41,299 nt of DNA, taken from NCBI GenBank assembly GCA_949474265.1, contig CASXBC010000008.1:1-41299 (forward strand), given 5' to 3'. This document shows, piece after piece, positions 1 through 41,299 of this stretch. The position numbers were made by a program, and so were the translations under genes. Position 1 is the first letter of the stretch. Every line of letters begins with the position of its first letter. Under the pieces are notes generated by a model, which worked only from the letters and a program-made list of their open reading frames with translations, did not search any database and was not told where the DNA came from. This DNA is from an uncultured bacterium (GTDB lineage: Bacteria; Bacillota; Clostridia; Christensenellales; UBA1242).

Positions 1-1
1 G

Positions 2-142
2 ACTTGGACTTTGAGTGAAGATGATGCTGTCTTCATTAAGAAAAATGAGTGGTATTATTGGAGTGAAAAGACAAATGGAGTCTTTGTGCCTATGTGCAAT
101 CCTGCATGGTCGGTTGAGCAAGGAGAAAATAAAGAGTTTTAG
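2..142 (+). CDS. 3' end of an unknown gene (cut by window edge)
   Basis: An open frame enters from the left edge and runs 46 codons to a TAG at 140-142, ending in ...EQGENKEF. The next gene's SD (GGAG, just after the stop) and ATG at 155 follow immediately, so this looks like the real preceding gene of the same operon. The visible tail is rich in Trp, Tyr, Lys and Asn. I do not recognise a family. The frame beginning at position 15 is an out-of-frame shadow. Confidence 0.5.
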   Translation, partial: TWTLSEDDAVFIKKNEWYYWSEKTNGVFVPMCNPAWSVEQGENKEF

Positions 143-154
143 GAGAAACAGTCT

Positions 155-412
155 ATGGAAATTTTGCAGAACAGAGTTTACAAACACTTTAAGGGAGATT
201 TATATTTGGTGGAAGATATAGTCTATCATTCTGAAACCAAAGAGAAAATGGTTTTGTATAAAGCTTTGTATGGCTCTTGCATGCGTTATGTAAGACCTTA
301 TGATATGTTTGCAAGTAAGGTAGATAAGTTGAAGTATCCAGAGGTGGAGCAAGAATACCGTTTTGAACTTCAAGAAATAGAAAGTGTTGCAAGCTTTAAA
401 GAACCTAAATAA
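155..412 (+). CDS. DUF1653 domain protein
   Basis: An 85-residue protein that matches the small DUF1653 family almost end to end. The family pattern is visible as YKHFKGDLYLV near residues 9-19, then HSETKEKMVLYKALYG (about 26-41) and RPYDMF (about 47-52). The family's biochemical role is not established. The start is supported by TAGGAGA ending about 8 bases before the ATG. It probably shares a transcript with the fragment before it. Confidence 0.85.
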   Translation: MEILQNRVYKHFKGDLYLVEDIVYHSETKEKMVLYKALYGSCMRYVRPYDMFASKVDKLKYPEVEQEYRFELQEIESVASFKEPK

Positions 413-443
413 TAACCTTATTTTTGTAAATGGGAGATTTATA

Positions 444-1079
444 GTGCTAAATAAAAATAAAATTAAGGTAAATTTTCATAGCTCAATATGTTTGAATGGA
501 AATGTTTATATTGACCCATTGGAAATTAAGAAAGAGACAAAAAATGCCAAAGTTGTGTTTATCACTCACACTCATTGGGACCATTTGGATGAGGATTCAA
601 TCAATAAGGTAAAAAACTCAAACACAATTTTCGTTTGTCCTAAAGATGCAGAAGAAAAACTTGAAAAATTTTGGATAGATAAAAAAAATATCATCACAGT
701 TGAGCCAAATATGAAATTTAAAGTGCTCGATATAAGTTGTGAGACTTTTCCTGCTTACAATCTTCAAAAGGAATTTCATCCAAAAGAAAACGGATGGGTT
801 GGTTTTAAACTTGTGATTGATGGAGAGTCTTTTGTGATTTGTGGTGATACAGATTTGACAGAAGAGCTTAAACAAATCAAGACAGATGTGTTGTTTGTGC
901 CTATTGGTGGGACTTATACTATGGATGCAGAGGAAGCGGCATATCTTACAAACATAATCAAACCAAAACTTGTTGTGCCAATGCACTATGGAAAAATTGT
1001 TGGTGGAAAACAAGCAGAAAATGTATTTTTGAAAAAACTAAACAAAAATATTGAAAGTTTGATTTTGATTAAGAAATAG
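444..1079 (+). CDS. MBL-fold metal-dependent hydrolase (UlaG-like)
   Basis: A 211-residue metallo-beta-lactamase fold protein. The metal motif is THTHWDHLD, followed by GDTD near the middle and an IGGTYTM...PMHYG segment typical of the UlaG-like branch. Such proteins are Zn or Mn hydrolases; the substrate here cannot be told. The GTG at 444 is preferred because GGGAG lies 7 bases upstream and the homology begins there. An upstream ATG at 384 would lie inside the DUF1653 gene and adds 20 unmatched residues. Cytoplasmic, with no signal peptide. The next gene starts 15 bases downstream. Confidence 0.82.
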   Translation: MLNKNKIKVNFHSSICLNGNVYIDPLEIKKETKNAKVVFITHTHWDHLDEDSINKVKNSNTIFVCPKDAEEKLEKFWIDKKNIITVEPNMKFKVLDISCETFPAYNLQKEFHPKENGWVGFKLVIDGESFVICGDTDLTEELKQIKTDVLFVPIGGTYTMDAEEAAYLTNIIKPKLVVPMHYGKIVGGKQAENVFLKKLNKNIESLILIKK

Positions 1080-1094
1080 AATTAGGGGTGTAAA

Positions 1095-1964
1095 ATGGCT
1101 AAGCAAAAGAAGAAAAAATCTAAGTTGTTTAAAAGAACTGAAATACTTGGCGTAAAAAGAACAAATTTTATTGTTTATTTATCTATTTTTGTTATTTCAT
1201 TAGCATTGATTTTTTTTGTTTTTATTCCAAATGAAAAGGCTCAGACTATTTTTGTTTCTATAGGTGCAAGTGGTTTGGCATCTGCTTTGGTTGGTTATTT
1301 TGTTGATTTTGCAAATGTATCAAACAACTCTAAAATCAGAGAAAGGGTTTTGCATGAGGCTTGTTTTTATTATAAATTGAGCATAGAAAGAATTTTGTCA
1401 AGTTCATTTAGAATGATGATAAATATTTATGATGAAAAACCTTCTGAAAACTTATACAAGACAACAATAAAAGAATATAGAGAGGCAATAGAAGATAAAT
1501 TTTCTAAATATGATGAGAGACAATACACAATTGAAAAACAATCAGGAATTTTATCTTTAAACGAACTTGAATTACACAAAAATGCTGAAAATTGTATGAA
1601 AAACTGTGATAGTTCAATAAATAGTTTATCTTTTGTACTTTCAAATTTATTTAATCAAGATTTGTTTGGATTGCTGAATTATTTTAATCAAAATGAAATT
1701 GATTATATGAAAGGAAGTTTAAATTATTTGACCTCTCCTAGGTCAGGTCAACTTGATGATTATTATCAGATTTTTGACATGATAACAGAAAAGACTTTTA
1801 TAAAGTTGTTAGGTTTTAAAAATGTAGACGACTTAACTTTTTATTTTCAAAACAATTGTTCTGCCATATATGACAACGATAAATTGTGGAAAGAATTAGG
1901 GCGTCATCAAAATTGGGAAAAAGAAAAGGCTGAAAATTTTTTTGATAAACCTGTTAAAAAGTAA
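1095..1964 (+). CDS. Hypothetical two-TM membrane protein
   Basis: A 289-residue protein with a Lys-rich N-terminus (residues 1-23), a first membrane helix (about 24-45) and a second hydrophobic segment (about 51-72). A soluble, mostly helical domain of about 215 residues follows, rich in Asn, Lys and Tyr. The short hairpin and the positive N-terminus predict both ends in the cytoplasm. I do not recognise a family. AGGGGTG about 6 bases before the ATG is a usable SD. Confidence 0.7.
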   Translation: MAKQKKKKSKLFKRTEILGVKRTNFIVYLSIFVISLALIFFVFIPNEKAQTIFVSIGASGLASALVGYFVDFANVSNNSKIRERVLHEACFYYKLSIERILSSSFRMMINIYDEKPSENLYKTTIKEYREAIEDKFSKYDERQYTIEKQSGILSLNELELHKNAENCMKNCDSSINSLSFVLSNLFNQDLFGLLNYFNQNEIDYMKGSLNYLTSPRSGQLDDYYQIFDMITEKTFIKLLGFKNVDDLTFYFQNNCSAIYDNDKLWKELGRHQNWEKEKAENFFDKPVKK

Positions 1965-1979
1965 AGTTGAGGTTAAGTT

Positions 1980-2072
1980 ATGTGTTTATGCTTGAGGAAA
2001 TTGTTTCGCAAGCATTATGTTCTTGTTTCTTGGATGGGCAAATATCAGACGCACTTTAGAAATTGGATTTAG
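1980..2072 (+). CDS. Possible 30-residue basic peptide
   Basis: A short frame (MCLCLRKLFRKHYVLVSWMG...) fits exactly between two genes. GAGG lies 7 bases before its ATG, and its TAG ends 3 bases before the next ATG, as in translational coupling. The peptide is basic and aromatic with two Cys near the start. Against it: short length, no known family, and the gap of about 110 bases would allow such a frame by chance. Confidence 0.35.
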   Translation: MCLCLRKLFRKHYVLVSWMGKYQTHFRNWI

Positions 2073-2075
2073 GTT

Positions 2076-2876
2076 ATGGAAAAGTTTGTTGAAAATGGAA
2101 AAGTGAAAATTTTTGTTAGAGAAGCGGTTGCACTAAATTCTGAAACCGCTGTTCTTTTGATTCATGGTTTGGCGGAGCATAGCGGAAGATATGAGCAATT
2201 TATTGAACGATTAAATCAAAATGGGATTAGTGTCTTTGCCATGGATTTACGTGGGCATGGGCAGTCTATCAGCAAGAGGGGAGATTGTGAAAGCATCAAT
2301 AAAGTTCTAACGGATGTGAAATGTGTTGTGGATTATGTAAAAAAACATTTTAAATTTGAGTCAATTGGTATTTTTGGACACTCTGTTGGTGGGCTTATTT
2401 CAGCTTTGTTTGCAAGTATCAATAATAATGAATTAGACTTTTTGGTATTGAGCAGTCCAGCTGTTTATTGCCCAGACAAATTGAAAATAATGAAAATTGT
2501 TCCGTATAAAATTTTACCTTTTGTTAAAATAAAAAAGAAACACAGTGAATCACAAGAAATGTTGGAATATAGCAAGAAAGATAAATATGCTTTGCATAAA
2601 TTTTCAATTAGGACTGTTGGGGTGTTTTTTGTTGAAGGACAAAAGTTGTTGCAGAAAAAAATTAATATTACTTGTCCATTACTGCTTGTATGTGGAAAAC
2701 AAGATATATTATTGACAGAGCAAAATGAATTTTTATCATTTATGGAAAAATGTTCCAACAAGAAAAACAAGTTTATCTGTTATGAAAATGCCAAGCATAG
2801 GATTGTCCAAAATGATGGTGCTGAGCAAAGAATGTCAGAAATAATAAGTTGGATTAAAGAATGCAAACGTGGATAG
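2076..2876 (+). CDS. Alpha/beta hydrolase, monoacylglycerol lipase/lysophospholipase type
   Basis: A 266-residue alpha/beta hydrolase. The oxyanion-hole motif is HGLAEHSGRY (about residues 30-39), the region MDLRGHGQS follows, and the nucleophile elbow is GHSVGG with its Ser. An Asp in CGKQDIL and a His in NAKHRIV complete the triad. This pattern is typical of the PldB/monoglyceride lipase group (Hydrolase_4), which cleaves lysophospholipids or monoacylglycerols. No signal peptide, so probably cytoplasmic. The SD is weak (TAGG), consistent with coupling to the preceding short frame. Confidence 0.85.
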   Translation: MEKFVENGKVKIFVREAVALNSETAVLLIHGLAEHSGRYEQFIERLNQNGISVFAMDLRGHGQSISKRGDCESINKVLTDVKCVVDYVKKHFKFESIGIFGHSVGGLISALFASINNNELDFLVLSSPAVYCPDKLKIMKIVPYKILPFVKIKKKHSESQEMLEYSKKDKYALHKFSIRTVGVFFVEGQKLLQKKINITCPLLLVCGKQDILLTEQNEFLSFMEKCSNKKNKFICYENAKHRIVQNDGAEQRMSEIISWIKECKRG

Positions 2877-2917
2877 TTGAATTTAAAAAAATTACTTTTC
2901 ATGGCTAAGGAGAAAAT

Positions 2918-3829
2918 ATGGCAGAGATTTTGAGAGTTGAAAATTTGTCAAAACGTTTTGGACAGTTGCAAGCTGTTGATGATTTGAGTTTTGTTGTTGA
3001 AAGTGGAAAGTTGTTTGCCTTTCTTGGACAGAATGGTGCAGGAAAAAGCACAACTATTAATATGCTTATTGGCACTTTGTCTGCCGACAATGGTAACATT
3101 GTTTATGGTGGGGATAAGACATTTAAGCAGTTTAAAAACAAAATTGGTGTTGTTTTTCAAAATAATATTTTTGATGAGTTGCTCACTGTTGAAGAAAATA
3201 TAAAGTTGTTTGGAAGATTGTATACACCAAATAAACAAAATATCAAAGAAAGATATGAAGAACTTGCAACCCTGTTTGACTTCAAAAGTTTTGAAAAGAA
3301 AAAATTTAAAAATTTGTCAGGTGGGCAAAAAAGAAGAGTTGAAATTGCCAGAGCTCTTTTCAACACACCTGAGATTTTGTTTTTGGACGAGCCAACAACC
3401 GGACTTGACCCAAAGACGAGAATTGATGTTTGGAAAGTTGTCAACAAGGTTAGAAAAGAAACAGGTATGACAGTTTTTTTGACAACTCACTATATGGAGG
3501 AGACAGGTGATGCTGATGAAGTTGTCATCATCCATAATGGAAAAAAGATTGCAGAAGGAACACCTGCTGAGCTTAAAGAAAAATATTCCTGTGACAAGGT
3601 GAAGATTGTTCCCAAAAATCAAAAGCGTTTTGAAAAATTGGTTGGAGGCATGAAATATGAGAGAGTTGCTGACCATTTTGAATTTTTGTTTAAGGACGCA
3701 AATGCCGAGATTGAATTACTTGAAAAATATAAGAATGAAATCAAATTTTTTGAGGTTCTTCGTGGAAGCATGGATGATGTCTTTTTGAATGCAGTGGGAG
3801 AAAATGTTTTTGTGGAGGAACCAAAATGA
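2918..3829 (+). CDS. ABC transporter ATP-binding protein
   Basis: A 303-residue ATPase of the drug/ABC-2 exporter class. Walker A is GQNGAGKST (about residues 37-45), the signature is LSGGQKRRVEIARAL, and Walker B is ILFLDEPTTGLDP followed by the switch His in FLTTHYMEE. The C-terminal 80 residues are the accessory extension usual in DrrA/CcmA-like proteins. AAGGAG about 6 bases before the ATG is a strong SD. Its stop overlaps the permease start by 4 bases (ATGA), so the two are translated together. Confidence 0.95.
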   Translation: MAEILRVENLSKRFGQLQAVDDLSFVVESGKLFAFLGQNGAGKSTTINMLIGTLSADNGNIVYGGDKTFKQFKNKIGVVFQNNIFDELLTVEENIKLFGRLYTPNKQNIKERYEELATLFDFKSFEKKKFKNLSGGQKRRVEIARALFNTPEILFLDEPTTGLDPKTRIDVWKVVNKVRKETGMTVFLTTHYMEETGDADEVVIIHNGKKIAEGTPAELKEKYSCDKVKIVPKNQKRFEKLVGGMKYERVADHFEFLFKDANAEIELLEKYKNEIKFFEVLRGSMDDVFLNAVGENVFVEEPK

Positions 3830-4767
3830 AAAATATTTTTGCATTGACAAAGCGAAACTGTTTACTCTTTTTAAGAAGTAAAATGACAGTCTTTTCATCT
3901 TTGTTTTCAAGTTTGATTTTGATTGCACTTTACTTTCTTTTTATTGCAAAATCTTATGCAAGTGGTTTCAATCAAGAGGCTGGGCTTGCTCTTACGAACA
4001 AGCAACTCTATTTTGCAATTTATTCACAAATGATTGTTGGGGTGTTGGTGATAAATTCGGTTTCACTCTCTACAGGAATGTTTACACTTATGGCTAGAGA
4101 CCTTGAAACAAGAAAATCTGATGCCTTTATGCTCACAAGAGTTAGGTCATTTGAACTTGTGATTTCTTATCTTTTATCTGCACTTTTGGTTTCATTTTTG
4201 ATAAACTTGTTGATGTTTATTATTTCAGTGATAATTATTGGTGCATCGACCTATTGGATAAGTGCATCAACATTTTTCTCTGTGGTTGGAGTATTGGTTA
4301 TAATCACTGTTATAAGCTGTTCAATCATGCTGTTGATTACTGTGCTTGTGAAATCATCAATTGCAATAGGTGTCATAAATGGAATTATGGGAACAATCCT
4401 TGGCTTTTTGTGTGGCATTTATATGCCATATTCTCAAATGGGTTCTGCAGCAAAACATATTGGCTCGTTGTTGCCATTTACGCATTTTACAATTTGGCTG
4501 AAGAAGATTGTGCTCGGTGATGTTTTTGGTCAGTTGGGGATGAATAAAGACTTGTCAAACAAGATGCAAGAACTTTGGTTTTCTGCAGGAGAAGTAGGGC
4601 TTTGTGGTGCAAAAGTTCCGCTTTGGGCAATGATTTTAATTTCTACAATAATCGCAGTTTTTTGCCTAGTTATTTCTTCATTTATTTTGACTAAAAGATT
4701 TGGCACAAATCCAAATATTGCAAAAATTAAGCACCATAAAAAATCTATAAAAACAGCAAAAAACTAA
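3826..4767 (+). CDS. ABC-2 type transporter permease
   Basis: A 313-residue membrane protein with about six helices: one near residues 21-41, a pair around 75-95 and 115-140, two more at about 150-200, and one near the C-terminus (about 265-290) before a basic tail. Layout and coupling to the ATPase identify an ABC-2 export permease. The substrate (drug, lipid, peptide or polysaccharide) cannot be read from the sequence. A terminator follows directly. Confidence 0.9.
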   Translation: MKNIFALTKRNCLLFLRSKMTVFSSLFSSLILIALYFLFIAKSYASGFNQEAGLALTNKQLYFAIYSQMIVGVLVINSVSLSTGMFTLMARDLETRKSDAFMLTRVRSFELVISYLLSALLVSFLINLLMFIISVIIIGASTYWISASTFFSVVGVLVIITVISCSIMLLITVLVKSSIAIGVINGIMGTILGFLCGIYMPYSQMGSAAKHIGSLLPFTHFTIWLKKIVLGDVFGQLGMNKDLSNKMQELWFSAGEVGLCGAKVPLWAMILISTIIAVFCLVISSFILTKRFGTNPNIAKIKHHKKSIKTAKN

Positions 4768-4787
4768 TGACGTTTGCTGTTTTTTTA
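4749..4787 (+). terminator. Intrinsic terminator of ABC operon
   Basis: AAAAACAGCAAA pairs with TTTGCTGTTTTT, then T-rich DNA. The left arm lies inside the last permease codons. Confidence 0.85.
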
Positions 4788-4876
4788 TTTAAAATCAGTT
4801 CAAAATGCCTGTTTTTGATACAAAATGACAGTTTTTTAACACAAGTATTGACCAATAATGATTTTAAGTTTTTCAC

Positions 4877-4906
4877 TTGACAGTTTGCTCAAAATTATTA
4901 TATATA
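4877..4906 (+). promoter_or_regulatory. SigA-type promoter abutting the M60 gene
   Basis: TTGACA at 4877-4882 and TATATA at 4899-4904 or 4901-4906 (spacer 16 or 18). Transcription would start at about 4911-4913, at or next to the ATG at 4913, and no SD is present. Confidence 0.6.
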
Positions 4907-4912
4907 TAATAT

Positions 4913-7900
4913 ATGGAAAAGAAAAGAAAAACAAAAATAAAAATTTTTAGTTTGGTGCTTGGTGCAGTTCTTTGCATCAGCACTTTTGTAGGATGTTCTA
5001 AAAAGAAACCAGAACAGGCTGGCATTACTCTTTCGCCAGCTATTTCTCAGGGGGCGACACTTTATGATTTCGATGAGATTCAAAATCAGAAAGTTACTCT
5101 TCGTCAGCCTAAAATGGAAGTTTTGGAGAGAGGTTTGTCAAGAACAGCACCTGAGGTGATGTCTGACACTTTTATTTTGCCAAGCAATTTTACAACAGGT
5201 GAGCTTAGCACTGCTGAGTATACTTTTGACCCTGCTTCATATCCAGGGCAGTTTGGCACATGCACAAAGATAATGACAACTTTTGAGAAATATATGCTTT
5301 TGCGTCAAACCATGTATTACAACACAGCATCACAAGGCTTGGCAGAAAAAGGATTACTCAAAAAGCATCCAGCAGCTGACAGACAATATGGAGAAATCCC
5401 TGTTGAAGATAATGCTGTAAAAAAACGCATTGTTACTGACCCAGAGTATAAAGCATCAATGCTTACTACAGGGCTTTATTTGCCTGCTGGAGAAATTGCA
5501 ACTGTAAAAGTTAAAGGTCTCAAAGCTGGAGAAAGATTGGAGATGGTCACAGGCTATCAACAATCAATTGCCTGGGCTACTGACTTTAATACCTATGACA
5601 GATTGATAATTGAAGAATCAAAAAAAGCAAATCCAGATTATGAATCTTTGGGTGTTGATATTCACAATCACATGAAAAGTGCAAATTCAGAAATTGCATA
5701 TCAAATAGGAAAATTTACTTTCACTGAAAACGATAGAGAATATAAAATCGGCTATATTTTTGGTGGACAATTACACATTGATTGTTCAAGAGTTTCGGGT
5801 CCTGTTGAAATTGAAATTACAGGTTGTATTGAAACACCTCACTTTATTTTGGGTGTGACTAGTGTTGAAGAATTTGAAGAGCATTTGAGAAACGCTCCAG
5901 GACTTCTATGCACTTTGGACGTTGAGATTGGTCAGCTTGTGGGACCTGCTGCAGCAATGCAACAAACAGATGATATTCTTAAAGTTGCATATATGTGGCA
6001 TTCAACATTTGCAATCAATGTTTCATTGCTTGGAAGAAGCTACAATTATACAAACCTTCTTAAATACGACACTTTTGTTCCTGCAGGTGCTGCGGTTGCT
6101 TTGAGTGGAAGAGACTCTGCCATGCCATCCTCAGATATGTTTAACTGTTTAAACTTTGCAAACTTGAAACTTCGTGGAGAATGGATGACGCTTCATGAGC
6201 TAGGGCATCAGCATGCAAATCAAGGGGCTTTTGGAAAAGTGTTTGGTATGGATACCGGACCTGAAGGCGAAGTGCGAAACAATGTCATGATTTTGTACAA
6301 TTATGCACTCACATGCAACATAAATACAAATCAAACAAGTGATGTTGAGCATGGAGAATTTACTCATCCTTATAATGCTGTGTTGACTGCAAAAAATGCC
6401 AAGAATGCTACATTCACAGATTATGGTCAGGCAGGAGGAAGTCCTTTTTGGTGTTTGGGACTTTATGCAAATATGATACACCAATTTGGACCAGAAAAAT
6501 TTACTGAGTATTTATATTCACATGCACTTGTGAAAAATTATAATGATGAAGGCTATGGCAACAATCGTTCGGAATTTGTTATCAGACTCAGTGAAGTTTA
6601 TGGTTTGGACTTTAGAAACTTTTTGAATGAGTATTACAAAGCAAACATTACAGACAGTTTATTTTCACCTTCAAGGCTTGAAAAACTTTCAAAATTGAAA
6701 GAGTTTATTCCAATCGCTTGCAAGTTTTCAAACGGAACAAGTGATTTTAGAAGTGCTGGCGCTCACAAGGTAAGTGCCGCAACTCCTACAGTTTTTGAGT
6801 TTGAAAACAACATTGTAAGCACGAAAGACTTTCAGCTTGTTTCAGTAACAAAGCCAAAATATGGAAGACTTCAAAAAGAGACTGATACTAAGTACACTTA
6901 TTATCCACCAAATAAACTTACAAATGGTGATGAGTTTTTTGTAGTTTGCAAATTGGCGAATGGAGAGACTGTAAAGCTTGCAGTCAGACTTGAATTTAAT
7001 TACAATAGTTCTTATTCTCAAATTTGGGAAGGAATTACTGCTACAAATCTTCAAGAAGCAATTGATAATTGTCAGTTGGTTGAACCAACAAGAGAGGAAT
7101 ACAGCAATGTGGCTGGAAAATCAAGTTTCAACGGTGGAAATAGAAAAGATTATATTAAGTCAACTTTCAATTTTGTTGCTACAAAAGATGGAGTTTACAA
7201 ATTCTATTTGAAATCTGATGATATAGGCAGAGTTGATGCAACTAAAGACGGTGAGACATACACAATCAAAACCACTGCATACACTGCAAATTATCAAGCA
7301 GATAATTATTTTGAGCTTACGCTTTCAAAAAATGATGTTGTTCCATTTACGACATATTTGTACAATGCGGGAGGTCAAGGCTCCTTGAATGTTGGTGTCA
7401 TGAAACCAGACACAACCAATATAATCAATATACCTGATACAGAAATTATTATGCCAAATCTTGATTTTGAAGATTATCAAAAAATTAAGACTTTTGGCTG
7501 GCAACCTAAGTTTCTTGCAAGTGTTAAGAATTTTACAAAAGTAACTTATATTAACAAGACAGATTGGGAAATTCTTGAAGCTCCAAAAGCTTATAATAAC
7601 ACAAATCCAAACGTTTTGGTTGATGGAGATATAAACTCACTCTTCCATTCAGAATATACAAACGCTAGTTTGGTTTCTGCAATGCCTCATGTTTATGTTT
7701 TGGATATGAAAAATGTAAACAAAATTAATTTCTTTGAAATTTACACAAGAAATCACGCAAATAGTTATATTATTGAATATGAACTTTATGGCTCTAAGGA
7801 TGGCAAAAAATATAATCTGTTGGCTAAAGCAGATGAGCTTAATTATACAAATAGAAAAGCAACAATCAAGTTTGATACTGTAAGTGTAAGGTATTTGAAA

Positions 7901-8746
7901 TTGCTTGTTAAAAAGACCACGTTTAGTAAGTTTGATGGCTATATTTCAATTATGACAGAGCTTAATGCTGGGCTTAGTGCGGTTGCGGAATATGTGATTT
8001 CGCCAGCATCTGAAACAAATTTCTATACCAAAGGCTTTAAAGAAGAAGGCAACAATGGAATTCTTGTTTCAAACAAAAAGAACAGTGCACTTGTTACAAA
8101 ATTTAAAGGGACACAATTTAATATTTACGCAGACACTTTTGAAAATGCAGGAAGATTTAATGTTTATGTTGACGGAAAATTGGATGCAACTGTAAATTTG
8201 TCTGGTCAAGAGAAGTCATCAGAGCTTGTGTATTCTTCAAGTAAGTTAAAAAACAAAAAGCATACAGTAGAGATAAAAACGCTTGATAATAAGGGGGTTG
8301 AAATTAAATATATGTCAATAAATTATGGTGCAAGCATGCTTAATGCAGCAAATATTTACAAAGAGAGAGCCCTCGGAATTGCTCTTGCAATCTTCTGTGT
8401 ATTGTTTGTTTTGGCTGTGACACTTTTGGTGCTTTATTTCACTCTTCCAAAGTTTAGAGAATTTGTAAACAAACTCTTTAGGTTGGAAAAGCAAACCTCT
8501 CCAGAAACACTTGCAAAGAAAGCAAAGAAAAAGCAAGAGAGAAAAGAGAAAAAGGCAGAAATTAAAACAGAAAAACAAAAGGCAAAGAGCGAAGTTTCTT
8601 CAACAAGAGTAAAGACTGTTTCGCCTAAGCAAACGCCTTCTGTTGCAAAAACAAAAGCAACTTCAGCAAAAAAAGTTGAGGTAAAGAAGCCTGCGACAAA
8701 GACTGTTTCTCAAACTACACAAAAGAAAACACCGCCTAAAAAATAA
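4913..8746 (+). CDS. M60-like metallopeptidase lipoprotein with F5/8-type domain
   Basis: A 1277-residue surface protein. Residues 1-28 form a lipoprotein signal with lipobox FVGC. The peptidase core carries HELGH (His428, Glu429, His432), and 20 residues later Glu453 in GEVRNN, the HEXXH-X(8-28)-E signature of the M60/enhancin family, which includes mucin-degrading peptidases. A PA14-like sandwich appears at about 740-835 and an F5/8 type C (discoidin) carbohydrate-binding domain at about 895-1020. Near residue 1155 there is an unexpected second anchor: a strong membrane helix followed by a cytoplasmic tail of about 100 residues rich in Lys, Ala and Thr. The likely substrate is a host or dietary glycoprotein. 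There is no SD; the ATG sits at the predicted transcription start. Confidence 0.85.
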   Translation: MEKKRKTKIKIFSLVLGAVLCISTFVGCSKKKPEQAGITLSPAISQGATLYDFDEIQNQKVTLRQPKMEVLERGLSRTAPEVMSDTFILPSNFTTGELSTAEYTFDPASYPGQFGTCTKIMTTFEKYMLLRQTMYYNTASQGLAEKGLLKKHPAADRQYGEIPVEDNAVKKRIVTDPEYKASMLTTGLYLPAGEIATVKVKGLKAGERLEMVTGYQQSIAWATDFNTYDRLIIEESKKANPDYESLGVDIHNHMKSANSEIAYQIGKFTFTENDREYKIGYIFGGQLHIDCSRVSGPVEIEITGCIETPHFILGVTSVEEFEEHLRNAPGLLCTLDVEIGQLVGPAAAMQQTDDILKVAYMWHSTFAINVSLLGRSYNYTNLLKYDTFVPAGAAVALSGRDSAMPSSDMFNCLNFANLKLRGEWMTLHELGHQHANQGAFGKVFGMDTGPEGEVRNNVMILYNYALTCNINTNQTSDVEHGEFTHPYNAVLTAKNAKNATFTDYGQAGGSPFWCLGLYANMIHQFGPEKFTEYLYSHALVKNYNDEGYGNNRSEFVIRLSEVYGLDFRNFLNEYYKANITDSLFSPSRLEKLSKLKEFIPIACKFSNGTSDFRSAGAHKVSAATPTVFEFENNIVSTKDFQLVSVTKPKYGRLQKETDTKYTYYPPNKLTNGDEFFVVCKLANGETVKLAVRLEFNYNSSYSQIWEGITATNLQEAIDNCQLVEPTREEYSNVAGKSSFNGGNRKDYIKSTFNFVATKDGVYKFYLKSDDIGRVDATKDGETYTIKTTAYTANYQADNYFELTLSKNDVVPFTTYLYNAGGQGSLNVGVMKPDTTNIINIPDTEIIMPNLDFEDYQKIKTFGWQPKFLASVKNFTKVTYINKTDWEILEAPKAYNNTNPNVLVDGDINSLFHSEYTNASLVSAMPHVYVLDMKNVNKINFFEIYTRNHANSYIIEYELYGSKDGKKYNLLAKADELNYTNRKATIKFDTVSVRYLKLLVKKTTFSKFDGYISIMTELNAGLSAVAEYVISPASETNFYTKGFKEEGNNGILVSNKKNSALVTKFKGTQFNIYADTFENAGRFNVYVDGKLDATVNLSGQEKSSELVYSSSKLKNKKHTVEIKTLDNKGVEIKYMSINYGASMLNAANIYKERALGIALAIFCVLFVLAVTLLVLYFTLPKFREFVNKLFRLEKQTSPETLAKKAKKKQERKEKKAEIKTEKQKAKSEVSSTRVKTVSPKQTPSVAKTKATSAKKVEVKKPATKTVSQTTQKKTPPKK

Positions 8747-8762
8747 ATTCAAGTTTTGCTTG

Positions 8763-8798
8763 AGACCTGTTGAGAGAAAATCTTAACAGGTCTTTTTT
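8763..8798 (+). terminator. Intrinsic terminator after M60 gene
   Basis: AGACCTGTT and AACAGGTCT form a 9-bp stem, extended by GAGA/TCTT, followed by six T. Confidence 0.92.
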
Positions 8799-8877
8799 AA
8801 TAAAATAATTTGTTACGCTTGCTATTTATTTGCTTAATTTTTGTTTTAATGGTATAAATAAAACATCAGGGGGATGT

Positions 8878-9276
8878 ATGTTTAAATTTTTTGATGGGAT
8901 TGGAAAAGCTCTTTGGGGAACAGTTGATTTCTTGACAGCTGTGAGAGAAGCAAATAAATTGAAAGCTGACCCAGAAAGAAGCTCTACAAGTTTTCGTTTT
9001 GCAGTGCGAGCAATGCTTTGTGGATTTTCAATGTTGGTTGCGGCAGTTTTTGCTGGAGTTTTGATAATGATTAAACTCTTTTCAATACCTGCACTCAATC
9101 TTGCTCTTGGCATTGCATTGGGTGTTGGTGCAGCAATGCTTTTGGCTCACACTTTGAAAAATTGGTTTTTACAGCTTTCAATCAATAAAACGAGATGGAC
9201 TTGGGTGTCACTAGGTTTTGTTGTTTTCTGCATTTTGGGAAGTGTTGCAATTTTGGTTGGTTTTAGTTTTATATAA
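8878..9276 (+). CDS. Small three-TM membrane protein
   Basis: A 132-residue protein: an amphipathic N-terminus of about 40 residues, then three membrane helices (about 43-64, 70-92, 108-130) with a short basic loop between the last two. The ATG at 8878 is chosen because GGGGG lies 5 bases upstream; the longer frame from 8830 has no SD and starts with unlikely sequence. I do not recognise a family. It stands alone between a terminator and the NUDIX gene. Confidence 0.7.
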   Translation: MFKFFDGIGKALWGTVDFLTAVREANKLKADPERSSTSFRFAVRAMLCGFSMLVAAVFAGVLIMIKLFSIPALNLALGIALGVGAAMLLAHTLKNWFLQLSINKTRWTWVSLGFVVFCILGSVAILVGFSFI

Positions 9277-9326
9277 AAATATCATTTTGCTTATAAATTT
9301 AAGTGCGGATTTTTTACGGAGAGAAG

Positions 9327-9803
9327 ATGAAAACGATTGATACAACTTTGCTTTTGGTCATTAAAAATGGAAAAATTTTGCTTGCGCAAAAAAAGAGAGG
9401 TTTTGGGCAGGGGAAATTTAATGGAGTTGGTGGCAAAGCTGAAATAGGCGAGACTATTGAAGAGACAATGTTGAGAGAAACAAAAGAAGAGATTGGGATT
9501 GTGCCGACTGTTTTTAAAAAACAGGGAGAGATTCTTTTTGATGAATATATGAAGGGTGAGCGTTCTTTTGTCAATATGACTATTTATGTTGCAAGCGAGT
9601 TTGAAGGTGAGTTGATTGAATCTGACGAAATGAAGCCTCAATGGTTTGATTTGGACAAAGTGCCATTTGAAAATATGTTTCCAGATGATAAACTTTGGCT
9701 TCCACATATTTTGAATGGAAAGTTTGTCAGAGGCAATTTAGTGCTTGATGAAAATTTTAAACTTATGTCTTACAGTATAAGCACTTCAACTAATGTAAAT
9801 TAA
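9327..9803 (+). CDS. NUDIX hydrolase, MTH1-like (8-oxo-dGTP diphosphatase type)
   Basis: A 158-residue NUDIX protein. The NUDIX box GX5EX7REUXEEXGU is complete, from GKAEIGE through RETKEEIGI (about residues 37-59). The later segment FDLDKVPFENMFPDDKLWLP resembles the MTH1 PDD-W loop that recognises oxidised purines. The likely role is hydrolysis of 8-oxo-dGTP or related nucleotides. The ATG at 9327 follows ACGGAGAG; the longer frame adds 8 residues without an SD. The broken MBL gene starts 18 bases downstream with its own SD. Confidence 0.88.
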   Translation: MKTIDTTLLLVIKNGKILLAQKKRGFGQGKFNGVGGKAEIGETIEETMLRETKEEIGIVPTVFKKQGEILFDEYMKGERSFVNMTIYVASEFEGELIESDEMKPQWFDLDKVPFENMFPDDKLWLPHILNGKFVRGNLVLDENFKLMSYSISTSTNVN

Positions 9804-9821
9804 AAAATTGGGGAGAAAGAA

Positions 9822-10623
9822 ATGAAACTTATTTGTCTTGGTACAGGGCATGCTGGAATGATTAAAAATTACAACACCTGTTTTGTTTTGGAAAACGGGG
9901 GGGGATTTGCTTGTAGATGCGGGCGGAGGAAATCAAATCCTGGCGTTACTTGAGAAAGTAAATGTTGATATAAATGAGTTGGAATATGGTTTTGTGACTC
10001 ATTGCCACACTGACCATTTGCTTGGTTTTGTGTGGATTATGCGAATTGTTATGTATGGCTATGTTAAGAATGAGAGAACTAAACCTTTTACTATTTTCGC
10101 AAGCAGAGCTGTTTTGAATGCTTTGGAAGAGATTGTAAAGCTTACAATTGGAGAAAAACTTTGGAACAAAGTGGTTGGCGATAAGGTGTTTTTGAAAGAA
10201 GTTGTTGATGGTCAGCATGAGAGAATTTGTGGGATGGATTTTGAGTTTTTTGACACAATGGCTATCGAGAAAGATTTTCCTCAAATGGGCTTTTTTATAA
10301 AGGAGAAAGGTTTTGTTTTTGCTGGGGATGTCCCTCTGTCTGAACACTTATATCAAAAGTTTTCAAAGCAAAAGTGGCTTTGTTTGGAAGCTTTTTGTTT
10401 AGAAAAGAAAAGGTCAAACAATGAGGTTCCTTTGAAAAAACACAAAACGGTTATGGAAAGTGCTGTTGTTGCCGAAAAATTGAAAGCTGAAAATCTGATA
10501 TTATGGCATGGAGAAGATGATTTGGATGGGACAAGAAAAGAGCAATATTTGAATGAAGCAAAAAGATATTTTTCTGGTAAAATCTTTGCTCCAGATGACT
10601 TAGATATAATTGAGGGTTTGTAA
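9822..10623 (+). pseudogene. MBL-fold hydrolase, frameshifted at a G8 run
   Basis: The gene begins at ATG 9822 behind GGGGAGA and reads MKLICLGTGHAGM...FVLENG, a typical start of an RNase Z-like MBL protein. At eight consecutive G (9897-9904) the frame is lost and a stop follows within about 20 codons. With seven G the reading continues as ENGGDLLVDAGGGN into an intact remainder with HCHTDH, AGD and a C-terminal WHGEDD. The repaired product has 266 residues. A sequencing error, slipped-strand phase variation or a recent mutation are all possible. The rest of the frame is undamaged, which argues against an old pseudogene. Confidence 0.8.
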
Positions 10624-10636
10624 CCCTCTTTTTTTA
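10612..10636 (+). terminator. Terminator overlapping the MBL stop codon
   Basis: GAGGGTT and AACCCTC with a 3-base loop and a long T run. The TAA stop lies within the hairpin. Confidence 0.9.
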
Positions 10637-10696
10637 TTGCAACTATAAAAAAATTGCTAGGAGGCTAAAATTTTTGAAAAATAAAGTGCTAGATTT

Positions 10697-10726
10697 TTGA
10701 CATAAGGGGAATGATTGTTGTATACT
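10697..10726 (+). promoter_or_regulatory. Promoter of the pfl operon
   Basis: TTGACA at 10697-10702, spacer 18, TATACT at 10721-10726 preceded by TG. It stands 47 bases before pflA. Confidence 0.75.
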
Positions 10727-10772
10727 AAATTGCAATGCGTTTGAGACATTGATTTTTGGGAGAAAATGGGGG

Positions 10773-11498
10773 ATGCAAGGTTTTATTCATTCAACTGAAT
10801 CGCTTGGCACGGTTGACGGTCCTGGCATAAGATTTGTCATTTTTATGCAAGGTTGTCCGCTTAGGTGCAAATATTGTCACAACCCTGACTCTTGGAATAT
10901 CAATGGTGGAAAAGCATATCAGAGTGATGAAATTTTTGAGATAGCTATGAAATATAAAAATTATTTCATGAAAAATGGAGGAATCACTCTAACAGGCGGA
11001 GAGCCACTTCTTCAAATGGATTTTTGCATTGAACTTCTCAAAAAGTTTAAGGCTGCAGGTGTTCACACCGCTGTTGACACTTCTGGGTTTATGTTTGATA
11101 TTAAAAGAAATGAGTCTGTAGAAAAGCATTTGGAACTTATCAAATATACTGATTTGTTTTTGCTTGATATAAAACACATTTCGTCACTTAAACACAAAGA
11201 ACTTACCGGAGTGCCAAACGACAACACACTTGCTTTTGCAAAGTTTTTGAGTGAGCATAACAAGGCTATGTGGGTGCGTTATGTGCTTGTTCCAAACCTG
11301 ACTGACAGTGAAGAGGATTTGAAAGAACTTAGAAAGTTTTTGGATAATCTTAAAACTGTTGAGAAAGTGGAGGTTTTGCCTTACCATACAATGGGTGTGC
11401 CAAAATATAAAAAATTGGGAATAGATTATCCTCTTGCTAATGTTACGGCACCAAGCAAAGCACAGGTCGAGTTTGCAAAAAAAATTCTAACGAGGTAA
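10773..11498 (+). CDS. pflA: Pyruvate formate-lyase activating enzyme
   Basis: A 241-residue radical SAM enzyme that installs the glycyl radical on pyruvate formate-lyase. The cluster motif CPLRCKYC gives Cys28, Cys32 and Cys35, preceded by GTVDGPGIRFVIFMQG, which is diagnostic of PFL activases. The GGEPLLQ SAM-binding segment is also present. Length is normal for the family. The ATG at 10773 has GGGAGA nine bases upstream; the longer frame starts with an unsupported TTG. First gene of the operon pflA, thioredoxin-like, split pflB. Confidence 0.95.
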   Translation: MQGFIHSTESLGTVDGPGIRFVIFMQGCPLRCKYCHNPDSWNINGGKAYQSDEIFEIAMKYKNYFMKNGGITLTGGEPLLQMDFCIELLKKFKAAGVHTAVDTSGFMFDIKRNESVEKHLELIKYTDLFLLDIKHISSLKHKELTGVPNDNTLAFAKFLSEHNKAMWVRYVLVPNLTDSEEDLKELRKFLDNLKTVEKVEVLPYHTMGVPKYKKLGIDYPLANVTAPSKAQVEFAKKILTR

Positions 11499-11501
11499 AA
11501 A

Positions 11502-11828
11502 ATGAAATCACTTGAGCAGTTTAAAAAAGAACTTGATGGAATTTGTTTAATTGAAGTTTCAGGCGAATCTTGTGCAAATTGTTTTTCATTGCTTCCACTA
11601 GTTACAAAAATAGTGGCAAAGCGAGCTGATTGCAAATTTTTTCATATTGAAGCTGGGCATGACACTAAAGAGTTTTTGGAAGAATTTAAAATAGTGGAAG
11701 TTCCAACTCTTCTTGTGTGTTTGAATGGAGAAGAAAAAGCAAGATGCAAAGGTTTTGTGCCAGAAGAAATCCTTGAATTATGGATTGATGCAAAAGTTGA
11801 AGATTGTAAAAAACTTATAGGAGAATAG
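11502..11828 (+). CDS. Thioredoxin-like protein within the pfl operon
   Basis: A 108-residue thioredoxin-fold protein. The redox motif is CANC (Cys24, Cys27) in place of CGPC, and the cis-Pro element VPTLL lies near residue 68. It starts 3 bases after pflA with its SD (GAGG) overlapping the pflA end, and pflB begins 2 bases after its stop, so all three are co-translated. The family exchanges thiols or reduces disulfides. A role in keeping the PFL active-site cysteines or the activase cluster functional is my inference. It is not a canonical TrxA, given the CANC centre and lack of WCGPC. Confidence 0.8.
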
Positions 11829-11830
11829 AG

Positions 11831-13867
11831 ATGAACATGATGAAAGAATGGGAAGGATTTGTCCCAGGAAAATGGAGTAATGATGAAATTGATGTGAGAG
11901 ATTTCATACAAACAAACTATGCACCTTACACAGGTGATGATAGCTTTTTGGAAACTGCCACTGAAGACACTAAAAAGCTTTGGGAAAAGATTATGGAGCT
12001 TTCAAAAAGGGAGAGAGAAAATGGTGGAGTGCTTAATGCTGACACCAAGATTGTCTCACAAGTAAACAGTCATGAAGCTGGTTACATTGACAAAGATTTG
12101 GAAAAGATAGTTGGGCTTCAAACAGATGAGCCATTTAAACGTGCTCTTATGCCTTTTGGTGGTATTAAAATGGCAGAACAAGCTCTCAATATGTATGGTT
12201 ATCAACTTGACCCAACAGTTAAGGAATTTTTTGTTAAGTATAGAAAAACTCACAATGATGGTGTTTTTGATGCTTACACAGAAGAGATGAGACATGCAAG
12301 AACAGCTCACATTTTGACAGGACTTCCTGATACTTATGGAAGAGGTAGAATAATTGGCGACTATAGAAGAGTTGCTCTTTATGGTGTTGATTATCTTATC
12401 AAGAAGAAAGAAGAAGATAAAAGTTGTCTTGATGGTGAAATGGTAGACACTAAAATTAGAGACAGAGAAGAGCTTTCTGACCAAATAAAAGCTTTGAAAG
12501 CCCTTAAAGCAATGGCTGCAAAATATGGTTTTGATATTTCTAAACCTGCAAAAAATGCAAAAGAAGCTATCCAATTTTTGTATTTTGGATATTTGGCTGC
12601 TGTAAAAGACCAAAATGGTGCAGCTATGTCAATTGGAAGAAACTCAACATTTCTTGATATATTTATTGAGAGAGATTTGAAAAACGGAATTTTGACAGAA
12701 AAAGAAGCTCAAGAACTCATTGACCAATTTGTTATCAAACTTAGAATTGTTAAGTTTATGAGAATACAATCTTATAATGAACTCTTTTCTGGAGACCCTA
12801 CATGGGTGACAGAGTCTATTGGTGGAATGGGAGTTGATGGCAGAACTTTGGTGACAAAAAACTCATTTAGAGTACTTCACACTCTTGTCAACCTTGGACC
12901 TGCTCCAGAACCAAACCTCACTGTGCTTTGGTCAAAGCATTTGCCAGAAAACTTTAAGAAATTCTGTGCTAAGGTTTCTATTGACACTTCTTCAATTCAA
13001 TATGAATCAGATGATTTGATGAGACCTGAAATGGGTGATGACTATGCCATTGCATGTTGTGTTTCTTGCATGAGAGTTGGAAAAGATATGCAATTTTTCG
13101 GTGCAAGAGCAAACCTTGCAAAATGCTTGCTTTATGCAATCAATGGTGGTGTTGATGAGCTTACGCTTGACAAAGTGACAGGAAAGCCTCTTCAAGTTGG
13201 TCCAAAGTTTGCACCAATTCTTGGTGATGGAAAGCTTGAATACAATGATGTTTTGGATAAGTTTGACTCAATGATGACTTGGCTAGCAGGGCTTTATGTA
13301 AATGTGCTTAATCTAATTCACTATATGCACGACAAATATTCTTATGAAGCACTTGAAATGGCTCTTCATGATACAAAAGTAAGAAGATTTTTTGCAACAG
13401 GAATTGCTGGACTTTCTTGCTGTGTAGATTCGCTTTCTGCAATCAAATACGCAAATGTTTATCCAATCAGAAACGAGTTTGGAATTGTCTCAGATTATCG
13501 TATTGAAGGAGATTATCCAAAATATGGAAATAATGATGACAGAGCTGATGAAATCGCTGTTTGGCTTGTTAAGACTTTCATGAAAAAGATTGCAAGCCAT
13601 CACACTTATCGTGAGTCAGTGCCAACAATGTCAATTCTCACAATCACTTCAAATGTTGTTTATGGACAAAAGACAGGAAGCACTCCAGATGGAAGAAAAG
13701 CTGGGCAGGCTCTTGCACCAGGAGCAAATCCAATGCACGGAAGAGATAGTCATGGGGCACTTGCATCTCTTGAAAGTGTGAGAAAGTTGCCTTATGAATA
13801 TTCAAGAGATGGAATTTCAAACACATTCTCAATTACGCCAAATTCTTTGGGAAAAGATGAAGATTAA
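11831..13867 (+). CDS. pflB: Pyruvate formate-lyase core subunit lacking the glycyl-radical domain
   Basis: 678 residues matching the first nine tenths of formate C-acetyltransferase (pyruvate + CoA to acetyl-CoA + formate). The catalytic pair Cys409-Cys410 is in ACCVSCM, and GPAPEPNLT and TPDGRKAG...[10 protein letters not shown] are conserved. The protein ends at NSLGKDED, exactly where ordinary PFL continues into the glycyl-radical domain. That domain is the next gene, in the same frame, after TAA and a perfect AGGAGG. Together they total 757 residues, the normal PFL size. SD GGAG precedes the ATG at 11831. Confidence 0.93.
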
Positions 13868-13882
13868 AGGAGGAAAAGAAAA

Positions 13883-14122
13883 ATGGCTAGTAAAAATCAG
13901 GTTGACAATCTTGTAACAATGCTTGACACTTATTGCGGAGAAGGTGGGCATCATCTCAATGTCAATGTTTTTGACAGAGAGACACTTCTTGATGCTCAAA
14001 AACATCCAGAAAAATATCCACAACTCACAATTAGAGTGTCTGGTTATGCAGTAAATTTTAATAAGCTTACAAAACAACAACAAGATGAGGTTATTTCTCG
14101 TACTATTCACGAATCTATGTAA
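13883..14122 (+). CDS. Separate glycyl-radical subunit of pyruvate formate-lyase (GrcA-like)
   Basis: 79 residues equivalent to the PFL C-terminus. Gly54 in RVSGYAVNF is the radical-bearing glycine, preceded by GGHHLNVNV and HPEKYP as in full-length enzymes. It has its own strong SD (AAAGGAGG) eight bases before the ATG and lies 15 bases after the core subunit stop. In E. coli, GrcA/YfiD is a comparable free domain used as a spare part for damaged PFL. Here it must be the only radical source for the neighbouring core, because the core has none of its own. Confidence 0.92.
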
Positions 14123-14146
14123 GAAGCTTCGTAAATAGGAAAATGC

Positions 14147-14213
14147 TATGCTTTTGCACTTCTTTTAAAAGTTATTTAATTTTCGCTTAAAAAAGTGACT
14201 AATTTGCATAGTA
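14147..14213 (+). other. Imperfect inverted repeat after pfl genes
   Basis: CTATGC at the left pairs with GCATAG at the right, and inner CACTT pairs with AAGTG, enclosing an AT-rich loop. Function unknown. It lies in the 3' region of the pfl transcript before the terminator. Confidence 0.3.
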
Positions 14214-14265
14214 TGTTTCTCTCTGCTTTGAATGGAAATATAGCTTACTTAGATTTATAACTAAC

Positions 14266-14302
14266 AAAAAGGATTGCAAAAATTTTGCAGCTCTTTTTTT
14301 CT
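14266..14302 (+). terminator. Terminator of the pfl operon
   Basis: TGCAAAA/TTTTGCA hairpin, supported by flanking AAAAAG and CTTTTT, then seven T and more T-rich sequence. Confidence 0.75.
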
Positions 14303-14318
14303 TTTCAGTTAAGTTTGT

Positions 14319-14348
14319 TTGACTTAATTATGGATAAAAGAGTATAAT
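14319..14348 (+). promoter_or_regulatory. Promoter of eno
   Basis: TTGACT at 14319-14324, spacer 18, TATAAT at 14343-14348. Confidence 0.8.
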
Positions 14349-14356
14349 TATTGTGA

Positions 14357-15688
<1,332 letters not shown>

Positions 15689-15750
15689 GATAAGTCTTGA
15701 GAGATTTAAATTTAAATTTTGTATTGAATTAAATTAATAAAACCAAAAAT

Positions 15751-15783
15751 AAAACAGACTGATAAGGTCTGTTTTATTTTTTT
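15751..15783 (+). terminator. Terminator of eno
   Basis: AAAACAGAC and GTCTGTTTT with a 7-base loop, followed by a T-rich run. Confidence 0.9.
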
Positions 15784-15859
15784 ACTGACTTATTTTTGTT
15801 TTAGGTTATATTTTTTAAAAGGAGTTTATGGAATTTAAAAATATAAATAACTTAGAGGA

Positions 15860-15890
15860 CAAAAAAGCAGGCAAATTTGTCTGCTCTTTT
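15860..15890 (-). terminator. Terminator of the minus-strand nucleoside hydrolase
   Basis: On the minus strand AGCAGACAAATTTGCCTGCT can fold with G-T pairing at one position, followed by six T. Confidence 0.65.
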
Positions 15891-15892
15891 TA

Positions 15893-16939
15893 TTATTCTT
15901 TAGTTGTTGTTTCAGATTTTTTCTTGCGTTTCTTTTCAGGTGCAGGTGTTTCTTCAGCTGGTTTGTTTGGGTCAACAACACCTCTTATCATATTTCTCCA
16001 GAAAGTTTTGTCTGTGATTTCAAGTTCTGAAAGTTCTTTTATTCTTTCAAAAACAACATCTTGGAATTGGTTTCTGTTGACAGATTTTATGACTGTGAAA
16101 TTTCCTTTTCTGTCAAAGTGTCCCAAGGTTGCACCAACGTTTACTTCAGTGTCGACTTCAACAAAAGCTCGCTTAGTTTTGAAGAGTTTTGGATGAGTTA
16201 AGTAAACTATTGCGGCAATGTCACAGTTTGCAATGATTTTTTCTTCATAGCCAGGTTCCCAATAGGTCTGGAAAAACATTTCCATAAACTTGCCTATGTC
16301 ATTCATCTGACCAAGCTCTTTGATTTGCTCTTCTGTGAAGTAAACATAATCTCTTCCAATTTTTGATGGACACATAGTGACTTTTGCATGGCTGTCAACA
16401 GTGTATTTGAAAGCAGGGGCATCAGTGCGGATGTTGAAGGAGCGGTGATGACGATTACACTTAATTCCATCAATAGAACCACCCATCATAACAACATTTT
16501 TGATGTATTTAACAACATCAGGATGCTTTCTCAAAAGATACGCAAAGTTTGTGTGAGGTCCAAGAATAACAAAAGTTATCTCTTTTGGATTTTTCTTAAA
16601 GATTTCGTACAAAGCATCTGCACAATCAACATTAAGTGGTTGGCGAACGGTAGTGGCAGGAGGCTCATACCATCCAAATCCTTCTGGTCCATGAATATGA
16701 TATGCGTATTCATCATTTGTGCCAAGTCTGTTTTCATAGCCTTGAATAACAGGAATGTCTTTGTTGAATATGTCGAGGATATGACAAACATTTCTCACTG
16801 TTTTGTTCATGTGGACATTTCCACTTGAAACAGTGAGAAGTTGAATGTCAAGCTGAGGTTCATTTAATGCAAAAATCAATGCTGCGACATCATCAACACC
16901 AGGGTCTGTATCTATAATAACTTTTAATTTTCTCTTCAT
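15893..16939 (-). CDS. Inosine-uridine nucleoside N-ribohydrolase family protein
   Basis: A 348-residue member of the nucleoside hydrolase family (ribonucleoside + water to base + ribose). The N-terminal Ca-binding and catalytic motif is DTDPGVDD (about residues 10-17), with LGPHTNFA and VMMGGS in the usual order, then NIRTDAPAF and NCDIAA. A basic tail after residue 325 (EKKRKKKSETTTKE) is an addition to the family. GGAG lies just before the ATG on the minus strand. The exact nucleoside cannot be predicted. It is one of three family members in the window and has low similarity to the other two. Confidence 0.92.
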   Translation of the reverse strand: MKRKLKVIIDTDPGVDDVAALIFALNEPQLDIQLLTVSSGNVHMNKTVRNVCHILDIFNKDIPVIQGYENRLGTNDEYAYHIHGPEGFGWYEPPATTVRQPLNVDCADALYEIFKKNPKEITFVILGPHTNFAYLLRKHPDVVKYIKNVVMMGGSIDGIKCNRHHRSFNIRTDAPAFKYTVDSHAKVTMCPSKIGRDYVYFTEEQIKELGQMNDIGKFMEMFFQTYWEPGYEEKIIANCDIAAIVYLTHPKLFKTKRAFVEVDTEVNVGATLGHFDRKGNFTVIKSVNRNQFQDVVFERIKELSELEITDKTFWRNMIRGVVDPNKPAEETPAPEKKRKKKSETTTKE

Positions 16940-17105
16940 AAAATCTCCAAATTTTTTTTATATCTCAATAAATTAAGTATAAATTTTTTCGTATAAAAAG
17001 TAAAGCAAAATAGTCTTTCTTCAAATTTTTATTTAATTTTTGCAATAAATTGCTTCGAAAATTGCATTTAGATTTACAAATTGACACAAAATGTTTAAAA
17101 AACTA

Positions 17106-17134
17106 TTTACAAAGGCGGTTTTTTATGATAAAAT
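17106..17134 (+). promoter_or_regulatory. Promoter of the eight-TM protein
   Basis: TTTACA, 17-base spacer, TAAAAT inside the extended element TGATAAAAT. Confidence 0.7.
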
Positions 17135-17159
17135 ATCAATATAAAAGGTAGAAAAAATT

Positions 17160-17885
17160 ATGGAAAAAACAAAAAAACCAATTTTTAAAATAGTTTTGAC
17201 TTTCTTGCTGTTTGCAGCGGTTGTTGCAGCGGTTGTTTATGTTGTTCTTAAAGGCGACTTAAAGAAAGCATATCTTTCTATTGGTTGTGCTGGAGTTAGT
17301 TTTTTGATATCTCTTCTTTTCATTGGAAAAGTTAAGAAAAAAGTCTATTTGACACTTGCTTTGGCAGCAAATGTTGCAGCTTATTATTTCTGGGTTTTTG
17401 ATGTCACTGCTGGCGGAAAAAACAACAGACTTATTGCAATTTGCATCTTCTTGGCTGCTCAATTATTCTTTATGTTTTATTCTTTGAGTTTGACTCGTGC
17501 AATCTTCCTTAAGATTCTTGACCTTGCTCTCAGAGTTGCAGCATGTCTTCTTATTTGGTTTGTTGTTAAAAAGTATGTTACTCTTACAAGAGACCAAACG
17601 CTTGGACTTATGTATTTGGCAAATGCACTCGTAACTCTTCTTGCAGCACTTGTTCACATCAAGACAGAGTGGTTGACATTTATTGGTCTTTTACTTAGCT
17701 TTGTGGCAGCACTCTTCACTTGGCTTATCTTTGGTGGAGCAATCTCATTGAAGCTTTCAACAGCTTTCATTGAATTCCTTGTGAAGAATTACAAATATAT
17801 TGTTTTTGCAACTTTCGCAGTTGGCAATGCAATCATTGCACTTTCTTCTGCTTGGGCAACAAAGAGAACTTTGCTTAGAGATTAG
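17160..17885 (+). CDS. Hypothetical polytopic membrane protein
   Basis: A 241-residue, very hydrophobic protein with about eight closely packed membrane helices and a basic N-terminus (MEKTKKP). Its short loops contain Lys and Arg. No catalytic motif is visible and I do not recognise a family. The start is supported by AAAGG about 11 bases upstream and a promoter 26 bases before the ATG. A strong terminator follows, so it is monocistronic. Confidence 0.72.
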   Translation: MEKTKKPIFKIVLTFLLFAAVVAAVVYVVLKGDLKKAYLSIGCAGVSFLISLLFIGKVKKKVYLTLALAANVAAYYFWVFDVTAGGKNNRLIAICIFLAAQLFFMFYSLSLTRAIFLKILDLALRVAACLLIWFVVKKYVTLTRDQTLGLMYLANALVTLLAALVHIKTEWLTFIGLLLSFVAALFTWLIFGGAISLKLSTAFIEFLVKNYKYIVFATFAVGNAIIALSSAWATKRTLLRD

Positions 17886-17905
17886 ATGAAAAAAATATTA
17901 AAAAT

Positions 17906-17931
17906 TAAAGTCGGTGAAAGCCGACTTTTTT
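17906..17931 (+). terminator. Intrinsic terminator
   Basis: AAGTCGG and CCGACTT with a 6-base loop and T run. Confidence 0.92.
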
Positions 17932-17992
17932 CTTTTTGTTTTAAAAATGGATATAGTTTTGGGGCTTGATTTTTGTATAAAAGAAATATCCC

Positions 17993-18022
17993 TTGACAAG
18001 ATTAAACGGTGTTTGATAAAAT
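17993..18022 (+). promoter_or_regulatory. Promoter of leuS
   Basis: TTGACA, spacer 18, TAAAAT within TGATAAAAT. No T-box leader fits in the 25-base interval before the ATG. Confidence 0.8.
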
Positions 18023-18047
18023 AAATAAATAAGTTTTGGGAGAAATT

Positions 18048-20468
18048 ATGAAGAATTATGATTTTAAGGCAATAGAAAAAAAATGGCAAGCTAGATGGGA
18101 AAAAGAGAAGCCTTTTAGGGCTGTTGATTTTCATCCAACAAAGCCAAAATTTTATGTGCTTTACGAATTTCCTAATATAAGTGGAAGTTTGCACATGGGG
18201 CATTTGAAGGGGACAATTCCTGCAGATGCTCTTGCAAGATATAAGCGTTTGAATGGCTTTAATGTCCTCTTTCCAATAGGCGGAGATTCTTTTGGACTTC
18301 CTGCTGAAAATGCTGCAACAAAAACAGGTATAAATCCAAGAACATTTGTTGAAAATGGAGCAAAGACAATATTTAGCCAATTCAAGCAATTGGGGCTTTC
18401 TTTTGATTGGGATAGGACTTTCAACACAAGTGATGAGAATTTTTATAAGTGGACACAATGGATATTTTTACAACTTTTTAAAAATGGAAAAGCTTACAAG
18501 AAAAAGGGCGTTGTAAATTTTTGCCCAAACTGTCAAACAGTGCTTTCAAATGAAGACAGTCAAGGTGGAAAGTGTGATAGATGTGGTGGAGATGTTCGTC
18601 AAGAAGAGAGATGGGTGTGGTTTTTGAAGATGAAAGAATATTCTGAAAAACTGCTTGAAAATGTTGACCGTATCCAAATGGCAGAAAATCTCAAAGAAGC
18701 TCAAAGAAATTGGATTGGAAAAAGTGAAGGAATGCAAGTGCGATTTGATGTCTTTAATGATAAAGATGAGAAAATTGGCAAGCTTGAGATTTTTACCACT
18801 TGTATAGAGACAATTTATGGTATCACTTTTGTTGTGCTTGCACCAGAAAATGAACTTGTTGACACTTTTAAAGTTCATATTAAAAACTTTGCAGAGGTTG
18901 AAGCATACAGGGAGAAAACTGCACTTCGCAGCGAGTTTGACCGTATGTCTGACCAAAAAGAAAAGACAGGATGTAAGCTTGATGGGCTTTATGTTGTAAA
19001 TCCATTAAACAATCAAAAGGCACCTTTATATTTGGCTGATTTTGTTTTGGCGACTTATGGTACAGGTGCTGTCATGGCTGTGCCATCTGGAGACCAAAGA
19101 GACTATGATTTTGCCAAAAAATTTAATATTCCAATCATACCTGTTATGGATGGAGATATTAGTGAACACGCAATTGAGAAAAAAGAATATTTGGCTAAGA
19201 ACTTGAAGATGGTAAATTCTGCAGAGTTTGACGGTATGCCTGTGAGAGAAGCAAAGCAAAAGATTGCACAAAAAGTTGTTTCAATGGGTGTTGGAGAAAG
19301 AAAAGTCAATTATAAAATGCAGGATTGGTCGTTTAACAGACAAAGATTTTGGGGAGAGCCATTTCCTATTGTTTTCTGTGACCATTGTGGAACAGTTGCT
19401 CTTGATGAGAAGGATTTGCCTCTTGTTTTGCCTGAGACAAATGACTATATGCCAAATGCTAAAGGTGATTCGCCATTGTCTAAAGTTGAGGATTGGGTTA
19501 ATTGTAAGTGTCCAAAATGTGGCAGACCTGCAAGAAGAGAAACTGACACAATGCCAAATTGGGCTGGCTCAAGTTGGTATTGGCTTAGATATGTTGACCC
19601 ACACAATGATAATGCACTTGCAGACTTTGAAAAGCTTAAGTATTGGGGTAGCGTAGACGTTTATACCGGCGGAACAGAACATATCACTCGTCACGTGCTT
19701 TATTCTTTCTTCTGGCAAAACTTTTTGTATGAGATTGGGGCTGTGCCAACAAAAGACCCATTCATAAGAAAAATGGGCAGTGGGCTTATTTTGGATGACC
19801 AAGGCAAGAAGATGAGCAAAAGCTCGAAGAACGGTGTTTCTCCGCTTGAAGTTATTGATAAATATGGAGTTGATGTTGCTAGACTTCATGTACATTTCTT
19901 GGGAGGATATGAGGATAATACGCCATGGACTTTTGATGGAATTACAGGAATAACAGCATTCCTTGACAAAGTTTGGGCACTCTCTGATATGATAAAGGGA
20001 GAGGCTGTTTCAAAAGAGCATATATATGAACTTAATCGTCTTATCAAAAAAGTTTCAGAGGACTATGAGAATTTGAAGCTCAACACCATTATTTCTTCCT
20101 TCATGATTTTTATTAAGAAAATCAGAGATGATGGATTTATTACTAAGGAAGAGCTTAGACAATTTTTGATTTTGCTTAATCCACTTGCTCCACACATCAC
20201 AAGTGAAGAATATGAAAATGTTTTTGGAAAAAATATTTTGGAGGACTCTTGGCCAAAATATGAAGAGAAATATTTGGTGGAAGATGAAATTTCCTTGCCT
20301 ATTCAGATAAATGGAAAACTAGCAAAAGTGATAACTGTCTCAAGAACAATAACTCAAGATGCTTTGCTTTCAGAAATAGAAAGACAATATCCAGAGATTT
20401 ATTCAAAAGTCAAGCAGGTCAAAAAAGTGATTTATGTTCCTGGAAGAATTGTAAATATAATTTTATAG
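18048..20468 (+). CDS. leuS: Leucyl-tRNA synthetase
   Basis: An 806-residue class I synthetase that charges tRNA-Leu. The HIGH motif is HMGH (residues 49-52) in SGSLHMGHLKG and the KMSKS loop is KMSKS at 588-592. A Cys-rich knuckle (CPNC...CDRCGGDV, about 161-183) and the CP1 editing domain lie between them; the C-terminus is the bacterial anticodon-binding plus LeuRS tail. Length is normal. The ATG at 18048 with GGGAGA is chosen over a TTG at 18036 that would lie in the SD region. Confidence 0.97.
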   Translation: MKNYDFKAIEKKWQARWEKEKPFRAVDFHPTKPKFYVLYEFPNISGSLHMGHLKGTIPADALARYKRLNGFNVLFPIGGDSFGLPAENAATKTGINPRTFVENGAKTIFSQFKQLGLSFDWDRTFNTSDENFYKWTQWIFLQLFKNGKAYKKKGVVNFCPNCQTVLSNEDSQGGKCDRCGGDVRQEERWVWFLKMKEYSEKLLENVDRIQMAENLKEAQRNWIGKSEGMQVRFDVFNDKDEKIGKLEIFTTCIETIYGITFVVLAPENELVDTFKVHIKNFAEVEAYREKTALRSEFDRMSDQKEKTGCKLDGLYVVNPLNNQKAPLYLADFVLATYGTGAVMAVPSGDQRDYDFAKKFNIPIIPVMDGDISEHAIEKKEYLAKNLKMVNSAEFDGMPVREAKQKIAQKVVSMGVGERKVNYKMQDWSFNRQRFWGEPFPIVFCDHCGTVALDEKDLPLVLPETNDYMPNAKGDSPLSKVEDWVNCKCPKCGRPARRETDTMPNWAGSSWYWLRYVDPHNDNALADFEKLKYWGSVDVYTGGTEHITRHVLYSFFWQNFLYEIGAVPTKDPFIRKMGSGLILDDQGKKMSKSSKNGVSPLEVIDKYGVDVARLHVHFLGGYEDNTPWTFDGITGITAFLDKVWALSDMIKGEAVSKEHIYELNRLIKKVSEDYENLKLNTIISSFMIFIKKIRDDGFITKEELRQFLILLNPLAPHITSEEYENVFGKNILEDSWPKYEEKYLVEDEISLPIQINGKLAKVITVSRTITQDALLSEIERQYPEIYSKVKQVKKVIYVPGRIVNIIL

Positions 20469-20503
20469 TGTTGCTTAAGGATTTGGTGTAAATTTGTATT
20501 ATT

Positions 20504-20533
20504 AAAAAACCACGATTTTATTGTGGTTTTTTT
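20504..20533 (+). terminator. Terminator of leuS
   Basis: AAACCAC and GTGGTTT around a short AT-rich loop, then a T run. Confidence 0.85.
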
Positions 20534-20554
20534 GTTGAAATATTGAAATGCAAT

Positions 20555-20582
20555 AAAAAACCACGACTAACTCGTGGTTTTA
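20555..20582 (-). terminator. Terminator of the minus-strand acidic membrane protein
   Basis: AACCACGA/TCGTGGTT stem with a 5-base loop, A/T flanks on both sides. It may work in both directions. The stem nearly repeats the leuS terminator about 50 bases away. Confidence 0.85.
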
Positions 20583-20586
20583 ATTT

Positions 20587-21522
20587 TTATTCGTCATCTG
20601 CAACGGGAGATACTGTGTCTTCTGCTTCTTTTTCTTCTCTTGCATCCAAGATGTTTTTGCAAACAATATCAATCATATTTTTTGCAACTGCAACAGAGTT
20701 TTCATTTTCAATTTCAATAATAACAGGTTTTTCTTTAATCTTTACAGCTTTTTCTGCCATTGAATAGTTTTTAAGTTCACTGCTTCCAGCCATAAATCTG
20801 CTTACAAGTTTTCCTCTGTTAAACTTAAATTCAACAAGTCTCATTCTTCCCATCTTTACGATAACGTGGCTTTTTGATTCTTTAACCATTGAAATGTCTT
20901 TTGTTTTTGCATATTCCAAAATTTCAATATAATAGTTTATCATTTCATCTGAGAGTTTGTTGAGTTGTTCTGCAAAGCTTTCTTTTGATTCTTGGGCGAA
21001 CACAACTCCACCTTCAACTTCTTCAGTTTTTTCAGCAGGGATTTCTTCAACATTAGTTTCTTCAGGTTGTTCAACCTCTTCAACAACTTCTTCTTCAACG
21101 TTCTCAATCAAAAGAGGAAGGTCTTCTTCAACTGCTTCTTCGGTTTCAACCTCTTCAGTTGTTTCTTCTTCAACTTCTGCAACAAGAGTTTCTTTTGCAG
21201 GTTTTTCTGGTCTATTTGCCAAATATTTTATGATTGCTTGTGCCAAGAATGCAATTGCTGTTGCAAGCAAAAGGTATCCAACTGTAGCAACTAATGACCA
21301 AATAAGTGACCATTTAACTGTGAAATTTGATACTATGAATATCAAATAGAGCCAGCAGAAAACTGCAAGTGCTGGTAAAACAAATGCTGTGGCAATGGTG
21401 ATGATTATATTTTGCTTTTTATGTCTTGCATAAAAGATTGCCATAGCGATTGTTGCGATTGTAAAAATAATTGCAATTATAAATGATGCGTATCCTTCTG
21501 CAGAAAGATTAGAAAAATTCAT
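20587..21522 (-). CDS. Membrane protein with Glu-rich linker and C-terminal soluble domain
   Basis: A 311-residue protein. Three membrane helices lie at about residues 11-31, 41-65 and 73-96. A linker of about 70 residues made largely of Glu, Val and Thr follows (about 108-175). The last 130 residues form a mixed alpha/beta domain with KMGRMRLVEFKFNRGKLVS. The soluble part should be cytoplasmic. I do not recognise the family. A strong GGAGGT precedes the ATG, and the promoter is a perfect SigA consensus, which predicts high expression. Confidence 0.75.
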   Translation of the reverse strand: MNFSNLSAEGYASFIIAIIFTIATIAMAIFYARHKKQNIIITIATAFVLPALAVFCWLYLIFIVSNFTVKWSLIWSLVATVGYLLLATAIAFLAQAIIKYLANRPEKPAKETLVAEVEEETTEEVETEEAVEEDLPLLIENVEEEVVEEVEQPEETNVEEIPAEKTEEVEGGVVFAQESKESFAEQLNKLSDEMINYYIEILEYAKTKDISMVKESKSHVIVKMGRMRLVEFKFNRGKLVSRFMAGSSELKNYSMAEKAVKIKEKPVIIEIENENSVAVAKNMIDIVCKNILDAREEKEAEDTVSPVADDE

Positions 21523-21547
21523 AAATTACCTCCAAAATATATGTTGT

Positions 21548-21576
21548 ATTATATCATATTCACTAAATGTTGTCAA
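21548..21576 (-). promoter_or_regulatory. Consensus SigA promoter
   Basis: On the minus strand: TTGACA, 17-base spacer, TATAAT with TGA just before the -10. A perfect match at both hexamers. Confidence 0.92.
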
Positions 21577-21625
21577 TATTGGTTTTTAAAATAATTGTTA
21601 ATTTTTGTGAAAAAGTGCAAAAAAA

Positions 21626-21654
21626 TTGCAAAAAGTGATAAATACAGTTATAAT
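21626..21654 (+). promoter_or_regulatory. Promoter giving an almost leaderless mRNA
   Basis: TTGCAA, 17-base spacer, TATAAT at 21649-21654. The expected start of transcription is about 21661, four bases before the ATG. Confidence 0.75.
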
Positions 21655-21664
21655 AAATATAGTT

Positions 21665-22573
21665 ATGAGCAAAAAATACAAATTTATCTTCTCAGGAATA
21701 GCTTTTGCACTTGTAGCAATCATTGTGGGATTGTGTTTTGTTTTTTTTGGCAACAAAACTATTAAGGCAATTCCTCAAATGCTTGAAGTAAAGAAAGTTG
21801 AAGGGGATTATTATATTGTTTGTCAGCATAATGCACAGTATAGCTATCAATTTAAGCTTGAACAATCGATTGACGGCGAGTTTATGGTTGTTGGAATTGT
21901 AAACAGTCAAAGCAACACAATAAAGCTTGAGGACTCAAATTTGAATGTTATTGCAGGGGGTGAGTATCGCTTCTCTGCTAGGTATATAAATGAAAATGGA
22001 GGAGGAAAAAGCAAGTTTTCTGAAGAATTGACTTGGTCTCCATCATGGGCTCTTAAGGGAGTGGATTATCAAACTGTAACTTTTGAAAATGACCTGCTTA
22101 AATGGCAGGTTGTGCCTAGTGCTGATAAATACACTGTTGTTGTCGTTGGTACTGATTTGCAGGAAAAAGTTTTTTCTTGCGAAGCTGAGAGTTGTGATTT
22201 GAGTGAGCTTGACGCAGGTCAATATATTGTTTATGTCATTGCTGACAGTTTTGACAATTTTGTTGAAAGCTCATCTGCTGGAGAAGGAAAGAGTATTTTA
22301 ATTAAAAGAGTAAACATTTTGACAAATGCACAAGTGAGAATGGGAACTTTGACTGTTGAGTCGGAGTATGATATTGAAAGTATTGAGGTTTTTGCAAATG
22401 GGATTTCTTTAGGTTCGCTTTCGGCTGGTCAGAGAGTTGATGGGCTTTATCAATTAGAAAATCTGATTTCAATTTTTGATAATGTCGATGTTGAAAATTG
22501 TGAAATAACAATCAAATCAAAAGCTTGTGGTTGTGTTTTGGAAAGCACACAAACCAAAGTGGTTTTTAAGTGA
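21665..22573 (+). CDS. Membrane-anchored surface protein with FN3-like repeats
   Basis: A 302-residue protein with one N-terminal membrane helix (about residues 7-29) and an outside region. That region looks like two fibronectin III-like sandwiches (about 35-125 and 130-215; each pairs a WxxxxxADKYTV or similar strand with a YxVYVxA or YRFSARYIN strand) and a third beta-rich segment with three Cys near the end. Ligand unknown. The ATG at 21665 is chosen because its first residues (MSKKYK) form a good signal-anchor start; the frame from 21626 would begin inside the promoter. No SD is present. Confidence 0.7.
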   Translation: MSKKYKFIFSGIAFALVAIIVGLCFVFFGNKTIKAIPQMLEVKKVEGDYYIVCQHNAQYSYQFKLEQSIDGEFMVVGIVNSQSNTIKLEDSNLNVIAGGEYRFSARYINENGGGKSKFSEELTWSPSWALKGVDYQTVTFENDLLKWQVVPSADKYTVVVVGTDLQEKVFSCEAESCDLSELDAGQYIVYVIADSFDNFVESSSAGEGKSILIKRVNILTNAQVRMGTLTVESEYDIESIEVFANGISLGSLSAGQRVDGLYQLENLISIFDNVDVENCEITIKSKACGCVLESTQTKVVFK

Positions 22574-22611
22574 TTTTCTGATGGAATTTCAATTTTTAAC
22601 TCTTTAATTCA

Positions 22612-22648
22612 ATAAAAAAATAACAACACACGTAGTGTGTTTTTTTAT
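22612..22648 (+). terminator. Intrinsic terminator
   Basis: ACACAC/GTGTGT with a GTA loop, A-rich before and T7 after. Confidence 0.82.
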
Positions 22649-22649
22649 T

Positions 22650-22680
22650 GTATATAATTTCATAATTTTTGTTTATACTA
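22650..22680 (+). promoter_or_regulatory. Possible forespore-type promoter of gerA operon
   Basis: GTATA and, 19 bases later, TATACTA, which differs by one base from the SigF/SigG -10 CATNNTA. ger operons are usually SigG-dependent. Spacing is a little long, so this is tentative. Confidence 0.3.
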
Positions 22681-22697
22681 CCAACAAAGGTGGCATT

Positions 22698-24116
22698 ATG
22701 GATATAAAAAATGAGATAAAGAAAATAAAAACCAATCTTCATAATTCTATAGATGTGTCTGACAGAACTCTTGAAAAAAATGGAGCAGAGATAGGCTTTG
22801 TTTATCTTAAAAGCATGACTGATAATGCTATTTTTGCAGACGCCATCTATGAACCTATTTCAAGGTTTTCTGGAGAGATTTCCTTTGAAACTGTTAAGGA
22901 ATTGGTGCAAGTGAATGATGTTGAAGAAATAAAAAAATCAGAAATTACACAAAAAGTGCTTAAAGGTGTCGTTGTTTTGATGTTTTCAAATTCTGATAAA
23001 GTGCTAGCAATTGACATTTTGAAGTTTTTGACAAGAACCCCCTCTGAGCCTCCAACTTCACCTGTAATAATGGGGCCTCGTGAGGGGTTTACGGAAGATT
23101 TGAAAACAAACATAACTCTTATTAGAAGAAGATTTTACAGCGAGCAATTGGTTTTGGAAGAAGCTGTTGTAGGAAGCTCTACTCAAACTAAAATTGCTAT
23201 CTGTTATCTTGATGGTATTGCTGACCCCAAAATTGTTAAGGACATAAAAAAGCGACTCTCAAAAATCAAGATAGATGGAGTGATAGATTCTTATTATCTT
23301 TTGACATTGCTTTCAGATAGACCAGATTCTATGCTTAAGCAAATAGGTTGTTGCGAAAAGCCAGACATCATTTCGGCAAAACTCTTGGAAGGAAGAGTTG
23401 CTCTCATTGTGGACGGGTCTCCCATTGTTTTGACAATCCCTTTTGTTCTTCTGGAAGATTTGCAAAACAGCAATGATTATTACACGAATTACATATACTC
23501 TTCTTTTTTGAGGTTTATAAGATTAATGGGTATTTTTTTGGCTGTATTTGGACCGGGAGTTTATATAGCCTTACAGCTTTTTCACTATAATGTTTTGCCA
23601 ATAAATTATCTTATAACTATTGCTGACACGACACAACAAATTCCTTTCACTCCTTTTATTGAAATACTATTTATCTCGTTATTGTTTCAAATTTTGTATG
23701 AGGTCAGTTTGAGACTGCCAAGTTATTTGGGACTTGCTACTTCAATTGTTGGAGCATTGATATTGGGTGACACAGGAGTTAAAGCGGGACTTATTTCTCC
23801 GCCAACTGTTATTGTTGTTGCTATTGCAAAAATTGCACTTTACACTGTGCCAGAACAAAATGCTCAAATTACAATTTTGCAATTTGTATTTCTCGTCTTG
23901 GGGGCGTCCGTAGGGCTTTTAGGCATTATTGGTGGAGCTATTTATGTGCTTGCTTATGCAAACACAATTGAAAATTATGGTGCGCCTTATCTTGCACCAT
24001 TCTCACCATTCATTCTTTCTGACAACAAAGATGGATTGCTTAAAGTTCCGCTAAGTGATATGACAAATCGACCGAAATCATTTAGCAATGAGAAAAAGGA
24101 GAGGACGGATGATTAG
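22698..24116 (+). CDS. gerAA: GerA-type germinant receptor, A subunit
   Basis: A 472-residue spore germination protein of the GerA/SpoVAF family, located in the inner spore membrane. The N-terminal soluble domain (about 1-265) carries the family signature PREGFTEDLKTNITLIRRR. The C-terminal part has about five membrane helices with LPSYLGLATSIVGALILGD. ATG 22698 is supported by AAAGGTGG; the longer frame has no SD. It overlaps the B subunit by 8 bases. The receptor's germinant cannot be read from sequence. Confidence 0.93.
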   Translation: MDIKNEIKKIKTNLHNSIDVSDRTLEKNGAEIGFVYLKSMTDNAIFADAIYEPISRFSGEISFETVKELVQVNDVEEIKKSEITQKVLKGVVVLMFSNSDKVLAIDILKFLTRTPSEPPTSPVIMGPREGFTEDLKTNITLIRRRFYSEQLVLEEAVVGSSTQTKIAICYLDGIADPKIVKDIKKRLSKIKIDGVIDSYYLLTLLSDRPDSMLKQIGCCEKPDIISAKLLEGRVALIVDGSPIVLTIPFVLLEDLQNSNDYYTNYIYSSFLRFIRLMGIFLAVFGPGVYIALQLFHYNVLPINYLITIADTTQQIPFTPFIEILFISLLFQILYEVSLRLPSYLGLATSIVGALILGDTGVKAGLISPPTVIVVAIAKIALYTVPEQNAQITILQFVFLVLGASVGLLGIIGGAIYVLAYANTIENYGAPYLAPFSPFILSDNKDGLLKVPLSDMTNRPKSFSNEKKERTDD

Positions 24117-25197
24117 GGATAAGGCTATTGGAGCTTGGCAAACAGGAATTATTTTATTCTTTTTGATTTTTGCAAATAAGATTTTGATTTTGCCATCTCT
24201 TCTTTTTAATAATGCAAAATTTGAAGGATTGATTGCTCCAATCTTTCTCTTTTTGATTGAGCTGGGACTTCTGTTTTTGTTTTATAAACTTAAAATAAAG
24301 TTTCCTAAAGAACGCTTTTTTGATGTGATAAAAAATAATTTTGGAAAAGTTGTAACCATTATAGTTTTCTTTTTGATTGGTATTTATTTTTTGGGGAAAA
24401 TGGTTTTGCTTTATAATGTTACTTATATCTTTTTCAGAAATTTAATTTATAAAGAATCCAACAACACCCTTTTTCTTATCTGTTTGCTTCCTGTTGTAAA
24501 TCATTTGGCAATTTGTGGAGTGAGAACTATTGGAAGGACGGCACAACTATTTCTTCCTGGCGTGGTGGCAATTTTAATTTTTGCTGTTGTTGTGGGAGTC
24601 TTTGGGATAAACAGTTCAGTTATAATGGAACAATCAACTTTCTCAAATATTGCCTTGTCAGCACTAAGGCATGTCTCAGTTTTTGGTGACACCATAATTC
24701 TGTTTTTGTTTATGGATAAAATAAACATAAAAAAGGGCGAGTGGAAAGTTGTATTTTCTTTCTTTGGTGCTGGTGCTGCATCAGTTATGGCAATAATTGT
24801 TGTTTTCTTCCTTTCATACACATACACATCATTTTTGCATCCGTTTGCATTTTTTGAGATTCTTAGCTATGTCAAAGAATATGGCGGCCTTGGAAGATTG
24901 GACATCATTTCAATGATTTTGATAATATTTTTGACCTATTTTCAATTGGCAATTTATCTAAAAGCATTCTTTGTGTGTTTTGACGGAATCTTTCCAAAAT
25001 TAGACAGAATTTACTCTGTGCTTACTTTTAATTTTATCTTTATTATTTTGATTTACGTTGCAGTGATAAACTTGAGTAGGATTATTATCTATGCTGAGTA
25101 TTACTTGCCTTATCTTTCAATAATAGCCTTTATTATTGTGCCTGCTTGTTGTTTTATAGCACTAATAGCGAAGTGGCGGAAGGAGAAAAGGGAATGA
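24109..25197 (+). CDS. gerAB: GerB-type germinant receptor permease subunit
   Basis: A 362-residue membrane protein of the endospore germination permease family (APC-like, ten helices). In B. subtilis the B subunit holds the nutrient-binding pocket. ATG 24109 has AAGGAGAGG upstream; an ATG at 24088 in the same frame has none. The 3' end overlaps gerC by 4 bases (ATGA). Confidence 0.92.
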   Translation: MIRDKAIGAWQTGIILFFLIFANKILILPSLLFNNAKFEGLIAPIFLFLIELGLLFLFYKLKIKFPKERFFDVIKNNFGKVVTIIVFFLIGIYFLGKMVLLYNVTYIFFRNLIYKESNNTLFLICLLPVVNHLAICGVRTIGRTAQLFLPGVVAILIFAVVVGVFGINSSVIMEQSTFSNIALSALRHVSVFGDTIILFLFMDKINIKKGEWKVVFSFFGAGAASVMAIIVVFFLSYTYTSFLHPFAFFEILSYVKEYGGLGRLDIISMILIIFLTYFQLAIYLKAFFVCFDGIFPKLDRIYSVLTFNFIFIILIYVAVINLSRIIIYAEYYLPYLSIIAFIIVPACCFIALIAKWRKEKRE

Positions 25198-26456
25198 AAA
25201 GATTTTTTAAGAAAATTTGGAAAACTCCTATGGTTATGATTTTTATTTTCATCACTGCTATTTATGGCTTTTCTGCACTTGGAAAGTCAACAGAGATAAA
25301 TCGTTTTGCTGTGGTAACGGCAATAGGTATTGACAATATGGCAGATGAAAACAATCAGTTTGAACTTTCTTTCTTGACCTTCATTCCAATTGCAGAGCAG
25401 ACTTTCACTGAAACTTACAAAGTGATTACTGCCAAGGGTGACAGTTTTGTGGAGGCAATAGATTATGCTGGTCAGTATCTTGGGAGAGAAATTGGTCTTT
25501 CACATTTGCGTACAGTTGTTATTAATGAGGATTTGTTGCAAAATGATGTGACAAAAATTTTGGACTATTTGACTAGGGAGAAAGAAGTTCCATCCAGCAC
25601 AAAACTCATTGCAACAGACTCAAGTGCAAAAGACTTTTTGAGTGCCATGCAAAAACTTGACATGGAAAGCTCTATCAAAGTGAGTGAAATGGTTAATTTT
25701 AATCAGAGATATATCACTGCTACAGATGCTTCATTAGAAAAATTTTTTAAAGGCTATTTTTCTCCAACACATGCAAGCATCATTCCAATCTTTTCATTGG
25801 AAAAGGATGAAGAAAACGGTATTTCTGTTGCCAATAATGAAGCTCAAGGTGGAGAGGGGGGAAGTCAAGGTGGAGAAAATGGTGGTCAGACCGGTGAAGG
25901 AGAAAATATTTCTTACAATATTGTCAATGGTGGAGAAGCTTTGATTTTTAAAAATGGATTTTTAAAAAGACAACTTTCGGCTGATGATTTGAAAAATATT
26001 AACTATTTCCGTGGCAATTTTAGTACAGGTGCATTGACGATTAAAAACTTTTCTGGAAAACCTTTCGAAAATGCAAATTTGACTTTTAACATTTATGATA
26101 AAAAAATGAAAACAAAAGTTGTCTTTGAAAATGGAATACCTGTTTTCTATTGTGATATAAAATTTACTGTTGTTCTCAATGGTGTTGAAGAGGATAATGG
26201 TATGTTTGATGAAAATGTTGATTTATACCTTATCACAAGCAAGGCTGCGACTGAAATTGAGAAGAAGGTAAAAAGCAATATGGCAGATGGTCTTGCAATA
26301 ATGAGAGAAGTAAAAGTTGATATAGCGGATTTTTATACAAAGATTTACAATACAGATAAAAAGAGTTTTAAAAGATTTTTAGACAGTTTGGATGATAAAG
26401 ATGATTATCTTAATCATGTTTTGTTTAAAACAAGAGTGAGAGTTTATTCAAGATAA
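25194..26456 (+). CDS. gerAC: GerC-type germinant receptor subunit without lipobox cysteine
   Basis: A 420-residue Ger(x)C family protein: ALGKSTEINRFAVVTAIGID at about 25-44 corresponds to the usual CWD-x-ELN-x-x-x-x-V-x-AIGID start, and the C-terminal domain with long helices is present. Family members are normally lipoproteins, but here Gly-Lys stands where the lipobox Cys-Trp is expected and no Cys occurs nearby. A hydrophobic helix (about 11-28) could act as a signal anchor. A Gly-rich insert (QGGEGGSQGGENGGQ) lies near residue 225. SD GGAGAAAAGGG. Confidence 0.88.
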   Translation: MKRFFKKIWKTPMVMIFIFITAIYGFSALGKSTEINRFAVVTAIGIDNMADENNQFELSFLTFIPIAEQTFTETYKVITAKGDSFVEAIDYAGQYLGREIGLSHLRTVVINEDLLQNDVTKILDYLTREKEVPSSTKLIATDSSAKDFLSAMQKLDMESSIKVSEMVNFNQRYITATDASLEKFFKGYFSPTHASIIPIFSLEKDEENGISVANNEAQGGEGGSQGGENGGQTGEGENISYNIVNGGEALIFKNGFLKRQLSADDLKNINYFRGNFSTGALTIKNFSGKPFENANLTFNIYDKKMKTKVVFENGIPVFYCDIKFTVVLNGVEEDNGMFDENVDLYLITSKAATEIEKKVKSNMADGLAIMREVKVDIADFYTKIYNTDKKSFKRFLDSLDDKDDYLNHVLFKTRVRVYSR

Positions 26457-26516
26457 ACTTTCTCTCTTTTTCTAACCAATTGCGACATAATTTTTTTGAT
26501 AAATGGTTATGTTTTG

Positions 26517-26545
26517 TTGTGTTATTTTTTTCTTTATGATAAAAT
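26517..26545 (+). promoter_or_regulatory. Promoter of ftsH
   Basis: TTGTGT, 17-base spacer, TAAAAT inside TGATAAAAT, 45 bases before the ATG. Confidence 0.5.
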
Positions 26546-26589
26546 ATCAGAGTATATTGCTACAATAAATCTATTTATAAGGAGAATTT

Positions 26590-28914
26590 ATGAACGAGAA
26601 AAAACAAGGGGGATTTAAGATAACTTGGGTGATTGTTGCTTTGATTGCGGCACTTCTTCTTTGTCTTCTTTTTATTGATTTTGGAAGCCATGGTCAAAAA
26701 CTTACTCAAGACCAAGTTGAAAGTGTTGTAGTTGGTGAGTTTAAAGATAACAAGGGCAATGCGGTGCCAAAGGCTGCTTTCATTATGTTTAAAGAAGGAA
26801 AAGGCTACATCATTCTTGAAGGCTCAGAATATGACATCAATCAAGCTTCAAGTTATTCAGATTTCTATTTTGAATATGATGTGGGCGACAAACTTTGGAT
26901 TGATTATCTTAGGGAACTTTGTCGTGGCACAGATGAAAAGCCAAACTCAGTAAGTTGGGCTTATGCAAGAGCTGGTGTTAGTTTTTGGGATATATTAGTT
27001 CCTATCCTTTATGTCGGTTTTGCAATCTTTGTATTCTGGATGCTTTGGAAGATGCTTGCTGGGGCAAACAAAGGTGCTATGCAGTTTGGAAAAACAAAAG
27101 TTAAGTCTTACACAATGACTAAAGTTAGATTTTCTGATATTGCTGGAATGGATGAAGAGAAGGCAGAACTTGCTGAAGTTGTTGAATTTTTGAGAAATCC
27201 TAAGAAATTTACTGACCTCGGTGCGAGAATCCCTAAAGGTGTGCTTCTTGTTGGTCAGCCTGGTACCGGAAAAACTCTTCTTGCTAGAGCTGTTGCTGGC
27301 GAAAGTAAGGTGCCATTTATTTCTATAAGTGGTTCGGATTTTGTGGAAATGTTTGTCGGTGTTGGTGCATCAAGAGTAAGAGATTTGTTTGACCAAGCAA
27401 AGAAGAATAAGCCATGTATTGTTTTTATTGACGAAATTGATGCTGTTGGTCGTCAAAGAGGTGCTGGTCTTGGTGGCGGAAATGATGAAAGAGAACAAAC
27501 CTTAAACCAACTTCTTGTGGAGATGGACGGTTTTGAACCAAATGAAGGTATCATTGTTTTGGCAGCAACAAACAGAAGTGACGTTCTTGACCCAGCTCTA
27601 ATGAGACCTGGTCGTTTTGATAGACAAATTTATGTTCATATTCCGGATGTTAAGGGAAGAGAAGGTATTTTGAAAATCCATGCAAAAAACAAACCTCTTG
27701 ATGAGAGTGTTGATTTTAATGTTCTTGCAAGAATAACCACAGGTTTTACAGGTGCTGATATTGAAAATATGCTTAATGAGGCTGCAATCTTGGCTGCTCG
27801 TGCTGGCAGACCTAAGATTGTTATGGAAGATATCACTGAAGGCATCAACAAAGTTATTATGGGACCTCAAAAGAAAAGCAGACTTATTACTGATAAAGAA
27901 AGAAAACTTACGGCTTATCATGAAGCTGGTCACGCAATTCTTGCTAAGAGCTTGAAAAATTGCGAAGATGTGCAAGAAGTGTCAATTATCCCTCGTGGAA
28001 ATGCTGGTGGATATACAATGAGTAGACCAGAGACTGATGACATGACAATGTCTATTGGAAAAGCTAATGACACAATTGTTATGAGTATGGGTGGAAGAGT
28101 TGCTGAAGAACTTGTGCTTAAAGAAATTACAAGCGGAGCATCTTCAGATATGCAACATGCAACCAAAATTGCACATGCTATGGTTTATGATTGGGGTATG
28201 AGCAAAAAAATTGGTTTCCTTTCACTTGGCAGTTCTTCTCAGGTGTTTATTGGAAGAGATTATCAAACTAAAAATGATTTCTCTGAAAAACTTGCCAGCA
28301 TTGCAGATGAAGAAATTATGGCAATTTTGAACAGTAACTATAAACGTGCAAAGGACATTTTGACTGAAAAAATAAATATTTTGCATGAAATGGCAAAACT
28401 TCTTCTTGCTAGAGAGACTATTTACAAAGAAGAAGTTGACATGATTATGGCTGGAAAAAAGACTGAGGAGATTATCAAAACTCTTGAGGCAAGAGAAAAA
28501 GCTCAGAAAGAAAAAGAGGAAAAGCTTAGAGCTGAAAGAGAGAGAAATGAGAAACTTCAAGGCTTTGAAAGAAAAATTGCTGAAGGCGAAAATCTTTTTA
28601 AACTTGGTGTTATCACACAGGCTGACCTTGAAAATTTGAAAAAAGAATATGAAAGTTTTAAAAATTCTTTAACAGCTCAAAAGGATAATAGCAAAAAAGC
28701 TGAGACTGTTGAAGTTGTTATGGAAAAGAAACCTGTTAAAACAACAGAGAAAAAAGTTTCAAATGATGGAAAAGTAGAAGGAGAAGAAAAACCTAAAAAG
28801 ACAACTTCTACAAGGAAAACTCCTGCAAAGAAAGTGACTGATGAAACAAAGAATGAAGTAAATTCAACTCAAAAGAAAAAAACAGATAAAAATGACAATG
28901 AGGGAAATAGCTAA
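26590..28914 (+). CDS. ftsH: ATP-dependent zinc metalloprotease FtsH
   Basis: A 774-residue membrane AAA+ protease. Helix 1 (about 11-29), an outside domain and helix 2 (about 132-155) precede the AAA module, with Walker A GQPGTGKT at about 222-229, Walker [10 protein letters not shown] and the SRH region. The protease site is HEAGH (His444, Glu445, His448) with the third ligand Asp in [10 protein letters not shown]. It degrades unneeded membrane and short-lived cytoplasmic proteins. The C-terminus is about 110-130 residues longer than usual: a charged coiled coil (about 635-700) then a Lys/Thr-rich tail. AAGGAG SD. The stop overlaps the next ATG by one base. Confidence 0.96.
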
Positions 28915-29780
28915 TGGAAGAAAAAGAAGTGCAAGGACAAGTTGAACCTGCAATAGAAGAGGTTGAGACTTCTGAAACTGATGCTGTTAAAGAGAGTGTT
29001 AAAGCTGAAGAAGTTTCGACTGTGGAGCAGGTAGAGGCTGAAAAACAGGTTGAGAAAAAGAAGGAAAAGGTAAAAAAAGTTAAACAAGAAAAACCTCAAG
29101 AATCTTACGAGGGGCTTTCTGATGAAGAAATTTATACCAAAATGCAGACAGAACAACTTGTTGAAAGAAAAAGAAAGAAAAAGATTATTACTGCAGTAGC
29201 TATGGGTGTTGCATTTGTGTTGGCGTTTGTAATAATAATTTTGGCAACTGTGCCAATAAGTTTGAAGCCAAATTGCATTGATAATAGTTATTCAGAAGTT
29301 AGATTGTATAATGGTACAAACATTGACAATGCAGTGGCATCATTTGATAGAGAAGATGAGAGATTTGGAAAATTTAAAAAGACATTGGATAAGTCTTTTG
29401 CACAATCTGCACTTTCTGGTCTTTTTAGTGGTGCTATGTTTGCTTATGACATTGAAGAAAATCATCAAACTTTCAGTGGGGCAATGGATGAACTTACTAA
29501 AAACAACACCTATTTTGTTAGATTAACTTATCAAAATGAAAGAAAGGTGACAAAGAAAAGCGGTAAAGTTTATTATTCTGACAGATATGCAAGCAGAAAT
29601 TGGTCATTTTCATTTACTGATGCTTATGTAACAGTAAATACTGATGCAGGCTTTAGAAATACAAAGATTTATATCCCTGTGGTTTATCCAAGTGATGAAG
29701 ATGAATTGTATGCTATTGTGATTACTGTAAAGGCAAACACAAACAGAATCCGTGAAGCTTGGAGTGATTTTGTTCGTTAA
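28914..29780 (+). CDS. FtsH-coupled membrane protein with charged cytoplasmic tail
   Basis: A 288-residue protein: an acidic cytoplasmic segment (about 1-45, Glu-rich), a Lys-rich segment (about 43-85), one membrane helix (about 89-111), and an outside domain of about 175 residues with Tyr-rich beta strands. I do not recognise a family. The start overlaps the ftsH stop (TAATG), with GAGGG upstream, so synthesis is probably coupled to FtsH. A role as FtsH partner or substrate is inference. Confidence 0.75.
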   Translation: MEEKEVQGQVEPAIEEVETSETDAVKESVKAEEVSTVEQVEAEKQVEKKKEKVKKVKQEKPQESYEGLSDEEIYTKMQTEQLVERKRKKKIITAVAMGVAFVLAFVIIILATVPISLKPNCIDNSYSEVRLYNGTNIDNAVASFDREDERFGKFKKTLDKSFAQSALSGLFSGAMFAYDIEENHQTFSGAMDELTKNNTYFVRLTYQNERKVTKKSGKVYYSDRYASRNWSFSFTDAYVTVNTDAGFRNTKIYIPVVYPSDEDELYAIVITVKANTNRIREAWSDFVR

Positions 29781-29788
29781 TGATTTTG

Positions 29789-29817
29789 AAAAGCAAGTTT
29801 AATACCTTGCTTTTTTT
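29789..29817 (+). terminator. Terminator of the ftsH operon
   Basis: AAAGCAAG/CTTGCTTT hairpin with an 8-base loop and T7. Confidence 0.9.
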
Positions 29818-29867
29818 ATTTTTGTTAAAAGAAATAAGAGATTTTTGTGAAAATTGTTGAAAATATG

Positions 29868-29897
29868 TTGACAAAGCTTTTGTTTGTGTTGTATAAT
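29868..29897 (+). promoter_or_regulatory. Promoter of rplJL
   Basis: TTGACA, spacer 18, TATAAT. Confidence 0.9.
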
Positions 29898-29904
29898 AAG
29901 CGAG

Positions 29905-30030
29905 TAAATAAAGAGTCTTCCGAAGACCGTAAGTGCCTTAGGGCGTAAACAGATTGCTGTGCTTACCGAGGAAAAGTTGAGTATTGAGTTTTTATCTCTA
30001 TAACTTTTCCGTGGTTATAGAGATTTTTTA
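29905..30030 (+). promoter_or_regulatory. Ribosomal protein L10 leader with attenuator
   Basis: The sequence between promoter and rplJ carries the L10 leader layout: a G+C-richer region with CCGTAAGTGC...GTGCTTACCGAGG that can form the L10-binding stem. ATCTCTATAAC/GTTATAGAGAT then forms a terminator with T6. GGAAAAGTT (29970-29978) can pair instead with AACTTTTCC (30002-30010), giving an antiterminator. In the known mechanism, L10(L12)4 binding to the leader stops transcription when ribosomal stalk proteins are in excess. Confidence 0.85.
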
Positions 30031-30074
30031 TTTCAAAAGAAACACAAAAATTAAATTAAAAGGAGGGATAGAAA

Positions 30075-30590
30075 ATGAGTGCTAATTTAGAGGCTAAAAA
30101 ACTTGTTGTTGAAGAAATTAAAGAAAAATTCTCCAAAGCAAAAACATTGGCTTTTGTTGACTACCGTGGACTCACAGTTGCTGAAGATACAGCACTTCGT
30201 AAGAAGTTTCGTGAAAGCGGATGTGAATATAAAGTTTACAAAAATCGCTTGATGTTGAAAGCACTTTCTGACCTTGGTATTGAGTGCCCAGCAAACTTTT
30301 TGGAAGGCACTACTGCCGTTGCTATTGGTTATCATGATGAAGTTGCACCAGCAAAGATTGTTTGCAACTGTGCAAAAGAAACCAAGAAAATGGTTATCAA
30401 ATTTGGAATTTTAAACGGTGCACGCGTTGATGCGAAGAATATTGAAGCGCTTGCAACACTTCCATCAAAGGAAGAGCTTATTGCAAAGCTTCTTGGAACT
30501 TTGAACAACACTGCTTCAAGTTTGTGCAGAGTTCTCTCAGCCCCAGCAAGAGGGTTGGCTGTTGCTTTGAATGCGATTGCAACAAAATAA
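30075..30590 (+). CDS. rplJ: Ribosomal protein L10 (uL10)
   Basis: 171 residues, normal length. The N-terminal rRNA-binding domain shows FVDYRGLTVAEDTALRKKFRE and the C-terminal helix that binds L7/L12 dimers is present. It forms the base of the ribosomal stalk. AGGAGGG precedes the ATG. Expression is probably controlled by its own leader. Confidence 0.97.
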   Translation: MSANLEAKKLVVEEIKEKFSKAKTLAFVDYRGLTVAEDTALRKKFRESGCEYKVYKNRLMLKALSDLGIECPANFLEGTTAVAIGYHDEVAPAKIVCNCAKETKKMVIKFGILNGARVDAKNIEALATLPSKEELIAKLLGTLNNTASSLCRVLSAPARGLAVALNAIATK

Positions 30591-30656
30591 ATTTAAAAAT
30601 CGCATAATTAAAAAAATACAAATTAACGTTAAAAACGTAAAAAGGAGACAAATAAA

Positions 30657-31034
30657 ATGGCTATAAATGAAATTGTTGAAGAAATTAAAAAATTGACTAT
30701 TGTTGAAGTTTCAGAACTTGTAAAAGCTCTTGAAGAAGAATTTGGCGTTAGCGCTGCTGCTCCTGTTGCAGTTGCTGCTGCTCCAGCTGCTGGTGCTGCT
30801 GCTCCAGCTGCAGCTGAAGAAAAGAGCGAATTTAACCTTTTCTTGAAAGAAACAGGTGCAAACAAAATTGCTGTTATCAAAGTAGTTAGAGAAGTTACAG
30901 GTCTTGGACTTTCAGAAGCTAAAGCAGTTGTTGATGGCGCACCAAAAATGGTTAAAGAAAACGTTGCTGCTGCTCAAGCTAAAGAATTTGAAGCTAAATT
31001 TAAAGAAGCTGGCGCTGTTGTTGAATTACAATAA
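30657..31034 (+). CDS. rplL: Ribosomal protein L7/L12 (bL12)
   Basis: 125 residues: an N-terminal dimerisation domain ([19 protein letters not shown]), an Ala/Pro-rich hinge (about 36-58), and the C-terminal factor-binding domain with [20 protein letters not shown] and KAVVDGAPK. It recruits translation GTPases to the ribosome. AAGGAGA SD. Co-transcribed with rplJ. Confidence 0.98.
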
Positions 31035-31066
31035 TTTAAAAATATGTTAATTTAATTTTGTGTTTC

Positions 31067-31099
31067 AAAAAAATACATCCGTTGTAGGATGTATTTTTT
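31067..31099 (+). terminator. Terminator of rplJL
   Basis: AAAAATACATCC/GGATGTATTTTT with a 6-base loop. It could also stop minus-strand transcripts. Confidence 0.92.
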
Positions 31100-31148
31100 A
31101 TTAAAATATTATTGTTATTTTTATATAACTTGATTTATTAATTTAGGG

Positions 31149-31715
31149 CTAATTAATGCAAAATCTTTCTAGGTTTTCTTGTTTTATTATATATTCAGCA
31201 TTGCTAATTAAATTTTGAAAATTCTGTTGCCTTAAATTGAAAGTTTTACATTTTAATGCCTTAGGTTTTAGTAAACCATCTAAATTTTCTATATCAGTAA
31301 TTACATAGTTGAACAATTTATAGAGGGTGTAAACTTTTGTTGATTTAGAGTATTTTAATTCATAAACGATAAAATTGTCTAGTTTATCTAATTTGATTTC
31401 GTCATTGCAAACCAGCTCTTTAAATCTGTTTTTGGCCAAGGATACTTTATTTTCTAAATTGATATTAAGAAGCTTGTTGCATTCATTAATCAATTGCTTG
31501 TAAGTTGATGTAGTGCTTTTTTTGAAAATTGGTGTTTTGTTGATATCATCATAAAAAGGATACCAAGAGTTCCAAATAGGGTTGTAATCATAGCAAATTA
31601 AATGTGGGTTTTTATCAATATTGACAATAGCATAAAAGTTTATTGCCATATCAAATCTTTCAACTTTAATTTCTGTTGGAAGGGGTTGGTTGTGATGTTG
31701 CGTTGTGATAATCAT
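31149..31715 (-). CDS. Hypothetical protein in a nucleoside hydrolase operon
   Basis: 188 residues, cytoplasmic, no membrane segment. It has an aromatic-rich N-terminal half with DYNPIWNSWYPFYDD near residues 43-57 and then a Lys/Asn-rich helical half. The aromatic segment is faintly reminiscent of degenerate NUDIX-like domains, but no NUDIX box is present, so I leave it unassigned. AGAGG lies 6 bases before the ATG on the minus strand. It starts 10 bases after the nucleoside hydrolase stop, so they share a transcript. Confidence 0.65.
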   Translation of the reverse strand: MIITTQHHNQPLPTEIKVERFDMAINFYAIVNIDKNPHLICYDYNPIWNSWYPFYDDINKTPIFKKSTTSTYKQLINECNKLLNINLENKVSLAKNRFKELVCNDEIKLDKLDNFIVYELKYSKSTKVYTLYKLFNYVITDIENLDGLLKPKALKCKTFNLRQQNFQNLISNAEYIIKQENLERFCIN

Positions 31716-31725
31716 GATTTGCCTC

Positions 31726-32667
31726 TTAGATTATTCCATTTTCTTTGAGTTGGTTTTCCAAGATGTCAAAAAGGTCATATTTAAACATGTCAATATTGAA
31801 ATCAAGACAAATAGTTGCATTTGGTTTGTCTCCATAATTTGTATCAACATAGCCAAAATCTGAAGTTTCATCTTTGAAATATTTTAATTGAACAAATCCT
31901 TTTTCAAATTTGAAGAACTCTGGGTGAGTGAGATAATAAACTGCACAAGCATCATGCACGGCAGCTCCTGAATCGCCAACATGGAAATCTCTGTATCCGT
32001 CAAACATCTTTCCGAATATTTTTCCAATCTTATTGGCTTTTCTGAAACGTTTAATTTCTGCATGGTCAAGGAAGGAATAATGACCAAAATCAGAAGGAAC
32101 CATTACAAGTTTGACACCGCTTTTGAAAACTATTTCAGCTGCTTCTGGGTCATAACCAACATTAAAAAATTTGTAAGGTTTTCCATAGATTTTTTCTTTT
32201 GTGCCAGATTCAAAGATAATCTCTTTTATCATCTTTTTGCTGTCTGGGTGATTTATAAGCAGTTTTGCTATATTTGTCATAGGTCCAATAGAAAGGATGG
32301 ATGTTTTTTCTTTGCTTGCTCTCAAAACTTCATACATTGCGTCACAGGCTTCAAGTTGAACTGCTTTGTGTTTAAGTTTATTTTTGTTGTATGTGAATTT
32401 TCCTAAACCGCTTTTGCCTTGAGCTCCTATGGCATACTTTGCTGGGCGAACAAGGGGTTTGTTTGTGCCTTGAGCGACAGGGATGTCTCTTTTGAAAAGT
32501 TCTGTCAAAAAGATGGCATTTGCTGTGATGTTTTCAATTGGTCCATTTCCGCCAGCTGCAGTGATAAGTTGTATGTTGAGCTTGTCGCTGTTGAGGGCAC
32601 ACATAAGTGCAATTGCATCATCAACGCCAGGGTCAGTATCAATAATTACATTTTTTTTATCTTCCAT
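31726..32667 (-). CDS. Inosine-uridine nucleoside N-ribohydrolase family protein
   Basis: 313 residues, normal length for the family. DTDPGVDD at about residues 10-17 is the Ca and catalytic motif, followed by AGGNGPIEN, SIGPMTN, NVGYDPEAA and DACAVYYLTHPEFF. It cleaves a ribonucleoside to base and ribose; specificity is not predictable. GGAGA precedes the ATG on the minus strand. First gene of a two-gene operon. Confidence 0.94.
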   Translation of the reverse strand: MEDKKNVIIDTDPGVDDAIALMCALNSDKLNIQLITAAGGNGPIENITANAIFLTELFKRDIPVAQGTNKPLVRPAKYAIGAQGKSGLGKFTYNKNKLKHKAVQLEACDAMYEVLRASKEKTSILSIGPMTNIAKLLINHPDSKKMIKEIIFESGTKEKIYGKPYKFFNVGYDPEAAEIVFKSGVKLVMVPSDFGHYSFLDHAEIKRFRKANKIGKIFGKMFDGYRDFHVGDSGAAVHDACAVYYLTHPEFFKFEKGFVQLKYFKDETSDFGYVDTNYGDKPNATICLDFNIDMFKYDLFDILENQLKENGII

Positions 32668-32711
32668 GAAAATTTCTCCATTGTTGTTGTGTTTTTATAT
32701 TTTCAATATAT

Positions 32712-32741
32712 ATTATAACATAAAAAGATGTTTTCAGGCAA
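32712..32741 (-). promoter_or_regulatory. Promoter of the second nucleoside hydrolase operon
   Basis: On the minus strand: TTGCCT, spacer 18, TATAAT. Confidence 0.65.
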
Positions 32742-32781
32742 ATATTTTATAGGTAAGTTTGAGTAAGGTTTTATTGTGTGC

Positions 32782-32833
32782 TGTTATTGCATAACACATT
32801 GCATACTATACAATATATTGTAGTAGTATGCAA
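32782..32833. promoter_or_regulatory. Nested inverted repeats with three TTGCATA motifs (likely operator)
   Basis: TGTTAT/ATAACA with a 3-base loop lies at 32782-32796. At 32799-32833 the arms TTGCATACTA and TAGTATGCAA enclose a second palindrome, TACAATATATTGTA, separated only by one extra G. TTGCATA occurs at 32788 and 32799 (11 bases apart, one helix turn) and inverted at 32827-32833. No T run follows, so this is not a terminator. It sits between the divergent nucleoside hydrolase and spoIIA operons. Confidence 0.6.
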
Positions 32834-32960
32834 ATATAGGATTATTTTAAGCTTTTGTAAATAGAAATAAGATGATGACAAAAAAAGAGCAATTTTGACA
32901 AATGTTCTTTTTTTTATGCTTTTTTCTTATGCTATTCTTTTTTCAGCAAAAGGAGTAGTT

Positions 32961-33269
32961 ATGCAAGTAAAAAGTCGTGTTAATAAGGATGTGCTTTATG
33001 TAATGCTTTGTGGAGAATTGGATGAACATTCTGCCACTTATACGAGGATTACCTTGGATGAAATTTTTGATAAACCGAATTTCAAAAGAATTGTTATAGA
33101 CTTGTCTGAACTTGATTTTATGGATTCAACAGGTATTGGAGTTTTGATTGGGAGATACAAAAGAATGAAGAGTAAGGATAAACCAATTTATATTGCAAAC
33201 CCTTCATCTCATGCCGAAAAAATATTTAATATAACAGGGCTTTATAATCTTATGCCCAAAATTGTTTAA
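32961..33269 (+). CDS. spoIIAA: Anti-anti-sigma factor SpoIIAA
   Basis: A 102-residue STAS-domain protein. The phosphorylatable Ser56 lies in MDSTGIGVLIGRYK. Unphosphorylated SpoIIAA frees SigF from SpoIIAB in the forespore. AAAGGAG precedes the ATG at 32961, making this start better than the longer frame from 32895. First gene of the canonical three-gene operon. The region upstream has no clear SigA promoter; TTTGACA at 32894-32900 is one base from a Spo0A-box reverse complement (TTCGACA). Confidence 0.95.
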   Translation: MQVKSRVNKDVLYVMLCGELDEHSATYTRITLDEIFDKPNFKRIVIDLSELDFMDSTGIGVLIGRYKRMKSKDKPIYIANPSSHAEKIFNITGLYNLMPKIV

Positions 33270-33280
33270 GAGGAGTTTTT

Positions 33281-33727
33281 ATGAAATATTCAAATTTTAT
33301 GGAAGTTACCTTCAAGGCTATGTCTGTTAATGAAGGTTTTGCAAGAGTCTGTGTTGCATCTTTTTGTGTTCAGCTTAATCCAACGGTGGATGAAATCACT
33401 GATATAAAGACTGCAGTCTCAGAAGCGGTTACCAATTGTGTTGTTCATGCTTATCCAACTGCTGTTAAGGGGGATGTTATCTTGCGTTGTGAGCTTGAGG
33501 ATGATGTTGTCACAATAACTGTCACTGACAAAGGTGTTGGTATAAGAGATGTTGTGAAAGCAAGAGAGCCTTTTTACACCTCAAAACCTTCTTCTGAGCG
33601 TTCTGGCATGGGCTTTACGGTTATGGAAAGCTTTATGGATGAAGTGCAGGTTGTGAGCAATTCTTTTGGCACAAGTGTGAGAATGTCTAAGAAAATCTCT
33701 GAAAATGTCTCAACTGTGGCAGGTTAG
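33281..33727 (+). CDS. spoIIAB: Anti-sigma F factor and serine kinase SpoIIAB
   Basis: 148 residues, a GHKL-type ATPase. The N box is SEAVTNCVVHAY, the G1 box DKGVGI and the G2 region ERSGMGFTVM. It binds and silences SigF and phosphorylates SpoIIAA. GAGG SD 11 bases after the spoIIAA stop. Confidence 0.96.
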   Translation: MKYSNFMEVTFKAMSVNEGFARVCVASFCVQLNPTVDEITDIKTAVSEAVTNCVVHAYPTAVKGDVILRCELEDDVVTITVTDKGVGIRDVVKAREPFYTSKPSSERSGMGFTVMESFMDEVQVVSNSFGTSVRMSKKISENVSTVAG

Positions 33728-33730
33728 ACA

Positions 33731-34453
33731 ATGCTTGGGCAAGAAGAGACTCTTGAACTTATAAAAAGAGCACAGGCAGGTGAACAGCTTGCCAAAGAGA
33801 CACTTGTCAATGAAAATTCTCCTCTCATAAAGAGTGTGATAAGGTGGTTTAAAGACAAAGGTGTGGAATATGACGACCTTTATCAACTTGGCTGTATGGG
33901 GTTTTTGAAAGCAATAAATCGTTTTGATGTGACATATAATGTTAAATTTTCCACTTATGTTGTGCCAATGGTTGTGGGAGAGATTAAAAGATTTATGCGT
34001 GACGATGGGGCTGTCAAAGTTTCAAGAGCAATTAAGGGGTTAAATATAAAAATTACCAAATATTCAGATGACTTTTTTGTAAAAAATGACAGAAAGCCAT
34101 CTCTTTTGGAAATTGCACAACATTTTAAAATCAGTGAGCAAGAAGTTGTGCTTGCTATGGATTCGGCGAAGATGCCTGTCTCACTTTACACACCTTTTGA
34201 TGATGGTGAAGAGGACGGTTTGACAATAATTGACCGTTTTGATGGTGAGCAGAGTGAAGATTTTGTGGAAAAATTTGCACTTAAGGACATGATTGACGGA
34301 CTTGAAGAGCGTGATAAAAAAATCATTTTAATGAGATATTTTTACGACAAAACTCAAAGTGAGATTGCTCAACGCTTGGGGGTTTCGCAAGTGCAAGTTT
34401 CTCGTCTTGAAAACAAAATTCTGGAAAACTTAAGAAAAAAGCTTGAAGGCTGA
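33731..34453 (+). CDS. sigF: RNA polymerase sigma-F factor
   Basis: A 240-residue SigB/F/G type sigma factor. Region 2 has EYDDLYQLGCMGFLKAINRFD and FSTYVVPMVVGEIKRF; region 3 KPSLLEIAQHF; region 4 MRYFYDKTQSEIAQRLGVSQVQVSRLE. Gene order with spoIIAA and spoIIAB identifies SigF, the first forespore-specific sigma factor. It starts 3 bases after spoIIAB. Confidence 0.95.
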   Translation: MLGQEETLELIKRAQAGEQLAKETLVNENSPLIKSVIRWFKDKGVEYDDLYQLGCMGFLKAINRFDVTYNVKFSTYVVPMVVGEIKRFMRDDGAVKVSRAIKGLNIKITKYSDDFFVKNDRKPSLLEIAQHFKISEQEVVLAMDSAKMPVSLYTPFDDGEEDGLTIIDRFDGEQSEDFVEKFALKDMIDGLEERDKKIILMRYFYDKTQSEIAQRLGVSQVQVSRLENKILENLRKKLEG

Positions 34454-34485
34454 CTCAATTAAAGAGAGAAAAATGTCTATTCTTT

Positions 34486-34514
34486 TTGATTTTTTTTGAT
34501 AATTGTGTTATTAT
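34486..34514 (+). promoter_or_regulatory. Promoter giving an almost leaderless mRNA
   Basis: TTGATT, 17-base spacer, TATTAT preceded by TGT (extended -10). The expected transcript start, about 34521, is 3 bases before the ATG. Confidence 0.55.
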
Positions 34515-34523
34515 ATAACTATT

Positions 34524-35966
34524 ATGGCAAAGAAAACAGAACAAAAGAAAAAAATTAGAATGATTATTGACTCTGATGTTGCAAATGAAATTGATGACCA
34601 ATTTGCAATTTCTTATGCTTTGTCTCGAAAGGAAGAACTAGATGTTTTGGCAATTACTTTGGCGCCATTTAGAGTTACTTGGCAAAAAAATGTATCTATC
34701 AGAGACGGTATGATTGATAGCAAAAATGAGGCGGATAGGATACTCCGTCTTTTTGGCATAAAATATACAGCAAAAGAGCCTTTTGTTTATTTTGGTTGTG
34801 ATGGATTTTTGAGTGAGGGCTATGATAGTAAAAATCCTGCCGTTGAAAAAATTATTAGCCTTGCAAAGAAAGAAGATGAACTTTATATTTGTTGTCTTGG
34901 TACTTTAACAAACGTTGCTATGGCTCTTAGAATTGCTCCCAAAATAGCCTCAAAAATCAAGATAATCTGGATGGGTACAGATAATGTTTTGCTTGACCAA
35001 TTTCAAGATTCAAATTATTCAAAGGACAAGGTTGCCTTTAACGAAATTGTCGCAAGTGATGTAAGCTTTACTGTCTTTCCTTCATATCTTGCAAGAAATT
35101 TCGTGACTTCTGTTTATGAGTTTGAAAGAAATATTGAAGAAAACAATGTTACTCGTTATCTCGCATCAATCATGAGCAGATTTAAGTTTAACGAAGAAAA
35201 TTGGGGGATTAAGACCATTTATGACATTGGTCCAATTGCTTATCTTCTCAACAAAAGTCAATTTACAAGCAAAATGATTGCTCCAGATATTTTGCTTAAG
35301 GATGGCAAAGTTAATTATCCAAAGGGTAGAAAGATTAATTACATTACAACTATCCCTAGACACTCTTTTGTTTGGACTGATTTTTTGAGTTCTATAAACA
35401 AAGTTGAGGACCATTTCCTTAAAAACAAGGTCTTTTTTGTCAGTGATACTCATTTTGGTGAGGAATCTAAAGTTAAAAGAAAGCTTGTGCCATTTAAGAC
35501 TGTTGAAGAAATGGATAAAGAACTCGTCAAAAGATGGAACAACAAGGTTGGTCAAAATGATATAGTTTATCATATAGGTGACTTTGGAACACTCGAAAAA
35601 GTTAAGCAACTTAATGGTAAGATAACCTTAATTTGTGGAAACTATGAAAAAGATGAATATGGCAAGGACTTTGAGGGCTTTAAAAAGAAACTTTTAAAGC
35701 TTGGCTTTGTTGATGTTATTGAAAATGGTATGTATTTGGATAAAAGTGTGTTGGGTGAGAGGGTTTATTTAACTCATAAACCTTCAAATCATGCTAAGGA
35801 TTGTAAAACAATTTTCGGTCACGTGCATACACTGAGTTTGGTGAAAGAATTTGGTTTTAATGTTTGTGTCACTTTCCATTATTATGCTCCTGTAAGTGCT
35901 GAAACTGCAAAAGGTTACCTTAAGCATCTAAATTCTTCTGCAGATATTGATGTTTTTATGGGTTGA
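34524..35966 (+). CDS. Nucleoside hydrolase-like / metallophosphoesterase fusion protein
   Basis: 480 residues. Residues about 11-290 are a nucleoside hydrolase domain of the variant group with DSDVANEIDDQFA in place of DTDPGVDD, then CLGTLTNVA and FNEIVASD. Residues about 300-470 are a calcineurin-like phosphoesterase: VSDTHFG (Asp308, His310), HIGDFG (Asp353), CGNYE (Asn373, with Tyr374 where GNHD has its catalytic His), LTHKP (His418) and GHVH (His433, His435). A possible function is removal of a base and a phosphate from one nucleotide-like compound. There is no SD; the start at 34524 gives MAKKTEQKKK. The longer frame would begin within the promoter. Confidence 0.85.
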   Translation: MAKKTEQKKKIRMIIDSDVANEIDDQFAISYALSRKEELDVLAITLAPFRVTWQKNVSIRDGMIDSKNEADRILRLFGIKYTAKEPFVYFGCDGFLSEGYDSKNPAVEKIISLAKKEDELYICCLGTLTNVAMALRIAPKIASKIKIIWMGTDNVLLDQFQDSNYSKDKVAFNEIVASDVSFTVFPSYLARNFVTSVYEFERNIEENNVTRYLASIMSRFKFNEENWGIKTIYDIGPIAYLLNKSQFTSKMIAPDILLKDGKVNYPKGRKINYITTIPRHSFVWTDFLSSINKVEDHFLKNKVFFVSDTHFGEESKVKRKLVPFKTVEEMDKELVKRWNNKVGQNDIVYHIGDFGTLEKVKQLNGKITLICGNYEKDEYGKDFEGFKKKLLKLGFVDVIENGMYLDKSVLGERVYLTHKPSNHAKDCKTIFGHVHTLSLVKEFGFNVCVTFHYYAPVSAETAKGYLKHLNSSADIDVFMG

Positions 35967-36048
35967 TTTGATTTGTTGAAAATAATTTTTTTCAGTTTTT
36001 ATTGAAATATTATAAATAGTAAAAATTTAAAAAAATTGTATTTTTTTC

Positions 36049-36077
36049 TTGACAAACTGCTTAATTTATTATAGAAT
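36049..36077 (+). promoter_or_regulatory. Promoter of the tRNA cluster
   Basis: TTGACA, 17-base spacer, TAGAAT. Confidence 0.7.
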
Positions 36078-36098
36078 GATTGAGCAATTGTCAATTTT

Positions 36099-36174
36099 CG
36101 GGGTGTGGCTCAGTTGGTAGAGCGCGCGGTTTGGGACCGTGAGGTCGGGGGTTCGAGACCCTCCACCCCGACCA
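36099..36174 (+). tRNA. tRNA-Pro (TGG)
   Basis: 76 bases with encoded CCA. Acceptor CGGGGTG/CACCCCG, anticodon loop TTTGGGA, T-loop GTTCGAG. Confidence 0.96.
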
Positions 36175-36207
36175 GCAAACTTTTGTTTGCAAAGTTTTCT
36201 AAACTTT
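36175..36207 (+). other. Two tandem hairpins between tRNA genes
   Basis: GCAAAC/GTTTGC with a TTTT loop, then AAAGTTT/AAACTTT with a 3-base loop. Probably spacer structure relevant to tRNA processing or a weak stop. Confidence 0.4.
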
Positions 36208-36208
36208 T

Positions 36209-36285
36209 GGGCCTTTAGCTCAGTTGGTTAGAGCGACCGGCTCATAACCGGTTGGTCCGCGGTTCGAGTCCGTGAAGGCCCACCA
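36209..36285 (+). tRNA. tRNA with CAT anticodon (elongator Met or Ile2)
   Basis: 77 bases with CCA. Acceptor GGGCCTT/AAGGCCC, anticodon stem ACCGG/CCGGT with loop CTCATAA. The paired first base excludes an initiator tRNA. Whether it is elongator Met or lysidine-modified Ile cannot be decided by eye; overall it resembles Firmicute Ile2. Confidence 0.93.
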
Positions 36286-36499
36286 AAACAAAAATCTGAA
36301 ATGAATTGAGTATTTTTGTCTATAATAGCAAAAAACTTTGTTGTAATTTTGATTTTTGTTTATGCCACCATGAGAAATATCATTTTATTTTGATATGTGG
36401 CGAATATTAATGGTGTTTTGTAAAAAAAGTTTGAAAAAAGTTTGCAAAATGCAATTACTTTATGTTAGACTTTAAAGGTCGATACATAAAAAGCGACTT

Positions 36500-36576
36500 G
36501 GCCTGGTAGCTCAGTTGGTTAGAGCGCTAGCCTGTCACGCTAGAGGTCGAGGGTTCGAGCCCCTTCCAGGTCGCCA
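36500..36576 (+). tRNA. tRNA-Asp (GTC)
   Basis: 77 bases. Acceptor GGCCTGG/CCAGGTC, anticodon loop CTGTCAC, T-loop GTTCGAG, ending GCCA. The 214 bases before it hold no gene; they may contain a separate promoter (TTGCAA near 36442), but no convincing -10 is seen. Confidence 0.96.
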
Positions 36577-36579
36577 TTT

Positions 36580-36655
36580 GCCCAGATAGCTCAGTCGGTA
36601 GAGCAAGGGACTGAAAATCCCTGTGTCGGTGGTTCGATTCCACCTTTGGGCACCA
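36580..36655 (+). tRNA. tRNA-Phe (GAA)
   Basis: 76 bases. Acceptor GCCCAGA/TTTGGGC, anticodon loop CTGAAAA, CCA encoded. Confidence 0.97.
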
Positions 36656-36656
36656 C

Positions 36657-36814
36657 AAGCAAAAAATCTGCACTTGGGGCTCATTTTTGCCCCTTGGGCA
36701 AAAAGTATCGCATTATTGTTTGATTTTTTGCTTTACCGCACCAAACGAAAATCGCAGTTACTCTTGGCGATTTTGTGCGGACTCTCTGGCGAAGTAAGAG
36801 ATGACTAAGAGTCC
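36657..36814 (+). ncRNA. Structured segment inside the tRNA cluster
   Basis: Directly after tRNA-Phe there are three stems in a row. AAGCAAAAAATC (36657-36668) pairs perfectly with GATTTTTTGCTT (36722-36733) and encloses TTTTTGCCC/GGGCAAAAA. CCGCAC plus AAAATCGC pairs with GCGATTTT plus GTGCGG (36736-36780), with a 6-base bulge. GGACTCT pairs with AGAGTCC (36779-36814). No coding frame is convincing. It could be a small RNA, a palindromic mobile element or a degraded gene; I do not recognise an RNA family. Confidence 0.45.
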
Positions 36815-36925
36815 TTGAAGAAAGAATAAATTAGTTATTTTATAAAATGGCGATGATGATTTGTGGCTTTGAAGAGAGATGTCGATTTAATTTGAGATTG
36901 ATGAAAACTTAAATTAAGATTATAT

Positions 36926-37010
36926 GGGTAGGTTGCAGAGCGGCCAAATGCAACGGACTGTAAATCCGTCGACTATGTCTTCGATGGTTCGAATCCATCC
37001 CTGCCCACCA
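36926..37010 (+). tRNA. tRNA-Tyr (GTA)
   Basis: 85 bases, class II with a long variable arm. Anticodon loop CTGTAAA, acceptor GGGTAGG/CCTGCCC, CCA encoded. Confidence 0.95.
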
Positions 37011-37017
37011 ATAATAT

Positions 37018-37092
37018 GCTGGCGTGGCTCAATGGTAGAGCAGCTGACTTGTAATCAGCAGGTTGTGGGTTCAAGTCCTATTGCCAGCTCCA
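37018..37092 (+). tRNA. tRNA-Thr (TGT)
   Basis: 75 bases. Acceptor GCTGGCG/TGCCAGC, anticodon loop CTTGTAA, ending TCCA. Confidence 0.96.
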
Positions 37093-37095
37093 AAG

Positions 37096-37121
37096 AAACT
37101 AGGGAAAACCTAGTTTTTTTA
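37096..37121 (+). terminator. Terminator of the tRNA cluster
   Basis: AAACTAGG/CCTAGTTT with a 5-base loop and T run. Confidence 0.93.
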
Positions 37122-37170
37122 TTTATTTGAAGGTTTAATCATTAGAATTTTTTAATTTTGGTTTAAATAT

Positions 37171-37199
37171 TTGTTTGAAGGTGTGTTTTGTATTATAAT
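37171..37199 (+). promoter_or_regulatory. Promoter upstream of the acetyltransferase
   Basis: TTGTTT, 17-base spacer, TATAAT. It lies about 240 bases before the ATG, so the transcript has a long leader. Confidence 0.55.
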
Positions 37200-37205
37200 T
37201 TATTA

Positions 37206-37438
37206 AGTAAAGAAGTAAGAAGTAAAAAAGAACAAATGTCAACTGTTGTGAAACTTTTTAAGACAAGGGGGTTCTTTACTAAAGCTTTTAAGTTAATTTA
37301 AAATTTGATTGGCTTTTGCATCAGCTAATAATTTTGTGGAATTAATAAATTTGCTTTAATGGTTTTGTTTGAGAGGTTTCATGATTTCTATGAGTGTAAA
37401 ATTTGGAATTTTTGATAAATATTAATGGAGAATTGGTT
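37206..37438 (+). promoter_or_regulatory. Long untranslated leader with possible 21-codon leader peptide
   Basis: This stretch separates the promoter from the acetyltransferase gene. It holds a small frame 37236-37301 (MSTVVKLFKTRGFFTKAFKLI) without a clear SD, and AAAGAAC/GTTCTTT arms that could fold around its 5' half. Regulation by translation of the leader is possible but unproven. I see nothing else here. Confidence 0.3.
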
Positions 37439-37873
37439 ATGGTAAGAAAGGCGAAAAAAGCGGATGTTGAGGTTGTTGCAAAATTGGCAATGAATGTTTG
37501 GAAAGGGGCTTCTCTTGAAGAGCTGGTTGTTGAATTTGAGAATTTTGTCAGGCAAAGAAATGCAGTTGTGCTTGTCAAAGAGGCAGATGGCAAAATTGTT
37601 GGATTTGCTCAATGTGGACTTAGGCATGATTATGTTGAAGGCACTTGCACAAGTCCTGTTGGATATTTTGATGGTGTTTTCATTGATGAGGACTACAGAA
37701 AGCGAGGTTTTGCGAAAGAGCTTTTGAACGCTTGTGAAAAGTGGGCAAGAGAGAAAGGTTGCAAAGAATTTGCAAGCGACTGTGACTTTGCCAATAAAAA
37801 CAGCATTAATTTTCATCTTCATTCTGGTTTTAATGAGGCGAACAAACTAGTTTGCTTTAAGAAAAAATTGTAG
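37439..37873 (+). CDS. GNAT acetyltransferase, AAC(6')-I-like
   Basis: 144 residues, GNAT fold. The segment RHDYVEGTCTSPVGYFDGV, the CoA-binding DYRKRGFAKELL, the run GCKEFASDCDFANKNS, and the end FHLHSGFNEANKLVCFKKKL follow the pattern of aminoglycoside 6'-N-acetyltransferases of the AAC(6')-I group. Aminoglycoside acetylation is plausible, but chromosomal relatives often have other substrates. ATG 37439 follows GGAG by 8 bases; the longer frame adds 12 residues without an SD. Confidence 0.82.
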   Translation: MVRKAKKADVEVVAKLAMNVWKGASLEELVVEFENFVRQRNAVVLVKEADGKIVGFAQCGLRHDYVEGTCTSPVGYFDGVFIDEDYRKRGFAKELLNACEKWAREKGCKEFASDCDFANKNSINFHLHSGFNEANKLVCFKKKL

Positions 37874-37882
37874 AAAGATTAG

Positions 37883-37911
37883 TTGCTTCATATTTTTAAA
37901 AAGGTTAAAAT
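37883..37911 (+). promoter_or_regulatory. Promoter giving a very short leader
   Basis: TTGCTT, 17-base spacer, TAAAAT. Transcript start expected near 37918, 8 bases before an ATG with no SD. Confidence 0.5.
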
Positions 37912-37925
37912 ATATTTATATACTT

Positions 37926-39179
37926 ATGAAAAGATACATATCAATTTCACTTAGTTTATTAATGGTCTCGCTGTTAAATGTTTTGACATGGTTATGTTTA
38001 AGTTTTTCGTTAAGAAAGCCTGACATTGCCAATGTTTTTTCATTGACTTATCCAATTTGGTTTGTTGTTTGTATTTTAGTTAGTGTATTTGGCACAGGTG
38101 CAAATATTAGAAAATATAAGAAAAATGACAACTCAAACAACTCTGTTTTTAGTGGGATGATTTGGGGAATTGTTATTGGCGGATTGTTGTTTGGTTTGTT
38201 GGCAGTTTTTTCTGACAAATATGTACAATTTATGAATCTTGATGTTGAAACTTTTGAGAGTTTTGCTAGATTTACAATGCTTCAAGCTTTTGCTTGGTTG
38301 GTTTTTCAACTTGTGCTTGAAAAATTTTATTTTGAGGACAAGGAACTTAAAGCAAATATTCACGGAGTTTGCTTTTACGCATTGAGCTTTGCCGGGCTTA
38401 TTGTTTCTTCTTTATTTACTAAAAACGAGAATTTGATTACTTATATTACACTTGGTTTGATTTTTCTTTATACTTTTATTTTGTTTATATCTCAAATTCG
38501 CAAATTCAAATTTGAATGGAACTTTTTGCCTAATATAAAATATGAATCTGTTTCAATATTTTCAAATCTTTTCTTTTTTGTAACTTATTTTGTTGGATAC
38601 AGCAATGCTTTTGCTGCTGGAGAAAAATACATTGTTGCGTTAAATCTTGTCAATCTTATTACAGACCCACAGTGGGATGCTTTGGGTGCAGTTGGAAAAA
38701 TTGCAAAGATTGATTTAGCGAGAGATGATTTTAATTTTAAGTCAGCTGTCAAAAAATCTGCAGCTCTTACAGGCATCTACATATTGAGCAGTTGTGTGCT
38801 TTTCTTTGCTCTTTTCAAGGTTTACAAAGTTTCTCTTTCTATAGGTTTAATTTTTCTGATGATTCAATTTGCTGATATGCTGGTGGATGTTTTTTCTCCA
38901 AACATAAAAGCTTTTTTGGAGTTGGAATATTCTCCAATGGTCACTTCTGCAATAAATCTTGTTATAAAAGCCTTAAGGACTGTTATGTCAGTCTTTCTCT
39001 TGACTCCTTTCAATACAAATATCGCTCAGATTGTCTTTGATGTTTTGGGTTTGATTATATTTTCTTCTATTACTATATGTTTTTTCAAACTTGGCAAAAA
39101 TGGGCAGTTTTATGCGAAGAAAAAGAAGCTTAAAGTTGACAATATAGTGCTTTATGTTGATAGAAAATTTAAGGTTTAA
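37926..39179 (+). CDS. MATE-like multidrug/flippase family membrane protein
   Basis: 417 residues with about twelve membrane helices. The N-terminal LTYPIWFVVCILVSVFGTGANI resembles the second helix of MATE transporters (GLGTAAN-like). It is shorter than typical MATE proteins (about 450) and has a Lys-rich C-terminus. If it works as an exporter, the substrate is unknown. Gene context (the AAC(6')-like gene before it) hints at, but does not show, a resistance pair. No SD; the start follows a promoter directly. Confidence 0.6.
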   Translation: MKRYISISLSLLMVSLLNVLTWLCLSFSLRKPDIANVFSLTYPIWFVVCILVSVFGTGANIRKYKKNDNSNNSVFSGMIWGIVIGGLLFGLLAVFSDKYVQFMNLDVETFESFARFTMLQAFAWLVFQLVLEKFYFEDKELKANIHGVCFYALSFAGLIVSSLFTKNENLITYITLGLIFLYTFILFISQIRKFKFEWNFLPNIKYESVSIFSNLFFFVTYFVGYSNAFAAGEKYIVALNLVNLITDPQWDALGAVGKIAKIDLARDDFNFKSAVKKSAALTGIYILSSCVLFFALFKVYKVSLSIGLIFLMIQFADMLVDVFSPNIKAFLELEYSPMVTSAINLVIKALRTVMSVFLLTPFNTNIAQIVFDVLGLIIFSSITICFFKLGKNGQFYAKKKKLKVDNIVLYVDRKFKV

Positions 39180-39278
39180 GGCAGTTTGAGCAAACATTTT
39201 ACATTTTTTTATAAATCTGTTTGTTTTATTTTGTTTTCTTTTCTTAAAGTTGTAAAATGACATTAGAGGGGTGGGATT

Positions 39279-40643
39279 ATGATTAATATTGCTATTGATG
39301 GATATGCAGGAAGTGGAAAATCAACATTGGTTAAACTTCTTGAAAAAAAACTTGACAACAGAGTTAAGGTTTTGGACACAGGAGCAATTTTTAGAAGCTT
39401 TGCTTATGCTTATGAAAAATCTGAGCTTGGCGAGTTGAATGAGGAGAATGTTAAGCAATTTTTGAAAGGCATTTCTCTTAAAGTTGAGTTTATAGACAAT
39501 GAACAACATGTTTTTGTAAATGGAAAGGATGTTACTGCATTTATAAGAACTGAAAGTATTAGTTCTTTGGCATCAAAAATTTCTGTTTTTCCTGAAGTTA
39601 GAGCAAGATATTTGGTTATTGCTCAAACCTTTGCAAGAGAAAATGCTTGCATAATGGAAGGGCGGGACATTGGCACTGTTATAATGCCAAAAGCAGATGT
39701 TAAAATTTTTCTGACTGCAAAAGAAGAGCTTAGAGCAAAAAGAAGATATGAAGAAATGAAGCTTAAAAATCCCAAAATTAGATTTGCTCAAGTTTTAAAG
39801 GATTTGCAGGAAAGAGACTATAGAGATACTCACAAAGGTGAAGCTTCTTTAAAGATTTCAGAAAATAGTATTGTTGTTGACAACTCAGAAATGACATTGG
39901 AAGAAACTGCAGATTTTTGTCTGGATATTATTGAAAAACATCTTGGAATGAAACGTGTTGTAAATATCACAATTGATGGCCATGTTTGCAGTGGAAAAAG
40001 CACAATTGCACGTGCTCTTGCAAAAAGGTTGAAGTTTAATGTTTTTGATACGGGAGCTGTTTACAGAGCTATTGCGTGTGTGTTTGATTATATGAAGCTT
40101 GATGAGGAAAAAATCTCTCAAGAATATATTGAAAATTTTGCTAGACAAATCAATATTAAAGTTGAGTTTATTGATGATGTGCAGCATGTCTTTGTAAATG
40201 GAATTGATTACACAGGGCAATTAAGAACAGAGAGGATAAGTGCTTTATCTGCAAAGGTTTCACCATTTGGTTGTATTAGAGAAAAAGTTTTGAAGCTTCA
40301 AAGAGATTATGCTAGGACACATAATCTTGTTATGGAGGGTAGAGATATAGGAAGTCATGTCCTTCCTCATGCAGATTTCAAATTCTTTACAACTGCTGAT
40401 GAAATGGTCAGAGCAAAGAGAAGGTTTGAGCAACAAAAAGCAAGAGGAGATGAAGTAAATTTTGCTGAAGTTTTGAAAGAATTGCGTCAAAGGGATTATT
40501 CTGACACTCATAGAGACCATGGAGAATTGAAGGTTGTTGAGGACTCTATTATTGTTGATACAACAAATCAAAATTTGGAAGAAAGTGTTGAGTTTTGTTT
40601 GAACAAAATCAGAGAAAAAAGACCAGATATAAAAATTTATTAA
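39279..40643 (+). CDS. Tandem (two-domain) cytidylate kinase
   Basis: 454 residues made of two complete CMP kinase domains in one chain (CMP/dCMP + ATP to CDP/dCDP). Domain 1 (about 1-222) has GYAGSGKST at 8-16, LDTGAIFR and EGRDIGTVIMPKADVKIFLTA. Domain 2 (about 224-450) has GHVCSGKST at 234-242, FDTGAVYR and EGRDIGSHVLPHADFKFFTTA. Both keep the CMP-binding RTE/ARIS-like segment and R-D-Y-x-D-T-H. A normal enzyme has about 220 residues. The two halves are similar throughout, so this is an internal duplication. AGAGGGG SD. Confidence 0.93.
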   Translation: MINIAIDGYAGSGKSTLVKLLEKKLDNRVKVLDTGAIFRSFAYAYEKSELGELNEENVKQFLKGISLKVEFIDNEQHVFVNGKDVTAFIRTESISSLASKISVFPEVRARYLVIAQTFARENACIMEGRDIGTVIMPKADVKIFLTAKEELRAKRRYEEMKLKNPKIRFAQVLKDLQERDYRDTHKGEASLKISENSIVVDNSEMTLEETADFCLDIIEKHLGMKRVVNITIDGHVCSGKSTIARALAKRLKFNVFDTGAVYRAIACVFDYMKLDEEKISQEYIENFARQINIKVEFIDDVQHVFVNGIDYTGQLRTERISALSAKVSPFGCIREKVLKLQRDYARTHNLVMEGRDIGSHVLPHADFKFFTTADEMVRAKRRFEQQKARGDEVNFAEVLKELRQRDYSDTHRDHGELKVVEDSIIVDTTNQNLEESVEFCLNKIREKRPDIKIY

Positions 40644-40660
40644 AAAAGGGAGATGACGAT

Positions 40661-41161
40661 ATGAAAAAAGAAGACATTAAAAAATTTCTTTGGGTTGTTA
40701 TGGCATTGACATTGGTAGTTTTTTCTGTCGGCTTTGGAGGCCTTGCTTTCTTGATTCGACAAATTTATACTCAAGGCAGAAGGGAGCTTTATGATTGGTA
40801 TTACAATAAGCTTTCTGTTGCTATTTTAGTTGTTTTTGTAATTGCTTGTGTGATTGCTGTTGCGTTGATTTTACTTTTGATTTTGAATTTAACCAAACTA
40901 AGTAAAAAGCAAAAATTTTTGGCGAATGTCATTCTATTTAGCTTTGTTTGCGTACTATCCGTTGTTTTGATTATTCTCTCCGCAGTAATTTTAAATCCAA
41001 ATAAATTTATAGGCACATATTCTAAACCATATTATTTGAGTTTTGTTGGGCAGACTTTGGAGATTGCTATTCCATGTTTAATTTTTAGCATAAGCGGATT
41101 CTTCTTGATTTTCTTTAAAAATATATTTAAAAATATCGAAAATGACAATGTTTCAGAATAA
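40661..41161 (+). CDS. Hypothetical four-TM membrane protein
   Basis: 166 residues with four helices at about 10-33, 50-75, 83-107 and 127-152 and a short acidic C-terminus. No motif recognised. ATG 40661 is chosen for the GGGAGATGA sequence upstream; the longer frame runs into the CMP kinase gene. It lies 17 bases after that gene and is probably co-transcribed. Confidence 0.68.
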   Translation: MKKEDIKKFLWVVMALTLVVFSVGFGGLAFLIRQIYTQGRRELYDWYYNKLSVAILVVFVIACVIAVALILLLILNLTKLSKKQKFLANVILFSFVCVLSVVLIILSAVILNPNKFIGTYSKPYYLSFVGQTLEIAIPCLIFSISGFFLIFFKNIFKNIENDNVSE

Positions 41162-41174
41162 TTATTTAAGAATT

Positions 41175-41204
41175 AATCACAGCTAAAGGGCTGTGATTTA
41201 TTTT
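41175..41204 (+). terminator. Terminator after the four-TM gene
   Basis: AATCACAGC/GCTGTGATT stem with a 6-base loop, followed by a modest T-rich tail. Confidence 0.72.
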
Positions 41205-41208
41205 ATGT

Positions 41209-41266
41209 CACTATAGTGTAATGTGTCGAAAAATAATTGATTTTAGTGATAAGATTGTGTTATAAC
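41209..41266 (+). promoter_or_regulatory. Promoter with a Spo0A box and a palindrome
   Basis: CACTATAGTG (10-bp perfect palindrome) at 41209-41218, TGTCGAA (perfect Spo0A box) at 41223-41229, then TTGATT at 41237-41242, spacer 18, TATAAC at 41261-41266. Confidence 0.6.
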
Positions 41267-41275
41267 CAATAAGGT

Positions 41276-41299
41276 ATGAAAACGAAAGAGAAGAATATA
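41276..41299 (+). CDS. 5' end of an unknown gene (cut by window edge)
   Basis: ATG 10 bases after the -10 element starts the frame MKTKEKNI, which runs off the window. Only AAGG lies directly before the ATG, too close for a good SD. Predicted leader about 3 bases. Confidence 0.4.

Follow-up and report, generated by a model that had tools for sequence, protein, structure and literature searches.

A predicted two-polypeptide pyruvate formate-lyase encoded in one operon with its activase and a thioredoxin-like protein

Pyruvate formate-lyase (PFL), which is central to anaerobic fermentation, is vulnerable through an oxygen-sensitive radical carried on the chain of the catalytic core. Glycyl radical proteins encoded by phages act on host PFL. 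In E. coli, GrcA (YfiD), a separate glycyl-radical domain like the GrcA3 protein considered here, is activated by PflA and acts on the PFL core in trans, according to the accessible sections of two reports (PMC8683613, PMC12338860). The same sections of the first report describe an E. coli PFL cut at residue 695 (tPFL) that can be activated by YfiD/GrcA in vitro; in vitro, oxygen-cleaved PFL bound YfiD more strongly than tPFL (1-695) did and was activated to a greater extent, and the fraction of tPFL that was activated showed normal activity (PMC8683613). Those of the second describe a PflB-G734A strain of E. coli that makes formate when GrcA is present (PMC12338860). The general phenomenon of a PFL with a detached radical domain has already been catalogued, as NCBI gives the tail protein the name GrcA3 (NCBIfam NF038360) and its annotation of Collinsella aerofaciens has the pflB - grcA3 pair as well. 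Among the matches listed in a search of the open-access literature, none dealt with GrcA3 or with a PFL that is split in nature. What is new here is the repeated switching between fused and split forms, the link to a thioredoxin-like gene, referred to as trxL herein, and a look-alike of the radical domain.

The locus lies in the window, by which we mean the whole 41,299-nucleotide stretch of DNA that was analysed, and consists of four + strand genes in the order pflA - trxL - PFL core - grcA3. The activase gene pflA (10749-11498) scored 317.4 bits against TIGR02493 (cut-off 231.75); its listed start is TTG, with an internal ATG at 10773 as the alternative. It is followed by trxL (11502-11828), which encodes a 108-residue thioredoxin-like protein with a CxxC motif (GESCANC), by the gene for a 678-residue PFL core (11831-13867), and by grcA3 (13883-14122), which encodes a 79-residue glycyl-radical domain (PF01228, 7.5e-25). 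The next gene is an enolase (14375-15688). Ahead of the operon is a promoter-like TTGACA-18-TATACT (10697-10726, + strand), and just upstream of that is a terminator-like hairpin (10612-10628). In a consensus scan of the region, this site and one before enolase were the best two (11/12 matches each), weaker sites fell within genes and none fell in the core-tail gap, while the total of 14 sites was not above that of shuffled sequences (mean 11.6, sd 4.0). The core gene stops at a TAA (13865-13867), the ATG of the tail gene follows 15 nt after the end of the stop, and the two genes share one frame. Since the Shine-Dalgarno sequence of the tail gene, AAAGGAGG (13866-13873, + strand), lies 9 nt ahead of this ATG and shares bases with the core TAA, core and GrcA3 are probably translationally coupled. 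The original prediction that PFL is encoded here as two polypeptides was borne out by these two ORFs, the second with its own Shine-Dalgarno sequence, as was its claim that the core lacks the radical glycine, for no RVSGYA glycine was found in the core sequence.

Core and tail together make up one complete PFL by both HMM and PDB alignment. The core covered TIGR01255 model positions 1-664 of 744 (1087.8 bits versus a cut-off of 994.2), and the tail supplied positions 664-744. When aligned to E. coli PFL (PDB 1h16), core residue 677 fell on residue 678 and core Cys409/Cys410 on Cys418/Cys419, while tail residues 19-79 fell on 699-759, which places tail Gly54 at Gly734. The core therefore has the PFL barrel and the adjacent catalytic cysteines that define TIGR01255, and the RVSGYA domain is missing from its chain. 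The tail has the features of NF038360, a short free-standing glycyl-radical domain, at 79 residues and 160.9 bits (cut-off 158), and it also aligned to residues 68-127 of YfiD/GrcA (6owr), besides which a PDB search with the tail found no free GrcA3-type chain. The best PDB matches of the core were 38la_A (687 residues) and 38lb_A (739 residues), both named formate acetyltransferase. Like the window core, 38la_A ends right after SLGKED; 38lb_A runs about 50 residues further and was absent among the PDB matches of the radical domain. Both entries may therefore be natural split PFL cores.

As the core has no glycine of its own, the original prediction was that PFL activity would need assembly in trans, and it proposed looking for a second, full-length pflB in the same genome. 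A PF01228 search of this genome (97.8% complete) gave matches at two places only, the window locus and a 725-residue frame that is NrdD, and no second, full-length pflB was found, a result that supports assembly in trans. Because no full-length PFL was found in the genome, the best reading is that the operon encodes a working PFL of two polypeptides (pflA - trxL - pflB core - grcA3) that would be activated in trans, and on the sequence evidence we hold this to be very probable. PflA, whose gene is in the same operon as those of the core and GrcA3, would take hydrogen from Gly54 of the free 79-residue GrcA3, and GrcA3, the sole radical domain found, would activate the core in trans as in the E. 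coli precedents. Should oxygen meet the radical, only GrcA3 would be cut, and it could be replaced; a cheap replacement of the domain after oxygen damage, as first suggested for this locus, is plausible. The thioredoxin-like protein would probably keep the thiols of the open core reduced. As PFOR is also present in the genome, cut by a contig end, the cell need not depend on PFL.

The same arrangement was found well beyond the window. A search of 391 genomes of the class gave 23 best-scoring short GrcA3 ORFs, window included (21 above the NCBI cut-off and two just below), and in 22 of 22 others the upstream PFL core match ran to window residue 677 or 678; in some of them a small ORF stood between core and GrcA3. 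Homologues of this design can score under the curated NF038360 cut-off, L083 (154.5 bits) being an example. For the order, 396 genomes were covered, and the 18 new places with the highest scores plus two lower ones comprised 13 split and 7 fused loci. The best 80 named loci of a GTDB scan comprised 67 split, 4 fused and 9 whose fetched stretch has no core, some of these 9 being cut by contig ends; by record title, the split ones belong to Clostridia, Bacilli, Erysipelotrichia, Coriobacteriia, Spirochaetia and Melainabacteria, although most are from metagenome-assembled genomes (MAGs) and taxon labels may err. Five isolates carry the split, Collinsella aerofaciens MCC370, Olsenella uli An733, Lancefieldella rimae ATCC 49626, Ruminococcus albus KH2T6 and R. 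bicirculans 80/3; in all five the core ends at model position 665-670 and the tail is separate, and no full-length type-1 PFL was found in any of the five genomes. A predicted split PFL is, by these counts, widespread in anaerobes and common in gut anaerobes. For R. albus 7, a different strain from the KH2T6 isolate analysed here, the accessible part of a published study reports that PFL is highly expressed and is said to yield formate, and that formate was below the 1 mM detection limit (PMC6776011). For C. aerofaciens and R. bicirculans, no direct measurement of formate came to light in the accessible portions of the open-access literature.

The history of the split was followed on a core tree of 60 rows (LG+G4 without a mixture model), made after dropping 12 of the 72 rows of a quick tree under the same model, from which L113 and L122 (short) and L123 (no core) had been left out beforehand. 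One supported clade held every split row, and comprised 43 of the 60 rows, 34 split and 9 fused. Within the 60-row tree there were at least four changes between fused and split states, and 0 of 200 bootstrap trees had a single change; the quick tree gave five changes, four of them forced by supported branches. In fused relatives, exactly 7 residues led from LGK (or similar) to NL(V) in 23 of the 25 loci measured (of 26 fused loci tried, one did not fit the pattern; L157 and L227 probably come from the same genome). Since the fused members keep this 7-residue connector, we think that the fused state is ancestral and that splitting has recurred. The fused PFL of L241 (Lachnospiraceae MAG RGIG7104) has a 39-residue connector that includes an extension-like stretch and a GrcA3-like start, and looks like a re-fusion. 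Other state changes may reflect recombination with a fused allele.

Split loci of the window's own lineage (group I, with G466, G964 and others) have a core that ends like SLGKDED before its stop and the order pflA - trxL - core - tail. There, trxL lies between pflA and the core in 0 of the 5 fused operons that have upstream sequence but in 24 of 27 split ones: 12 of the first 15 split loci, 11 of 11 further named loci whose upstream part is present, and L254, which was counted as split with trxL and lies just outside the group I clade. The split loci without it are L144, L147 and L150. This count left out L166, L157 and L227, whose upstream part is missing; L034 and L039, both basal and fused, were not scored, and L177 and L187 are nearly identical. 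Fisher's test gave p 0.0003 with kinship ignored, while the tree offered 2 independent pairs if only supported branches are used (4 if all are) and a sign test p of 0.5. The association between trxL and the split is a lead that is suggestive only, and is not significant once kinship is allowed for. The protein matched PF00085 above the cut-off (5.5e-8), and its CxxC is conserved in homologues at the same operon place; as NCBIfam thioredoxin models stayed below their cut-off (34 versus 96.8), we class it as thioredoxin-like rather than as a classical TrxA. Across 14 genomes, homologues of at least 39% identity occurred only inside the operon (G668, G964, G901, G466), and the remaining matches were at 20-29%, apart from one in G220 at 36% (E 1.7e-8), which does not lie beside the fused PFL of that genome. 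Other trxL-type genes with GESCANC or similar were noted at L133:4175-4495 and L145:2964-3242. Four group I loci (L149, L151, L148 and L144) have long core-tail gaps of 72-311 nt that, by eye, seem to hold inverted repeats; such repeats may tune the tail:core ratio.

Most other split loci form group II, in which the usual order is core - tail - pflA and there is either a core extension, often C..GACS.PTLFEGLD, or a separate ORF of 60-90 residues, usually before the tail. The core C-termini of L094, L095, L102, L103, L104, L176 and L193 bear the GACxxPTLFEGLD-like motif directly. A pattern search that took in 103 loci, fused ones and both groups alike, found the separate ORF in 21. It is a look-alike of the radical domain: the start is GrcA3-like, a Cys-rich segment replaces the glycine loop, there is no RVSGYA, and many members end in ACxVPTLxxGLD. 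Examples are L207:3765-3968, L113:268-465 and L092:5988-6239. Twenty aligned look-alikes had two invariant cysteines in common, and their first 30 residues are homologous to the GrcA3 start (hhalign, 30 columns, E 1.4e-8). Five members scanned had nothing above the Pfam cut-off (the one weak match stood at 0.05) and their NCBIfam matches were all weak, one member searched against the PDB gave no meaningful match, and an AlphaFold2 model from the 20 sequences had a mean pLDDT of 59. In the window genome no look-alike was found, the sole match being the tail's own N-terminus. A more speculative extension of the two-subunit reading, which we put forward tentatively and consider rather doubtful, is that the radical domain would be an exchangeable subunit, repeatedly cut free and sometimes rejoined at one point, and that the vacant site of the split core would be guarded in one lineage by trxL and in the other by the Cys-rich extension or by the look-alike, which would plug the site until charged GrcA3 takes its place.

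The alternative that fares best is that the split works and brings no benefit, being a near-neutral rearrangement of the operon that drifts in and out, as in constructive neutral evolution. The four or more state switches on the tree are in keeping with such drift, as is the one apparent re-fusion with its 39-residue connector, and the benefit with respect to oxygen is itself a hypothesis. Against this, the cut falls at nearly the same point each time, one lineage has the thioredoxin-like neighbour, the other has the Cys-rich extension or the look-alike ORF, and there are extra GrcA3 copies, all of which suggest function and none of which proves it. We regard drift as unlikely on balance, with an appreciable chance of being right.

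A comparison within the genus bears on whether the split operon belongs to this genome and is maintained. Of 112 genus genomes searched, 81 had some match to the GrcA3 model, and only the window genome and G668 had a short free-standing ORF above 158 bits; in the other 79 the match was at most 125.9 bits and lay in longer or (by position) contig-cut frames. Most of the genus has a continuous PFL, or none was found. The window contig may be contamination in its genome (contamination 3.8%), but G668 (contamination 1%) carries the same operon followed by enolase, with 90.5% identity to the window in the core and 93.7% in the tail. This second genus genome also answers the proposal that related genomes be searched for the junction, since it has the same gene pair. 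The original prediction had named continuous proteins in close relatives as counting against it, and most same-genus PFLs found are indeed continuous, but those on the tree belong to a distant clade and the nearest homologue, that of G668, is split. On the tree, the window core is sister to that of G668 and groups with cores from other families of the order; as it lies far from the included continuous PFLs of the genus, horizontal transfer of the window PFL is likely. Enolase was found in 17 of 41 genus genomes, a patchiness that is odd for a glycolytic enzyme, and was for that reason not used as a native reference for this question. Between the window and G668, dN/dS (NG86) came to 0.048 (core), 0.033 (tail), 0.059 (trxL) and 0.082 (pflA). 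As these ratios are low and synonymous sites are near saturation, they indicate long, strong purifying selection on all parts of the operon.

GrcA3 might instead be a spare part of the E. coli kind for a full-length PFL encoded elsewhere, with the window core a relic, and this we consider improbable. Its NCBI name, autonomous glycyl radical cofactor, speaks for such a role, as do extra lone copies: of the 9 coreless GrcA3 loci among the best 80 named, 7 were traced to genomes, and 6 of these 7 (G1026-G1031) have a lone tail. Yet in those same 6 genomes PFL is itself split and has its own tail, no full-length PFL was found in the window genome or in the five named cultured strains, and the supposed relic is under purifying selection. 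GrcA/YfiD repairs a complete, oxygen-cleaved PFL, and no complete PFL was found in the window genome; a spare part for another PFL there was rejected, as the second PF01228 match is NrdD. The lone second GrcA3 genes were observed in the genomes of L184, L210, L231, L234, L237 and L240; in G1028 the front of the core is cut by a contig end, and G1026 has a split operon with trxL and an in-frame TAG. The seventh genome, G1032, has a core cut at the contig edge and a second tail that is a 31-residue fragment. That a single core should have two radical domains to draw on is in keeping with a replaceable part.

The junction itself bears on whether there are two separate products or one. Across 37 split loci (the window, L133, L092-L113 and L143-L155), the tail lay in relative frames 0/1/2 to the core in 11, 14 and 12 cases, core-tail gaps ran from -38 to 432 nt, and a Shine-Dalgarno sequence of at least 4 nt preceded the tail in 36. 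A single protein made by stop-codon readthrough or programmed frameshifting, with the separate ORF a by-product, would find some encouragement in the 11 in-frame loci, the window among them, and in the in-frame arrangement of G1026. However, frames this evenly mixed are evidence against readthrough, no frame relation is conserved across the junction, some gaps contain another ORF, and the read-through connector of the window would be 17 positions long (stop included) versus 7 in fused relatives; readthrough or frameshifting was rejected on the mixed frames and the overlong connector, and has very little chance of being correct. The same figures do not support the original claim that nothing but one TAA stands in the way of a normal 757-residue enzyme, and the in-frame TAA of the window looks like chance. 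Two further glycyl-radical matches with one in-frame TAG (G778:C52:4477-4698 and G124:C3:152235-152543) are possibly other splits or errors. The least credible explanation is that the locus is a pseudogene of a normal PFL, its split due to an error of sequencing or assembly or to a recent nonsense mutation. Although both window ORFs share one frame and 79 of the 81 matching genus genomes have a longer or contig-cut frame with a lower score, this explanation was rejected because independent genomes carry the split: G668 has it with a different, out-of-frame gap of 20 nt, dN/dS is 0.03-0.05 at a dS close to saturation, the tail starts at an ATG of its own behind a Shine-Dalgarno sequence, as in 36 of 37 split loci, and the split recurs in 22 of 22 other best class-level loci and 67 of 80 best named loci.

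If PFL does work as two subunits, its activation and repair would turn on how a 79-residue protein is supplied and docks, and the exit of the radical loop to the activase could be studied with two separate proteins. The occurrence of the split in cultured Collinsella, Ruminococcus and Lancefieldella would bear on formate production in the gut. The recurring single cut point and the two kinds of neighbour protein would provide natural comparisons beyond any designed construct.

Compared with the systems described at the outset, E. coli PflB is complete and is repaired by GrcA, whereas the window core has no radical domain. In YfiD the N-terminal half, about 60 residues, is disordered, according to the accessible sections of PMC8683613; the 79-residue tail is without this half. 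The NF038360 name, by which alone its meaning is judged here, implies a spare cofactor, whereas in the window genome GrcA3 is the only PFL radical domain found; and unlike the catalogued pflB - grcA3 pair, the pair in the window's lineage has pflA and a thioredoxin-like gene ahead of it. Phage glycyl radical proteins (T4-type and others) resemble the tail in being free radical domains, with matches in 1539 of 50,697 phage records and 64.9-78.4% identity to the tail among the 12 matches listed. The nearest experimental parallel to the proposed window core is E. coli tPFL (1-695), likewise a core without a radical domain that can be activated in trans in the sections of the report accessible (PMC8683613); tPFL is artificial, whereas the window cut is natural and falls about 17 residues earlier, at E. 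coli residue 678.
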